The position numbers were made by a program, and so were the translations under genes. A DNA stretch of 64,000 nucleotides, from the NCBI GenBank assembly GCA_024710905.1, contig JANJTV010000085.1, positions 1 to 64,000 of the forward strand, given 5' to 3'. The notes beneath the pieces were generated by a model. The model saw nothing but the letters and a program-made list of their open reading frames with translations, had not been told where the DNA came from and did no database searches. Positions 1 through 64,000 of this stretch are shown piece after piece (the first letter of the stretch is position 1; the number at the start of each line of letters is the position of its first letter). This stretch comes from Anaerolineales bacterium. Its GTDB lineage: Bacteria; Chloroflexota; Anaerolineae; Anaerolineales; Villigracilaceae.

Positions 1-2046
<2,046 letters not shown>

Positions 2047-2052
2047 CTCACT

Positions 2053-2484
2053 ATGGAATACGGCCTGACCACCCCTGCCCTGCTTTTCCCCGCCATCTCG
2101 TTACTCCTGCTGGCGTACACCAACCGCTTCCTGACCCTGGCAGCGCTGATGCGCGACCTGTACGGCAAATATCGCGCCAACCCGGAGGAGCGCATTAAAG
2201 CCCAGCTGCACAACCTGCGTTATCGCATTATCATCATCCGCAATATGCAGGTCTTTGGCGTCTCGTCGTTTTTTGGCTGCGTCTTGAGCATGATCCTGAT
2301 CTTCTCCGGCTGGCTGGAGGCCTCCAAGTGGGTCTTTGGCCTGAGCCTGGGATTGCTGCTGGTTTCTCTGGCGCTCTCCCTGCGCGAAGTACAGGTCTCG
2401 GTGGATGCCCTTAGCCTGCAACTGGCCGACCTGGATGCGCCGCCCGAACACCCGGAAGGAAACTCCCCGCCGCCAGCCCTGTGA
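2053..2484 (+). CDS. DUF2721-like small membrane protein
   Basis: 143 aa, 3 TM-like segments with central RYRIIIIRNMQVFGVSSFFGCVLSM; 6 nt downstream of ligA. Confidence 0.7.
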   Translation: MEYGLTTPALLFPAISLLLLAYTNRFLTLAALMRDLYGKYRANPEERIKAQLHNLRYRIIIIRNMQVFGVSSFFGCVLSMILIFSGWLEASKWVFGLSLGLLLVSLALSLREVQVSVDALSLQLADLDAPPEHPEGNSPPPAL

Positions 2485-2502
2485 AGGGTGATATGATTAA
2501 CC

Positions 2503-2528
2503 ACCGCGCCCCCAAAGCGCGGTTTTTT
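2503..2528 (+). terminator. Rho-independent terminator-like hairpin between DUF2721 gene and sulP
   Basis: CCGCGC(2504-2509)/GCGCGG(2517-2522) followed by TTTTTT. Confidence 0.7.
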
Positions 2529-2550
2529 ATTCCTCCAAAGGAGTACTTTT

Positions 2551-4209
2551 GTGCCCAGGCGTTCCCTGCCCCAATTGCTCAAAGATGAATTTAAGGATTA
2601 TTCCCCGGCGGTCTTCCAAAAAGACCTGCTGGCCGGGCTGACGGTGGCCGCCGTGGCCCTGCCGCTGGCCCTGGCTTTTGGCGTGGCTTCCGGGGCCAGC
2701 GCTGCGGCCGGTCTTGTTACGGCCATCCTGGCGGGGCTGGTGATTGGCCTGCTTTCCGGCGCGCCGTACCAGATCAGCGGCCCGACCGGCGCAATGAGCG
2801 CGGTGTTGATTGTGCTGGTCCAGCGTTATGGACTGGAGGGCATCTGGGTGGCCGGATTGTTCTCCGGGTTGTTGTTATTGATAATTGGCCTGCTGCGGCT
2901 GGGCCGTTTTATTGCCTTTATCCCCTCGCCGGTCATCACCGGTTTTACTTCCGGCATTGCGTTAATCATCTTCATCGGCCAGATTGACGGTTTCCTGGGT
3001 ATTCAAACACCCTCGGCTGAGTCTGCCCTGCTCAAACTGGCCGGGTATTTCCAGGGCGAGATTCTACCTGATTGGCATGCCATGACCATTGCCAGCCTGG
3101 TCATCCTGGTAATGGTCTTCTGGCCGGCGAAATTCAATGCCCGCTTCCCGGCCTCGCTGCTGGGAATCATCCTTGCGACGGCACTCAACTGGCTGATGGG
3201 CTGGGATGACCCGGTGATTGGCGAAATTCCGCAAACCCTGTTCCTGGCAGACCGGCTGCAACTCCCGGCCATCCCCTGGCAAAACCTGCCAGAGTTCATT
3301 GCCCCGATCCTGACGATTACAGCTTTGGGCGCAGTCGAAAGCCTGCTGTGTGGCGCGGTCGGCGCGAACATGACCGGTAAACGCATGCAGGCCAACCAGG
3401 AATTGGTCGCACAGGGTGTTGGCAACATGCTAATCCCCTTCTTTGGCGGCGTCCCGGCCACGGCGGCCATTGCCCGCACCAGCGTGGCGGTTAAATCAGG
3501 CGGACAGACTCGCCTGGTCAGCATCATCCATGCCCTCGGGCTGCTGGCTTCCATGTTCCTGCTTGCGCCGGTCATGGCGCAAATCCCGTTGGCGGCCCTG
3601 GCAGGTGTGCTGATGGTGACCGCCGTGCGGATGAACGAATGGGAAGCCATCCGGTTTATCTTTCGGCACCGTTTCAAAACCGCCATGCTGGCCTTTGGCC
3701 TGACCATGCTGGCCACCATTGCCCTCGACCTGACCCAGGCCATCCTGATTGGCACGTTCATTACCGGGGCAATTTTCCTTAACCAGTTGGCCAGCATCCA
3801 GATTGATGTGCAGGAAGTGGACCCCGAAAAACTGAAGGCGCGCGGCATCCAGACAGCCGCCAAGTGCCGTCACATCCGTGTGGCGTTCCTGACCGGCCCG
3901 CTTTTCTTTGCCGCCACGGGGAATTTCAATGAAGCCTTTGCCGACCTGCGCGATACCCACGCTTTGATCCTGTCCATGCGCGGCGTGCCGCTGGTGGATA
4001 CCTCCGGCTTGGAAGTCATTCATCGTTTGCACGAAAAACTGCACACCCGGGGCGGCACGCTCATGCTGGCAGGTGTGCACGACAATGTGCGCGCCACACT
4101 GGAGCGCGCCGGGTTGCTGGATCAAATCGGCGCAGAAAACCTGTTCTGGTCGTCAGACCAGGCCATTGTGGCTGCCGAAAAGCTGGATTGTGTGTATTGC
4201 GCGGATTAG
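2551..4209 (+). CDS. SulP family inorganic anion transporter with C-terminal STAS domain
   Basis: 552 aa, GTG start after AAAGGAG; PYQISGPTGAMSAVL SulP motif; STAS ALILSMRGVPLVDTSGLEVIHRLHEKL. Confidence 0.93.
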   Translation: MPRRSLPQLLKDEFKDYSPAVFQKDLLAGLTVAAVALPLALAFGVASGASAAAGLVTAILAGLVIGLLSGAPYQISGPTGAMSAVLIVLVQRYGLEGIWVAGLFSGLLLLIIGLLRLGRFIAFIPSPVITGFTSGIALIIFIGQIDGFLGIQTPSAESALLKLAGYFQGEILPDWHAMTIASLVILVMVFWPAKFNARFPASLLGIILATALNWLMGWDDPVIGEIPQTLFLADRLQLPAIPWQNLPEFIAPILTITALGAVESLLCGAVGANMTGKRMQANQELVAQGVGNMLIPFFGGVPATAAIARTSVAVKSGGQTRLVSIIHALGLLASMFLLAPVMAQIPLAALAGVLMVTAVRMNEWEAIRFIFRHRFKTAMLAFGLTMLATIALDLTQAILIGTFITGAIFLNQLASIQIDVQEVDPEKLKARGIQTAAKCRHIRVAFLTGPLFFAATGNFNEAFADLRDTHALILSMRGVPLVDTSGLEVIHRLHEKLHTRGGTLMLAGVHDNVRATLERAGLLDQIGAENLFWSSDQAIVAAEKLDCVYCAD

Positions 4210-5240
4210 TGGATGACTTTGACTGCCGCCCGCCGCAGCCGGTCGCGGATGGCCAGCCCCAGCCCGGCCTCGCCGAAATCACGGCACAGGATGACATCCA
4301 CTTTCTGCCTGTCCAGCCAGCGCATTCCTGCGTATAGCCGTTTGGCGATTTGGGCTGTATCGTTGGAATCTCCCAGGCGATAGGCCAACGCCCCGGCCTT
4401 TTCAAAGGCCGGGGCTTCTTCCTGCGCGGCGAGCACCCCGACCGTTCTCCCCCGGGCCTTTTCTCCCGATAAATAGACCAGCATTTGCTCCCGGGCATCT
4501 TGCGATAAAAAGAAAACCAGCTCTGCGCGCGGGGCGTAATGTTTTTCCAGCAGGCCGGGCGATGGCAGCCCGGCCTCGGCTTTGCGTTTGACATCCAGAA
4601 CATCGATTGGCCCGAGCAGGGCCTCCAGCGCTTCGCGTGGCACGCCGCCGGGGCGCAGAATCCGCGCCGGGGAGGTGGAAATATCCAGCACGGTGGATTC
4701 CACACCGATACTGGCGGGTCCGCCGTCCAGGATGATGTCAATGCGCCCATCCAGGTCGTGCATGACGTGGGTTGCCAGCGTCGGGCTGGTATGCCCGAAG
4801 CGGTTGGCGCTTGGCGCGGCAATTGGCAGGTTGCAGCTTTTGAGCAGGGCCTGGGCCACCGGGTGGCTGGGCACACGCACGGCTACAGTTTCCAGCCCGG
4901 CAGTAACTGCATAAGGAACGTGCTTGTTTTTCGGCAGGATTAACGTCAGCGGGCCGGGCCAGAATTTTTCTGCCAGCAATTGGGCTGTTTCAGGTACGGT
5001 AGCGCACACCTGGGGCAATTGCTCCACGCTGCTTAAATGGATAATCAGCGGGTCTTCGGAAGGCCTGCCTTTGGCGGTGAAAATCTTTTGCACGGCATTT
5101 TCATCCAGCGCATTGGCGCCCAAGCCGTAAACGGTTTCGGTGGGGAAGGCCACCAGCCCGCCCTGTTGCAGGGTTTGGGCGGCGCGTTGGATGTGCTCAG
5201 GCTCGGGGTGCTCGTGATGGATGGTTAGTGAAATGGTCAT
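4206..5240 (-). CDS. L-threonylcarbamoyladenylate synthase, long Sua5 type
   Basis: 344 aa; GGLVAFPTETVYGLGANA, KGRPSEDPLIIHL, SANRFGHTSPT, plus C-terminal Sua5 extension. Confidence 0.92.
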   Translation of the reverse strand: MTISLTIHHEHPEPEHIQRAAQTLQQGGLVAFPTETVYGLGANALDENAVQKIFTAKGRPSEDPLIIHLSSVEQLPQVCATVPETAQLLAEKFWPGPLTLILPKNKHVPYAVTAGLETVAVRVPSHPVAQALLKSCNLPIAAPSANRFGHTSPTLATHVMHDLDGRIDIILDGGPASIGVESTVLDISTSPARILRPGGVPREALEALLGPIDVLDVKRKAEAGLPSPGLLEKHYAPRAELVFFLSQDAREQMLVYLSGEKARGRTVGVLAAQEEAPAFEKAGALAYRLGDSNDTAQIAKRLYAGMRWLDRQKVDVILCRDFGEAGLGLAIRDRLRRAAVKVIH

Positions 5241-5257
5241 GGGTTTGAAAAGCCATG

Positions 5258-7204
5258 CTAAATAAGCATGGCTTCTTTCAGGGCGGTGGCGCTTGGGTAG
5301 CGGTCTTCCGGCTTTTTCGCCAGGGCGCGCTGGATGGCGAAGGCCACGTTTTCGGGGATGTCCGGGTTAAGGCTGCGCGGGTTGGGCGCGGGTTGTTGCA
5401 GGTGGGCGAACATGACCTGGGCGGCGTTCCCTTTGAAGGGTCGTTCGCCGGTCAGCAGTTCGAACAGGATTAACCCCATGGCGTAGATGTCAGCGCGGTG
5501 GTCAACCGTGCGTGATTCCTTGATTTGCTCCGGGGCCATGTAGTCGATGGTGCCAACCGCGCCGGTGCCGGTCAGGTGGGTCTGGGCATCCTGGATCTTG
5601 GCGATGCCGAAATCCATCAGCACTGGGTGCAGGTTGCCCTGGTTGTCGGCGCGCAGCATGATGTTGGATGGCTTGATGTCGCGGTGTACAAAGCCCTGGC
5701 TGTGGGCGTAATCCAGCGCGCTGGAAAATTCCTCTATGAACGGCTGGATGTCTTTGAATGGCAACCGGCCATTGTTTTTGATGACGTCGCCCAGTTCCTG
5801 GCCTTCGATAAACTCCAGTACCAGGTAGGCAGTATTATCCTGCTCGCCGAATTCGATGGCGCGCACGATGTTGGGATGGTTAAGTTTGGAAGTGGACTGG
5901 GCTTCGCGGGCAAAACGGCTGCGGAAATCGGCTTCCCCGGCCCGACGCTCATTGAGGATTTTGATGGCGACCACCTGCCCGTCGGCAAAACCGCGGTAGA
6001 CCTCGCCCATGCCGCCGTTGCCAATCACATCCAGCACCTGGTATTTGCCCAATTTCCTGCCAGTCAGCAAGCCTGGATTGGAAATGGATTGCGGCCCCTG
6101 GCCTTTGTTCAGTTCGTTCAAGTTGAAACGCAGGCGGTAAAAACGGCGGTCAATCAGATCCTGGGCTTGTTTGCGGGCCGGGTTGAACAGCATGCCGACC
6201 ATCAGTGCGGCCAGCACGGCAGAGATCTCGTTTTGCCCACCAGGTAGGATGTTGCGGAAGATGGCCGTGGCGGCAAAGAAAATGCCTGCAAACGGGATGG
6301 CCAGCATGACGGCAATGACCACCACCACCAGCGAGCGGTTAATGACTAGGTCAATGTCCCATAGTTTGTAACGCATAACAGAAAGCGTAATAGCCGCCGG
6401 GAAGATGAATAAGCCCACCTGCTGGGCAATGCGCAGACACGTGAGGATGAAGTAGTTTTCCGGGCCGCGCGGGCCAAAGACCTGCCCGATGTTGACCAGG
6501 TAAATATACCCGGCCACAATTGGCACAGTGAATGCCAGCCCCACCAAAAGCCATTTGGTTTGCTGGCGCTGGGCCGGGGTGGATTGGGTACGATAGCGAT
6601 ACACCTGGAAGCCGAAGCCGATCACGATCAGCAGGACGACGATGCCCACCTCGATGGCGCCTTGCCCAACGCTGTTGATGTAAATATTGGCCCAGATGAG
6701 GTAGCGAAAGATGAATAGTGGCAGGATGACCCACTTAAAAAGAGCAGGGATGATTTTGCCGGATGGGAAGATGTAGAAGAAGGTTACCTGGCTGGTTTCC
6801 CCAAGGGCGATCAGCAGTACGGCCAGGTAGAGGAAAACGCCGTCGGAGTAGGTTGAGTTGGCGTAGATGAAGGCGGTCAGGAACATCATCGCCCCGACGA
6901 ACAGGGCCATCCAGTCGTTGGAGCGCTTCCAGAACAGGAACAGGGCAATGCCACCGAATACGCCCATGGAGAGGATGTCCAGCCCGATGCGGAAGTATCC
7001 GTCGAACCCGGCCGGTATGCCAATCGACTGGAAATACGCACCCAACTCGGGGTTGAAGTTGACCACGTGGTTCTGGTACGTTTCAGGGATGCCTGCCAGT
7101 ACAATGCCCCAACTCAGGACGAATAGGGTTAGCCAGGTAAGTTTGACTACCCGGCCGATCTGGGCAGGGAGTTGATTCTGGGTGGTGCGGCTGGACATGC
7201 TCAT
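5258..7204 (-). CDS. Membrane Ser/Thr protein kinase with N-terminal multi-TM sensor module
   Basis: 648 aa; C-terminal Hanks kinase (IGNGGMGEVYRG, VAIKIL, HRDIKPSN, DFGIAK, APEQI). N-terminal ~350 aa multi-TM with RYKLWDIDLVINRSLVV and LIDRRFYRLRFNLNE. Confidence 0.93.
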   Translation of the reverse strand: MSMSSRTTQNQLPAQIGRVVKLTWLTLFVLSWGIVLAGIPETYQNHVVNFNPELGAYFQSIGIPAGFDGYFRIGLDILSMGVFGGIALFLFWKRSNDWMALFVGAMMFLTAFIYANSTYSDGVFLYLAVLLIALGETSQVTFFYIFPSGKIIPALFKWVILPLFIFRYLIWANIYINSVGQGAIEVGIVVLLIVIGFGFQVYRYRTQSTPAQRQQTKWLLVGLAFTVPIVAGYIYLVNIGQVFGPRGPENYFILTCLRIAQQVGLFIFPAAITLSVMRYKLWDIDLVINRSLVVVVIAVMLAIPFAGIFFAATAIFRNILPGGQNEISAVLAALMVGMLFNPARKQAQDLIDRRFYRLRFNLNELNKGQGPQSISNPGLLTGRKLGKYQVLDVIGNGGMGEVYRGFADGQVVAIKILNERRAGEADFRSRFAREAQSTSKLNHPNIVRAIEFGEQDNTAYLVLEFIEGQELGDVIKNNGRLPFKDIQPFIEEFSSALDYAHSQGFVHRDIKPSNIMLRADNQGNLHPVLMDFGIAKIQDAQTHLTGTGAVGTIDYMAPEQIKESRTVDHRADIYAMGLILFELLTGERPFKGNAAQVMFAHLQQPAPNPRSLNPDIPENVAFAIQRALAKKPEDRYPSATALKEAMLI

Positions 7205-7246
7205 GGCGGGGAATTATACCTTTTGTTATGACTGGGTCGTCAATGA

Positions 7247-7888
7247 TTACATGTCTTCTGTCAGGACAGCTTCATCGGGCTGGTGGGTTTTCACTTTCAA
7301 CAGCTTGAAACCCCACTGTACGGATGGACCGATCAAGAGAGCAAAGATAACAGTTCCAATCCCGGCCGGGCCGCCCAACAGCCAGCCGATCAGTACCACG
7401 GTCACCTCGATGCTGGCGCGGGCGGCGCGGATGCTCCAGCCGGTGGTGCGGTGAATGGCCAGCATCAGGCTGTCTCGTGGGCCTGCCCCGGCATCCACAC
7501 CAATGTAAATGGCGCTGGCCAGCCCCATCATAGCGATTGCCACCAGCAGCATGGTTGCCTGCAGAATCAGGTTATCGTTCACCGAGGGCAGCAGCCAAAG
7601 CGCTCCATCCAGCCAGGGGCCAATGAATAGGATGTTGCCAAGCGTGCCCCAGCCGATTTTTTCCTTCAAGATAATCGCGCCGCTTAGAACCACAAAGCCC
7701 ACCAGTACGGTCAGTGTGCCAGGGGTCAGGCCGGTCAGGTTGGCTATCGCGACCTCCAGTACAGCCCAAGCGCTCGTGCCCAGGTTGGCGCGGATCATGA
7801 TGGCAATGGCCGCCCCGAATAGGGCAAAGCCAAGTTGGATGCGCAGGAAATCCTGCAGAAAAGTATTCCATCGAATTGGTTTGATCAA
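7247..7888 (-). CDS. YczE/YyaS/YitT-family membrane protein
   Basis: Motifs NLGTSAWAVLEVAIANLTGLTPGTL and GVDAGAGPRDSLMLAI. Track ORF runs to 7945, but a TTG at 7888 with AGAGG upstream fits better because a terminator overlaps 7911-7934. Confidence 0.75.
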   Translation of the reverse strand: MIKPIRWNTFLQDFLRIQLGFALFGAAIAIMIRANLGTSAWAVLEVAIANLTGLTPGTLTVLVGFVVLSGAIILKEKIGWGTLGNILFIGPWLDGALWLLPSVNDNLILQATMLLVAIAMMGLASAIYIGVDAGAGPRDSLMLAIHRTTGWSIRAARASIEVTVVLIGWLLGGPAGIGTVIFALLIGPSVQWGFKLLKVKTHQPDEAVLTEDM

Positions 7889-7910
7889 GGTTCCTCTATT
7901 CAGTGCATCA

Positions 7911-7934
7911 AAAAAACCGCTGGCAAGCAGCGGC
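7911..7934 (-). terminator. Terminator for the 7958-8317 gene
   Basis: Minus strand CCGCTG-cttgc-CAGCGG followed by TTTTTTT. Confidence 0.6.
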
Positions 7935-7957
7935 CCTGTAATCAAACACTTGAATGG

Positions 7958-8317
7958 CTATTTCGATGCTTCGCGAATGTTGTCGCGCAAGTCGAGTGCC
8001 TGGCCGATAAGAAGCGAGAGAATAATTCCCACCAAGACCAAGCCACCAATGACCGGCAAGGTCCATTCTGATTGCCAGAAAAGGGGGACGACGAGAACGG
8101 CCAGGATGCCAAGTGTAATGCTGATGATCACCCCGCGCCAGATATGAGAAATGCCGCCCCATACCTTTTTGGCGGTCACACTGCGGTCAAAATTGCGTTC
8201 ACGCCGGGCTACCCCGCGCTGGAACTCTCGTTCCTTTATGCTCGGGTCGCGCGCACCAATTTGCTGTTGGCGTAGGCGGATTAATCGTTCCTGTTCGGGG
8301 GTTAATTTTTCTGCCAT
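7958..8317 (-). CDS. Small membrane protein, unknown function
   Basis: 119 aa from MAEKLTPEQERLIRLRQQQIGARDPSIKE; 2 TM segments. Track ORF start (8755) is antisense to the methyltransferase and was rejected. Confidence 0.65.
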   Translation of the reverse strand: MAEKLTPEQERLIRLRQQQIGARDPSIKEREFQRGVARRERNFDRSVTAKKVWGGISHIWRGVIISITLGILAVLVVPLFWQSEWTLPVIGGLVLVGIILSLLIGQALDLRDNIREASK

Positions 8318-8377
8318 GCGTAAAGTATAGCAGCACGATTGCCCGTGCGCAAGAACCAGCTGTGATAGACTTTGCGC

Positions 8378-9565
8378 ATGGCTTACTTGCTCCTTAAACC
8401 CGATCGCGAGAAATCGCTCCTGCGCCGCCACCCCTGGGTATTTTCCGGCGCCATCGAAAAACTGGTCGGCAGCCCCGCTCCTGGCGAAACCATACGCGTG
8501 CTCAATTCCCACGGCCAGTTCCTGGCCCACACTGCGTACAGCCCGCATTCGCAGATTCGCGCGCGAGTGTGGAGCTTTGATGAAAATGCAACGGTGGATG
8601 TGGATTTCCTGCGCGGGCGGATTCGCCAGGCGCTTGCCCGGCGGGCTACCCCGGGCCTGGTTTCTGTTACCAATGCCGTTCGCCTGATCCACGCGGAATC
8701 GGACAACCTGCCCGGACTGGTGGTGGATCGTTACGGGGAATTGCTGGTGATGCAAAGCCTGACGGCCGGCAGCGAATTCTGGAAGGAAACACTGGCTGAT
8801 CTGCTGCTGGAAGAAACCGGCTGCAAGTCTGTGTACGAACGCTCCGATGCAGATGTACGCGAGCTGGAAGGCCTGCCGGTGATTAACGGCTGGCTGCGCG
8901 GGGGAACAAGCAGTCCGGTGCAGGTGACCGAATATGGCTTAAAATTTATTGTCAACGTTGAAACCGGCCATAAGACCGGTTTTTACCTCGACCAACGTCA
9001 CAACCGCTTCCGGGTGGGTCAATTGTCCGCCGGTCGCGATGTGTTGAACTGCTTTTGCTACACGGGCGGTTTCAGCATCCACGCTGCAGCAAATGGCGCC
9101 AACTCCGTGCTTTCAGTGGATAGCTCTGCCGATGCGCTGGCGCTGGGCGCACAAAATGCCGCCCTGAACGGCCTGGAAGGGGGCAAGCTGGACTGGCTGG
9201 AAGGGGATGTCTTTCCCCTGCTGCGCAAGTTCCGCGACCAGGCGCGCTCGTTTGACCTGATCATCCTCGACCCGCCCAAGTTCGCCGCCACCGCCTCGCA
9301 GGCCGAAAAAGCATCACGCGGTTACAAGGACATCAACCGCCTGGCCTTCAAATTGCTGCGCCCCGGAGGCTTGCTGGCAACCTTCTCCTGCTCCGGCGGT
9401 ATTGATGCGGCTCTGTTCCAGAAAATCGTCGCCTCCGCCGCTCTGGATGCGGGCGTGGATGCAGTTATGCTGGAGCACTTTTCACAGGCATCAGACCACC
9501 CGGTGGCTCTGCACTTCCCCGAAGGAGCCTATCTCAAAGGCTTGCTCTGCCAGCGCATGGATTAA
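8378..9565 (+). CDS. Class I SAM-dependent rRNA methyltransferase (RlmI/PUA-MTase family)
   Basis: 395 aa; N-terminal PUA-like MAYLLLKPDREKSLLRRHPWVFSGAI; SAM motif VLNCFCYTGGFSIHAA; LIILDPPKFA. Confidence 0.9.
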   Translation: MAYLLLKPDREKSLLRRHPWVFSGAIEKLVGSPAPGETIRVLNSHGQFLAHTAYSPHSQIRARVWSFDENATVDVDFLRGRIRQALARRATPGLVSVTNAVRLIHAESDNLPGLVVDRYGELLVMQSLTAGSEFWKETLADLLLEETGCKSVYERSDADVRELEGLPVINGWLRGGTSSPVQVTEYGLKFIVNVETGHKTGFYLDQRHNRFRVGQLSAGRDVLNCFCYTGGFSIHAAANGANSVLSVDSSADALALGAQNAALNGLEGGKLDWLEGDVFPLLRKFRDQARSFDLIILDPPKFAATASQAEKASRGYKDINRLAFKLLRPGGLLATFSCSGGIDAALFQKIVASAALDAGVDAVMLEHFSQASDHPVALHFPEGAYLKGLLCQRMD

Positions 9566-9589
9566 ATTATCGCAAACCTTCCGAATCAA

Positions 9590-9620
9590 AACAGCCGACC
9601 GAGAGTCGGCTGTTTGTTTT
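9590..9620 (+). terminator. Rho-independent terminator
   Basis: CAGCCGAC(9592-9599)/GTCGGCTG(9605-9612) then TTTGTTTT. Confidence 0.8.
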
Positions 9621-9635
9621 ATGTCCTTGGATTGC

Positions 9636-9863
9636 TTAGTCTTCGTTCAGGGCGGCGATGGCACGCAACAGGCCAAAGACCAGCACGCCAATCTTGATTC
9701 CCTCGGTGGGGGTCAGCAGGCTGTCACGGCCTTTATTGTTGGCGCGGCGGTTAATCAATATGGCGGCCAGTAACCCGGCCCCGGCCCCAACCAATGCACC
9801 AATCAGCAGGGTGTTTGCCCCGCCAGAGCGACGCTTTTCGATTTCATTCTTTTTTGACGACAT
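9636..9863 (-). CDS. Small hydrophobic protein, unknown
   Basis: 75 aa, one Gly/Ala TM segment GALVGAGAGLLAAILI; overlaps the upstream ORF end at 9863. Confidence 0.6.
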   Translation of the reverse strand: MSSKKNEIEKRRSGGANTLLIGALVGAGAGLLAAILINRRANNKGRDSLLTPTEGIKIGVLVFGLLRAIAALNED

Positions 9864-10285
9864 TATTTCTCCTCCTCCCGAGACAACAGGGAAAGCCAGG
9901 CCTTCATGCGGATGATGGGTGTGGTAATTTGTTTGTTGATCTGTACCACCCTGGCGCTGACGTACTGCACATATTCCTGAGCCAGCCCGGTGTAGCGCGG
10001 CGTAATTTTGAGCAGGCGATGCAGGCCATAAATGAGCGTAGACAGCACCATCATGATGACCAGAAGCGCACCCAGTGCCGGGATGGACATCCAGATGGTG
10101 GAAATGGCAGCCCAGCGGCCGACATCCCCGCTGTCACGGAAGGTGGCCACCCCGATGAGCACGGCCAGCCCCACCCCGGCCAGCACCAACAGCAGGATGG
10201 GCGTTAAAATCTGGGTGCGGAACTCACGGCGGTGTTTCAGGTAGCTTTCTCGTTCAGGTTTGGGGATAATCGGGCGGTTGCTCAT
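9863..10285 (-). CDS. Membrane protein, unknown
   Basis: 140 aa, two TM segments. Confidence 0.65.
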   Translation of the reverse strand: MSNRPIIPKPERESYLKHRREFRTQILTPILLLVLAGVGLAVLIGVATFRDSGDVGRWAAISTIWMSIPALGALLVIMMVLSTLIYGLHRLLKITPRYTGLAQEYVQYVSARVVQINKQITTPIIRMKAWLSLLSREEEK

Positions 10286-10299
10286 GGGTTTATTATACC

Positions 10300-10336
10300 G
10301 AAAAAAACAGGGGCGCAGATTTCCTGCGCCCCTGTG
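10300..10336 (-). terminator. Terminator downstream of malic enzyme gene
   Basis: ACAGGGGCGCAG/CTGCGCCCCTGT perfect 12-bp stem; T-run on the minus strand. Confidence 0.75.
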
Positions 10337-10351
10337 GATGTAAAAAACGGA

Positions 10352-12619
10352 TTACTTGCGGCTCATGGCATCCATCACGGCCACGGCGGCCATCTGCACG
10401 ATGTCATTCACTTCATCGCCGGTTTGCAGTACATGCACCGGGGCACCCATCCCGAGCAGGATCGGCCCAATCGCTTTGGCATTCCCCAGCCGGCCAAGCA
10501 GTTTATAGGCAATATTGGCGCTTTCGAGTGAGGGGAAGACCAGCACATTGGCATCCTTGACCGCGCTGAAGGGGAAGCGCTCGTCAATGATCTCCGGAAC
10601 AACCGCCGTGTCAGCCTGCATTTCGCCATCAAAATTGTATTCCTTGCAGCGTTCGCGCACCAGGGTGACCGCCCTGCTGACCTTTTCGGAAAGCGGGTGC
10701 GGCGTGGAGCCGAAATTGGAAAACGACAGGAAGGCTACGCGCGGCTCAATCTCCAGTTGCTTGGCAAAGTTGGCTGCCAGGCAGGCGATCTCGGCCAGGT
10801 CTTCTGATGTTGGCTCAATGTTCACGGTTGCATCGGTGAACAGGTAGGTCTTGTCGTTGATGATCATGATGTACACACCGGCAGCCCGTTTGCTGCCCTT
10901 GGCGGTGTGGTGAATCTGCAAGGCCGGGCGGATGACTTCCGGGTACTCATAGGTCAGCCCTGCCACGAAAGCATCGGCTTCGCCCATTTTGACCATCATT
11001 GGCCCGAGCACATTGGGTTCACGAATTCTTTTTTCGGCCTGGCTGCGGGTAAGTCCCTTGCGCTGGCGAATCTGGTAATAGGCTTCCATGTACTTGCCCA
11101 TCTTATCGAAGCGGGTCGGGTCAACGATTTCCGGTTTGAAGGTCAGTCCGAGCAGTTTAATCTTCTCTTCGATGATTTCCGGGCGGCCAATCAGGATCGG
11201 TTTGGCAATGCCTTCATCCAGTACCTGGGCAGCAGCGCGGATGATCTTGGTCTCTTCACCTTCGCCAAAAGCCACTCGTTTGCTCGCTTTGCTGGCGCGG
11301 GCCTTGTTCATAATGAAGTAACGCACACGCTGGCCCTGTCCTTGCCGGTAGGCCAGTTGCTCGCGGTATTCGTCAATGTCAATCTTTTTGCGGGCGACAC
11401 CGGTTTGCATGGCCATTTCAGCGACAGCCGGGGCTTCCCAGAGCAACACGCGTGGGTCAAGCGGCTTGGGGATGATGTAATCCGGGCCGAGTTTCATGCT
11501 GTCGGCTCCGTAGGCGCGCAGGACGGAATCCGGCACATCTTCCTTGGCCAGGCGGGCCAGGGCCTGCGAGGCGGCGAACTTCATTTCCTCGTTAATGGCG
11601 CTGGCGCGGACATCCAGCGCGCCGCGGAAGATGAACGGGAAGCCAAGCACATTGTTGACCTGATTGGGGTAGTCCGAGCGGCCAGTGGCTACAATCGAAT
11701 CCGGGCGGGCTTCCTTGGCCAGTTCATATTTGATCTCCGGGTCAGGGTTGGCCATGGCAAAAATGATCGGGCGTTCAGCCATGCTCTTGACCATTTCAGG
11801 GGTCAGGATATTGGCCACGGACAAGCCGTAGAACACGTCCGCGCCTTTGACGGCGTCGGCCAGGGTACGGTGCCCCTTGTCTTCCACGGCCAGTTTTTCC
11901 TTGTATTTATTCATCCCCTCGGTGCGGCCCTTGTAAACCACGCCTTTGGTATCCACCAGCATGATGTTTTCGCGCTTCACCCCCCAGCGGATGGCCAGTT
12001 CGGCGCAGGAGACTGCCGAAGCCCCCGCACCGGAAATGACAATGCGAATGTCTTTATGTTCCTTGCCGACGATCTCCAGCGAATTGGCCAGCGCCGCCGA
12101 GGAGATGATGGCCGTGCCGTGCTGGTCATCATGGAATACCGGGATGTCGAGCATTTTCTTGAGTTCTTCTTCAATGTAGAAGCACTCGGGGGCCTTAATG
12201 TCTTCCAGGTTAATGCCACCAAAGGTTGGCGCAATGGCAGCCACCACTTTGATGATTTCGTCCGGGTCGTGGCTATTGACCTCGATATCGAACACGTCGA
12301 TATCGGCAAATTTTTTGAACAGCACACCCTTGCCTTCCATGACGGGCTTGCTGGCCAGCGCGCCGCGGTCCCCTAGGCCGAGGATGGCCGTTCCGTTCGA
12401 GATGACCGCCACCAGGTTGCCCTTGGATGTGTACTCGTAGGCCAGGCTTTGGTCTTTTTCAATTTCCAATACGGGGTGTGCCACGCCGGGCGAATAGGCC
12501 AGGCTCAGGTCGCGCTGGGTGTCCATCGGCTTGGTGGGCACAATAGCCACCTTGCCGGGTTTGCCCTTCAGACGGTGATATTCCAGGGCGTCTTCGCGGG
12601 TGATCGTAATCTTAGCCAT
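10352..12619 (-). CDS. maeB: NADP-dependent malic enzyme fused to phosphotransacetylase domain (MaeB type)
   Basis: From [17 protein letters not shown]; malic domain [20 protein letters not shown]-terminal PTA-like domain [19 protein letters not shown]. Confidence 0.94.
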
Positions 12620-12756
12620 CAGGAGTCCTCCGAAACGGGTGTACAAGCATGTGCTACAACACGTTCATTAAAGCACAGGTTCGGGTTAAAGGATAGTTTA
12701 TTTTGTCACAAAAACAGGTGATGCCCATCCGGTGACTGAAATGTTAACTTTTCAGG

Positions 12757-12762
12757 TATAAT
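12757..12762 (+). promoter_or_regulatory. Putative sigma70-like -10 element of candidate ncRNA
   Basis: TATAAT at 12757-12762, with a weak GTGACT -35-like element at 12732-12737. Confidence 0.45.
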
Positions 12763-12768
12763 ATTAAC

Positions 12769-13066
12769 AATTGTTGTTCAACCCCGCCTGTGGGCGGTTG
12801 CAGCTCTGAAAACCTGGATATGTACTCGGATCGGCCTGCTCCAAACTTGCAGGCGCTTGTTAAAAAAATCACCTCCGTCATACGATTGAGGACGGGTCTA
12901 TACGCTGAACAGATTTCTTTTGTGGATGTAAACCAGTTGGTGTCTCACGGGGACATCTGAATCAGCCTACCTACCCTAATACGGGTTTTCCGTTAAATGG
13001 GGAGGATTCCAGCGACATGTTTTCACAGCCGCAGCCTGCCATGCAGGAGAGCGGCTGTGTCTTTTT
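12769..13066 (+). ncRNA. Candidate structured non-coding RNA upstream of recX
   Basis: No ORF in about 310 bp; own -10, several stem-loops, 5'/3' long-range pairings (GTTGC 12797-12801 with GCGAC 13012-13016; GAAAACC 12808-12814 with GGTTTTC 12984-12990), and a strong terminator. Confidence 0.5.
13024..13066 (+). terminator. Rho-independent terminator of candidate ncRNA
   Basis: CACAGCCGC(13024-13032)/GCGGCTGTG(13051-13059) with inner CCTGC-cat-GCAGG, then TCTTTTT. Confidence 0.75.
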
Positions 13067-13078
13067 AACAGTTGAGCC

Positions 13079-13753
13079 ATGCCTAAGATAACCGCCATCG
13101 AAGCCCAGAAGAAGAACCCCAACCGGGTGAGCATCTACCTGGACGATGCTTACGCTTTTGGGCTTTCACGGATTGTGGCAGCCTGGCTGCAAGTGGGGCA
13201 GGAACTCTCTGCAGAGAAGATCGCCCAATTACAGGCAGGTGACTCTCGTGAAGTGGCCATGCAAAAAGCCATGAATTTCCTCAGTTACCGGGCACGCTCG
13301 GTGCAGGAAGTGCGCCAGAACCTGCAAAAGCATGAGTTCAGTGAAGATGTGATTGAGGACACGATCCAAAAGTTGGAGCGTGCCGGGTTATTGAACGACA
13401 AAGAGTTTGCCCGCGCCTGGGTTGAGAACCGCAACACCTTTCGCCCGCGCAGCCGACGCGCCTTGGGCATGGAACTGCGCCGCAAGGGAATTGTCGAAGA
13501 AGACTACCAGCCCGTGCTGGCCAGCGATGTGGATGAAGAAGCGCTGGCCCTTCAGGCAGCCCAAAAATACGTCAGGCGGCTGCAAGGCCTGGACTGGCAG
13601 GACTTCCGCAACAAGCTGGGCGGCCACCTCGGGCGCAGGGGATTCTCCTATGACGTGATTGCGCCGGTCGTGCGCCAGGTCTGGGAGCAGAACAAGCCGT
13701 CAGGCAGCGGGCAAGACATCCAATCTACTATTAATGATGAGGACATGTTATGA
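13079..13753 (+). CDS. recX: Regulatory protein RecX
   Basis: 224 aa; RARSVQEVRQNLQKHEFSEDVIEDTIQKLERAGLLNDKEFARAWVENR typical RecX repeats. Confidence 0.88.
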   Translation: MPKITAIEAQKKNPNRVSIYLDDAYAFGLSRIVAAWLQVGQELSAEKIAQLQAGDSREVAMQKAMNFLSYRARSVQEVRQNLQKHEFSEDVIEDTIQKLERAGLLNDKEFARAWVENRNTFRPRSRRALGMELRRKGIVEEDYQPVLASDVDEEALALQAAQKYVRRLQGLDWQDFRNKLGGHLGRRGFSYDVIAPVVRQVWEQNKPSGSGQDIQSTINDEDML

Positions 13754-15285
13754 ACAATCCCTTAATCCCCCTGGTTTTAACCGGTCTGCTGGCCCTGGTG
13801 GTCGGTGTGGTCATTGGTTACCTGGTGAAACGCTACCAGGAAGAGCAGGTTCGCAAGCAGCAGGAAGGCCGCGCCAAAGGCATCATTGAAGAAGCCCAGG
13901 CTCGCGCCAAAACGGTGGAAGTGGAGGCCCGCGACAAGGCCCTGAAAATTGTGCAGGAAGCCGAGAAGGACATCAACCAGCGCCGCACTGACCTGAATCG
14001 TGATTTTGAACGCCTGGACCGCCGCCGAAGCGAGCTGGATGGCCGGGTGGAACGCCTGGAACAACGTGAACAGACGCTGAACAAGCGCCAGAGCACGGTT
14101 GATAAACGTGCCAATGAAATTGAAAAATTATATGAAGACCAGCTGGCCAAATTGCAACAGGTGGCTGAATTGCCCAAGGAAGAAGCCCGCCAGTTGCTGT
14201 TGAGCGAAGTGGAAAAAGAAGCGCGCGGCGATATGGCGCGCATCATCCGCCAGATCGAGGCCGAGGCGCGCGAAGAAGGCGAGAAACGCGCCCGCAAATT
14301 GATCGCGGAGGCCATCCAGCGGGTGGCTTCGGAGCATGTCTCTGAAGTGACCAGCTCGGTGGTGCCGCTGCCAAACGAAGAAATGAAGGGCCGCATTGTG
14401 GGCCGCAATGGCCGCAACATCCGCGCTTTTGAGCAGGCCGCCGGGGTGGACGTGATCGTGGATGACACTCCTGAAGCCGTTACCATCTCGTGTTTCGACT
14501 CGGTGCGCCGCGAGATTGCCCGCCGGGCGCTGACCCGCCTGACGGTGGACGGCCGCATTCATCCGGCCTATATTGAGAAAATCATTGAGGACGAAACCAA
14601 GGCTGTGGAAAAGATCATGGCCGAGGCGGGCGAACAGGCTGCTTTTGATGCCGGTGTGGCCGGGTTGCACCCGGAGATCCTGCGCATGATGGGCCGCCTG
14701 AAGTTCCGCACTTCGTACGGGCAAAATCAGCTGGCCCACGCCGTGGAAGTCTCCAAACTGGCGGGCATCCTGGCGGCGGAACTCGGCGCAAATGTGGAGC
14801 TTTCCAAGGCAGGCGGTTTCCTGCATGACATCGGCAAGGCCATGGACCACAACCAGGAAGGTACACATGCCGGGCTAGGCGCGGAATTCTGCAAACGCTA
14901 CGGTGTTCATCCCTCGGTGGTGAATGCGGTGGCTTCACACCACCATGAGGTAGACCAGGAAACAGTGGAAGCGGTGATTACCGAAGCCGCCGATGCCATC
15001 TCTGGTGCGCGGCCCGGTGCGCGGCGCGAAGACCTGGAAGCCTACATTAAGCGCATCCGCACCCTGGAGGAAATGGCCAACTCGTTCGAGGGTGTCAGTC
15101 AGAGTTACGCCATCCAGGCCGGGCGCGAAGTGCGCATCATTGTGCGCCCCGAGGATATTGACGACCTGGCCGCTGCCCGCCTGGCGCGCGATGTGGCCAA
15201 GAAGATTGAAGAAACGATGCAGTACCCCGGCCAGATTCGCGTCACGGTCATCCGCGAGACGCGCGCGGTGGATTACGCCAAATAA
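13750..15285 (+). CDS. rny: Ribonuclease Y
   Basis: 511 aa; N-terminal TM + coiled coil, KH (MKGRIVGRNGRNIRAFE), HD domain (GGFLHDIGKAMDH). Confidence 0.97.
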   Translation: MNNPLIPLVLTGLLALVVGVVIGYLVKRYQEEQVRKQQEGRAKGIIEEAQARAKTVEVEARDKALKIVQEAEKDINQRRTDLNRDFERLDRRRSELDGRVERLEQREQTLNKRQSTVDKRANEIEKLYEDQLAKLQQVAELPKEEARQLLLSEVEKEARGDMARIIRQIEAEAREEGEKRARKLIAEAIQRVASEHVSEVTSSVVPLPNEEMKGRIVGRNGRNIRAFEQAAGVDVIVDDTPEAVTISCFDSVRREIARRALTRLTVDGRIHPAYIEKIIEDETKAVEKIMAEAGEQAAFDAGVAGLHPEILRMMGRLKFRTSYGQNQLAHAVEVSKLAGILAAELGANVELSKAGGFLHDIGKAMDHNQEGTHAGLGAEFCKRYGVHPSVVNAVASHHHEVDQETVEAVITEAADAISGARPGARREDLEAYIKRIRTLEEMANSFEGVSQSYAIQAGREVRIIVRPEDIDDLAAARLARDVAKKIEETMQYPGQIRVTVIRETRAVDYAK

Positions 15286-15287
15286 CG

Positions 15288-15575
15288 ATGGCGCTGACGC
15301 TTTACCTCGACCCGAATCACCCTGATGCGGGCAGCTGGATTGAAGCCGAATTAAAGGATATGACGGCTGGCTACGACCGGAAGTGGCTCAGCCCGCCCGA
15401 GGCGGTTCTACGCTTTGGGGAGGGCGTGCAATTACCGGTCTTACAAGACGGGCCAAAAACTGCCAGCGGGCAGGCCGCGCTGATGGATTTCCTGAAAGAG
15501 TACCGGAAATTTGTGGACGACTGGCGTTTGTTCCAGGGGGATTCGTGTTACATCCGCGAGGATGGGAGTTGTTAA
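15288..15575 (+). CDS. Hypothetical protein
   Basis: 95 aa, 2 nt after the rny stop, same strand. Confidence 0.5.
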   Translation: MALTLYLDPNHPDAGSWIEAELKDMTAGYDRKWLSPPEAVLRFGEGVQLPVLQDGPKTASGQAALMDFLKEYRKFVDDWRLFQGDSCYIREDGSC

Positions 15576-15579
15576 TTGA

Positions 15580-15608
15580 AATCGGGGCGGACATTGTCCG
15601 CCCCGATT
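15580..15608. terminator. Bidirectional terminator between convergent genes
   Basis: Perfect 13-bp inverted repeat AATCGGGGCGGAC-att-GTCCGCCCCGATT. Confidence 0.75.
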
Positions 15609-15611
15609 GAT

Positions 15612-16250
15612 TTAATACCCTTGCACGAACGGGTTGGTATGTTTCTCGTCGCCGACGGTGGTTTTGTCACCATGGCCGGGCAACAGGACTGTTTCATCAG
15701 GCAGGGTGTAGACCTGTTCGCGGATGCTTTTCTCGAGGATTGGCCAGTCGCCGCCGGGCAGGTCGGTGCGGCCGACTGAACCGGCAAAAATCACATCGCC
15801 GCAAAAACACAGTTTTGATTCGGGGAAATAAAAGATGACATGGCCGGGTGTATGGCCTGGGGTGAAACGCACTTCGAGGGGATTTTTTCCCAACGTCATT
15901 TTTTGGCCGTGCTCGAGGTAAATGGTTGGTTCGGGGCCGGGGTCAATGGCCAGGCCAAACGCGCGGCCCCCACCGCCCGCCCGCCAGAGCACATGGTCGG
16001 CGGCGTGCAGGGCCACCAGCGGCAGCGGGTTCAGGGCGTCGGCAATGGCTGCCGCGCCGCCAATGTGGTCAAAGTGGGCATGGGTGTACCACAGGTGGCC
16101 AATCCGCCAGCCGCGTTTTTCGGCTTCGGCTAGGATTAAGTGACCGTCCCATGCCGGGTCAATCACGGCGGCCTCCCTGCTTTCGGGGTCGGCCAGCAGG
16201 TAGGCGTTGGTCTGTACCGGTCCTAATGTAAACTGGATGATTTCAAGCAT
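15612..16250 (-). CDS. MBL-fold metallo-hydrolase (glyoxalase II-like)
   Basis: THAHFDHIGGAAAI, FTPGHTPGHVIFY, LPGHGDKTTVGDEKHTNPF. Confidence 0.9.
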   Translation of the reverse strand: MLEIIQFTLGPVQTNAYLLADPESREAAVIDPAWDGHLILAEAEKRGWRIGHLWYTHAHFDHIGGAAAIADALNPLPLVALHAADHVLWRAGGGGRAFGLAIDPGPEPTIYLEHGQKMTLGKNPLEVRFTPGHTPGHVIFYFPESKLCFCGDVIFAGSVGRTDLPGGDWPILEKSIREQVYTLPDETVLLPGHGDKTTVGDEKHTNPFVQGY

Positions 16251-17397
16251 GGGCTGATTCTACCCGGATTTGTTCCTGCGGCTGGGAGCGTGGGCCGAAA
16301 AAGAAAGTGATGGCAATGGTGACAGCCACCAGCCCGATGACCAGCGGGTAAATCAGCGCCGGGTCCTGTTCGTAGAGCCTGCCTGCCAGTAAGGGTCCAA
16401 GGATGATCGGCAGGGCGTTCACCGACTCGAACAGCCCAAAAGCCAACCCCATTTGCGTGGAGTGGATTAATCCGCGCACCTGGGCTGCACCGAGCGAGCG
16501 GGCCACCCTGAAGCCGCCCAGCAGGAAGTACCCGGCGGCGTACATCCAGACGCCCTGGCCCTGCCAGAGCAGCAGGGCAAAAACGGCCACACAGGCCTGG
16601 GCCAGCATGTACCCGATCCGCGCCGAGCCGATGCCGCCCAGCAGGATGCTGAGCACGGCGTTACCCAGCCCACCTGCCGAACTGATGATGCCGATCTCGC
16701 CGAAGGTCAATCCGCGCTCGTTTTGCAGGAAGTTGGGCGTAAGCGGCTGGCCGAGGTACAGGGCGAAGGTCACTGCGAAGGAAATCAACAGAAAGCCCAG
16801 GTAACGCTCATTGCGAAGCAACAACGGCGGGGGGGAGTCCGCATCGTGGCGTTCCACGGGCTGGCGATGCAATAAAAAGATGAACAGGTTGGAGAGCACA
16901 AACAAAACCAATGCCGCCCAGTAGACCGTGCGCAGGCCGAAGGTGTCGCCCAGCCAGCCGCCAATGAGCGGGCCAAAAATCAAACCGGCGTTAAAAAAAG
17001 AAGATGTGAAGGTCAGCACCCGCCCGACGCTGAGATGTCCGCTGGCGGCCGCTGCGTAGCTGGAGAGCGGCGAGGAGACAAAGGCCGTTAGCCCGTAGAG
17101 CAGGATGCCCGCGATGAAGACAGGCAGGTCGGTAGCCATGGCCATGGTGAAGGCTGAAAAAGCGCCGATGACCCAGGCCGTGCGGATGAGCGGGATGCGC
17201 CCGATTTTGTCGGCTAGGAACCCCGCCGGGGGATGGGCCACGGCCATGATCATGCCGAATGCGCCGAGGATGCCGCCAATGACGATTGGGCTGGCACCCA
17301 GGCTTTGAAGGTAGAGCGGGTTAAAGTTAAAAAACATGCCCTCGCCAATGCCCCATAGGAACAGGGCGGCGAACAGGAAGTACAGGTTGCGACTCAC
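16243..17397 (-). CDS. MFS transporter
   Basis: 384 aa, ~12 TM; GFLADKIGRIPLIR motif. Confidence 0.88.
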   Translation of the reverse strand: MSRNLYFLFAALFLWGIGEGMFFNFNPLYLQSLGASPIVIGGILGAFGMIMAVAHPPAGFLADKIGRIPLIRTAWVIGAFSAFTMAMATDLPVFIAGILLYGLTAFVSSPLSSYAAAASGHLSVGRVLTFTSSFFNAGLIFGPLIGGWLGDTFGLRTVYWAALVLFVLSNLFIFLLHRQPVERHDADSPPPLLLRNERYLGFLLISFAVTFALYLGQPLTPNFLQNERGLTFGEIGIISSAGGLGNAVLSILLGGIGSARIGYMLAQACVAVFALLLWQGQGVWMYAAGYFLLGGFRVARSLGAAQVRGLIHSTQMGLAFGLFESVNALPIILGPLLAGRLYEQDPALIYPLVIGLVAVTIAITFFFGPRSQPQEQIRVESAHA

Positions 17398-18185
17398 GGC
17401 TGGTTGGCCTCAACCTGTTGGATGAACTGGATGGCGGCCTGGAAGACTGTCTCGCGTTGGGCATCGCGGGGGAGCACATGCCCCGAACCGTGAATGAGTA
17501 ATTTTTGTTTTTGGGTTGCGCCAAGATGGGTGTAGATGTATTCCATGCTTTCCTGGCTGCCAAGCGGCAGGTAGTGGTCATCTGCGGAGTTAATCAGCAG
17601 GGTTGGTACGGTGATCTTTGGCAGGGCCTCGCGCAGGGATGCCAGCAGGCGTTTGAGCTGGCCAATGGCGCGGATGGGGTTGCGTGGGTAAGAGATGTGC
17701 TCCTGGAAAGCGGTTTTGTCGAACCAGCCCGTTCCTGGCGCTTCCGTACTTTTGGGCAGGTACGGCTTGAAGAATGCGATCTGGTCGGTGAAGTTGATCC
17801 GCCAGTCTTCCGGCAGTTCGTAGGGTGTGGCCATGGCAATCACCCCGCGCACCGGCAGGTAGGAGGCGGCCATTAACGAGAGCGAACCGCCCATTGAAAG
17901 CCCGCACAGGTAAATATGGTCCGCCACGCCGGAGAGCAAGTTGTAGCCGTCCTCCAGTGAGGCCATCCAGTCTTCGTAATGCGTGCGGGCCATGTCTGCG
18001 GGGAAGGTGGCATGCCCGGCCAGGCGTGGGCCGAGGCAGGTGAACCCGGCTTCGCGGTTCAAATAGTTGCCCATCCAGCGCATTTCTTTGGGCGTGCCGG
18101 TGAATCCGTGGGTCAGCAATACGCCAACCTTGCTTTTGCCGGGCAGGAAAAACGGTTCGGTAGTGGGGATGATTAAGTGAGTCAT
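17394..18185 (-). CDS. Alpha/beta hydrolase (carboxylesterase-like)
   Basis: From MTHLIIPTTEPFFLPGK; VLLTHGFTGTPKEMR, GLSMGG nucleophile elbow, catalytic HGSGHVLPRD. Confidence 0.88.
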   Translation of the reverse strand: MTHLIIPTTEPFFLPGKSKVGVLLTHGFTGTPKEMRWMGNYLNREAGFTCLGPRLAGHATFPADMARTHYEDWMASLEDGYNLLSGVADHIYLCGLSMGGSLSLMAASYLPVRGVIAMATPYELPEDWRINFTDQIAFFKPYLPKSTEAPGTGWFDKTAFQEHISYPRNPIRAIGQLKRLLASLREALPKITVPTLLINSADDHYLPLGSQESMEYIYTHLGATQKQKLLIHGSGHVLPRDAQRETVFQAAIQFIQQVEANQP

Positions 18186-18196
18186 GAGTTCGGGAG

Positions 18197-18748
18197 TTAT
18201 AGATTTGCGGTCATCCAGGCCGGGCGCAGGGCGGCAACGCGGGCATAAATGGGGCAATCCGGGGTGTGGGCGCCGGGCAGGTAGCCGGTGGACATCAGGA
18301 ATTCGCCGACAATCTCGCCGCCGGTGAACAGGAAGTGCTGTTTGAATAACTTTACCCAGCCGGGTTTATCAAGCGGGTGGTGGACCTTCAGCCAATTTTC
18401 AAATGAGCCGTGCGTTTGCTGGATGACCAGGATGCGCCGGGCGTTCTCAATGGCGGCGTTGACTTTCAGGCGGTTGCGGATGATGCCGGCGTCTGCCAGC
18501 AGGCGCGCGCGATCGGCCTCGCCATAGGTGGCCACTTTGTTAATGTCAAAGTTGTCATACGCGCGGCGGAAGTTGTCAGCTTTTTTCAGGATGGTAATCC
18601 ACGACAGCCCGGCCTGGTTAATTTCCAGCACCAGACGCTCAAAGAGCAGGTTATCGTCGTGGATCGGGAATCCGTATTGGGTGTCGTGGTAGCTGCGGTT
18701 GAAGGTGTCTTCGGGGTGCGAATTGCAATACTTACAGTAGGGATTCAT
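18197..18748 (-). CDS. tag: DNA-3-methyladenine glycosylase I family
   Basis: From MNPYCKYCNSHPEDTFNRSYHDTQYGFPIHDDNLLFERLVLEINQAGLSWITIL. Confidence 0.85.
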   Translation of the reverse strand: MNPYCKYCNSHPEDTFNRSYHDTQYGFPIHDDNLLFERLVLEINQAGLSWITILKKADNFRRAYDNFDINKVATYGEADRARLLADAGIIRNRLKVNAAIENARRILVIQQTHGSFENWLKVHHPLDKPGWVKLFKQHFLFTGGEIVGEFLMSTGYLPGAHTPDCPIYARVAALRPAWMTANL

Positions 18749-18838
18749 GGCAAGTCTTATTGAAAGGTGGTGGCCTAATTTTACACTACAGTTTTTCACC
18801 TTGCAGGGAGTCAGAACTGGCTGGGAATGGGAAATTAA

Positions 18839-18882
18839 AAAGAAAGGACGCGATAACCAATCAGCCGCGTCCTTTCTTTTGC
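18839..18882. terminator. Terminator downstream of multiheme cytochrome gene
   Basis: AAAGAAAGGACGCG ... CGCGTCCTTTCTTTT inverted repeat, T-rich both sides. Confidence 0.75.
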
Positions 18883-18892
18883 TTCTATTTTT

Positions 18893-20584
18893 CTACTTTT
18901 CAGGCGCGCCGGATTCAATCCATTGTGTGATGAACTTCAATTCTTCGGCGCTAAAGTTGGCGAAATGCTGCTTCAGTTGCGCTTGAATCAACAGGCTGTT
19001 TTCAGGGTTGCCAACGATGATGACCGGACCACTATCCCTGCCCTGCATCAGGCTGGCGTAGGTGGTCACGTTTAGTCCTGCCGAGGCAACCTGTCCGTGA
19101 CAGGCTGCACATTTGCTCTCGAAAAGTGCCTTGATGTTGGCCTCGTAGGTCGGCAATCCCACCAGCAGGTTTGGCGGTTCGGGCGTCGGCTGGAGGTTTA
19201 GCTGCTCGCGCAGGATTTCGCGCAGGGTTGGGGCGTCAAACCCGGCATGGGTGAAGACGCTACCGTGACAGGCGCTGTTCGAGCAGAAGGACGTGTTACT
19301 CGTGCCGCCCGCATCGCCTGTGGTGTGGCAATTGGTGCAGGTTTCATTCATCACCTGGTTGTGCAGGCTTATCCAGTTGGCGTTGTGATGCGATTCCGGT
19401 TCAGGCCCGCGGCTGATTTCAATCAGGGCGACGAAATCCTGCTGGCTCACCACGGTTGGGATTGAGTGGCACAGGTTGCATTCCAACCGGATGGCTTGCT
19501 GCTGCTCGTCGAGATGCGTGCCGCCGTGACAGCGGAAACAGCCTGGGCTGTTCATGTGTCCGAGATTGCTCGGGTGGGTTTCCCAGTTAACTTTTTGCTC
19601 AATGAAAACCGTTCCCATATAGATTTGCTGAATTTGGGCAATGGCATTCTGGACGAGTTCTGTGTTCTCGTTGTAGAACCCGGTGTGGTACGCCTGGTAA
19701 TAATTTTCCAGCCCGGCGATCGCAGCCAGCCCCATCTGCTGTGACTCATAGGTGTTGCTCAGCATTTCCACACCCTTGATGCGAATTTCAGGGATGGAAG
19801 GGTCAATCATGTTTCGGGCCATGTAATCGTCCATTGAATCTGCCGGGGTTTTGAAGTTATGCGAGACGCGGTTGTGACAAGTGACGCAGTCCATGGTTTG
19901 CAACTGGCTCTCGTCCATTGTCGCCGGGTCGAACCCAGATTCAACATCCACATATTCAGTAATCGTGCCATCGTCATTGTAGACGCGCACATATGGAATA
20001 TCCTGTTCGAGGCGGTCAGTTGGGTAATATTCCACCTGGTTGTCAATATGCCAGTGAATCCCCTCGCCCAGGTTTTCATCTTTGGTGCCGCCCCGGGTTT
20101 TCAATATCAGGTAGGTGATGTACATGGTGTTATCAAAATCAGAGTGAAAGCGGGTGATGGTTCTAAGCGTATCTCCCGCAAAAGCCGCCGGTTTATGGCA
20201 TCTCTCACAGGTATCGCGTACCGGCTGCAAGGCCGAGGCGTGAATGGGATACTCGTAGAGATTGAAGGCCATCATGAACAACTCTTTGCTTCCCTCCCTT
20301 GTTTTGCGAACAAACTGGTCTGGTAAAGAAACCCGGCCAATATGGCATTCTTCACAGGTAACGTTGGCATGGGGAGATTTCAGGTAAGTGGCATTTTGGG
20401 GTGGCATGGTATGGCAGGTTGTGCCGCAAAACTGAGGGGAATTTGAATATTCCCAGGCGTGAACGCTGCCCCCCAGCAACCCCAGGCCAAGAATCCCGAC
20501 GACGAGAATGGGGGGAATCCACATCCAGCGCGGCGAACCGGCAGAGGGAATGAAGAAATTCCTGATGCGCTCTTTGAACGACAT
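18893..20584 (-). CDS. NapC/NrfH-like membrane-anchored multiheme cytochrome c with C-terminal c-type domain
   Basis: 563 aa; one N-terminal TM; heme motifs CGTTCH (CX3CH), CEECH, CERCH, CVTCH, CFRCH, CNLCH, CTNCH, CSNSACH (CX4CH), CAACH. Confidence 0.88.
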   Translation of the reverse strand: MSFKERIRNFFIPSAGSPRWMWIPPILVVGILGLGLLGGSVHAWEYSNSPQFCGTTCHTMPPQNATYLKSPHANVTCEECHIGRVSLPDQFVRKTREGSKELFMMAFNLYEYPIHASALQPVRDTCERCHKPAAFAGDTLRTITRFHSDFDNTMYITYLILKTRGGTKDENLGEGIHWHIDNQVEYYPTDRLEQDIPYVRVYNDDGTITEYVDVESGFDPATMDESQLQTMDCVTCHNRVSHNFKTPADSMDDYMARNMIDPSIPEIRIKGVEMLSNTYESQQMGLAAIAGLENYYQAYHTGFYNENTELVQNAIAQIQQIYMGTVFIEQKVNWETHPSNLGHMNSPGCFRCHGGTHLDEQQQAIRLECNLCHSIPTVVSQQDFVALIEISRGPEPESHHNANWISLHNQVMNETCTNCHTTGDAGGTSNTSFCSNSACHGSVFTHAGFDAPTLREILREQLNLQPTPEPPNLLVGLPTYEANIKALFESKCAACHGQVASAGLNVTTYASLMQGRDSGPVIIVGNPENSLLIQAQLKQHFANFSAEELKFITQWIESGAPEK

Positions 20585-20649
20585 ATAAACCTCCCAGTGT
20601 GATGGCTTTATTTGTATCCGGGCCTGGCCGAATCAGTTGTTTTAAAACA

Positions 20650-20684
20650 AGTGGGGACTGCCATTCGGCAGCCCCACTTTCTTG
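20650..20684 (-). terminator. Terminator between the two cytochrome genes
   Basis: AAGTGGGG-a-CTGCC-att-CGGCAGCCCCACTT hairpin. Confidence 0.65.
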
Positions 20685-20700
20685 AACGTTGAATCAGCTG

Positions 20701-21684
20701 TTACTCAAGCGCTGCGAGAGCAGCATCCAGCAGGGCGTTGAAGTAACTCGGGTTGTGAATACCGTTGCTGCCATCTTCATGGACTAAGTTGTAGTTCCAC
20801 AGGGCCAGCGCAAGTTTTTCATCGGCGGTATCGATCAGGGTAACGCCTTCGGCATCGATGGCGCCAAGCGCCTGCAGTTTTCCTTCAAGCGCAAGATATT
20901 TTTCGTCGAAGGAGGTTACAAAACCATTCACGTTGAAGTCTTCCGCATCGGCATGGCAGGCCGTGCAGGTCGACAACTGGGGTTCAAAGGTATGAACCTG
21001 GTTCTCGCCCATGTGGCAGCCTGCGCAGGTGTTTTCAACCATGCTGTAGTGCGCGCCGGGTTTGCCTTCCACGCCCTGGCCGCCACTGCCCATCAGGGTA
21101 TCGGCCTGAACGCTATAGTGGGTGTTAAATCGCACTTTGACATCGTACAGGCTGGCATTATCCTTGTTGACAAAGCTGTCAAAATAGCGGCGGGCCTGGT
21201 GGCAGTTGGCGCACAGGTTGCCGTTGCCGCCATCAAAGGTTAAGCCGCTGGTGACCATTGTCACAGGAGTGTTGCTCTCGAGCGCCCAGTCGTCGCCGGT
21301 GTATGTCACGTGAATCTGGTGGCAGGTGCGGCAATCCTGGTGGGTCGGGGCGGTATTGCCCGATTCAATTTCAGTGAAGTTTTTGCCAGCGGCAATCATT
21401 TCACTGAACGCAGCGCCGTCATGACAACCCGCGCAGGCAGCGCGTTCACCGGCATATTCCAGGCCGGGGCCAGAGCCATGAATCGAGGTCACCCAGTTGG
21501 CTTTGTGGCGGGTGATAATGGCCGTGTCATTGTGGCATTCGGTGCAGGTCAGGCTGCCGGTTTCGGCGGGCGGGCCAGCCGGGCCAGCTGGGCCAGCCGG
21601 GCCTTCAGGGCCAGCGCAGGCAGCCGTCAGGACCGCAGTCAAGACGAGCGTGCCAAGTAGGACGAGCATTTTTTTCGTGGACAT
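20701..21684 (-). CDS. Hexaheme c-type cytochrome, putative lipoprotein with collagen-like segment
   Basis: Signal peptide and lipobox-like LTAAC, then AGPEGPAGPAGPAGPPAE; CTECH, CAGCH, CRTCH, CANCH, CAGCH, CTACH. Confidence 0.88.
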   Translation of the reverse strand: MSTKKMLVLLGTLVLTAVLTAACAGPEGPAGPAGPAGPPAETGSLTCTECHNDTAIITRHKANWVTSIHGSGPGLEYAGERAACAGCHDGAAFSEMIAAGKNFTEIESGNTAPTHQDCRTCHQIHVTYTGDDWALESNTPVTMVTSGLTFDGGNGNLCANCHQARRYFDSFVNKDNASLYDVKVRFNTHYSVQADTLMGSGGQGVEGKPGAHYSMVENTCAGCHMGENQVHTFEPQLSTCTACHADAEDFNVNGFVTSFDEKYLALEGKLQALGAIDAEGVTLIDTADEKLALALWNYNLVHEDGSNGIHNPSYFNALLDAALAALE

Positions 21685-21957
21685 TAATCATTCTCCTTGT
21701 TGCATATGGTGGTTTCGTAACGGGACAGTAGTTCTCTTCCCGATAAGCCCATACCTGTTTGGGACAATTAAAAGATTATTTGCTTACATGAATAAGCTTA
21801 ACCTTAAAGTTAGATTAAAGAGCATGCCAATTTTCATGAATATTACAGGACGAATGTAACATGATGTCCTGTTGTCGGATTACACCCCCATGCAGTTGTT
21901 GTTTAAGTATCGATAATCACCCCTGCAAAATACCCAGACCACGTTAATTTCATGGCA

Positions 21958-22728
21958 TCAGTCATGAAACAAGTCATCCAGTTTGTAGATGTATTGGATG
22001 GAACGTTCTGCGGCCCAGGGCTGCAAGCCCTGCCAGAACGCCTCCGCCGCTAGGGAAAACTCCAGCGGGCTGGCCGGGCCGGGGCCTGTCATCGTTTTAC
22101 AGAGCTGGTCATACCCTGCGGGCCTGCCCGGCAGGGACAGGCTCTCCGTAAAGAGTTGCGAGGCCGTGCTGTACAGGTGACGGTTGTCCAGCGCAACCAG
22201 GCAGGCGGCAATGCGGGCCAGGTCGAGGCCAAACATGGGCAGGGCGGCTAGGTTGTTTTCATGGGCCGCATTGCGGATTTTGCCCATGGTTTCATAGATT
22301 TCGCCAACAATCGTGTCCGCAATCAACTGATTGAATTCTTCATCTGTGTGGCCAAGTGCCAATTTACGAATGTTCAGGAACAGGTTTTGCGGGTCGTGAA
22401 GAACTTTGGGGTTGGCAAAGGCGCTGTGCGAGATCGGCCAATATTCTTCGAACTCAGCGGCTTCTGCTTCGATGACATCCCGGCTGAGCACGTTCACTTC
22501 GGCTTTCCAGGGGCCTTCCGTCCACTCATATGGCTCGTCAATGTTGTTGCCTTTGACGATGCAAAACATCTCAATGTCTGAGTACGGGCCATCCGTGCCG
22601 CGGGCCAGCGAGCCGTACAGCGCCAGGGCCAGCGGGTTGAATTTTTGCCTGAAAGCTGCCGCGATGTGTTCGGCGCGGGCCAGGCGTTCTATGTGGGAGG
22701 TGGGTTGTGGGCCGGATGGATGGTTCAT
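21958..22728 (-). CDS. Kanamycin nucleotidyltransferase / ANT(4')-like aminoglycoside nucleotidyltransferase homologue
   Basis: From MNHPSGPQ; LALYGSLARGTDGPYSDIEMFCIV, EWTEGPWKAEVNVLS, YETMGKIRN, PAGYDQLCKTM; C-terminal helical domain ending FWQGLQPWAAE. Confidence 0.83.
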   Translation of the reverse strand: MNHPSGPQPTSHIERLARAEHIAAAFRQKFNPLALALYGSLARGTDGPYSDIEMFCIVKGNNIDEPYEWTEGPWKAEVNVLSRDVIEAEAAEFEEYWPISHSAFANPKVLHDPQNLFLNIRKLALGHTDEEFNQLIADTIVGEIYETMGKIRNAAHENNLAALPMFGLDLARIAACLVALDNRHLYSTASQLFTESLSLPGRPAGYDQLCKTMTGPGPASPLEFSLAAEAFWQGLQPWAAERSIQYIYKLDDLFHD

Positions 22729-22733
22729 GGTGG

Positions 22734-23447
22734 CTAAGTGTTCAGGCGTAAAAGTTCCTGTATCGCCTGACAATCCTTGCAACCTTCGCGCCCGGCGGGG
22801 GCTGCGGGTTGGTCGTACAACTCGCGGGCCTGGCGCAGCAGTGGTGGGATGGAAGCCAGGTTTAACTCCACGGGCAGGATGTGGGCCGAGAAGCCCATGG
22901 CAAAGCCGCTTTCGCGGTGGTTGGGCTTGTGGCTGAAATGCTCCTCGTCCGTTTGCGGCTCAAAATAGACCAGCGCTAGCCCGCTCACCGGCCGGCCGGT
23001 TTGTTCGGCAATGTAGGCATAGCCGTTTAATTGGGTCCTGTAGATCGGGCTGAGTTTGTCCTGGTTGGCGGTGAATTTTGCCGTTTTGTAGTCAATCACC
23101 AGGTGTGTTCCATTGGGTGTGATGAAAATATCATCCGGCGCGCCGGTCAGCAGTACGTTGCTTTCGGCATGCAGGAATTTGTAGCGACTGTGATGCAGGT
23201 CGCTGCCAGACAGGAATCCGCTCACCGGGCCGAGCGGGGAAAGCCAGTCGGGCGCCTGCCCGTGGGTTTCAATCAGGTGGTGAATGACCTTTTTTGTATA
23301 TGAATCGATCGATGAGAAGATGCTCGGGAATCCCTGGAACGGCAGGCTGTCTGCATGCAGCTTAATCCACTGGCAGCGCTGGCAAAAAGTGGGCATGGCC
23401 AGTTCGCCGAGCGTTTTGGCGGAGATGCGCAGGGGCTCACTGGTCAT
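22734..23447 (-). CDS. PD-(D/E)XK nuclease family protein, Cas4/RecB-like with four-Cys arrangement
   Basis: APDDIFITPNGTHLVIDYKTAK, RTQLNGYAYIAEQ (QxxxY), N-terminal FCQRC and C-terminal GCKDC. Confidence 0.75.
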   Translation of the reverse strand: MTSEPLRISAKTLGELAMPTFCQRCQWIKLHADSLPFQGFPSIFSSIDSYTKKVIHHLIETHGQAPDWLSPLGPVSGFLSGSDLHHSRYKFLHAESNVLLTGAPDDIFITPNGTHLVIDYKTAKFTANQDKLSPIYRTQLNGYAYIAEQTGRPVSGLALVYFEPQTDEEHFSHKPNHRESGFAMGFSAHILPVELNLASIPPLLRQARELYDQPAAPAGREGCKDCQAIQELLRLNT

Positions 23448-23450
23448 GGG

Positions 23451-24557
23451 CTAGCCTAGCACGCGGATTTCGCGCGGCATGTCGCTCAGGCTCTCACTGC
23501 CGTTTTGGGTGACGACCATGTTGTCTTCAATGCGTACGCCATTGCGACCGGGCAGGTAAATGCCGGGTTCGACCGTGTAGGCCATGCCGACTTCCAGCAG
23601 TTTTTGATTATCGCCGCGCATGTAAGGTTCTTCGTGGCCTTCCATGCCAATGCCGTGGCCGGTGCGGTGGGTGAAGTATTGCCCGTACCCAGCCTGTTCG
23701 ATGATGCCGCGGGCGGCTTTGTCCACTGCGGCGCAGGGAACGCCGGGTTTCCCGGCGGTGCGCCCGGCGGCGTTGGCCTGTTGGACGACCTGGTGAATTT
23801 TCTGGTATTCCGCGTCCACTTCTCCGATGGCGAAGGTGCGGGTCAGGTCTGAAATGTAACCTTCCCAGGCTGCGCCCCAATCCACAACCAGCAGGTCGCC
23901 GGGCTGGAGTTTGCGGTCGGTGGGGGAGGCGTGGGGGTTGGCGCTGTTCGGCCCGCTGGAGACGATGGGGGCAAAGGGCATTTCGCTCTCCGAGCCGTGT
24001 TTGAGCAATTGCACCACCAGTTCGGAGGCCAGTTCTTTTTCGGTCATGCCGATTTTCACCAGCGGCAGGGCGGCTTCAAGCGCGTTTTGCGCGATCTGGA
24101 CGGCTTTTTGCATTTTGGCGATTTCGTCGGCATCCTTGCAGATGCGCAGGGACGCCAGCACGTCTGACGCATCGGGGAAGTTGGCTTTGGGGGCGGCGGC
24201 GTGGATGTAGTTATATTCCAGCAGGCGCAGGCGGCGTGGTTCGACGCCAATTTGTTTCCCGTCCAGCCCGGCAGATGAGACCGTCTTGCGGAAGACATCA
24301 TTCCAGTCGGCGGGGTTTTCGCCGTAGGAAACCACACTGGCATTGTAAGTCAACGCTTCGGCCTTGAGTTTTTCCAGTTCTGGCAGCACCAATGTCACTT
24401 CGCTGGTGGCGCTGAAGAGCATGACCACCGGGCGTTCCATGAGATGGAAGTTCAGGCCGGTCAGGTAGGTCAGGGTGGGGCCGGGGTTGAGCACGACAGC
24501 ATCCATGCCGCTGGTTTTCAGGGCGCGGGTGAGTTTTTCGAGGCGTTGGGTATACAT
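23451..24557 (-). CDS. M24 family Xaa-Pro aminopeptidase
   Basis: From MYTQRLEKLTRALK; LVVDWGAAWEGYISDLTRTF, HRTGHGIGMEGHEEPY, YTVEPGIYLPGRNGVRIED. Confidence 0.93.
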   Translation of the reverse strand: MYTQRLEKLTRALKTSGMDAVVLNPGPTLTYLTGLNFHLMERPVVMLFSATSEVTLVLPELEKLKAEALTYNASVVSYGENPADWNDVFRKTVSSAGLDGKQIGVEPRRLRLLEYNYIHAAAPKANFPDASDVLASLRICKDADEIAKMQKAVQIAQNALEAALPLVKIGMTEKELASELVVQLLKHGSESEMPFAPIVSSGPNSANPHASPTDRKLQPGDLLVVDWGAAWEGYISDLTRTFAIGEVDAEYQKIHQVVQQANAAGRTAGKPGVPCAAVDKAARGIIEQAGYGQYFTHRTGHGIGMEGHEEPYMRGDNQKLLEVGMAYTVEPGIYLPGRNGVRIEDNMVVTQNGSESLSDMPREIRVLG

Positions 24558-24642
24558 GGCTGCTCCTGTGGGTGGGATAAAAAAAGATTGGAAGGCTGTC
24601 ATTATATCCCTACCAATCTTTGTGGGGCAAATTTTATAAGGC

Positions 24643-25449
24643 TTATGCTCTAAAGCGGGAAATGTAGCGGGTTTGAACCCAGTCACTTAGGGTGGGGAAG
24701 TTGTCGCTTAGCCAGGCAAGCGGGGCAAACCACCAGGGTAGGATTAAACTCCGGCGCGGGGAGGTAGCGAGGCGTACCACCTGTGAAGCCACATATTCGC
24801 TGGTCATGCGGGCAAAGCCGGGGATGCGGACTCCCTTTTTAACGCGGCTATCCCCGGTATGCTGGCCAAATTCCGTGCTGGCCGGGCCGGGATACACGCC
24901 GGAAACGTGGATTCCCAGCGGGGCGACTTCACGGCGCAGGGCGTCGGTAAAACCGCGCACCCCGAATTTGGTGGCCGAGTAGACGGTGTAGGTTGGCGTG
25001 CCCACCCAGCCAGCCATGGAGGACATGTTAATGATGTGACCGCTTTTCTGGGCGATCATGTGCGGTAGCACGGCCCGGGTGACCTGGATCAGCCCGGTCA
25101 GGTTGACGGCGATCTGGGTTTCGATGTCACGCTCGGGGGAAAGGTTTTCGAGGAAGTCGAGCCGTCCAAACCCGGCGTTGTTGAACAGGATGTCGATGCG
25201 CTGGTAGTTCTCGATGACGCCTTTAACCATGTTCTCGATGTCGGCCTTGTTGGTCACGTCCACCGGGGTGGCCATGGCTTCGCCACCATCGGCGTGCAGG
25301 CGGGCTACCATGGCCTGCATCCGGTCGATGCGGCGGGCGGCCAGCACCACCGAAGCGCCCTGGCGGGCAAACAGGCGGGCGGCATCTTCGCCAAAGCCGG
25401 AGGAAGCGCCGGTAATGAGCACGACTTTGCCTTTGAGTTTGTCGGTCAT
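24643..25449 (-). CDS. SDR family oxidoreductase
   Basis: From MTDKLKGKVVLITGASSGFGEDAARLF; NNAGFG; YSATKFGVRGF. Confidence 0.92.
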   Translation of the reverse strand: MTDKLKGKVVLITGASSGFGEDAARLFARQGASVVLAARRIDRMQAMVARLHADGGEAMATPVDVTNKADIENMVKGVIENYQRIDILFNNAGFGRLDFLENLSPERDIETQIAVNLTGLIQVTRAVLPHMIAQKSGHIINMSSMAGWVGTPTYTVYSATKFGVRGFTDALRREVAPLGIHVSGVYPGPASTEFGQHTGDSRVKKGVRIPGFARMTSEYVASQVVRLATSPRRSLILPWWFAPLAWLSDNFPTLSDWVQTRYISRFRA

Positions 25450-25503
25450 GATGTTCTCCCATCCGAAACACAATGACCCGCATGCGCGAGTCATTGTCGT
25501 TGG

Positions 25504-27978
25504 TTATTCTTCTTCCGGTTCAACTTCCTGGTTGTCGCGCCGTCGCGGGCGGACAGGCTCGACCGAAGGTTCATTTTCCAGCGCGATTTCCAGCACCTGA
25601 TCCATGTGAGTGACCGGGACGATCTTCAGGTCGGTGCGTACCCGTTTGGGCAGGTCTACCAGGTCTTTGACGTTCTTTTCAGGAATCATCACCACTTTGA
25701 TGCCCGCGCGGTGGGCGGCAAGCACTTTTTCGCGCAGGCCGCCGATCATCAGTACCCGTCCGCGCAGGGTGATCTCGCCGGTCATGGCCACATCCCTGAA
25801 GACGCGCCGCCCGGTAAAAGCAGAAACCAGCGCTGTGCATAGCGTAATGCCCGCTGAAGGGCCGTCTTTTGGGATGCCACCTTCTGGCAGGTGCAGGTGA
25901 ATGTCAAGTTTGTCGAACACATCCGCTTCGATGTTGAGCAGCGGTGCGCGCGATTTTAGGTAGGTCAGGGCGGCCTGGGCGCTTTCCTGCATCACATCGC
26001 CGACCTGGCCGGTGATTTGCATGGAGCCTTTGCCTTCCAGCAAGCTGACCTCGATAGCCATGATCTCGCCACCGTTTTCCGTCCAGGCCAGGCCGGTGGC
26101 GACGCCCACTTCATCCTGCCGTTCGGCTTCGGTCTGGAAGAACTGCGGCGGGCCGAGGAATTTCTCCACCAGCGTGGGGGTGATGATGGTTGGGAAATCC
26201 TTCTTTTCGGCTTTCAGGCGTGCCACTTTTCGGACGACGCGGCCAATTTCACGCTCCAGGTTGCGTACCCCGGCCTCGTAGGTATATTCGCGGATAATCT
26301 TCTGCATGGCCGGGGCCGAGAATTTCAAGCCGCTTTCCTCCATGCCGTTCTCTTCCATCTGGCGCGGGATGAGATAGCGGTCGGCAATGGCCATTTTGTC
26401 TTCTTCGATGTAGCCGGGGAACTCGATCACTTCCAGCCGGTCGAGCAAGGCGGGCGGGATGCTGCCCAGGCTGTTGGCCGTGGTCACGAACATGGACTTG
26501 GACAGGTCGAAGGGAATTTCCAGGTAATGGTCACTGAAGCTGTTGTTTTGTTCCGGGTCGAGCACTTCCAGCAGCGCCGAAGACGGGTCGCCGCGGAAGT
26601 CCGAGCCGAGCTTGTCAATTTCATCCAGCATAAAGAGCGGGTTGTTGCTACCTGCCCGCTTCATGGTTTGGATGACCCTGCCCGGCAGCGCGCCGATGTA
26701 GGTGCGCCGGTGGCCGCGAATCTCGGCCTCGTCACGCACCCCGCCCAGCGAAACGCGCACGAATTTGCGGCCGAGCGCATCCGCAATGGAACGGCCCAGC
26801 GAGGTCTTGCCAGTTCCCGGCGGACCGACAAAGCACAGGATCGGCTGGCGTTCTTTCTTCGGTTTCAAGGACCGCACGGCTATATATTCCAGGATGCGGT
26901 CTTTGGCTTTTTGCAGACCGTAATGGTCGGTATCCAGGACTTTTGCCGCATTGGCGACATCCAGGTTGTCTTCGGTATGGGTATTCCAGGGCAGTTCAAC
27001 AATCCATTCTACATAGGTGCGGATGATGCCCACTTCCGGTGCCATTGGCGGCATCTGTGCCAGGCGTTCCACTTCTTTCAGCGCCACTTTTTTGGCTTCT
27101 TCGGGCAGATTGGCGGCCTCGATTTTCTGGCGCAGTTCGGTCACGTCCCGCGACCAGACATCACCTTCACCCAGTTCATTCTGGATCTGCTTCATCTGTT
27201 CGCGCAGGTAGAACTCGCGCTGGCTCTTGTCCACTTCAGACTGCACTCGGTTGTGGATTTCGTCTTCCAGTTCCAGCACGTCAATTTCATCGGCCAGCAG
27301 TTCCGCCAGCCGCTTCAGGCGCGCCACCGGATCGTTCATCAGCAGCAGGGCTTTGCGCTCGTCAAAATCCAACGAAAGCGAAGTGGCAATCATATCCGCT
27401 AACCAGCCCGGCTCGCTGATGTTCAGCGCAAACAGGTGGGCTTCCTCGGGGATGGAACGGTTGAGTTGCACCACCTGCTCGAACTGGCTGACCACCGAGC
27501 GCATCAGCGCCTGGGTGGCCTTGTCAGCTTTGCGCGGCTCTTCCACCACGCGGGCTTTTACTTTGATCACCGGCGAGATGCGGGTAAATTCCAAAATCTC
27601 CACCCGCCGCCTGCCCTGTACCAGCGCCGAACTGGCCCCATCCGGCATCGAAATCAGGCGCCCGACGGCCATCTCCACGCCGGTGGCCAAGAAATCAATC
27701 GCCTTGGGGTTTTCCTGCTCCGGGTCGCGCTGGGTAATGCCTATGACTGTCTGTTCGCGGTCATGGGCCGATTGCAAGGTTAAAAGGGCGGTTTCATTAT
27801 CCACAAACACCGGCGAAACCATGTGCGGCATCACGATCACGTCGCGCATCGGCAGGGCCAGCGCTTCAATGATGCCATTCTCGTCCGGCGTGTGGTTATT
27901 AACGCGGTACAACTCCTCTGTGCGTTGCGAGAGGGTCGAGTCAAACACTTCGTCTTCCATCCAATCGTCTCGATTCAT
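25504..27978 (-). CDS. lon: ATP-dependent Lon protease
   Basis: 824 aa; [30 protein letters not shown], catalytic [11 protein letters not shown]. Confidence 0.97.
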
Positions 27979-28041
27979 TCAAACACCTTTAATTGAAGTA
28001 ATGCTATTTTCCCACAAAAGCGGGCCAGCATTGTACCCTGT

Positions 28042-29352
28042 TTAAGCCTGTTGCTGCCAGGCAGTTTTGGCTTCGGCTGTCACGAACATCGAGCCTGCGG
28101 AAAGGACAATGCTTCCATCCTGTGCGGATGAATCCATCGCCTGCAGCAGGGCCGCCGAAACGGGTTCCATGGCCTGGCAGGCCACCCCGAGGCGTTCCGC
28201 CGTTTCAACAATTTTCCCCACATCCAGGGCGCGCGGATGGTCGGCACGGGTGGCGATCAACAGTGAAAGCCGAGGCGCCAGCGCCTGAATCATTTCTGAC
28301 AGGTGCTTGTCTTCTGAAACCCCCATGATCAGGGTGACCTTGCGGTCGCCAAAAAATTGTTGCAGCGTGTCATTTAGTCGCTGGAAGGAGTCTTCGTTGT
28401 GCGCCGAGTCGAAGATGACCGGCGGTTCGCGGCGGGCAATTTCAAAGCGGCAGGGCCAGCGCGCAGCGGCAAATCCGGCGGCGATTTGTTCGTCCGTCAG
28501 GTTAAATTTGCCTGCTTTGAGGGCGGCGTAGGCCGTGGCGGCGTTTTCCACCTGGTGTGCCCCGAGCAGGGGAATGGTCAGATGAACGGGAGGCAGGCCG
28601 GGGGTCCAGACTGCCAGTTCCTGCCCGTCCAGCGAGGCTGGCCCGGCTTTGTAGATCACATCCATGCCCACCAGGGTTAGTTCCGCATGGCGTTTTGCCG
28701 AAAAGGTTTCCAGCACGGCCAGGGCTTCCTGTTTTTGCGGCGCGGAGACGACCGGCACGCCGTGCTTGATGATGCCTGCTTTTTCAGCGGCGATCTTGGC
28801 GAGTGTATCGCCCAGCACGGCCATATGGTCATATGAAAGGGAGGTGATGACCGAAACGCGCGGCGAGACAACATTGGTGGCGTCCAGCCGCCCGCCCAGG
28901 CCAACCTCAATCACGCCCACGTTAACGCGCTGGCGGGCAAAGTGCAGGAATCCCAGTGCGGTGGTGATTTCAAAGGTGGTCAGTTTTGCCACCTGCGCCA
29001 CGGCCGGTTTGATTTCATCCACCAGGTTGCTGAGTTCGTCATGTGGGATGGGCTGGCCGTTGACCTGGATGCGCTCGGCATAATCCTGCAGGTGCGGCGA
29101 GGTGTAAAGGCCGGTTTTGTAGCCGCCTGCCTGCAGGGCCGCCGCGCACAGGGCCGATACAGACCCCTTGCCTTTTGTCCCGGCCACATGGATGACCGGG
29201 TAGGAGGTGTGCGGGTTGCCGAGCAGCTGCAGCAGGCGGAACATGCGGTCGAGGTTAAATTCGGCCTTGGCGAGTTCGCTGCTGTGCTTCAGGCTATAAT
29301 CGACAAAACTATACAGCCAGTCGAGCGTGGTGTTGAAACGAGAAGTATCCAT
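28042..29352 (-). CDS. folC: Bifunctional folylpolyglutamate synthase/dihydrofolate synthase
   Basis: HVAGTKGKGSVSAL, SPHLQDYAERIQVNG, EVGLGGRLDATN, FDSAHNEDSF. Start taken at MDTSRF; 29379 and 29427 are alternatives. Confidence 0.92.
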   Translation of the reverse strand: MDTSRFNTTLDWLYSFVDYSLKHSSELAKAEFNLDRMFRLLQLLGNPHTSYPVIHVAGTKGKGSVSALCAAALQAGGYKTGLYTSPHLQDYAERIQVNGQPIPHDELSNLVDEIKPAVAQVAKLTTFEITTALGFLHFARQRVNVGVIEVGLGGRLDATNVVSPRVSVITSLSYDHMAVLGDTLAKIAAEKAGIIKHGVPVVSAPQKQEALAVLETFSAKRHAELTLVGMDVIYKAGPASLDGQELAVWTPGLPPVHLTIPLLGAHQVENAATAYAALKAGKFNLTDEQIAAGFAAARWPCRFEIARREPPVIFDSAHNEDSFQRLNDTLQQFFGDRKVTLIMGVSEDKHLSEMIQALAPRLSLLIATRADHPRALDVGKIVETAERLGVACQAMEPVSAALLQAMDSSAQDGSIVLSAGSMFVTAEAKTAWQQQA

Positions 29353-29403
29353 CAACTTGAATTGTATATCTTCATCCATAGAATGTAAATTGGTTACAGT
29401 TAT

Positions 29404-29691
29404 ATGATTGCTTTTCTGACCCTTCACCTGCGCCTGCCGGGCTGTACTTCCTTAAAAGAGAAACGCGGGCGCATCCAGCCTTTTATGCACCGCCTGCGTC
29501 GCGAGTTCAACCTGTCTGTGGCCGAGTTGGATCTCCAGGATGCGCACCAGCAGGCCGTGATTGGTTGTGTCATGCTGGGCAATGATGCGGCTTTCCTGCA
29601 GGCGGTCCTTGAACAGGTAAACCACTGGGCCGAAGGCAACTGGCCGCATGGTGATGTCTGGGACAGCCGGGTGGAGATCCTCCACGAATAG
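29404..29691 (+). CDS. DUF503 domain-containing protein
   Basis: 95 aa; LHLPGCTSLKEKR-type start and FNLSVAELDLQDAHQQAVIG. Confidence 0.75.
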   Translation: MIAFLTLHLRLPGCTSLKEKRGRIQPFMHRLRREFNLSVAELDLQDAHQQAVIGCVMLGNDAAFLQAVLEQVNHWAEGNWPHGDVWDSRVEILHE

Positions 29692-29699
29692 GAGAGAAT

Positions 29700-30491
29700 A
29701 TGGACCTGCATCTCAAAGACAAACGCGCCCTGGTCACCGGCGCTTCGCGCGGGTTGGGCTTTGCCACTGCCAGACTGTTGGCCGAAGAGGGCTGCCAGGT
29801 GGCAGTCAACAGCCGCGACGAGGCGAAAATCTCCGCAGCCGCGGCGCAACTGGCTGCCGAAACCGGCGGCAGGGTTGTGGGGCTGGCTGCTGATATCAGT
29901 CGGCAGGCCGAGGCTGCCAAGATGGTTGCCCGCGCCGTTGAAACCCTGGGCGGGCTGGATTTGCTGGTCTGCAATGCTGGCGGCCCGCCGCCCGGCCCGT
30001 TTGAGAACTTTGACGAGGCAGCCTGGCGCAAAGCGGTCGATTTAACCTTCCTGGGCAATGTCTGGCTGATTCAGGCCGCCCTGCCGCACTTGAAAAAATC
30101 ATCCGCAGCGAGCGTGCTCACGATTACCTCGTATTCCGTTAAGCAGCCCATCCCCAACCTGACGTTTTCCAACAGCCTGCGGGCGGCAACGGTTGGCCTG
30201 ACCAAATCGCTGGCACTGGAACTGGGCTCACAGGGCATTCGCTTCAACTCCATCCTGCCCGCCTGGACGGAAACGGAACGGGTGGAAGAGTTAATGAATG
30301 CCCGCGCCGTCACAAAAGGCACAACGGTTGACGAGGAGATTACGAAACAGGCCGCCGAAAGCGTGTTTGGCCGTTTTGCCACACCGGAAGAGTTTGCCAC
30401 TGCGGCGGTCTTCCTGCTTTCGCCTGCCGCAAGTTACCTGACCGGGGTGATGCTGCCAGTGGATGGTGGTATGTTAAAGGGCACGTTTTAA
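29700..30491 (+). CDS. SDR family oxidoreductase (3-oxoacyl-ACP reductase-like)
   Basis: RALVTGASRGLGFATARLLA, CNAGGPPPGPF. Confidence 0.92.
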   Translation: MDLHLKDKRALVTGASRGLGFATARLLAEEGCQVAVNSRDEAKISAAAAQLAAETGGRVVGLAADISRQAEAAKMVARAVETLGGLDLLVCNAGGPPPGPFENFDEAAWRKAVDLTFLGNVWLIQAALPHLKKSSAASVLTITSYSVKQPIPNLTFSNSLRAATVGLTKSLALELGSQGIRFNSILPAWTETERVEELMNARAVTKGTTVDEEITKQAAESVFGRFATPEEFATAAVFLLSPAASYLTGVMLPVDGGMLKGTF

Positions 30492-30509
30492 GGTTCACAG
30501 GAGAATTCG

Positions 30510-30698
30510 ATGCAAACTGTATCTTGTTTTAATTGCAAACGTACCGAGCAGGATATTCCCTTGTTGACGATGCACTTCCAAGGGAACGTCTCGCATGTCT
30601 GCCCGCAATGCCTGCCTGCATTAATCCATAAGCCCCAGACAGTGGCAGCCAATTTACCCGGTTTGCGGGCCAGCGGTGTGGATGAACCGGAAGGATAG
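30510..30698 (+). CDS. Small putative zinc-ribbon protein
   Basis: 62 aa with CFNC and CPQC knuckles. Confidence 0.6.
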   Translation: MQTVSCFNCKRTEQDIPLLTMHFQGNVSHVCPQCLPALIHKPQTVAANLPGLRASGVDEPEG

Positions 30699-30704
30699 AC
30701 TCCC

Positions 30705-32249
30705 TTGAATAAACTTTCCCACCTTACCCGTACATCGCTAATCCTAGGCTTCTTTTTTGCTTTCGACAAGGTGCTGGCGTTTGGCCGTTCCATCCTGATT
30801 GCCCGCCAGTTCAGCCTGTCTGTTGAGCTGGATGCCTTCAACGTTGCCAATAACCTGCCCGACCTGCTGTTTGCCCTGATTTCGGGCGGGGCGATGGCAA
30901 TGGCCTTCATCCCCTTGCTGACGGAATACCTGACCCTTAAGGGGCGCGCCGCCGCCTGGGATTTGTTCTCGCGGGTGGCGAATGTGGCGTTTGCTTCCAC
31001 GGCCATCCTGGCGGTGCTGATTGCCATTTTTGCCGACCAATTGGTACAGGCCGAAATTGGCATCGCGCCTGGTTTTGGCCCGGAGCAGCAAGCCCTGGTG
31101 GCTGAGTTAATGCGCCTGAACCTGATTGCTACGCTGATTTTTTCCATTTCCGGGTTGGTGATGGCAGGACTTCAAAGCAACCAGCACTTTATCCTGCCGG
31201 CGTTGGCGCCTTCTTTGTATAACGTAGGGATGATCATCGGCGCGCTGGTGTTTTCGCCCAGTGAGCCATATGTGCTAGGACCGGTGGCCCTACCCGCGTT
31301 TGGTATGGGCGTTCATGGACTGGTCTATGGCGTCATCCTCGGCGCGGCGCTGCATCTGGGTATCCAGATTCCTGGCTTGATTAAGTACAAATTTCGTTGG
31401 ACGCCCTCGTTGGACATCCGTGATTCGGGTTTGATCACCGCCTTGCGGTTAATTGCCCCACGCCTGTTAACCATGTTCGGCATCCAGTTGATGTTCATTG
31501 CCCGGGATAATTTTGCTTCCCGGCTCGACCAGGTTGGTGCGGTCACCTCCTTAACGTATGGTTGGATGATCATGCAGGTGCCGGAAACTTTGCTGGGCAC
31601 AGCCATTGCCACAGCTTTGTTGCCCACCCTGGCTGAACATGCTTCCCGTGGCGATTGGCAGACTTTCCGCGAGACGATGGAGAAGGCCATCCGGGTGATG
31701 TTGGCACTTACCCTGCCGGTGGCGGTGGTCATGGCCGCAGGATTGCGTCCGCTGGTGGCCGTGGCGTTTGGCTTCGACGATCCGGGAACTGATTTGCTGA
31801 CCATAACGTCCCGGATTTATTTATTAACTCTGGCCGGATATGCCGTGCAGGAAACCCTGGCGCGCGCTTACTATGCCCGCAAGGAGCCGCTGGTGCCGTT
31901 GTGGGGCATTCTCATCCGCCTGGCAATTTATATTGCGATTGGTATTGCCGGTGTGACCGTCCTGCGTGATGTAGGTGCGCCGATTATCGCTGCGGCGGAA
32001 CTCTCGCTCACCGTGGAAGCCATTGTGATGATGATCTGGCTTAACCGACGGTTGGATGCCCCAATTCGGGTTTTACCGGCGATTGGCAAGGGGCTGGTGG
32101 CCGCCCTGGTTGGCGGGATAACGGCCTACGGGTTGGCTGTGCTCCTGCCGGGGCCGGGCTATATCACTGCCCTGGTCGGGATGACGACTGGCGGACTGGC
32201 CGCCCTCGCCATCGTCTGGTCGGAGGCCCGGCTGATTTTCCGCCTGTAA
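30705..32249 (+). CDS. murJ: Lipid II flippase MurJ
   Basis: 514 aa, multi-TM MviN family; FFFAFDKVLAFGRSILIARQF. Confidence 0.93.
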   Translation: MNKLSHLTRTSLILGFFFAFDKVLAFGRSILIARQFSLSVELDAFNVANNLPDLLFALISGGAMAMAFIPLLTEYLTLKGRAAAWDLFSRVANVAFASTAILAVLIAIFADQLVQAEIGIAPGFGPEQQALVAELMRLNLIATLIFSISGLVMAGLQSNQHFILPALAPSLYNVGMIIGALVFSPSEPYVLGPVALPAFGMGVHGLVYGVILGAALHLGIQIPGLIKYKFRWTPSLDIRDSGLITALRLIAPRLLTMFGIQLMFIARDNFASRLDQVGAVTSLTYGWMIMQVPETLLGTAIATALLPTLAEHASRGDWQTFRETMEKAIRVMLALTLPVAVVMAAGLRPLVAVAFGFDDPGTDLLTITSRIYLLTLAGYAVQETLARAYYARKEPLVPLWGILIRLAIYIAIGIAGVTVLRDVGAPIIAAAELSLTVEAIVMMIWLNRRLDAPIRVLPAIGKGLVAALVGGITAYGLAVLLPGPGYITALVGMTTGGLAALAIVWSEARLIFRL

Positions 32250-32270
32250 GGATGGAGTATAATTATTCAC

Positions 32271-33317
32271 ATGTATGATACTCAACCGAATAACCTTTCT
32301 GATACGCAACCTAAAATGACCAAAAAGCAAACCCTGCCCTTTTGGGCAGTGTTGCTGATAATGCTTGGCGTAGTCTTGCTTGGTTCGCTTGGCGGCTACG
32401 GCTTGGGGATTCAGGGTCGGGTGGCTGCCCAATCTACACAGGTAGGCGGGGTGTTGAGCGAGCAGATGACGTTTGCCGAGCAGGATTTTGCCGCCGGGCG
32501 CTTTGATATTGCCCGCCAGCGCGTGGAATATGTGATTACACAAGATCCGGACTACCCCGGCGCGACGGACCTGCTCACCCGGATTATTTTGCAGCAATCC
32601 ATTACGCCCAGCCCAACCCTGACGCCGACGCCGACCATTACACCAACGCCTGACTTGCGCAACCAGGAGGCCATCCTGGCGGAGATTCAACAGAAGATGG
32701 CGGCCCAGGATTGGGACGGGGTACTGCCAATTTTGGATAACCTGCGTAAGACAGACCCGTCCTTCCGCACCGCCCAGGTGGATGGTTTTTATTATTCTGC
32801 CTTGCGCAACCGCGGTGTTGCAAAGATTCTTGGCACCGGCGCATATGCCCAGACCACAAACATGGAAGGCGGCATTTACGACCTGACCCTGGCGGAACGA
32901 TTTGGGCCATTGGACGGATATGCTGAAGGCCTGCGCAATTTCTCACGCCTGTATATTATTGGCCTGTCGTTCTGGGAAGTGAACTGGCCGGAGGCGATTA
33001 ATTACTTCAGCCAGGTGTACTCGTTTGCCCCGAACCTGCGTGATTCATCCAATTTTACGGTGAGTGAACGGTACCGGATTGCCCTTCTAAAGCATGCGGA
33101 CACTTTGTATGAATCTACAGACCGCCGCACACGATGCGAAGCCCTGAACGTTTACTTCCAGTCTTTCTCGATTGGTCGCGACCCGGCATATGAACAGAAA
33201 GTAAACGACCTGAACCTGGAATGCAACCCGCCAACGCCGACGATTGACCCCTTGCTCCTGATCACCCCGACGGTGGAAGGCGGCGAAGGAACGCCCACGG
33301 AAACGCCAACCCCCTAA
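32271..33317 (+). CDS. Membrane-anchored TPR-like protein with Thr/Pro linkers
   Basis: 348 aa; N-terminal TM, TPSPTLTPTPTITPTPD linker, helical repeat, Thr/Pro C-terminus. Confidence 0.65.
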   Translation: MYDTQPNNLSDTQPKMTKKQTLPFWAVLLIMLGVVLLGSLGGYGLGIQGRVAAQSTQVGGVLSEQMTFAEQDFAAGRFDIARQRVEYVITQDPDYPGATDLLTRIILQQSITPSPTLTPTPTITPTPDLRNQEAILAEIQQKMAAQDWDGVLPILDNLRKTDPSFRTAQVDGFYYSALRNRGVAKILGTGAYAQTTNMEGGIYDLTLAERFGPLDGYAEGLRNFSRLYIIGLSFWEVNWPEAINYFSQVYSFAPNLRDSSNFTVSERYRIALLKHADTLYESTDRRTRCEALNVYFQSFSIGRDPAYEQKVNDLNLECNPPTPTIDPLLLITPTVEGGEGTPTETPTP

Positions 33318-33334
33318 TCGCCAGACCCGAGATA

Positions 33335-33372
33335 AAAACTGCGTGAGAGAAGCCCTCTCGCGCAGTTTTGTT
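33335..33372. terminator. Terminator between convergent genes
   Basis: AAAACTGCG-t-GAGAG..CTCTC-g-CGCAGTTTTGTTGTTTT. Confidence 0.75.
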
Positions 33373-33375
33373 GTT

Positions 33376-34737
33376 TTACAGGTTGAGCGTTTTCAGCCCG
33401 GCGGGAATGCCCGTCAGGTCGTAGGCCATGCCGCCGGTAATGCGGATGGGAACCAGTTCGCCAAGAGGTAGTTCGCCTTCCACAAAGACCAGCCCGTCAA
33501 TTTCTGGCGCATCGCGGTATGAACGGCCAATGGAGATGCCGTCATTATAGCCTTCCACCAGGATGTCCAACGTCTGGCCGACATAGGATTGGTTAATTTG
33601 CAACGAAATGGCCTGCTGGCGTTCCATCAGGCGATTCCACCGTTCTTCCTTGGCTTCGGCAGGGACGGGGTCGCCAAGCGGTTCGCTGGTAGTGCCGGGC
33701 TCAAAGGAGAATTTGAACGCGCCAACGCGGTCAAAACGGATATCTTCAATGAATTGCATCAGGATTTCAAATTCTTCATCTGTTTCGCCGGGGTAGCCAA
33801 CGATAAATGTCGTACGGATGGCCAACCGTTGCGGTTTATCGGCGAAGGCGGTACGCATTTTGTCGAGTGTCCGGTGCACCCATTCGATGTTGGAAGGGCG
33901 GCGCATACGGTAGAGCGTTTTCGGGTGGGCGTGCTGGAGGGGCATGTCCAGGTAGGGGAGGATCTGCCTGCTGGAAGCCATGACATCGATCATTCGGTCG
34001 GTGACATAACCCGGATAAGCATACATCACACGAATCCAGTCCATGTCGGGCACCTGCATGGTCAGTTGTTCCAGTAATTGCGCCAGGCCGTCTTTCATTC
34101 CCAGGTCATGTCCATAATCGGTAGTATCCTGCGCGATCAGGATTAATTCGCGAATACCCGCATCACGCAGGCGTTTTGATTCTTCGACAATCGTCTGAAC
34201 TGGGCGGCTGACAGCCGTGCCCTTGATGAGCGGAATGGCGCAAAAGGCACACGGGCGGCGGCAGCCATCGGCGACCTTCAGGTAGGCACTGGTCCCGGCG
34301 ATCGAAGCGCGCAAGGCGTCGTGTTCGTCGATCCCAACCGTGGGCGCATCGGGCAGGTGATAGACCGGCTCAGGGTGGGTTCCCTTGCGAAGTTCCCGCA
34401 CCACCTGGACGATGTCCATCCAGCGGCGGGTGCCGAGAATGCCATCAATGCCGGGCACTTTCTGGGCCACTTCCACGCCGTAGCGTTGGGTCAGGCAGCC
34501 CGCGGCAATTAACAATTGGTCGGAGCGTTTTACGACAGCCAGTTCTTGAAGTACGTTAAGGGATTCTTCTTTGGCAGGCCCAATAAACCCACAGGTATTG
34601 ACAATCAATATGCTGGCCTGGCCAGGTTTTTCAACGGCTTTGTAGCCGTCCTGCAAGAGCAGTTGGGCCATGGAGTCTGAATCGACTGTGTTTTTGGCGC
34701 AGCCCAGTGAGACGAGATGGAAGGTTTTCCGGTTCAT
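33376..34737 (-). CDS. rimO: Ribosomal protein S12 methylthiotransferase RimO
   Basis: KTFHLVSLGCAKNTVDSD, radical-SAM CRRPCAFCAIP, C-terminal TRAM domain. Confidence 0.95.
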   Translation of the reverse strand: MNRKTFHLVSLGCAKNTVDSDSMAQLLLQDGYKAVEKPGQASILIVNTCGFIGPAKEESLNVLQELAVVKRSDQLLIAAGCLTQRYGVEVAQKVPGIDGILGTRRWMDIVQVVRELRKGTHPEPVYHLPDAPTVGIDEHDALRASIAGTSAYLKVADGCRRPCAFCAIPLIKGTAVSRPVQTIVEESKRLRDAGIRELILIAQDTTDYGHDLGMKDGLAQLLEQLTMQVPDMDWIRVMYAYPGYVTDRMIDVMASSRQILPYLDMPLQHAHPKTLYRMRRPSNIEWVHRTLDKMRTAFADKPQRLAIRTTFIVGYPGETDEEFEILMQFIEDIRFDRVGAFKFSFEPGTTSEPLGDPVPAEAKEERWNRLMERQQAISLQINQSYVGQTLDILVEGYNDGISIGRSYRDAPEIDGLVFVEGELPLGELVPIRITGGMAYDLTGIPAGLKTLNL

Positions 34738-34739
34738 AG

Positions 34740-36104
34740 TTATTCACCAATACGGGTCGGGGATGGGGAAGGCGTGATGCTGGGCGTCGGGGTTTGCGTG
34801 ACGCGCGGGGTGTTGGTCGGGGTCGGGCTGACGGTGGCGGTGGGTGTTTGCGGCCCGGCTTGGGTGTAGATTTGGTTGACCACTTCGCCAGGGTTGCCCA
34901 TTGCACCCAGGTCGGCCTGATTAAAAATTATCTGAACAGCGGCGCCGTTGCCGGTTAGCACTTCAATGCGCTCGTTGGCGGTAATAATCAAAACACTCCC
35001 AGCGGCGAAACGACCCTCTTCAACGACCTGGCCGTCTGCCAGGACGCGCAGGAAGGTGCGCTCACGCATGGAGAGGGTCATGCTCAGGTTGGCGGCAGGC
35101 GCAAATACCGGGGGGGTGGGGGTTTCGGTAACGAGGATGTTTTCAACTGATTCGGTTTCTGCCGATTCCACGCTGGTAGGGTTGACCAGGTCAATATCCA
35201 GGGTGGCTACGGGTGAAGCCAGCAAGACATCCGAAATGGAAGGACCTTCCGTGGGCGGGACTTCAGCAGGGTTCATACTGACCAGGCGGCTCATGCCCCA
35301 GAGCGCAACACCTGTTACAACGAACACAACAAAGGCCAGGAAGATTACATCGGCGCTGAGGAACCTGCTGAACCTGGCGGGGATGATATTTCTTTGCGTC
35401 GGGCGGGAAGCTGTTTTTGCCTGGATCTCATGCCCCTGTTTTTCGAGACGACGGGCTTGCAGGGCGTCGGCAAAACGCAACAGGGTGGCATCCACGTTCA
35501 TGTCGAGGAAAGACGCATATCCGGAGATCATGCCGCGCGCCTGCACTGGCGAGGGCAATTCGTCAAGCAAGCCTTTTTCGATGATCTCCAGGTTGCGTTT
35601 GCGAATGTGAGTGTGACGCTCAATTTCATCCAAGGTCAGGCCCAGCAACTCGCGACGTTGTCTAAGTTGCTGGCCAATTTCTGCGTAAATTGAGATGGAA
35701 AGCTTTGGCGCGGCTGGGATTATTTCATCAGGCGCATCTATATTTTCTGGCAAATCCTGGGGTTCAGGGTCCTGTTCCAGGGTCAGTTGGTGAGGCTCTT
35801 CGGGCTCAGGCTGTGACTCGGGTTCTGGCGGGTTAAACTGGGGGGAGCCTGTAGCTGGTTCTTCCTCCACCGGTATGGCAGAGGCTTTTTGGAGATTAAT
35901 CATCTGCTCAAGATTAAGTTCCAGGAAGTCGGCGTACAGGCGTAAGAAGCCACGTCCCTGGGCGGCGGACGGCATGACGCTGTAGTCATCCGCTTCGAGG
36001 GCTTCGATGTAATGAAGCCGCAGGCGCGTTTGCTCGGCTGCCTGTTTAATGGTCAGGCGGCGGGCTTCACGGGCTTGTTTGAGTTGCTCTCCGAGGGTGG
36101 GCAT
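34740..36104 (-). CDS. RodZ-like membrane protein with two tandem HTH domains
   Basis: HTH1 LGEQLKQAREARRLTIKQAAEQTRLRLHYIEALE; HTH2 IGQQLRQRRELLGLTLDEIERHTHIRKRNLEIIE; TM; C-terminal RodZ-like beta domain; Thr/Pro tail. Confidence 0.85.
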   Translation of the reverse strand: MPTLGEQLKQAREARRLTIKQAAEQTRLRLHYIEALEADDYSVMPSAAQGRGFLRLYADFLELNLEQMINLQKASAIPVEEEPATGSPQFNPPEPESQPEPEEPHQLTLEQDPEPQDLPENIDAPDEIIPAAPKLSISIYAEIGQQLRQRRELLGLTLDEIERHTHIRKRNLEIIEKGLLDELPSPVQARGMISGYASFLDMNVDATLLRFADALQARRLEKQGHEIQAKTASRPTQRNIIPARFSRFLSADVIFLAFVVFVVTGVALWGMSRLVSMNPAEVPPTEGPSISDVLLASPVATLDIDLVNPTSVESAETESVENILVTETPTPPVFAPAANLSMTLSMRERTFLRVLADGQVVEEGRFAAGSVLIITANERIEVLTGNGAAVQIIFNQADLGAMGNPGEVVNQIYTQAGPQTPTATVSPTPTNTPRVTQTPTPSITPSPSPTRIGE

Positions 36105-36180
36105 GGGCTTAAGAAAACATCACCGATTCGCCCCTGGGTTGCGGGAAGGAATCGGTGATGTCATCTGGGTCGTTTGGCGC

Positions 36181-36786
36181 TTAGGCTTCGGATTCTTCCG
36201 CGGATATTTCTTCTGCGGTGGGCTCTTCGGCAGGTGTTTCTGCAGCCACAGGTTCGGCAGCAGGAGCGGTTTCGGCAATCGGGGCAGGTTCAGCAACCGG
36301 GGTGGGGGTGGCTTCAGAAGCCGCTTCAATGGGATTGGCTTCGCCTTCGCGATAGACAATAATTTTGACGTCGGGGATCAAGTCCATCGTCAGGCGGATG
36401 TGGGCAGCGTATTCACCCAGCGCGCGGATGGGCTGGATGTCGATTTGCTGGCGTTTGATCTCCACGCCGCTTTTTTCCTTGATTGCACTGGCGACATCCT
36501 GGGTGGTGATCGAACCATACAGTTTGCCGGTTTCGCCAGCCTTGGCGGCGAAGGCCAGGGTGATCTTGGAGATGACTTCGGCGACAGCGCCCATTTCTTC
36601 GTTTAGGACGGCGCGGCGCTTGACAGCTTCTTCGCGGATCTTTTCGACCTGCTTGAGGGCGCCTGCGGTGGCCAGGACGGCCAGGCCCTGCGGCAGCAGG
36701 TAGTTGCGGCCATAGCCATCGGCGACTTTTTTGATGTCGCCAGCGCGGCCCAGGTTGTATACATCTTTAATCATCAGTACTTTCAT
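36181..36786 (-). CDS. rplI: 50S ribosomal protein bL9 with acidic C-terminal extension
   Basis: From MKVLMIKDVYNLGRAGDIKKVADGYGRNYLLPQGLA; tail of about 50 aa rich in A/E/P/T. Confidence 0.95.
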   Translation of the reverse strand: MKVLMIKDVYNLGRAGDIKKVADGYGRNYLLPQGLAVLATAGALKQVEKIREEAVKRRAVLNEEMGAVAEVISKITLAFAAKAGETGKLYGSITTQDVASAIKEKSGVEIKRQQIDIQPIRALGEYAAHIRLTMDLIPDVKIIVYREGEANPIEAASEATPTPVAEPAPIAETAPAAEPVAAETPAEEPTAEEISAEESEA

Positions 36787-36966
36787 ATTCAAGCCCTTTC
36801 TTGCTTGTGACAAAAATTTACTGCGCAGGGCGCAGTATCGATTGAGCGAAGGGTACAACGCTCGGAGCAGTATTTTACCAGACTTTGCTCCGCCGTCAAT
36901 CATTACAGTTTGTCACTATTTGTTAAGAATGGTACCTTTGGGCATTGTGATTTGTTAAGATTCGTG

Positions 36967-36972
36967 TATAAT
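36967..36972 (+). promoter_or_regulatory. Putative promoter of the response-regulator gene
   Basis: TATAAT at 36967-36972, TTGTGA at 36945-36950 (16-nt spacer), two copies of ATTTGTTAAGA at 36918 and 36950. Confidence 0.5.
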
Positions 36973-37052
36973 CTTTTTACGAGCGGCTGGTATCACACGA
37001 GGTGAAAGCCGTATTTTTGTCCCAGTTGGCCTTTTTCATGTAAGTGAGGAGA

Positions 37053-37712
37053 ATGACAAAAGCTACCGTGTTGCTGGTGGAGGGCAAGCGGGCCGACCGA
37101 CCTGTATTTGGGCCGCAATTGCAGAAAAAGGATTTTGCCATCCACACTTTCCAGAGTGGCAGTGAAGCTGCGGCAAAACTTGCCGATGTTGGCCCGGATA
37201 TTATCGTGGTCAATGGCGCTTCGCTTGCTTCAACCGGGGTGCGTATTGTTCAGTCCTTGCGAGCCGCGCATGATCAGCGTCTGCCCATCCTGTTGGTGGT
37301 CGACTCGGATAAACCGGTGGACTCCTCGGTGGCCGATGTGGTGCTGTACCTTCCCTTTACCATCCAAAAATTGATCAATCGCATGCGCCCATTCCTGCCA
37401 GGGGATGGGAATAACATCATCCAGGCGGGTCCTTTGCGCCTGGATGTGGAGCATCGGCGGGTGAAGTGCATGGGCAAGAATGCCCGCCTGACCCCGCGCC
37501 TGTCCACCCTGCTGCAGATCCTGCTCCAGCACCGCGGCGAAGTGGTTGAACGCGAAGACCTGTTTAGGCGTGTGTGGGATACGAACTATACCGGGGATAC
37601 CCGTACCCTGGATGTGCATGTTTCCTGGCTGCGGCGGGCAATTGAAGTGGATCCTGACAACCCCAAATTCCTGCATACCGTTCGTGGGGTTGGCTACAGG
37701 CTGGATGTTTAA
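37053..37712 (+). CDS. OmpR-type winged-helix response regulator with degenerate receiver
   Basis: C-terminal RVWDTNYTGDTRTLDVHVSWLRRAIEVDPDNPKFLHTVRGVGYRLD; receiver lacks the canonical Asp (VVNGAS) and Lys (YLPFT). Confidence 0.88.
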   Translation: MTKATVLLVEGKRADRPVFGPQLQKKDFAIHTFQSGSEAAAKLADVGPDIIVVNGASLASTGVRIVQSLRAAHDQRLPILLVVDSDKPVDSSVADVVLYLPFTIQKLINRMRPFLPGDGNNIIQAGPLRLDVEHRRVKCMGKNARLTPRLSTLLQILLQHRGEVVEREDLFRRVWDTNYTGDTRTLDVHVSWLRRAIEVDPDNPKFLHTVRGVGYRLDV

Positions 37713-38899
37713 CCCCCCAATACGGCAGGCTCACCTTTGATGGTTACCGCCCGGAAGCGTCCTTTGCTTCCGGGTTTTGATTCGGGCGGCGGTGGCAGGC
37801 TGCCCGAACCCCGGCGCGGCAATGCGCCTTGCTGGGTGCTCCGGAAGACCTTGCCGTCATAGTCCGGGTCATATTCCCAGTAATCTATTATTTTATGGTC
37901 CGGGAGTTCTTGCAGGATTGTTTCGCCTGGCTCCGGAGTGGATGTATATATGCCAAAGGATACTGTTTTTTGTTCCACCAGCCGTTTGCGGGTGGTGTGA
38001 ATGGCACGGAAGGTGGCGTCGGCAGCCAGGAAATTCCTGCCAAGACGGGCGGAGACCAGCGGGGTCGTGCCAGAGCCGCAGAAGAAATCAGCCACCAAAT
38101 CGCCCGGGTTGGAAGATGCCAGGATGATCCGTTCAAGCAAAGCAACGGGTTTTTGGGTCGGGTAGCCGGTGCGTTCGTTGTGCAGGCGTGCCACCACCGG
38201 GAAGTACCACCAGTCTTCAGGTACTTTCCCGCGTTCCAAATTTGGCACTTTACCGAACCCGGCTTTTGGGGAGGCGGCAAAGGTCTTAACGGTGGATGGG
38301 TCATACGGCACGCGCACTGCGTCAGCATTGAAGGTATAGTCCGGGTTTTTGGTGTAGCATAGGATGGTATCGTGTTTGCGGTTAAACGCCGAACGGATGG
38401 GGGAAGGGCCATGATAGGCCCAGATTATCTCGTTCAGGAAACGTTCCTCGCCAAATATCTCATCCAGCAGCAGGCGGGCGTAGGCGTCGGCGTGCCAGTC
38501 CAGGTGCAGGTAGAGTGTACCGTTGGGAGCCAGCAGGCGGTGCATGAGTAACAATCGTTCATATAAAAACTGGATGTAATCATCCAGACTGTTCCATGAG
38601 TCGCCATAGCCTTCGGCCAATTGCCACTCGCCAGGTTTACGGGAATCTTCCCCGCGACCGATGCGGGCCGGAAATTTTCGATTCGTAAAAAAAGGCGGGT
38701 CGGTGTAAATCAGGTTAATTTTACCTTCGTACTCACCAAGAAGGGCCGACATGACCTGGAAGTTGTCGCCCAGGTAGAGCCTGCTTAACGGTTCTGCCTG
38801 CCCTGTTGCCCCTCCGCCCGGGTGAACGACCGAGTCGAGGGTCAGCGAGGCAGGCTGGGGGGGAGTCTGCTGCTTGCCGGGCCAGTTTAGCGAAGGCAT
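37709..38899 (-). CDS. Solitary site-specific DNA methyltransferase (beta-class amino-MTase)
   Basis: NLIYTDPPFFTNRKF (motif IV) upstream of ADFFCGSGTTPLVSARLGRNFLAAD (motif I); HNERTGYPTQKPVALLERII. Confidence 0.9.
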   Translation of the reverse strand: MPSLNWPGKQQTPPQPASLTLDSVVHPGGGATGQAEPLSRLYLGDNFQVMSALLGEYEGKINLIYTDPPFFTNRKFPARIGRGEDSRKPGEWQLAEGYGDSWNSLDDYIQFLYERLLLMHRLLAPNGTLYLHLDWHADAYARLLLDEIFGEERFLNEIIWAYHGPSPIRSAFNRKHDTILCYTKNPDYTFNADAVRVPYDPSTVKTFAASPKAGFGKVPNLERGKVPEDWWYFPVVARLHNERTGYPTQKPVALLERIILASSNPGDLVADFFCGSGTTPLVSARLGRNFLAADATFRAIHTTRKRLVEQKTVSFGIYTSTPEPGETILQELPDHKIIDYWEYDPDYDGKVFRSTQQGALPRRGSGSLPPPPESKPGSKGRFRAVTIKGEPAVLGG

Positions 38900-38900
38900 A

Positions 38901-39950
38901 TCAGGCTGTAATCACAACTTTGGTACCAAACCCTTTGCGATCCATGGTGGCTTTGTTGATTTCTTCCCAGGATGCGCTGGGCGTGCACCAGCGGAAAAGC
39001 CACTTGGCTTCATCATTTTTCATGTTGATACAGCCTGCTGACATGGGCACGCCGTAATTGTGGTGCCAGTAAGTGCCGTGAAATGCGTGTCCTTGCTCGG
39101 TGAAAAAAACCACCCAGGGAACTCCCGCCAGTTCATAGGCCTCGATATCCGAGGCCAGGTTGCCATCCCCCATGTGTTTGGAGGGCATTTTCACCCGCAC
39201 ATTGTACGTGCCGGGCGGGGTGCGGGTTGGGATGCCGTTTGGGGGTGTGAAATTACTGATGCGCCCGGATGAAATGACCGTACTGAAAACCTGCTCATCA
39301 TATTCATAACAGGTCACTACCTGGCGGGCCAGGTCCACCTCGATGCGCTTGGATTCGAAGGGAACTTCTGGTGAGATGGGGGCAAGTTCTTCATCAGCAA
39401 TCAGGCGGATATGACTGGTCGGGACAAAGTACTCGATCTCAAGCAACTCGTCCAGCAATTTGTACCATGGTTCGCCATCCGGTCCGCTGTCGATCCCGAT
39501 CACCCAATGTACGGTTTCATAGTAAAGCCGGTAAACGGGTTCCCATGCCCCGCGGGCAAAACGCATGGCTTGGGTATACGGCATGGTCACCTCACCGAGC
39601 TGGCCTTCCTCGCGGATGGACAAGACCGGGGCATTGTAGCGTATCTGCACTTTGGGCATGCGCGCGCGGTGCACATAGCCGCCCCACACACGATACCAGA
39701 CCGGGTTATACCCTGGCGACCCGGCGTTTACTTCCTCGTACACGTTCAAGATTTCATCCCGGTACACTTGCGCGACAATGCGGCTGGCGTCGTTGGGCTG
39801 GCTGTGTACGCTGACCTGGGTGGTGGAAACCCGAACCAACTCGCTGTCGGGGAACTCGGTGGCTGGCGGCATGTAAGGGGTAAAGGCCAGCCCGCCGAGT
39901 GCGGCAGCGGATAGTTTCAGGAAATCGCGTCTCGAAATTTTGTTTGGCAT
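38901..39950 (-). CDS. Tat-exported L,D-transpeptidase (YkuD) with SH3-like region
   Basis: SRRDFLKLSAAALGGLAF twin-arginine signal; HGTYWHHNYGVPMSAGCINMKNDEAKWLF catalytic region. Confidence 0.88.
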   Translation of the reverse strand: MPNKISRRDFLKLSAAALGGLAFTPYMPPATEFPDSELVRVSTTQVSVHSQPNDASRIVAQVYRDEILNVYEEVNAGSPGYNPVWYRVWGGYVHRARMPKVQIRYNAPVLSIREEGQLGEVTMPYTQAMRFARGAWEPVYRLYYETVHWVIGIDSGPDGEPWYKLLDELLEIEYFVPTSHIRLIADEELAPISPEVPFESKRIEVDLARQVVTCYEYDEQVFSTVISSGRISNFTPPNGIPTRTPPGTYNVRVKMPSKHMGDGNLASDIEAYELAGVPWVVFFTEQGHAFHGTYWHHNYGVPMSAGCINMKNDEAKWLFRWCTPSASWEEINKATMDRKGFGTKVVITA

Positions 39951-40024
39951 GGCAAATATTGTACCAAAAAGAAAACCCCCGCAACCCCATGGGCGGCGGG
40001 GGTGGGTTTGCTATTCAGTTGTTT

Positions 40025-40270
40025 TCAGGCCGATTCGCTGACGGGAACCATTTCCTTGAGCAGGTGGTCAGCAAGGGCCATGGTGTGGGCACAGCGGCTA
40101 TGGGTAATAAAGAATTCGCAATCGCAGACAAAAGCGCCGTCGGTAAAGGTAACCTTGTGGTCATTGTTGTCGCCGCGGAAGGTCACTTCAAATTTGTGAA
40201 AAAGGAAGCGCTTCCGTTCCTCGGCGTATCGTTTGGCTTTTTCGATCTTCCCGATCAGTCCGTAGTCCAT
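40025..40270 (-). CDS. Small SWIM-type zinc-finger protein
   Basis: 81 aa; CDCEFFITHSRCAH (CxC...CxH). Confidence 0.7.
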   Translation of the reverse strand: MDYGLIGKIEKAKRYAEERKRFLFHKFEVTFRGDNNDHKVTFTDGAFVCDCEFFITHSRCAHTMALADHLLKEMVPVSESA

Positions 40271-40295
40271 GGCTTACATCTCCTTTTGTGGGGTG

Positions 40296-40330
40296 AAATA
40301 AAAAAGCACGCGTGTAGATACGCGTGCTTT
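40296..40330 (-). terminator. Terminator-like hairpin downstream of cydB / upstream of the SWIM gene
   Basis: Perfect 11-bp stem AAAGCACGCGT-gtagat-ACGCGTGCTTT; T-run on the minus strand. Confidence 0.75.
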
Positions 40331-40532
40331 CAGCAAGGTACTCCGAAATATGTCTTGAAATCGCTCATAGGATTTTACTCCTTGCAGAGAGTATATGACG
40401 AATTGAAACAAGAGTCAACAGGATTTGGATAAGAAACACATTAGAGAGTCGTTTGACAGCCGATTGTAAGGGGTCAGGCGGGCTACCTTGTAGCGTCTCC
40501 CATTTCTTGGCCGTCTCCTGGCTGCCAGGCAG

Positions 40533-40570
40533 GCGGGGCAAGCTCGTGGTGAGCCTGCCCCGCTTTTTTT
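40533..40570 (+). terminator. Plus-strand Rho-independent terminator with no annotated plus-strand gene upstream
   Basis: GCGGGGCA-a-GCTC-gtggt-GAGC-c-TGCCCCGC then TTTTTTT. Confidence 0.65.
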
Positions 40571-40573
40571 ATC

Positions 40574-41596
40574 CTAGTATACCAACTGCTTCTTGTCAGT
40601 GCTTACGCGCTTGCTGAACATCCAGTACGTCCAGCCCTGATAGGCCAGAACAATCGGTACGAAAATCAGCGCGACGATACTCATCACCGTCAGGGTGTAT
40701 TCAGAAGAGGATGCGTTGTAGATGGTCAGGCTGTAGGCCGGGTTGGTGGTGGATAGCATGACATTGGGGAAGGTCATGCTGAAGAAGGTCACCTGGGTGA
40801 GCACGATATTGAGCGCCACCATGATGAAGGCCCAACCTTCGCGTTTTTGGTTGATGAAATAGCCTGCTACTAGCAGGACGGTCACCGCTGCGATGGGGAC
40901 AATGCCGGGGTTGACGATGCCACGCTGCCAGAAACCGGCCACGTAGGTGAAGACACCCAGGGCAATGTAGAGCACACTGGCAACAATCCACAGGCGCTTG
41001 GCAAAGACATTGACGCGCTCGCGCAGTTCGCCTTGCAGCTTCAGGCCGAGGAAGTTTGCGCCGTGCAGCAGGAAGATCGCAACAGTGGTAACGCCGCCCA
41101 GCAGGCCATAGGGGTTGAGCAGGGTGAACAGGTTGCCGGTGAACATCATGTCCTGGTTGATCGGTACGCCGCGCGCCAGGTTGGCAAAGGCTGCGCCGAG
41201 CAACAGGGCCGAAAGGAAGGAGCCGATGGCAATCATCCAGTCGAAGGTGTTGCGCCATTTCGGGGCGGCATCCTTGGAGCGATATTCAAAGGAAATGCCA
41301 CGCAGGATTAAGCCGACCAGCAGCAGGAAGAGCGCCAGGTAGAAGCCGCTGAACATGGTGGCATACCAGTGGGGGAAGGCCGCAAAGGTTGCGCCGCCCG
41401 CGGTGAGCAGCCAGACTTCGTTGCCATCCCAGGTTGGGCCAATGGCATTGATGATGGCGCGGCGTTCTTCATCCTTTTTCCCGAGGAAGGGCAGCAGCAT
41501 GCCGACGCCGAAATCGAAACCTTCGAGGAAGAAGAACCCGATCCACAGGATGGCGATCAGGATGAACCACAGGATTTGCAGGAATTCGTATGACAT
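40574..41596 (-). CDS. cydB: Cytochrome bd ubiquinol oxidase subunit II
   Basis: LWFILIAILWIGFFFLEGFDFGVGMLLP; GPTWDGNEVWLL. Confidence 0.96.
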   Translation of the reverse strand: MSYEFLQILWFILIAILWIGFFFLEGFDFGVGMLLPFLGKKDEERRAIINAIGPTWDGNEVWLLTAGGATFAAFPHWYATMFSGFYLALFLLLVGLILRGISFEYRSKDAAPKWRNTFDWMIAIGSFLSALLLGAAFANLARGVPINQDMMFTGNLFTLLNPYGLLGGVTTVAIFLLHGANFLGLKLQGELRERVNVFAKRLWIVASVLYIALGVFTYVAGFWQRGIVNPGIVPIAAVTVLLVAGYFINQKREGWAFIMVALNIVLTQVTFFSMTFPNVMLSTTNPAYSLTIYNASSSEYTLTVMSIVALIFVPIVLAYQGWTYWMFSKRVSTDKKQLVY

Positions 41597-41607
41597 TGTT
41601 AATTCTC

Positions 41608-43014
41608 CTAGTCTTGCGCGCCAACCAGGGCGGGGGCGACGTCAACTGATTCGTGCATGGCGGCATCCGGCCCGGCGGTGGCGTACTTCTTCATCAGGTA
41701 GAACATGGCCCCGGCCAGGGCGCCGTAGACAACTACGTAGCCGATCAGCGAAATGAGCAGGTCAAGGGTGGTCAGGTTGGGGGAGACGGCGTCTTCCACC
41801 TTGAGCAGGCCCTGGACAATCCAGGGTTGGCGCCCCATTTCGGTCAGAATCCAGCCGGTGGCATTGGCAAAGTAGGGCAGGGCGATGGCACCCAGCGGTA
41901 CCCATTTCATCCATTTGGCGTTTTCAAAATCGGCCTTGCGGGTGGCCCACAGGAACCAGGCTGCGGCAGCCATCATGATAAAGCCGATGGTCATCATGAT
42001 GCGGAAGGACCAATACGTAACCACCATCAGCGGGATGTAATCGCCAGGGCCGTACAGGGCTTCGTACTCAGCCTGTAGTTCATACACGCCTTTGACCTCG
42101 CAATCAAAATTATTGCAGGCCAGGAAGCTGAGTACGCCGGGGATGCCGATCTGGCTGGTGCGGAAGGACCACACCTCGGCCTTGCCGGTCAGGTCGCCAA
42201 TGGTGATAATGGAGAAATCGGCCGGGGCGGATGTTTCCCAGTGCGCCTCAATGGCGGCGAATTTCATCGGTTGTTCACGGAACATGAACTGTCCCTGTTC
42301 GTGGCCGCCGAGGAAGACCAGCACGGAGGCAATCAGGCCGACCAGCGCGCCCATGTAGAACGAGGGTTTGAAGACTTCCAGGTGTTGTTTGCGAACCAGG
42401 TGATAGGCGCTGATGCCGATGATGAAGAACGAGGCAGTGGCAAAACCAACCGAAATGGTGTGCCAAAAGAACACCCAGCCCTTGGGGTTGGCGACCAGGG
42501 CAAAGAAATCCACCAGTTCAGCGCGGCCGGTTACTTCGTTAATCACATAGCCAACCGGGTGCTGCATCCAGCCGTTGGCAAGCAGGATCCACAGGGCTGA
42601 GAGATTCGAGCCGAGGGCAGCCAGCCAGATGGAAGCCAGGTGCACTTTTTCGGGGACCTTGTTTTCACCGAAAATCCAGATGCCCAGGAAGGTGCTTTCC
42701 ATGAAGAAGGCCAGCAGGGCCTCGATAGCCAGTGGTGCGCCGAAAATGTCGCCGACGTAGCGGCTGTACTCGCTCCAGTTCATACCGAACTGGAATTCCT
42801 GTACGATGCCGGTGACGACGCCAATGGCAAAGTTAATCAGGAACAATTTGCCCCAGAACTTTGCCATCTTCTTATACTTCTCATCGCGGGTCTGGTAATA
42901 GCGGGTTTGCATGAAGGCCACAAACCAGCCCAGGCCGAGCGTGAGTGGGACAAAGAGCCAGTGGTAAACGGTTGTCAGGCCGAATTGCCACCTTGAAAGA
43001 GTAATTGGGTCCAT
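41608..43014 (-). CDS. cydA: Cytochrome bd ubiquinol oxidase subunit I
   Basis: LSRWQFGLTTVYHWLFVPLTLGLGW; EFQFGMNWSEYSRYVGDIFGAPLAIE; GRQPWIVQGLL. Confidence 0.97.
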   Translation of the reverse strand: MDPITLSRWQFGLTTVYHWLFVPLTLGLGWFVAFMQTRYYQTRDEKYKKMAKFWGKLFLINFAIGVVTGIVQEFQFGMNWSEYSRYVGDIFGAPLAIEALLAFFMESTFLGIWIFGENKVPEKVHLASIWLAALGSNLSALWILLANGWMQHPVGYVINEVTGRAELVDFFALVANPKGWVFFWHTISVGFATASFFIIGISAYHLVRKQHLEVFKPSFYMGALVGLIASVLVFLGGHEQGQFMFREQPMKFAAIEAHWETSAPADFSIITIGDLTGKAEVWSFRTSQIGIPGVLSFLACNNFDCEVKGVYELQAEYEALYGPGDYIPLMVVTYWSFRIMMTIGFIMMAAAAWFLWATRKADFENAKWMKWVPLGAIALPYFANATGWILTEMGRQPWIVQGLLKVEDAVSPNLTTLDLLISLIGYVVVYGALAGAMFYLMKKYATAGPDAAMHESVDVAPALVGAQD

Positions 43015-43065
43015 ACAATCTCCTTGAAGATTTATTGAGTCAGCGCTTTATATAGTTCGCTGAGA

Positions 43066-43521
43066 TTACACAAATGAAAATGCAGTCGGGTTTACCAGCA
43101 GAACAGGGTCTGCATCGGCAGCGACTTCGTCGAAAGTGATACTGTTCATTTCGCGGATCATGGCCGCCTGCACACGTCCCCAGCGGCTGCGCACGGGACA
43201 ATGGCTGAGGAACGGGCAATCGGCGTCACCTTCTGTGCTCAGGCAGTCTGAAATGCACAGGCGGCCTTCAAATGCCTCGACCACTTCGCGTAGGGTAATA
43301 TGTTCTGCGGCGCGTGCCAGTTGGATGCCGCCGTCGCGGCCGGGGAAGGTGTGAATCAGCCCGGCAGCGGCCAGCTGAGCGACAATACGCGCCATGAAGG
43401 CTTTGGGGATGAGCATTTCCTGCTGGATGGCTGAGGATGACAAACGCGCCGCCGGACCTTGTTTGGCAAGGGCGAGGACGACGCGTACCGCGTAATCAGT
43501 TTGGCGATTGATTTTCAGCAT
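43066..43521 (-). CDS. Rrf2 family transcriptional regulator with Cys cluster
   Basis: 151 aa; LKINRQTDYAVRVVLALAKQG, wHTH, CISDC..DCPFLSHCPV. Confidence 0.9.
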   Translation of the reverse strand: MLKINRQTDYAVRVVLALAKQGPAARLSSSAIQQEMLIPKAFMARIVAQLAAAGLIHTFPGRDGGIQLARAAEHITLREVVEAFEGRLCISDCLSTEGDADCPFLSHCPVRSRWGRVQAAMIREMNSITFDEVAADADPVLLVNPTAFSFV

Positions 43522-43550
43522 AACCTTTACACTTTTGGTAAACCTTTACC
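43522..43550. promoter_or_regulatory. Operator-like repeats upstream of the rrf2-cydAB operon
   Basis: AACCTTTAC at 43522-43530 and 43541-43549; palindrome GGTAAACCTTTACC at 43537-43550. Confidence 0.5.
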
Positions 43551-43615
43551 GATATTGTAAGGGTATGCAGGCCTGTCACACAATCGCTGCATGTCATTAT
43601 TTTTTGTGATTAACG

Positions 43616-44836
43616 TCACATGGTGGAAGGGTTCGTGTGTTCCTGAATGAGCTCGTATACCAGCCTGGCATTACTTTCCCAGGAGTGTTGGCTGGCGTAG
43701 TCAATTAACGGTTTTCGGAAGGGTTTGAGTTTTGCTGGCTGGTGAAACTTCTTGAGATGGGCAACCCATTCTTCGGGCGAGTCGGAAAACAGGCAGGGAT
43801 GCACTGCCTGGGGATCTGGCACCTGCTGGAGCATCAGGCGGGTGGCAAGGAAGGGCACCCCATAGGCCAGCGATTCGAGCAACTTGTTTTTTGCCCCCCA
43901 GGCATACTCAAAGGGTAGCAGCGAAAAGGTTGAAGAAAGGTAAGCCTGGTCTAGCTCATCGTCGCTCAGGTTGGGATGTAACTGCCAGCCCATTGTTTTA
44001 CAGTATTCAATGGCATTCTCGGCCGGGGAGCGCCCGGCAATCATGACTTCCAGTTTTTTGCCAAACTCATTCGCGAGCGCCGGGTAATACTTTTCCCCGA
44101 AGTGCATGATGGCGTCAATGTTCATTTGCACGCCCATTCCGCCGATATAAAACAGGCGGATTTTTTCACGGTTGATTTCGTACGGACCGGTTTTGCGGGC
44201 ATTGATGCCCAGCGGGACGAGATGGGAGCGCCCCTCCATGCCGGGGAAGCGGCGCTCGTAAGATGTTTTATCATGTTCTGAGACGTGCAGGAAAATCGCA
44301 CTGTGTTGATTTTTGTTGAGGAGTTGGTCCAGCCAGCGCACGGAGGAAATTGCAACCATTTTCATGGCCGGGTTGGGACGGTTGAGTACTTTCTGGTACC
44401 ACTGGAACAAATCTTCGTGTGTTTCCACAATGAACAACCGTCCCGGCTGCTGGAGGTTATTGGGGTAATTTTTTAGCAAGGCCAGCGCCTGGAGCGGGGA
44501 AAACACGATTGCTTGATAAGCAGGGTTTGATGCAAACCGGACAAAGCGGCGAATATTCTCAGGGGCAAACAACATTTCGTACAAATAATCGCTTTGCTTG
44601 AACAAGGTTTTTAAGCCCAATTGCCAGCGCGGCAAATGGCGTGGCGCAGTGGTTTGCTCAAAATGGTGCTGGATGCCGTTCCGATATTGCACGAATGCAC
44701 CCGCAGTGACAATATCCACCGCGCCAGTGAACCTGCTTAAGGCTTTGTAGCGTTCATCCATATGGCGGCTGGGTCCATCATGGGTGGGGTAGCCAACGTT
44801 GCCGCCAATCACCAGGATTTTGCTGGTTGTTTCCAT
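43616..44836 (-). CDS. Glycosyltransferase (GT-B like)
   Basis: 406 aa; LVIGGNVGYPTHDGPSRHMDERYKALS; LLPFEYAWGAKNKLLESLAYGVPFLAT. Confidence 0.78.
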   Translation of the reverse strand: METTSKILVIGGNVGYPTHDGPSRHMDERYKALSRFTGAVDIVTAGAFVQYRNGIQHHFEQTTAPRHLPRWQLGLKTLFKQSDYLYEMLFAPENIRRFVRFASNPAYQAIVFSPLQALALLKNYPNNLQQPGRLFIVETHEDLFQWYQKVLNRPNPAMKMVAISSVRWLDQLLNKNQHSAIFLHVSEHDKTSYERRFPGMEGRSHLVPLGINARKTGPYEINREKIRLFYIGGMGVQMNIDAIMHFGEKYYPALANEFGKKLEVMIAGRSPAENAIEYCKTMGWQLHPNLSDDELDQAYLSSTFSLLPFEYAWGAKNKLLESLAYGVPFLATRLMLQQVPDPQAVHPCLFSDSPEEWVAHLKKFHQPAKLKPFRKPLIDYASQHSWESNARLVYELIQEHTNPSTM

Positions 44837-46077
44837 TAAACCTTTTGTTCTTCCACTGGTTCGTGCCGGTCAAAGCGGATGAGTTGCGGCCATTTCAGGC
44901 TGATCAGGATGGCGGCAAGCAGGGTTCCCGCCCCGCCGGTGATGATGGCGGCCGGCACACCGAAGGCCTGGGCCACTGCCCCGGCTTCAATTTCGCCGAG
45001 TTGCGGCCCGCCCGCAAAGAAAATCTGGTTGATGCTGGTCATGCGCCCGCGGATGTGATCGGGGGTTTGCAGCTGCCGGATGGTGTTGCGAATCACCGTG
45101 CTGACCGCATCCGCTGCGCCCATGCCGAACAGAGTCACAAATGTCACCAGGTACCATTGCGAGAATCCGAACAAGATGGTCATTGTGCCAAACACAGCCA
45201 CCGCGCCAACCAATAAGGCTCCCTGGCGGCGCAGGCCGCTGAGTTGGGAAATGATCAGCGCGGCAGAGACAGCCCCGAAGGATTGGGCTGCGGCCAACCA
45301 GCCGTATGCGATTTCGTCCACTCTCAGGATGTTCTGAGAGACCCATGGCAGCAGGGTATTGGCGGATGAGAAAAAGGTGGCAAAGAAATCCAGGATCATG
45401 CTGGAAAGGATGATGGGCGAATCGGCGATAAAACGGATGCCTGCGCGAATATCAGTGACCATGTTGCCAAGTGTCAGGGCGGTATGCGGGGCAGGTTGCT
45501 CCACACTGCCCATCAGCGCGAGGGCTGTCAGGACGCCGAGAAAGGTGACGGCGTTAAAGAAGTAAGTGTACTCCTGCCCAAAATAGCCAATCACCAGACC
45601 GCTTAAGCCGGGACCAATAATGGAGCCAATATTGAATCCGATGGATTGTAATGAAAAGGCGCTGGGCAGGTCGTTGGCCGGGACCAGGCTGGGCACCAGT
45701 GCTTGCCGGGCGGGCAGGTCGAAAGACGCCGCTGCCGCCTGGATCCCTGTGAGCAGGTAAATGTGCCAGAGTTCAATGCGACCGCTCAGGGTGAGTCCTC
45801 CCAGGGTCAAGGCCACCAGCACACCCATGCTTTGGGTGATGAACATAATCTTGCGGCGGTTGTAGCGGTCGGCCATCAGCCCGGCGACGAGTGAGAATAA
45901 CACGATGGGCAGGAAACGGATCGCTCCGACGATGCTTACGGCGATTGGGTCGGGGGTCAGTTTGCTGATGTGCCAGAAAAGCGCCCAGAGTTGCATTTGG
46001 CTTCCGGCCATTGAGACCATCAGGCCGACCCAGAGCAGGACGAAGCGGCGATGCCGCAGGGCAGGAGGCAGGTGCAT
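44836..46077 (-). CDS. MFS transporter (EntS/MFS_3-like)
   Basis: 413 aa, ~12 TM; GLMADRYNRRKIMFITQ. Confidence 0.9.
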   Translation of the reverse strand: MHLPPALRHRRFVLLWVGLMVSMAGSQMQLWALFWHISKLTPDPIAVSIVGAIRFLPIVLFSLVAGLMADRYNRRKIMFITQSMGVLVALTLGGLTLSGRIELWHIYLLTGIQAAAASFDLPARQALVPSLVPANDLPSAFSLQSIGFNIGSIIGPGLSGLVIGYFGQEYTYFFNAVTFLGVLTALALMGSVEQPAPHTALTLGNMVTDIRAGIRFIADSPIILSSMILDFFATFFSSANTLLPWVSQNILRVDEIAYGWLAAAQSFGAVSAALIISQLSGLRRQGALLVGAVAVFGTMTILFGFSQWYLVTFVTLFGMGAADAVSTVIRNTIRQLQTPDHIRGRMTSINQIFFAGGPQLGEIEAGAVAQAFGVPAAIITGGAGTLLAAILISLKWPQLIRFDRHEPVEEQKV

Positions 46078-46107
46078 ATTGGGTTGTCAGTTCCTGTGAA
46101 GTGGATT

Positions 46108-46932
46108 TTATGTGCCCCAGTCGCGCAGGTATAAAAAATCGTAGCCGATGGTGCGACTGGAGATTTTGGCGATGGGTGGCATGATGCGTTTGAAGTGATT
46201 GCGGCGGATACGACGCACAACAGCCTGGATAAGCTCGGGCTTGAACCCCGCTTGCTGGCATTCCTCCGGGCTGTAGCGTTGGTCCACCAACAGGTAAAGC
46301 ACCTGGTCGGCTTCGGCGTAGGTAAAGCCAAGTTCCTGCTCGTCGGTCTGACCTGCCCACAGGTCGGCGGAGGGGGCTTTGTCGAGAATCGGCTGCGGCA
46401 CGCCTAGCGCCTGCGAAAGTTGGCGCACCTGGGCTTTGTACAGGTCGCCCAACGGGTTAAGGGCATGAGCCGAGTCTCCGTACAGGGTGCTGTAGCCGAG
46501 CAGGATTTCTGTTTTGTTGCCTGTGCCGATCACCAGGCCTTTGAATTCTTCAGACTGGTCGTACAGGGTAATCATGCGGCAGCGGGCCATGATGTTGCCC
46601 TTGCGCATGTTTGACATGTCGGGAATCTGCTCAATCAACCCGTCGGCCATGGCGGTGATAGGCAGGGTTTTGTGCGGGATGCCCAGGTCTTCAATAACCA
46701 GCATGGCGTGGTCGAGCGAGTCCTGCGAGGAGGTCTTGTATGGCATGCGGATGCCGAGCACATTTTCCGCGCCGAGGGCCTGCACGGCCAGGTAGGCCGC
46801 CAGGGCCGAATCGATGCCACCGGAGATGCCAATTACGGCCCGGGTCAGGCCGGTGCGGCCGATTTCGCTTTTAATAAAGCGTGTCAGGATGTTGCGCACC
46901 AGGTCGGTATTGATGGAAAGATCGATGTTCAT
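46108..46932 (-). CDS. nadE: NAD+ synthase (synthetase domain)
   Basis: GISGGIDSALAAYLA PP-loop; STLYGDSAHALNPLGDLYKAQVR; KAPSADLWAGQTDE. Confidence 0.95.
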   Translation of the reverse strand: MNIDLSINTDLVRNILTRFIKSEIGRTGLTRAVIGISGGIDSALAAYLAVQALGAENVLGIRMPYKTSSQDSLDHAMLVIEDLGIPHKTLPITAMADGLIEQIPDMSNMRKGNIMARCRMITLYDQSEEFKGLVIGTGNKTEILLGYSTLYGDSAHALNPLGDLYKAQVRQLSQALGVPQPILDKAPSADLWAGQTDEQELGFTYAEADQVLYLLVDQRYSPEECQQAGFKPELIQAVVRRIRRNHFKRIMPPIAKISSRTIGYDFLYLRDWGT

Positions 46933-47774
46933 TTCCGGGTGATCCGTTTCAGTTCGCGCAGCACCATTTCCGGGTTTTCGTCGCGCAGCAGGGGCAGGCG
47001 GCTGCGGGTGCGCTTGAGTTGGGCTAGGTCCAGTTCAGCGTAGACCAGCCCTTCTTCATATAAGTCGCCCTGGGTGATGCGTTGCCCATCCGGGTCATGG
47101 ACGGAGGAGCCGCCCCAGAAATTCAGCCCGTCTTCAAAGCCCACCCGGTTGGCGTGGGCGAAAAAGGCGGTGAACAGGCCGGAATACATCTGGTTCATCA
47201 TGCCATCCCACCGGGCGGTGCCGAGGGCATCCTCGGTCACACCGCGCCCCGGCGATGCAGATGTCAGGTAGAACAGATCGGCGCCATCCAGCCAGAGCAG
47301 GTAGGGCGAGGAAACGTGCCAGAAATCCTCGCAAATCAGCACCCCGGCGCGGCCAAAACGGGTATCAAAAGCATGGAAGGAATCGCCCGGCGCAAAAAAG
47401 CGCCTTTCGTCAAAGATTCCATAAGTCGGCAGGTGCACTTTGCGGTGCACATGGACAATTTCGCCGCGTGATAGGTAGGCGGCGGCTATATAAAAACAAT
47501 AGCGGGTATCCTGCTCGACAAAGCCGACCAGCAGGTCAATCTCCTGGCTGGCTTTTAGCAGGGATTTGAAGGCCGGGTCTTGCGGGCTGGCCGGGCGGGC
47601 CACGCTGGCGGCCAGGTCTTGCAGGACATAGCCGGTCAGGGAGAGTTCAGGGAAAAGCAGCAATTCCGCGCCGTTCTTGCGGGCTTCGGTTGCCAGGGCC
47701 AGGTGCTTTTCAAGGTTGGCGTCCACGTCACCCAGGCGGGTGTTAATCTGTGCCAGTGCGAGGGGAAGTTTCAT
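46929..47774 (-). CDS. Nitrilase-family amidohydrolase resembling the NAD synthetase glutaminase domain
   Basis: LALAQINTRLGDVDANLEKH, FPELSLTGY, HRKVHLPTYGIFDERRFFAPGD, LICEDFW (Glu-Lys-Cys triad). Confidence 0.9.
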   Translation of the reverse strand: MKLPLALAQINTRLGDVDANLEKHLALATEARKNGAELLLFPELSLTGYVLQDLAASVARPASPQDPAFKSLLKASQEIDLLVGFVEQDTRYCFYIAAAYLSRGEIVHVHRKVHLPTYGIFDERRFFAPGDSFHAFDTRFGRAGVLICEDFWHVSSPYLLWLDGADLFYLTSASPGRGVTEDALGTARWDGMMNQMYSGLFTAFFAHANRVGFEDGLNFWGGSSVHDPDGQRITQGDLYEEGLVYAELDLAQLKRTRSRLPLLRDENPEMVLRELKRITRK

Positions 47775-47783
47775 GGGTTGATT

Positions 47784-49820
47784 CTACACCATGCGAACAT
47801 CAACTGCCACTATGCCAGTAGAATGTACGCGCAGCGGGTTGATTTCAATTTCGTTGATATGTGGGTTCTCGATTGCCAGCCGGGACAGGTTGAGCAGGGC
47901 GTTGATGACCGCCTGCTTATCTACCGCGGGGATTGAGCGGAACCCATCCAGTTTTTTGCCCGCCCAGGTTTCGGTCAACATTTTTTCCGCTTCTGGTGTG
48001 GAGAGTGGGGCCAGGCCGAAGGCAATGTCTTTGAGCCCTTCCACTTCTACGCCACCCGAGCCGAACATCAGGAGCGGGCCAAACTGCGGATCGCGCAGCA
48101 TGCCGAGGATGACCTCCTGGCCGGGGGGCACCTGTCGCTGTATGGTGACTCCTTCCAGCCGCGCGGCAGGGCGGGCCGATGCAACGATTTTGATCAAACG
48201 ATCAAAACCCTGCCTGGCCTGTTCTTCATCTTGAATATTTAATAACACACCACCAACATCTGATTTATGTGAAATGTCCGGGGAGGCGATCTTAAGCACT
48301 ATCGGGAAGCCCACCTCGGCGGCCAACATGGCGGCTTGCTCACGGCTGGCGGCAAGCCTGAGCCGGGCGATGGGAATGCCATAGGCTGCGGCGAGTTCTT
48401 CCGCCGACAGGCCGGGGGATGGTTTTTGGGCGGGCGAACCTGGTGGCCTGGATATTGGCGCGGAGAGAAACTCTGCCCGGCGGGCCAGGGCGGCCAGGGC
48501 TGAGGCAGCCCTCTCGGGGAATGGATAGGGTGGGAATCCGGCGTTAATCAGCACCTGCCGGGCTGGCTTGACCAATTCCGAACCCATCAGGCAAATCAGG
48601 ACAGGTTTTTGGCTATTATGAATCACCCTGGCCAACTGGCGGGCAATTTCTTCAGTGGGGTGATTAGGGGATGGGGGCAGGATGACCAAAGCGCCATGTA
48701 CCTGTTTGTCTTCCAGCAGGAGGGAGAGACAGCCTGCATATTGTTCCGGCGAAGCGGCAGCCAACATGTCTACCGGGTTCTGGGAACTGGCGGCGGGGGG
48801 GAGTAGTTCCCTTAAACGGGAGGTCGTTTCCGGGGAGAGGGAGGCCAATCCCAGCCCGTTGGCGGCCAGCGCATCAGCGGCAATCACGCCCGGCCCGCCG
48901 GCATTGGTCAGGATGGCCATGTTCCGGCCATTCGGCAGGGGGCAGGCCGCCAGCGCACGCGCCCAATCGAACATCTCTTCTGCGCTGTTGGCGCGCAAGA
49001 CGCCGCATTTGGCGAAGGCGGCATCGTAAGCGGTTTCGCTGCCTGCCAGGGCCCCGGTATGGGAGGCGGCTGCCTGCTGCCCGGCGGCGCTTCGCCCGAC
49101 CTTGAGCACCACGATCGGCCTGGCGCGAGAGACCCGGGTGGTCTCGCTGACGAAACGACGTCCGTCTGGGATGCCCTCCAAGTAGAGCGCCAACACACGC
49201 GTATTGGGGTCTGCCGCCACGGGAGCCAGCAGGTCAGTTTCTGTCAGGTCGACCTGATTCCCCAGGGAGACCAGGCGGGAGAAGCCAAAGCCCTCCTGGC
49301 GGCTCCAGTCGATCATTGCGGCGCAGAACGCGCCAGAATGGCTGATGAAAGCGATGTTCCCTTTTGGTGGGGCAGGCGGTGGCAGGAAAGTGGTGTCGAG
49401 CGGCAGGTGGGTGTCGGCAATCCCGATGCAATTGGGGCCGAGCAGCCTCAGGTCGTGCTGGCGGGCAATTTCCAGGCAGCCGGCTTCCAGGGCTGCACCC
49501 TGCGGGCCGGTTTCGCGAAACCCACCGGAAGCAATAATTGCAAAACGTATGCCTGCCGCCGCGCACTCCCTCAGGGCTTGCGGGGTGGCGGCTGCCGGGA
49601 CGATCAACACAGCCAGTTCGGCAGGGGAGGGCAGGTCTTGCAGGCTGGTGTATATGGCCTGTCCAAACAGGCTACCACCCCTCGGGTTTACCAGGTGAAC
49701 CTGCCCCCGGTAGCCGCCGTGGAGCAGGTTGCGCGCCACAGCGTAGCCGAGCTTGCCCGGGTCACTGGACGCGCCAAGCACAACCACCGATCTGGGCGAG
49801 AACAGTCCTTCCAGGCTCAT
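47784..49820 (-). CDS. Acetate/acyl-CoA ligase (NDP-forming) family: CoA-binding + ATP-grasp
   Basis: 678 aa; FSPRSVVVLGASSDPGKLG; GPNCIGI; C-terminal ATP-grasp VVLKIASPDISHKSDVGGV. Confidence 0.92.
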   Translation of the reverse strand: MSLEGLFSPRSVVVLGASSDPGKLGYAVARNLLHGGYRGQVHLVNPRGGSLFGQAIYTSLQDLPSPAELAVLIVPAAATPQALRECAAAGIRFAIIASGGFRETGPQGAALEAGCLEIARQHDLRLLGPNCIGIADTHLPLDTTFLPPPAPPKGNIAFISHSGAFCAAMIDWSRQEGFGFSRLVSLGNQVDLTETDLLAPVAADPNTRVLALYLEGIPDGRRFVSETTRVSRARPIVVLKVGRSAAGQQAAASHTGALAGSETAYDAAFAKCGVLRANSAEEMFDWARALAACPLPNGRNMAILTNAGGPGVIAADALAANGLGLASLSPETTSRLRELLPPAASSQNPVDMLAAASPEQYAGCLSLLLEDKQVHGALVILPPSPNHPTEEIARQLARVIHNSQKPVLICLMGSELVKPARQVLINAGFPPYPFPERAASALAALARRAEFLSAPISRPPGSPAQKPSPGLSAEELAAAYGIPIARLRLAASREQAAMLAAEVGFPIVLKIASPDISHKSDVGGVLLNIQDEEQARQGFDRLIKIVASARPAARLEGVTIQRQVPPGQEVILGMLRDPQFGPLLMFGSGGVEVEGLKDIAFGLAPLSTPEAEKMLTETWAGKKLDGFRSIPAVDKQAVINALLNLSRLAIENPHINEIEINPLRVHSTGIVAVDVRMV

Positions 49821-50332
49821 CCCCAGCGATCCCAGTGAACGACCTCTTCCAGTGTCACACGTCCGCCTTTTTTAGGCGGGGCGGTAAGTTTGCTTGCCTC
49901 CAGCGGGTAGCCAAAGGAAATGCAGATGCGTAATTGCCACTCCTGTGGGAACCCCAGGATCTCACGCGCTTTGTCCGGGTGATAAATGGAAGCCAAGCAC
50001 GAGCCCACGCCCAGTTCCCAGGCGGCCAGTTGCATATAGGCGGCGGCCTGTCCTGCATCGAACAGGGTCTGGAATTTCTCGTCGGGGAATGGTGTCAGGA
50101 TAGCCACGCCCAACCCGGCCCCGGCCAGGTGACCGGCCCACTCGCCAAGTTCAGAGATGGCTTTTAGCACCTGTTTGTCGCGCATCGCAATGAAGCGCCA
50201 GGGCTGGGTGTTTTTGGAAGACTGCGAGCGCCGCCCGGCATTCAGGATGGCGCGCACGGTCTCCTCCGGCAATGGCTGGTCGGTAAACTTGCGCACAGCG
50301 CGTTTGGTACGAATCGCATCGGCAACTTGCAT
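49817..50332 (-). CDS. Nitroreductase family protein
   Basis: RTKRAVRKFTDQPLPEETVRAILNAGRRSQSSKNTQPWRFI. Confidence 0.92.
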   Translation of the reverse strand: MQVADAIRTKRAVRKFTDQPLPEETVRAILNAGRRSQSSKNTQPWRFIAMRDKQVLKAISELGEWAGHLAGAGLGVAILTPFPDEKFQTLFDAGQAAAYMQLAAWELGVGSCLASIYHPDKAREILGFPQEWQLRICISFGYPLEASKLTAPPKKGGRVTLEEVVHWDRWG

Positions 50333-50385
50333 ATTTCCTCCTGTAGTTCAGTGAACCGTTTTCCGGTACGAGTATAATCCCACTC

Positions 50386-50823
50386 ATGGAAGAAAAACCG
50401 TCCTTTCGCCCGTTCTTTTTCCCGGCCCTGCTCATGGCACTCGGCGGCTGGGGTTTGCTGGCCATACTGGTCAATTACACCCTGCCGACTGTCTGGCCGC
50501 GTTGGGCTTTTTTTGCCCTGATTGTGCTGGGTACTACCGGCGCGGCCCTGCCTTTTACCTACCTACTCAATGCCCGTTTTGCCAACCCTGAAAAACCTTT
50601 CCCGGCGGCAGCGGTCTCACGCCAGGCCACCTGGGTGGGTGTTTTCGTCTCCATGCTTGCCTGGCTGCTGATTGGCCGCGTGCTTAACCTGACGCTCGCC
50701 ATCTGGCTGGGGCTGGGGCTGGTTGGCATCGAAGTCCTTCTGCGCCTGCGCGAGAACAGCCAACCCGCACTGCCTCAGTCGCCTCGTTCGCCTGTCTCCA
50801 TGCCAGAAGACGAGACCCCCTGA
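50386..50823 (+). CDS. Membrane protein, unknown
   Basis: 145 aa, ~4 TM; 3 nt upstream of selA. Confidence 0.65.
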   Translation: MEEKPSFRPFFFPALLMALGGWGLLAILVNYTLPTVWPRWAFFALIVLGTTGAALPFTYLLNARFANPEKPFPAAAVSRQATWVGVFVSMLAWLLIGRVLNLTLAIWLGLGLVGIEVLLRLRENSQPALPQSPRSPVSMPEDETP

Positions 50824-50826
50824 ACC

Positions 50827-52176
50827 ATGCCCCTGCGCGACATTCCCTCCGTTGAACAACTTTTGCAGCAGGCCGGACCGCTGGCGGCTGAGTATGGCCG
50901 TCCGCTGCTTACCCGCGCCATTCGCGAGACCTTGCAGGACGTTCGGCAGGATGTCCAGGCGGGAGGTTCCATCCCGCCTCAGCAGGAGACCCTGCAACAG
51001 GTCCGCTCCCGCCTGGCAGGCTGGACGCAGGCCACGCTCGAGCCGGTCATCAACGCCACGGGCGTGATCCTGCACACCAATCTGGGTCGCGCGCCGCTTA
51101 GCCGGGCGGCTACCCGGGCCATGCAGGCGGTTTCGGCAGATTATTCCACCCTGGAGTTTGACCTGCAAACTGGCAAGCGTGGTTCGCGCCTGGTGCATGC
51201 CGGGCAGGTGCTGAAAGAATTGACCGGTGCAGGAGATGCAATGGTAGTCAACAATTGCGCTTCGGCGGTCCTGCTGGTGCTGGCGGCACTGGCAAAAAAC
51301 AAAAAGGTGATTATTCCCCGTTCGCAGTTGGTTGAGATTGGTGGCGGGTTCCGTGTTCCTGATGTGATGAAGCAAAGCGGTGCAAAGCTGGTGGAGATTG
51401 GCACAACCAACAAATTGCACCTGCACGATGTGAATGAAGCGCTCGAAGAGAACCCCGGCGCGTTGGTGATGCGGGCGCATCGTTCCAATTTCCGGCTGGT
51501 CGGTTTTACGGAAGAGCCAGGCCTGGCAGAGACGGTCGCTGCTGCGCATAGGCACGAAAGCATCTTGCTGGATGACCTGGGTTCCGGCGCATTGATGGAT
51601 GTTGAAAAATATGGCCTGAGTCACGAGCCGACTGTCCAGGAATCCCTGGCTGCCGGGGCGGATGTCATCATGTTCTCCGGCGATAAACTGCTTGGCGGGC
51701 CGCAGGCGGGCATCATTTTAGGTCGGGCTGACCTGCTGGTGAAAATAAGGAAACATCCCCTTGCCCGGGCCGTCCGTGCGGACAAGGCCTGCCTGGCTGC
51801 CCTGACCGCCACCCTGCTGCATTACCTGAAAGATGAAGCTGAACGTGAAATTCCCATCTGGCGGATGATTTCTACCCCACTGGAACAACTCAAAGCCAGG
51901 GCCGAAGCCTGGCAACGGGAAACCAGCCTGGGGGAGGTCGCGCGTTCGGAATCCACCATTGGCGGAGGCAGCCTGCCTGGCGAGACCCTGCCGACCTTTG
52001 TGCTTTCCATCCCTGTATCCTCCCCTGACAAAATGCTGGCAAAACTACGCAGCCACAGCCCGCCAGTCATTGCCCGCACCGAAAATGACAGGCTGTTGTT
52101 TGATCCGCGAACGGTGACGGAAGAACAGGACCAGATTTTATCCAGGGCAATCCTTGCATTACAAATTCAAAGGTGA
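50827..52176 (+). CDS. selA: L-seryl-tRNA(Sec) selenium transferase
   Basis: 449 aa; VINATGVILHTNLGRAPLS; FSGDKLLGGPQAG PLP-Lys motif. Confidence 0.95.
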   Translation: MPLRDIPSVEQLLQQAGPLAAEYGRPLLTRAIRETLQDVRQDVQAGGSIPPQQETLQQVRSRLAGWTQATLEPVINATGVILHTNLGRAPLSRAATRAMQAVSADYSTLEFDLQTGKRGSRLVHAGQVLKELTGAGDAMVVNNCASAVLLVLAALAKNKKVIIPRSQLVEIGGGFRVPDVMKQSGAKLVEIGTTNKLHLHDVNEALEENPGALVMRAHRSNFRLVGFTEEPGLAETVAAAHRHESILLDDLGSGALMDVEKYGLSHEPTVQESLAAGADVIMFSGDKLLGGPQAGIILGRADLLVKIRKHPLARAVRADKACLAALTATLLHYLKDEAEREIPIWRMISTPLEQLKARAEAWQRETSLGEVARSESTIGGGSLPGETLPTFVLSIPVSSPDKMLAKLRSHSPPVIARTENDRLLFDPRTVTEEQDQILSRAILALQIQR

Positions 52177-52180
52177 CACA

Positions 52181-52798
52181 ATGCAAACCCTGACCATCCC
52201 GATTAAATCGCCGAAAGAATTGCCAAAACTGGTATTCCCGCAAACCTGCCTGAACTGCGGTCAGCCGAAAGCTGGCACACGCGGTATTTCGCTGGATGTA
52301 AGCCCTTCTTCGAGCAAGCGTTCCATCTTTCTGGAATTGGAACCACCGCTGTGCACGGCTTGTATTGCGCTTGAGAACCGGCTGGAGTGGTTTTCCCTGT
52401 TGACGTTTACCATCAGCGCGTTTGTGTTGGGCGGCCTGACTTTCCTAATGTTGTTCCTGTTCTTGCCGGTCTCTGATTTGTGGGATTGGTTGGGGATTGA
52501 GACCTTCCGTCGTTCCTGGCTGGCCTCTACTACATTGGCTGGAGCTGGGGCATTACTGGTGGCTGTTGTTGGCGGTACAGTCACCGAGCTCGTTGTGAAA
52601 ACCCTGGCCTCCACTTGGTATGGTCGCTTGCTTGCGGCCCGCCCGTTGACGATTTTTTCACTTTTGTCTGAGTCGCAGGATGTGGTTGGCCTGCGCGCCC
52701 AATTAACCCCCGATAAAAAAGCCCTGGTATTGACCTTTGAACAGGATGCCATTGCAGCAGAATTTGTCGTGCTGAATGGGCTGGTCGGGAAAGATTAA
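52181..52798 (+). CDS. Membrane protein with N-terminal CxxC, unknown
   Basis: From MQTLTIPIKSPKELPKLVFPQTCLNCGQPK; two TM segments. Confidence 0.6.
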   Translation: MQTLTIPIKSPKELPKLVFPQTCLNCGQPKAGTRGISLDVSPSSSKRSIFLELEPPLCTACIALENRLEWFSLLTFTISAFVLGGLTFLMLFLFLPVSDLWDWLGIETFRRSWLASTTLAGAGALLVAVVGGTVTELVVKTLASTWYGRLLAARPLTIFSLLSESQDVVGLRAQLTPDKKALVLTFEQDAIAAEFVVLNGLVGKD

Positions 52799-52818
52799 AA
52801 CATTTTTGTGGAGTTGGA

Positions 52819-54066
52819 ATGAAATCTGACCTTGATGCACTGATGCAACAAAAAAACCTGGATGGCCTGGTGGTTTTTGGCAATGCCGAACATAACCCGC
52901 CCATGACCTACCTGACTGGCGGCGGGCATGTTTCTGCCGCTACGCTGATTAAAAAGCGCGGCGCGGCCCCGGTGATTTTTGTCAATGGCATGGAGCGCGA
53001 CGAAGCGGCAAAAAGCGGCCTGGAGGTACGCCTGCTGGATAGCTACCCCTGGCAGGAGATGCTCAAGGAAGCGGGTGGCGACATGGCCTTAATGTCTGCC
53101 GTGCGGCTCAAGCGTATGTTCGATGATCTGGGTGTTACCGGGCGAATTGGCCTGTACGGGCATACCGATCTTTCGTCCCAGTTTGCCGTGTTGACCCACC
53201 TGCAGCGCCTTGCGCCGGAGATCACGCTGGTTGGCGAGTCGCGCGAAGCCTCATTGTTTAACCTGGCCATGGAAACCAAAGAGCCGGGCGAAGTGGAGCG
53301 AATCCGCCGGGTGGGAAGCATTACCACAGAAGTGGTGGGCCTGACAGCCGAATACCTGACCAGCCGCGATGTTCGCGCAGATGAAGTCTTGCTTAACGAA
53401 GATGGAACACCGCTGACGATTGGGGATGTGAAAAAGAAAATCAACTTGTGGCTGGCCGAGCGGGGTGTTTCACCCACCGCAGGCTATATCTTTGCCATTG
53501 GCCGGGATGCCGGTGTACCACACTCGCAGGGCAACCATGAAGACCTGTTGCGGCTGGGCCAGACCATTGTTTTTGACATTTACCCGCAAGAGAACGGCGG
53601 CGGGTATTTCTATGACTTCACCCGCACCTGGAGCCTGGGGTATGCCACCCCGGAAGCGCAAAAGTTATACGACCAGGTCAAGGATGTCTATGAAAAAGTG
53701 ATCGAGAACCTCGACCTGAACGCGGTCTTCAAGGAATACCAGAACCTGGTGTGCGATGAGTTCGAGAAGAACGGACATCCCACCCCGCGCACGGTCAAAG
53801 CCCCGCTGCAGGGTTACGTCCACAGCCTGGGGCATGGCGTGGGCCTGAACATTCACGAACGCCCGTGGAGCGGCCTGACTGCTGATGATAGCAATAAGCT
53901 CAGACCGGGCGTGGTAATTACCATTGAGCCAGGGTTGTATTATCCGGAGCAGGGCATGGGCTTCCGTATTGAAGATAGTTATTACGTCCGCCCGGATGGT
54001 GTGATGGAAAAACTGGCCGAGTACCCGTATGATTTCGTCCTGCCGATGAAAAAGTGGAAGAAGTGA
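52819..54066 (+). CDS. M24 family peptidase (Xaa-Pro peptidase-like)
   Basis: VFDIYPQENGGGYFYDFTRTWSLG, HSLGHGVGLNIHERPW, ITIEPGLYYPEQGMGFRIED. Confidence 0.92.
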   Translation: MKSDLDALMQQKNLDGLVVFGNAEHNPPMTYLTGGGHVSAATLIKKRGAAPVIFVNGMERDEAAKSGLEVRLLDSYPWQEMLKEAGGDMALMSAVRLKRMFDDLGVTGRIGLYGHTDLSSQFAVLTHLQRLAPEITLVGESREASLFNLAMETKEPGEVERIRRVGSITTEVVGLTAEYLTSRDVRADEVLLNEDGTPLTIGDVKKKINLWLAERGVSPTAGYIFAIGRDAGVPHSQGNHEDLLRLGQTIVFDIYPQENGGGYFYDFTRTWSLGYATPEAQKLYDQVKDVYEKVIENLDLNAVFKEYQNLVCDEFEKNGHPTPRTVKAPLQGYVHSLGHGVGLNIHERPWSGLTADDSNKLRPGVVITIEPGLYYPEQGMGFRIEDSYYVRPDGVMEKLAEYPYDFVLPMKKWKK

Positions 54067-55109
54067 CCCATATCCTGGCGATTGAAACCTCCTGCGACGA
54101 AACCGCCGCCGCTGTTGTGCACGACGGGCGGAGTTTGCTTTCGTCAGTAGTGGCCTCCCAAATGGAGATGCACGCCCGTTATGGAGGCGTTTATCCTGAA
54201 GTTGCTTCCCGCCAGCATGTGTTGACCATTTTACCGGTCGTTGAAGAAACCCTGCACAAGGCCAGACTGTCGCTTGCGGATGTGGATGCCATTGCTGTGA
54301 CGCAAGGCCCCGGCCTGGCTGGTTCGCTGGTGGTCGGCATGAATGCCGCCAAAGGGTTGGTGCTGGGCACGGGCAAGCCGCTGGTAGGCGTCAACCACCT
54401 CGAAGGGCACATCTATGCAGCCTGGCTGCACGAAGCCTCCCAGCCTACCCCGCCCGCGCCGGATTTTCCCTTGCTGGCATTGCTGGCATCCGGTGGGCAC
54501 ACTGAGCTGGATTTAATGACCGGGCACCTGAACTACCGGCGTCTTGGCGCGACCAATGACGACGCGGCAGGCGAAGCCTTCGATAAAACTGCCCGCCTGT
54601 TGGGCCTTGCTTACCCCGGCGGCCCGGCCATCCAAAAGGCGGCTGAGGAGGGCGACTCGCAAGCATTTAAGTTCACCCGCCCGAAGGCCGAAGCCGAATT
54701 TGATTTTTCCTTCAGCGGCCTTAAAACGGCGGTGTTATATCTCGTTCGCAACCTTGAAAAAAATGGCCAGCCCATCCCGGTCAACGATATTGCTGCCAGC
54801 TTCCAGCGGGCGGTGGTGGATTACCTGATTAATCAGACTGTGGCTGCAGCCCGAGCGCACAAGGCGAAGAATCTCCTGCTGGCAGGCGGTGTTTCTGCCA
54901 ACCTGTCTTTACGCCAGGCTTTCCTAAACTTGCAGAACGACGGATTCACGGTTCATATCCCCCCGTTTGCCTATTGCACAGACAATGCCGCCATGATTGC
55001 CGCCGCCGGACACCAGCGCTTTGTGGGCGGGTATCTTTCCAATCTGGGGATGGATGTATTGCCCACCTGGCCGATAACCAGGGCCAGCGAGCAATACCTG
55101 CAAAAATAA
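54054..55109 (+). CDS. tsaD: tRNA N6-adenosine threonylcarbamoyltransferase TsaD
   Basis: ILAIETSCDETAAAVV, GGVYPEVASRQHV, GGVSANLSLR. GTG start; 54063 GTG is an alternative. Confidence 0.97.
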   Translation: MEEVTHILAIETSCDETAAAVVHDGRSLLSSVVASQMEMHARYGGVYPEVASRQHVLTILPVVEETLHKARLSLADVDAIAVTQGPGLAGSLVVGMNAAKGLVLGTGKPLVGVNHLEGHIYAAWLHEASQPTPPAPDFPLLALLASGGHTELDLMTGHLNYRRLGATNDDAAGEAFDKTARLLGLAYPGGPAIQKAAEEGDSQAFKFTRPKAEAEFDFSFSGLKTAVLYLVRNLEKNGQPIPVNDIAASFQRAVVDYLINQTVAAARAHKAKNLLLAGGVSANLSLRQAFLNLQNDGFTVHIPPFAYCTDNAAMIAAAGHQRFVGGYLSNLGMDVLPTWPITRASEQYLQK

Positions 55110-55137
55110 TCTCCCTGCAGAGCAGCTATAAAAACCC

Positions 55138-55359
55138 AACCCCCGTATCGGACCGGCCCAGGTCCACGGGGGTTGTTTGCCGGGTGCCCCCGGCAGAGGA
55201 GAATGCATCTATATTTTGCCAGCACCACCTAAAATGAACATGAACAAGAATTAAGAACCAGATAAGAATTTCGGCTATTAAAACCCCAAACCGCCGTGGG
55301 GTAGGCCCTTACCCGCTGGCGGTTTGTTTTGGAGAATGCAATCTTATTTTCGCATTCTC
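55138..55359. repeat. Intergenic cassette of consecutive hairpins
   Basis: Stems AACCCCCGT/ACGGGGGTT (55138-55174), GCCGGG/CCCGGC (55179-55194), AAACCGCC/GGCGGTTT (55288-55325), GAGAATGC/GCATTCTC (55332-55359); GGAGAATGCA repeated at 55198 and 55331. Confidence 0.6.
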
Positions 55360-55403
55360 TGCTAAATTGCGGATGAAAAAAAGGTAAGTGTTGGGTGAGA
55401 AAA

Positions 55404-56057
55404 TCAGCCTGCCAGGGCATCCAGGAGCTGCTGTTTGGTGATGCGCCCCTCGCGCAGGATGACCGGTTTGCCGGAACTGCAATCCACCACCGTACTGGGT
55501 AGGCCGCCGGGGGTGACCCCGCCATCCAGCACCAGGTCAATTTTGCCTTGTAGTTGGGTCAGCACGCCTGCCGCGGTGGATGCCCCGGATTGCCCGATCA
55601 GGTTGGCCGATGTTACCGCCAGCGGGCCAGTTAATTTTAGTAAATCCTGTGTTGGGGAAAAATCAGGGATGCGCACCCCGATGGTTGACAGGGAGGAAAC
55701 CGCATTGGGGATGTTCGGGTGGCGCGGCAGCACCAGTGTTAGTGGGCCGGGCCAAAACTTCTCCGCCAAGCGTACATCCATCTGGCTCATACCGGCTGCA
55801 ATTCGCCCAATCTGACCCATATCGCCAGCCAGCACAGGGATGGCCTTTTCTGTGCCGCGCCCTTTAACGTCATAGATGCGGCTGACGGCCATTTCATCCA
55901 GCACCATGGCGCCAATGCCATAAACGGTATCGGTTGGGAAAGCCACCAGCCCGCCCCCTGTCAGGACTTCCAGGGCGGAAGCCAGCGCTTGGGGGTCACT
56001 GATTGACAATACGCGTGTATTCACATCCTTCTTATACCCCAAAATTGGTAGAAGCAA
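55404..56057 (-). CDS. L-threonylcarbamoyladenylate synthase, short TsaC/YrdC type
   Basis: 217 aa; GGLVAFPTDTVYGIGAMV, SANLIGQSGAST. True start may be slightly internal. Confidence 0.9.
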   Translation of the reverse strand: MLLPILGYKKDVNTRVLSISDPQALASALEVLTGGGLVAFPTDTVYGIGAMVLDEMAVSRIYDVKGRGTEKAIPVLAGDMGQIGRIAAGMSQMDVRLAEKFWPGPLTLVLPRHPNIPNAVSSLSTIGVRIPDFSPTQDLLKLTGPLAVTSANLIGQSGASTAAGVLTQLQGKIDLVLDGGVTPGGLPSTVVDCSSGKPVILREGRITKQQLLDALAG

Positions 56058-56065
56058 TATAGGAA

Positions 56066-56902
56066 TTAAGTTTCAATTTTGAGCAGGCGGTCATGCCCGG
56101 CCAGGTCTTTCAGGATGTGAATGGATGCCCCGCCAAACTGGCCGCCAGCCAGTTTGTGAACGGCCTTCCCCAAGGTAGATTCAATCTCCACCAAGAGCAG
56201 CCCCCCCGTAGCTGCTCTCTGTTTCGAGGCCGCCAGCAGCCTGCGGATGACCTCAAGCCCACCTGGCCCGCCGTCCAGCGCCAGGGTGGGCTCCCGGCCG
56301 TAGACGTCCAATCCGTGCAAGATGTCGGTCGGGATGTAGGGTGGGTTGGATAGGATCAGGTCGTATTGCGATGCGCTTTGTGCTTCAGGGAACAGATCGG
56401 TTTGATGGAATAGGATACGCGTATCCAGGCCGTGTTTTTTGGCATTTTGGTGGGCGATGATTAGTGCATCTGGCGAAATGTCGGTTGCGTCGATTTGAGC
56501 GGCTGGCAGGTGTTTTGCCATGCTGATGGCAATTGCGCCCGAGCCAGTACCAATATCAATTAAACGGTAGGCAGGCTTAGGGTGTGCCCGCGCCCAGGCC
56601 AGGGCTTCTTCCACCAGCAGTTCGGTTTCTGGGCGGGGAATTAGCACGACGGGCGAAACATCAAATTCCATCCCGAAGAATTCCCAGCAGCCGAGGATGT
56701 ACGGCAGGGGCATGCCGCTGGCGAATTGTTCCATATAAAGTTGCAGGTGTTCCTGCTGGTTTGCATTGAGCGTGTGTTCCGGGTGGGTGGCCAGCCAGGT
56801 TTTGTTAACGCCCAGGACATGCGCCAAGAGCACCTGGGCCTCGAGCGGTGGCAGGCGCTTTTTGAGTTGTTGCAGGGTCTGGCTAATCGTTGGCGCTTCC
56901 AA
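56066..56902 (-). CDS. prmC: Peptide chain release factor N5-glutamine methyltransferase
   Basis: VVLIPRPETELLVEEAL, DIGTGSGAIAISMAK, LILSNPPYIPTDIL. Confidence 0.95.
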   Translation of the reverse strand: MEAPTISQTLQQLKKRLPPLEAQVLLAHVLGVNKTWLATHPEHTLNANQQEHLQLYMEQFASGMPLPYILGCWEFFGMEFDVSPVVLIPRPETELLVEEALAWARAHPKPAYRLIDIGTGSGAIAISMAKHLPAAQIDATDISPDALIIAHQNAKKHGLDTRILFHQTDLFPEAQSASQYDLILSNPPYIPTDILHGLDVYGREPTLALDGGPGGLEVIRRLLAASKQRAATGGLLLVEIESTLGKAVHKLAGGQFGGASIHILKDLAGHDRLLKIET

Positions 56903-57737
56903 ATAGCAGGCTGTCGAAAATGGTGTTCTGGAAGATGATGAAGATCACCACTACCGGGATGGACATGATCAATGAGAGCGCGCCAATGTGGCTCCAGGGC
57001 AGGGCGCTGCCGAACTGGGCATTAATCATGGTGTAGATGGTCATGGAGAGAGTGACTGTGTCCGGGCGTTCCACGAATAGCCAGCCCAGGGCAAACTCGG
57101 AATAACCCATCAGGAAAGCGATCAGCGCCGAGACGGCCAGGCTGGGCAGGGCCAGTGGCAGGCTGATGCGCCAGAAAGTGGTGAAATCACCTGCGCCGTC
57201 CAGGTAGGCGGCTTCTTCAAGTTCTTTCGGCACCGCCTGGAAGGCGGCGCGCATGTTCCAGATGCAGAACGGCATGGCAAAGGCGGCATAAACAATGACC
57301 AGTGCCATGAGCGTGGTGCGAATCTTGAGAATGCTCAAGATGATGTAGAGCGGGGTCATGAAGGCCACCGGTGGCAGCAGGGCAGTCAACAAAAGCACAA
57401 ACAGCCCGGCCTGCCGACCGGGGAAGCGGAATCGGGCAAAGGCATAGGCCAGGCTCAGGCCAAGTGCGAGGGCCAGCCCGGCTGCACCGAGTGAGGCTGT
57501 CAGGCTGTTGCCGAGCAGGGTGGTGAAGGCCACGTTCTGGTAGGGTTTATCAAGTACTTTTTCGAAGGCGTTCAGCGAGAACTCTTTCGGGAAGAAATGG
57601 AATTCAGTCGGGCGGCTGGTGAGTGCACCGTCGAAAGCCAGACGGGCTGTGCCCCAGATGGGTACCAGCACGTAGAGTGCGATTACCAGCAAGACAAACT
57701 GGCTCAATACCTGGCGCAGGAAAGACATTTTACGCAT
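56883..57737 (-). CDS. Carbohydrate ABC transporter permease, MalG-like
   Basis: 284 aa, 6 TM; EAA loop ELEEAAYLDGAGDFTTFWRISLPLALP. Confidence 0.93.
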   Translation of the reverse strand: MRKMSFLRQVLSQFVLLVIALYVLVPIWGTARLAFDGALTSRPTEFHFFPKEFSLNAFEKVLDKPYQNVAFTTLLGNSLTASLGAAGLALALGLSLAYAFARFRFPGRQAGLFVLLLTALLPPVAFMTPLYIILSILKIRTTLMALVIVYAAFAMPFCIWNMRAAFQAVPKELEEAAYLDGAGDFTTFWRISLPLALPSLAVSALIAFLMGYSEFALGWLFVERPDTVTLSMTIYTMINAQFGSALPWSHIGALSLIMSIPVVVIFIIFQNTIFDSLLFGSAND

Positions 57738-59880
57738 AATCCACTCCCTCCCCGGCGCGGCTCAAGCGATTGAACAGGAAGACAAACCCGGCCAGGATAA
57801 TAACAGCGATCAGGTTGATGACAGCCGACAGGGCAAACATGCCGTTAGGCCTGAAGAACCATCCGCTGGGGTTAAAGACATTATAGGAAACGGTTGCCAG
57901 GGTGCTTTCACCGAACAGGAAAACCTGGAAAAGGTAGAACTGGTTGAAGGCGAAAATGCCGCGGATGATGATGGCGGGCAGCAACAGGGGGCGCAGCAAG
58001 GGCCAGACCACGCCTTTCAGGGTTTGCCAGCCATTGGCTCCGTCAATCTTGGCGGCGTCCAGCACGTCCGGGGGAATCATTTTCAAGCCTGCGCCAGCGG
58101 CCAGCATCATGAACGGGAAGCCATACCACACGGCGGCGATCAGGAAAACCACAAGGCGCATTTCGGCAGTATTTTGCCAGCCATTGAAGAAGCCAAACGG
58201 GATGTCCGGGCCAAAATCACGAATGGCCAGCGCCAGCCAGCCGACATCCCAGACAAAGATGTTCAGCCAAAGATAGGCGCCAATCATCTCAGGGATGGCC
58301 CAGGGCAGGATGAAAAGCGCCTGCCAGAATTTGCCCAGGCGCAGCCCGCGCTGCCACAAGATCAATGCGACGGCAACGCCAAATAGGGTTTGCAGGGAAA
58401 CCGAAACAACCGTCCACATCAGATTAAAGAACAGGATGCCGCTCCCGGCGATGTAGTCGAACACCGGCGCAAACGAGCCGATGCCAACATAGCGCACTGT
58501 ATTGGAGCGTTCCTCGATGCCGAACCTGGCAGGTTGAATCTGCCCGGTCAGCCCGCCCCAGACTTCGCGCCAGATGCCGCCTTCAAACCCGTCGCGGATG
58601 GAAGAGACGCTGAAATCGGTCATGGAGACGCCGAGCTGGAAAACCAGCGGGAAGAGGGTCAGCAAGGCGAAGGCTACCAGGCCGGGAATCAGCCAGTTGC
58701 GGGCGCGGGAGAGTTCCCGCTGAGAGTAGGTTGAGACGGCCCATTGTTCCTTCCATTGCTGGCGGTTTTTCCAGGCGCTGCGGATTGGATCCACAAACAG
58801 GGCCATTGCTCCTTCGGCGGCAGCCAGGCTGAGCGGGGCAGTCAGCACCAGGATGTATTGCGGCCATTTGGTGGGCCAGGCCAGCAGGAAGAGCAGGGCT
58901 GTGACCAGCCAGATGCCATACATGCGTTCCTTCTTCCACAGCCGGGTAATACCCAGAACTGCCAGTATGGTGATGTACAGGTCTGGCGCAAAGGTAAAGG
59001 TCATCGGGTGCCAGGACTGCGGGGAGGTGCTGAGCCAGATGAATGGTTGCCAGGCAGGGAAGCCGGCGCTTTCCACCTCGCTTGCGCCGGTGGAATAGGC
59101 GGCATGGTAGAAGATCGATTCTTGCAGGCGGGCCAGAGGATCTGTCCACAGGTAGGGGTTGGCGGCAAAGAAGATGCCAACCGCCAGCACGCCCCAGCCC
59201 AGGGCCAACAAAGCGGAATTTCGCAGGCGGTTTTGCTCGCGTGCGTCCAGGAACCAATCAATCAGGATGGCGATGCCGACCAGGCAGTAGATGTATTTGG
59301 AGGCTGCAGTCAGGCCGAGCATGGCGGCAGAAAGCGCCAGCCAGGCGGTTTTATTTGTCTTTTTGTAACGCAAATACGCCAGCACAGTCAGCAGGCTGGT
59401 CAGGGAAGGCAGAGCTTCCAACATTACCTGCGCGCCGTATTTAATCGTAAATGTGTGGTTGGCAAGGAAAAGCCCGGCCAACGGATTGATGAAGGCCAAT
59501 AGTAAAACAGTCAGGGTGCTTTCGATGGCTCCGAGCGTGCGGGCAGGGGCAATCAACTCCCGCGATAGGAACCTGTCTGGTTCGGCGGTTGTGGCGCGAT
59601 CTGGCGTTAACGGTTTTTCGGGTGCCGTCAGCAGGCTGGCGCCAAACAAAATCTTTGCCAGCGGCGGGTGTTCAGGCCGGTAATTGAACTCACTTAGCCC
59701 GGCCAGGTCGCCAGAGCGGAACACAGCGGCATATTCCTGCGCGGCGCGGATGTAATCATCCTCGTCATAATCCACAGACAGGGTTTGCACGGCATGCATA
59801 CGCCAGTTCCAGGCCAGCCAGGCCACTGCCAGCGCTGCCAGGAATCGCAGCAGGATGACTACCGGGCGGGGGATGTTCAT
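57730..59880 (-). CDS. Fusion protein: N-terminal GT39/PMT-like glycosyltransferase domain + C-terminal MalF-like ABC transporter permease
   Basis: 716-aa single ORF. N-half: DYDEDDYIRAAQEYA, NYRPEHPPLAKILFG, WPTKWPQYILVLTAPLSLAA. C-half: permease EAA loop DVLDAAKIDGANGWQTLKGVVWPLLRP. Confidence 0.88.
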   Translation of the reverse strand: MNIPRPVVILLRFLAALAVAWLAWNWRMHAVQTLSVDYDEDDYIRAAQEYAAVFRSGDLAGLSEFNYRPEHPPLAKILFGASLLTAPEKPLTPDRATTAEPDRFLSRELIAPARTLGAIESTLTVLLLAFINPLAGLFLANHTFTIKYGAQVMLEALPSLTSLLTVLAYLRYKKTNKTAWLALSAAMLGLTAASKYIYCLVGIAILIDWFLDAREQNRLRNSALLALGWGVLAVGIFFAANPYLWTDPLARLQESIFYHAAYSTGASEVESAGFPAWQPFIWLSTSPQSWHPMTFTFAPDLYITILAVLGITRLWKKERMYGIWLVTALLFLLAWPTKWPQYILVLTAPLSLAAAEGAMALFVDPIRSAWKNRQQWKEQWAVSTYSQRELSRARNWLIPGLVAFALLTLFPLVFQLGVSMTDFSVSSIRDGFEGGIWREVWGGLTGQIQPARFGIEERSNTVRYVGIGSFAPVFDYIAGSGILFFNLMWTVVSVSLQTLFGVAVALILWQRGLRLGKFWQALFILPWAIPEMIGAYLWLNIFVWDVGWLALAIRDFGPDIPFGFFNGWQNTAEMRLVVFLIAAVWYGFPFMMLAAGAGLKMIPPDVLDAAKIDGANGWQTLKGVVWPLLRPLLLPAIIIRGIFAFNQFYLFQVFLFGESTLATVSYNVFNPSGWFFRPNGMFALSAVINLIAVIILAGFVFLFNRLSRAGEGVDYA
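58823..58895. repeat. 73-bp direct repeat, copy 1
   Basis: gccaggctgagcggggcagtcagcaccaggatgtattgcggccatttggtgggccaggccagcaggaagagca, identical to 59953-60025. Confidence 0.97.
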
Positions 59881-61016
59881 TATTTTCTCTCAATCAGGGC
59901 ACGTAGGTCGGCCCAGGTTTCTCTTAAGACGATCAAGATGGTTTCACCCGCGGCCAGGCTGAGCGGGGCAGTCAGCACCAGGATGTATTGCGGCCATTTG
60001 GTGGGCCAGGCCAGCAGGAAGAGCATGCCGACCACCAGCCAGAGCGCGTATACGCGCTGGTTTCGCCACAGGCGCACCAGGCCTAGCACAGCCAGGGTAA
60101 TCATCAACATGTCCACTGAAAAAGCAAAGACATTTTCGGGGTGCCAGTCTTTTGCCGAGGTGACAATCCAGATGAACGGCTGGTAGGTTGGGAAGGCGGT
60201 TGCCAGCACCTCCGGTGCGGAGGTGGAGTAATTTTGGTGGAAGAAGAGCGACTCGCCCATCCGCCCGATGGGGTCAGGCCACAGGTAGGTATTTACGAGG
60301 AAAAACGCCAGAAGCGAGGCCGCGCCCCAGGTTCCGGCGGCGCGCACCAGGCCCAGCCAGCCTTCTTTTGTCCTGGGGGTGGAGAATATCCAATCGACCA
60401 GGATGGCGAACCCGACCACGGCATACAGGTATTTGCTGGCGGCGGTCAGGCCGAGGAAGATGGCTGATGCGGCCAGCCAGGCATTGAAGTGGGCGGGCTC
60501 CCCCGGGGCGGAATTCCGTTTCGCCAGGCTGTAGCACACGACGGCCGCCAGGCTGGTGAACGAGGCCACACCTTCCAGGTAGATGACGCTGGTGTATTTA
60601 ATCGTCATGGTATGGGAGGCCAGAAAGAACCCGCCCAGCGGATTCACCATTGCCAACAGGCCTGCTGTTAATGCGCCGAAGACTGCCGAAAGGGTGCGCG
60701 CATTCATGCCTGCCGGGGCCAACACCAGTTGGAAGGGATCAATGGCCGGGGTGGGTGAAGACAGGATGACCAACCCGAATAACACCTTGTTCAAGGGGGG
60801 GTGCTCTGGGTTGGGATTGGTTTGCAGGAACCCGCCCCAGTTGCCGGTACTGAACAATTCTTTGAATTGTAGGGCTGCTGAGAGATAGACGGCTTCGTCG
60901 TTATCGACCGGCAGGTTGTTGACGGCCTGCATGCGCAGGTTAAATGCCATTCCTGTGACAATCAGGAAAGCCAGTATTGGGACCAGGAATTTGAAGAAAG
61001 GGTTATTTTTCATCAC
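59880..61016 (-). CDS. GT39/PMT-like membrane glycosyltransferase, paralogue of the N-half of the fusion
   Basis: 378 aa; LPVDNDEAVYLSAALQF, NPNPEHPPLNKVLFGLVIL, WPTKWPQYILVLTAPLSLAAGE; TAATG 1-nt overlap with the fusion ORF. Confidence 0.85.
   Translation of the reverse strand: MMKNNPFFKFLVPILAFLIVTGMAFNLRMQAVNNLPVDNDEAVYLSAALQFKELFSTGNWGGFLQTNPNPEHPPLNKVLFGLVILSSPTPAIDPFQLVLAPAGMNARTLSAVFGALTAGLLAMVNPLGGFFLASHTMTIKYTSVIYLEGVASFTSLAAVVCYSLAKRNSAPGEPAHFNAWLAASAIFLGLTAASKYLYAVVGFAILVDWIFSTPRTKEGWLGLVRAAGTWGAASLLAFFLVNTYLWPDPIGRMGESLFFHQNYSTSAPEVLATAFPTYQPFIWIVTSAKDWHPENVFAFSVDMLMITLAVLGLVRLWRNQRVYALWLVVGMLFLLAWPTKWPQYILVLTAPLSLAAGETILIVLRETWADLRALIERK
59953..60025. repeat. 73-bp direct repeat, copy 2
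   Basis: Identical to 58823-58895. Confidence 0.97.
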
Positions 61017-61950
61017 GTTTCCTCAGGGCAAGTAGGGATAGGTATTCAAAAACCAGGTTGGCGGCCAGCACTGAAGTGATGTCGCCGTGGTCGTACGGGG
61101 GCGAAACTTCGACCACATCCGCGCCGATGATGTCCAATCCATGCAGGCCGCGCACCAGTTGCAGCAGCTGGTAACTGCTCAGGCCGCCCACTTCCGGGGT
61201 GCCGGTACCAGGCGCATAGGCCGGATCTGCCGAGTCAATATCCAGCGAAATATACAACGGACCTTGTATGCGCTGTTGAATTTCCTCCACAACGGCAAGG
61301 ATGCCTTTTTCCATCACTTCATGGATGGTAATCATCCGCGCGCCAAGTGCCAGGGCTTCGGCATAATCATTCTCGCCGCTGACCGGGCCGCGAATGCCAA
61401 CCTGGATGTACCCATCCTTGCGAATCAGGCCTTCCTGCAGGGCATACCGGAAGGGTGTCCCGTGACTGTAGGGAACGGACTCAAATTCGGCTTCCCAGGT
61501 ATCGATGTGGGCGTCGATGTGGACGACGTTGACCGGGCCGTAGTGTTTGGCGTGGGCGCGCAGCAGGGGCAGGGCCGTACTATGATCGCCGCCCAGGCTG
61601 ATTAATGTACAACCAGATTGAATGACCTTGCTGGCGGTTTCTGTGATGGCCTGCATGGTATGTTCAATGGAAGTCGGGATAATACTGACATCGCCATAAT
61701 CGACGATGTTCAGGTGATCAGTCGGGCGGATGTTCAGGGTGCTGTTGTAGCCCCAGATTATCAGTGACATTTCACGGATTTTGCGCGGGCCAAAGCGCGT
61801 GCCGCTGCGGTGGGAGGTGGCGCTGTCGTAAGGGATGCCCATTACGGCCACATCCACGCCTTGTAGATCGCGGGTGGCGGGCTGGCGCATGAAACTGGGG
61901 ATGCCCATAAACGGTTGCAGGCCGTCCCCGAAGGCGGGATTTTCGTTCAT
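61003..61950 (-). CDS. Agmatinase / ureohydrolase family
   Basis: 315 aa; SLGGDHSTALPLL, HIDAHIDTW, SLDIDSADPAYAPGTGTPEVGG metal-binding motifs. Confidence 0.93.
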   Translation of the reverse strand: MNENPAFGDGLQPFMGIPSFMRQPATRDLQGVDVAVMGIPYDSATSHRSGTRFGPRKIREMSLIIWGYNSTLNIRPTDHLNIVDYGDVSIIPTSIEHTMQAITETASKVIQSGCTLISLGGDHSTALPLLRAHAKHYGPVNVVHIDAHIDTWEAEFESVPYSHGTPFRYALQEGLIRKDGYIQVGIRGPVSGENDYAEALALGARMITIHEVMEKGILAVVEEIQQRIQGPLYISLDIDSADPAYAPGTGTPEVGGLSSYQLLQLVRGLHGLDIIGADVVEVSPPYDHGDITSVLAANLVFEYLSLLALRKRDEK

Positions 61951-62014
61951 GCTCGCTCCTGTCGGACAAAAAAAGACACAGTTGCCTGTGCCTTTATCCT
62001 ATCACAAGGTTTGC

Positions 62015-63088
62015 TTACTCGTCATCATCCAGACCGGCAGAAAGGCGGTCGGCCTCATCGCGGGTCGAGAGTTCTTCAATGAAGATATCAATATCGCCAT
62101 TCATCACCACCGGCAGGTTGTGGGATGAAATACCAATGCGATGGTCGGTGACGCGGCTTTGCGGGTAATTGTAGGTGCGGATTTTTTCCGAACGTTCGCC
62201 TGTGCCGACTTGCGAACGACGCTCGGCTTCCAACTCGTTGCGGCGCTTTAGTTCTTCCATTTCGAAGAGCCGGGCACGCAGGATGCTCATGGCACGCATT
62301 TTGTTCTGCAACTGTGAGCGTTCGTCCTGGCAGGTGACGACCATGCCGGTCGGCTTGTGATGCAGGCGCACCGCGGTGGAGTTCTTCTGCACGTTCTGGC
62401 CGCCCGCGCCTGCCGAACGATAGACTTCTACCTCAATATCTGAATCGGGGATGTGGATTTCAACATCATCTACTTCAGCCAGTACAGCCACGGTGGCCGT
62501 GGATGTATGGATGCGCCCCTGTGATTCGGTGGCCGGGACGCGCTGGACGCGATGTACACCCGACTCATACTTGAGTTTGGAGTATGCGCCGTGTCCTTTG
62601 ATTTCAAAGGTGATTTCCTTGTAGCCGCCGATGCCAATCTCATTGGCAGACATGATCTCTGATTTCCAACGTTGGCGCTCGGCGTAGAGCGTATACATGC
62701 GGAAGAGGTCGGCTGCAAACAGGGCCGCCTCGTCGCCACCCGTCCCGGCGCGGATTTCGACGATTACGTTCTTGTCGTCACGCGGGTCTTTGGGTACGAG
62801 CATACCCTTGAGTTGATCTTCCAGGGCGGGGATTTTCCCTTCCAGTTCGGCAATTTCCAACTCGGCCAGCCCGCGCATTTCTTCATCTGTTTCGGTTTCC
62901 AGCATGGAGCGGGCTTCTTCCAACCGTTTCATGGCCTGGCGGTATTCGCGGGCTTTTTCCACCAGTTGTTCCAGGTCGCTGCGTTCCTTGTTGAGTTCGG
63001 CAGCGCGCTGGTAGTCGTTGCCCACTTCCATGAGCTGCTGGTTGATTTCATCAAAACGTTCTTCAATTCCTGCTAATTTGTCGAGCAT
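62015..63088 (-). CDS. prfA: Peptide chain release factor 1
   Basis: 357 aa; [57 protein letters not shown] (GGQ). Confidence 0.96.
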
Positions 63089-63118
63089 ACAACCACATTC
63101 CTTAAATGAATATTCGCA

Positions 63119-63146
63119 AAAAGGCGCGGCATGCGCCGCGCCTTCA
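63119..63146. terminator. Hairpin between the small membrane gene and prfA
   Basis: AAGGCGCGGC-atgc-GCCGCGCCTT. Confidence 0.6.
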
Positions 63147-63164
63147 AATTATACCACCAGCCGG

Positions 63165-63311
63165 TTAGCTGGTGACAAAGGCCGAAAGCACCAGCGAAAG
63201 CACCAGGAGGATGGAAATGGTGAAAAAGATGATACGGTACACCTGTAAACGGCGCTCGTCGCGGCTCGGGCGTTCGGGTTTGGGAGCGTTGCTTTTCACT
63301 TTCTTTGCCAT
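63165..63311 (-). CDS. Small single-TM protein, unknown
   Basis: From MAKKVKSNAPKPERPSRDERRLQVYRIIFFTISILLVLSLVLSAFVTS. Confidence 0.6.
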   Translation of the reverse strand: MAKKVKSNAPKPERPSRDERRLQVYRIIFFTISILLVLSLVLSAFVTS

Positions 63312-63327
63312 GGTCGATTCCTTTCTT

Positions 63328-63705
63328 TTAGCCAGCATGTTTCTGGAAGGCCGCCTGCATGGCCTGCTCCAGTTCGTCAATGCTGACAGGTTTGGTGACA
63401 TACGCGTCTGCGCCCAGATTGAGGGCTTCATCAATCTGGATGTCGGTGGCCTCGGAGGAGAGCATGATTACCGGCAGGTTTTGCAGTTCCGGGCGGCGGC
63501 GTACAAACTCCAGCATCATGATGCCGGTCACCTCGGGCATGTTGATGTCGAGGATTAACAAGTCGGGGCGTTTGCCATCCAGGAATTCGCGCGCGGCTAG
63601 TCGTGGGTGTAAAAAATGACGCGCTTCGCCATCCAGCAGTTTCAGCATCAGCGTGACTGCCCGCGCCATTTCCTCGTCATCGTCCACGATCCAGATTTGT
63701 TTCAT
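63328..63705 (-). CDS. Stand-alone response-regulator receiver protein
   Basis: IWIVDDDEEMA, LLILDINMPEVTG, YVTKPVSIDEL: canonical receiver residues. Confidence 0.93.
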   Translation of the reverse strand: MKQIWIVDDDEEMARAVTLMLKLLDGEARHFLHPRLAAREFLDGKRPDLLILDINMPEVTGIMMLEFVRRRPELQNLPVIMLSSEATDIQIDEALNLGADAYVTKPVSIDELEQAMQAAFQKHAG

Positions 63706-64000
63706 TCCAGGTGCGCCCGAATGGATTGCGCCACTGCCAGGGTAATGCCTTTTACCTGCATCAATTCCTCCGGCGAGGCGTCCCTAATCTTATCCACATC
63801 ACCAAAATGTTTCAAGAGGGCCTTTCGGCGCTCCGGCCCCACGCCGGGGATGCTGTCCAACTGGCTGGCCAGCCCCTGTTTCGAGCGGCGTTTGCGGTGG
63901 GCGGTAATGCCAAAGCGATGCGCCTCGTCGCGGATGCGCTGCACCAGGTACAGGCCCTGGCTGTTGCGTTGCAGCATCAGCCCGTCTGATTTATGCGGGA
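63702..64000 (-). CDS. uvrC: Excinuclease ABC subunit C, C-terminal part (runs off the window)
   Basis: QGLYLVQRIRDEAHRFGITAHRKRRSK and HhH SIPGVGPERRKALLKHFGDVDKIRDASPEEL; open at the window edge. Confidence 0.9.
   Translation of the reverse strand, partial: PHKSDGLMLQRNSQGLYLVQRIRDEAHRFGITAHRKRRSKQGLASQLDSIPGVGPERRKALLKHFGDVDKIRDASPEELMQVKGITLAVAQSIRAHLE

Follow-up and report, generated by a model that had tools for sequence, protein, structure and literature searches.

Why should a glycosyltransferase and one half of a sugar importer be made as a single polypeptide? This question is raised by an ORF in a 64,000-nucleotide stretch of an Anaerolineales genome (contig JANJTV010000085.1), which is called the window here. 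Anaerolineae are common in anaerobic habitats and have been poorly cultured. The initial annotation had read the ORF as an uninterrupted fusion of a GT39/PMT-like enzyme with a MalF-type ABC permease, and its continuity was confirmed, since the frame runs from an ATG through 716 amino acids with zero internal stops (Table 1). Modelling of the whole protein with AlphaFold2 and 60 aligned relatives gave a pLDDT of 89.9 and a pTM of 0.86. The connecting segment stands out by low conservation (0.27 for residues 361-380) and a pLDDT of only 59-65 (residues 371-390). According to our reading of the helix list, about ten transmembrane helices belong to the N-terminal and six to the C-terminal half. 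The N-terminus of MalF is cytoplasmic, and the even helix number of the preceding domain, on the same reading, fits this topology.

Table 1. Features of the fusion gene, its surroundings and related loci
Feature	Coordinates or location	Strand	Remarks
GT-C / MalF fusion protein	57730..59880	-	716 aa; based on ORF, relatives and AlphaFold2
N-terminal GT-C glycosyltransferase domain	58771..59880	-	residues 1-370, about 10 TM helices
Catalytic-type motif D37-x-D39-E40	first outer loop of GT half		within DYDEDDY (residues 37-43)
Motif E70-H71-P72-P73-x-x-K76	GT half		EHPPL = residues 70-74
Junction	58723..58800	-	about residues 361-386, poorly conserved, lower model confidence
C-terminal MalF/SugA-type ABC importer permease domain	57730..58722	-	residues 387-716, about 6 TM helices
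EAA loop	57991..58065	-	about residues 606-630, VLDAAKIDGANGWQTLKGVVWPLLR, ATPase contact site
MalG-type partner permease	56883..57737	-	284 aa, 8-base overlap with fusion
Stand-alone GT-C paralogue	59880..61016	-	378 aa
Agmatinase-like gene	61003..61950	-	next upstream, bystander, seen in some relatives
prfA release factor gene	62015..63088	-	conserved upstream neighbour in housekeeping context
prmC/hemK methyltransferase gene	56066..56902	-	conserved downstream neighbour
GT-C/Reg_prop proteins	L159:8402-10513, L160:8253-10370, L162:9295-11466, L166:2887-4980		

The fusion is old and conserved. A search with one genome per GTDB species found 66 loci, all from records with Chloroflexota group titles, and most of them match over near-full length with 43-61% identity. 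About 60 near-complete fused relatives from separate Chloroflexota assemblies carry the same joint. Hence, an assembly chimera or sequencing artefact, which had been raised together with the first reading, is excluded, and homologues are fused rather than always encoded as two ORFs. A second genome set contained additional intact copies. Among 399 genomes of the phylum, near-full-length fused matches occurred in eight besides that of the window, with long ones in G410 and G337, and some copies fall in the distant families f44 and f93. All complete copies of the fused-type permease that we found carry the GT domain, and a complete permease of this type without it was not found among the relatives, because each apparent case could be put down to a fragment at a contig end or to a damaged frame. 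L122, which derives from the G043 hit L076, runs off its contig, L064 has its start at contig position 16, L066 and L082 contain no more than short pieces of the C-terminus, the L063 frame opens within the permease and is preceded by unrelated ORFs, and L041 and L062 look frameshifted. GT-only copies do exist. In L075 (genome G016) the permease is broken off shortly past the junction, and L077 (G032) shows the order PrfA-GT-PrmC; both genomes have retained the MalE orthologue. Here, the GT stays at the PrfA locus when the permease half is broken off (L075) or absent (L077). It appears to be the part of the fusion under longer-lasting selection.

Profile, fold and conservation support the assignment of the N-terminal half as a PMT/ArnT-like GT-C glycosyltransferase, as far as sequence and structure models can tell. 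The Pfam family PMT_2 matches residues 134-233 (E 1e-4) close to its curated cut-off of 26.1 bits, with 25.3 bits for the domain alone, 22.9 for the whole protein and 26.5 in a six-frame genome scan, i.e. the match is borderline. Modelled alone, the domain reached a pLDDT of 95.5 and a pTM of 0.93, and in Foldseek searches it was closest to Pmt4 (E 1e-5, TMq 0.63) and ArnT (5ezm, TMq 0.62), followed by OST and PglB. Furthermore, a profile built from 30 GT domains recovered yeast Pmt4 with E 5e-5, in an alignment that begins at the common HPPxxK motif. The acidic DYDEDDY loop, the HPPL motif and the helix shared with the neighbouring GT gene that had been pointed out initially are all present, the last as WPTKWPQYILVLTAPLSLAA, which is identical in both proteins. 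Of the 66 fusions, 64 are readable at D37-x-D39-E40-D41-D42-Y43, and all 64 have the same residues there except at x; H71, P72 and K76 occur in every one of the 66 copies, and E70, R114, K195, D300 and others do not vary wherever they can be read. Nearly all non-fused GT relatives retain D-x-D-E, while the D41-D42 pair is mostly absent from the stand-alone and propeller-linked ones.

The C-terminal half was likewise recognized correctly as a MalF-type permease with an EAA loop. BPD_transp_1 matches residues 499-701 (E 9e-13, 48.7 bits versus a cut-off of 26.4), MalF is the best NCBIfam match (residues 483-657, E 4e-21), the nearest folds are MalF and SugA with a TM score to the target of up to 0.86 (Foldseek), and the EAA-loop residues A609, D613 and G614 are invariant in the 66 fusions. 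However, with 75 bits the fused permease stays far from the MalF equivalog cut-off of 392. In a phylogenetic tree, the fused permease halves form one clade separate from canonical MalF (support 100/99), in which long branches make the exact placement of L102 uncertain. Differences are also seen in the putative substrate pocket. We take the maltose contacts of E. coli MalF to include S329, N376 and S433; no source for these contacts was found in the full-text literature. By sequence alignment, S329 corresponds to E531, S433 to R640 and N376 to A583, and at the assumed contact positions as a whole the fused permease has W527, E531, A583 (mostly), R640 and Q647. The maltose-contact residues of canonical MalF, judged by this alignment and list, are absent, and the canonical MalF of the same bacteria have other residues there than the fused protein. 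W527, E531, R640 and Q647 are invariant or nearly so in fusions, and since the pocket has invariant residues of its own, the substrate site is probably strongly constrained and different from a plain-maltose site. This pattern suggests a sugar importer with a specificity of its own. A repurposed permease, as considered in the initial annotation, is thereby partly favoured, although the EAA loop for the ATPase is retained.

The gene neighbourhood connects the fusion with alpha-glucan use. At 35 of the 57 loci with informative flanks, it is hosted by a maltose operon (MalE-MalF-MalG-GH13), typically in the order (ROK-type regulator or MalK)-MalE-MalF-MalG-GH13-FUSION-MalG2-GH13. At the other 22, as in the window, it lies between prfA and prmC, genes which we named by sequence recognition, and in this context neither a binding protein nor an ATPase adjoins it. 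The MalG-like partner reported immediately downstream is a regular companion, with the identical 8-base overlap in 54 of 62 relatives. Some MalE-like ORFs beside the fusion are unusually long (685 aa in L051, 771 aa in L052) and possibly carry an extra domain.

The genome of the window does contain the components that its locus lacks. A ROK-MalE-MalF-MalG-GH13-GH13 operon without the fusion lies on another contig, with MalE at C49, and the only OB_MalK match of the assembly (G000:C140; L091:3605-4717) is found on a third contig beside a mutS-like gene and away from any permease. One MalK match per genome was obtained at the threshold used, and the window genome's MalK presumably serves several importers. 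Candidate donor synthases are encoded as well, one DPM-synthase-like (E 9e-29 to 5mlz) and one GtrB-like (E 8e-94 to 5ekp). Among 61 relatives, the MalE orthologue is present in 7/8 genomes with the fusion and in 5/53 others (Fisher 1e-5, or 1e-7 with partial copies included, kinship being ignored in both values), and further genomes were also examined for the joint occurrence of the two. Genomes with the fusion thus almost always possess MalE; in the one exception, G035, the fusion occurs with no MalE orthologue. The binding protein itself was considered as acceptor, but its linkers at fusion loci contain 0 to 8 Ser/Thr, one Thr in the window genome and none in L047. They are not consistently Ser/Thr-rich; hence, O-glycosylation of such linkers cannot be the universal role.

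The relatives of the GT domain alone add to the operon evidence. In the GT tree, one clade consists mainly of fused copies, among which GT-only copies are nested. The second GT of the window belongs to a nested GT-only group (100/100), and the smallest mixed set that contains it has a support of 95/81. Although the tree does not itself give the direction of change, this position inside the fused clade is most simply explained by a secondary stand-alone copy, and the neighbouring gene was rejected as ancestor of the fused GT for the same reason. In this copy, the D41-D42 acids are lost (DNDEAVY). More distant relatives, mostly from other Chloroflexota families, have a C-terminal Reg_prop beta-propeller in place of the permease, which makes the propeller a second kind of partner for this GT domain. 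The genes in L159, L160, L162 and L166 adjoin MalE/MalF/MalG-like and/or GH13 genes, which ties the GT domain to alpha-glucan use whether it is fused to the permease or not. Another GT-C relative, L110:688-2676, is extended at its N-terminus and is not surrounded by maltose genes; for the tree, it was labelled with the propeller proteins by length only.

How might the two halves work together? The fusion and its linkage to the maltose system suggest an undescribed connection between sugar attachment and sugar uptake. The reading that we tentatively prefer, at slightly less than an even chance, builds on computed features, namely the fusion, its conservation, both motif sets, the operon linkage and the permease clade; from these features onwards we infer catalysis, donor, acceptor, transport, the sugar transported and the sharing of MalK and MalE. 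In Anaerolineales and some further Chloroflexota, the protein would be a bifunctional membrane component of the system by which alpha-glucans (maltodextrin/starch) are used. On the outside of the membrane, its GT half would transfer a sugar from polyprenyl phosphate to an extracytoplasmic acceptor of this system; our best guess for the acceptor is GH13 enzymes and binding proteins that are secreted or anchored by a lipid. The permease half and its co-translated MalG-type partner would pair one-to-one into a second type I importer, which may be powered by the shared MalK ATPase and probably carries a sugar other than plain maltose, and the joining of both halves would hold the enzyme at the site of import. 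It is weakened by four observations: the GT domain has none of the extra soluble domains by which eukaryotic PMTs and ArnT are extended, the MalE linkers are not regularly rich in Ser/Thr, the window-type loci have neither binding protein nor ATPase beside the fusion, and the MalE orthologue is missing in G035. The idea that transport is coupled to glycosylation had been put forward from the sequence of the locus; it is strengthened as an inference by the maltose/GH13 operons, whereas envelope glycosylation has no direct support. We regard as possible, but with clearly lower odds, that the protein is an old part of alpha-glucan use acting as a one-piece machine, in which importer and lipid-sugar-dependent GT share an extracellular substrate or gate each other.

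The target could also be a glycan or lipid rather than a protein. The GT would then glycosylate an oligosaccharide outside the cell or a glycolipid of its surface, and the oligosaccharide modified in this way would be taken up through the permease. Both halves would act on one substrate, which agrees with the operon common to GH13 enzymes and importer, with the conserved pocket unlike that of canonical MalF, and with the beta-propeller of the other GT branch, which may bind a ligand. Nevertheless, the nearest solved folds include the protein-modifying Pmt4 and OST (though also ArnT), and to spend a lipid-linked sugar on importing a sugar is costly, so that we consider this explanation unlikely. 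Similar doubt applies to the assumption that two independent activities came together by accident, were fixed because their translation is coupled, and do not influence each other mechanistically. The poorly conserved and less confidently modelled junction speaks for it, but every complete permease copy is fused across deep divergence, and D41-D42 is invariant in readable fusions and gives way to other residues in those stand-alone GTs that belong to the clade of the window's second GT. Still weaker is the proposal that the importer-like half, in concert with MalG and MalK, serves the attached GT by moving its polyprenyl-phosphate sugar or its product and does not import a nutrient. The missing binding protein in the window-type context would fit, and the invariant R640 and E531, aligned to the sugar site of MalF, could hold a charged group. 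However, type I importers transport inward what binding proteins deliver to them, the mal-context copies do adjoin MalE, and the GT persists without a permease in G016 and G032, where the permease is therefore not needed for its function. That the GT half is catalytically dead and only extends MalF as a structural element or a sugar sensor is very improbable, since it is indeed short for its family but keeps invariant motif residues in intact fusions and D-x-D-E in nearly all non-fused relatives, and it also occurs without the permease.

Each half of the protein is of a known kind; their union is new to us. To our knowledge, no single chain had been seen to combine a GT-C glycosyltransferase with an ABC importer. 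A search of the full-text literature, which covers few subscription papers, gave no report of a GT-C/GT39-permease fusion, and nothing on the mannosylation of binding proteins was found in full texts. Proteins whose genes are fused often work together. If the reading as a one-piece machine were true, glycosylation would be physically coupled to ATP-driven sugar transport in Chloroflexota, and the fusion makes it testable whether extracytoplasmic glycosylation is part of starch/maltodextrin feeding in Anaerolineae.

Compared with known systems, the GT half shares the GT-C fold and the acidic DxDE in the first outer loop with GT39/PMT enzymes (Pmt4, Pmt1-Pmt2) and ArnT, and the HPPxxK motif with Pmt4. 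It differs from PMTs and ArnT by its compact size of about 370 aa with no MIR or other soluble domain, by the borderline PMT_2 match and by being fused to an ABC permease. The permease half resembles the type I, CUT1-like MalF and SugA in fold, EAA loop, MalG-type partner and a MalK-type ATPase in the genome; in contrast to these, it is preceded by a ten-helix enzyme domain, occurs in the window-type context with no adjacent binding protein, and deviates from MalF by W527, E531, A583, R640 and Q647 at the presumed maltose contacts. A tested precedent for the preferred reading exists in Caldicellulosiruptor bescii, where deletion of the GT39 gene of the glucan degradation locus (Cbes_1864) abolished the glycosylation of secreted enzymes (PMC6151902). 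There, too, a GT39-type gene lies beside secreted glucan-degrading enzymes, but Cbes_1864 is a stand-alone protein of 556 aa from a cellulase locus and has no permease (PMC6151902). Another parallel is seen in the GT-C/Reg_prop proteins of Chloroflexota, in which a related GT domain from a maltose/GH13 operon is likewise joined to a C-terminal partner, that partner being a beta-propeller and not a permease.
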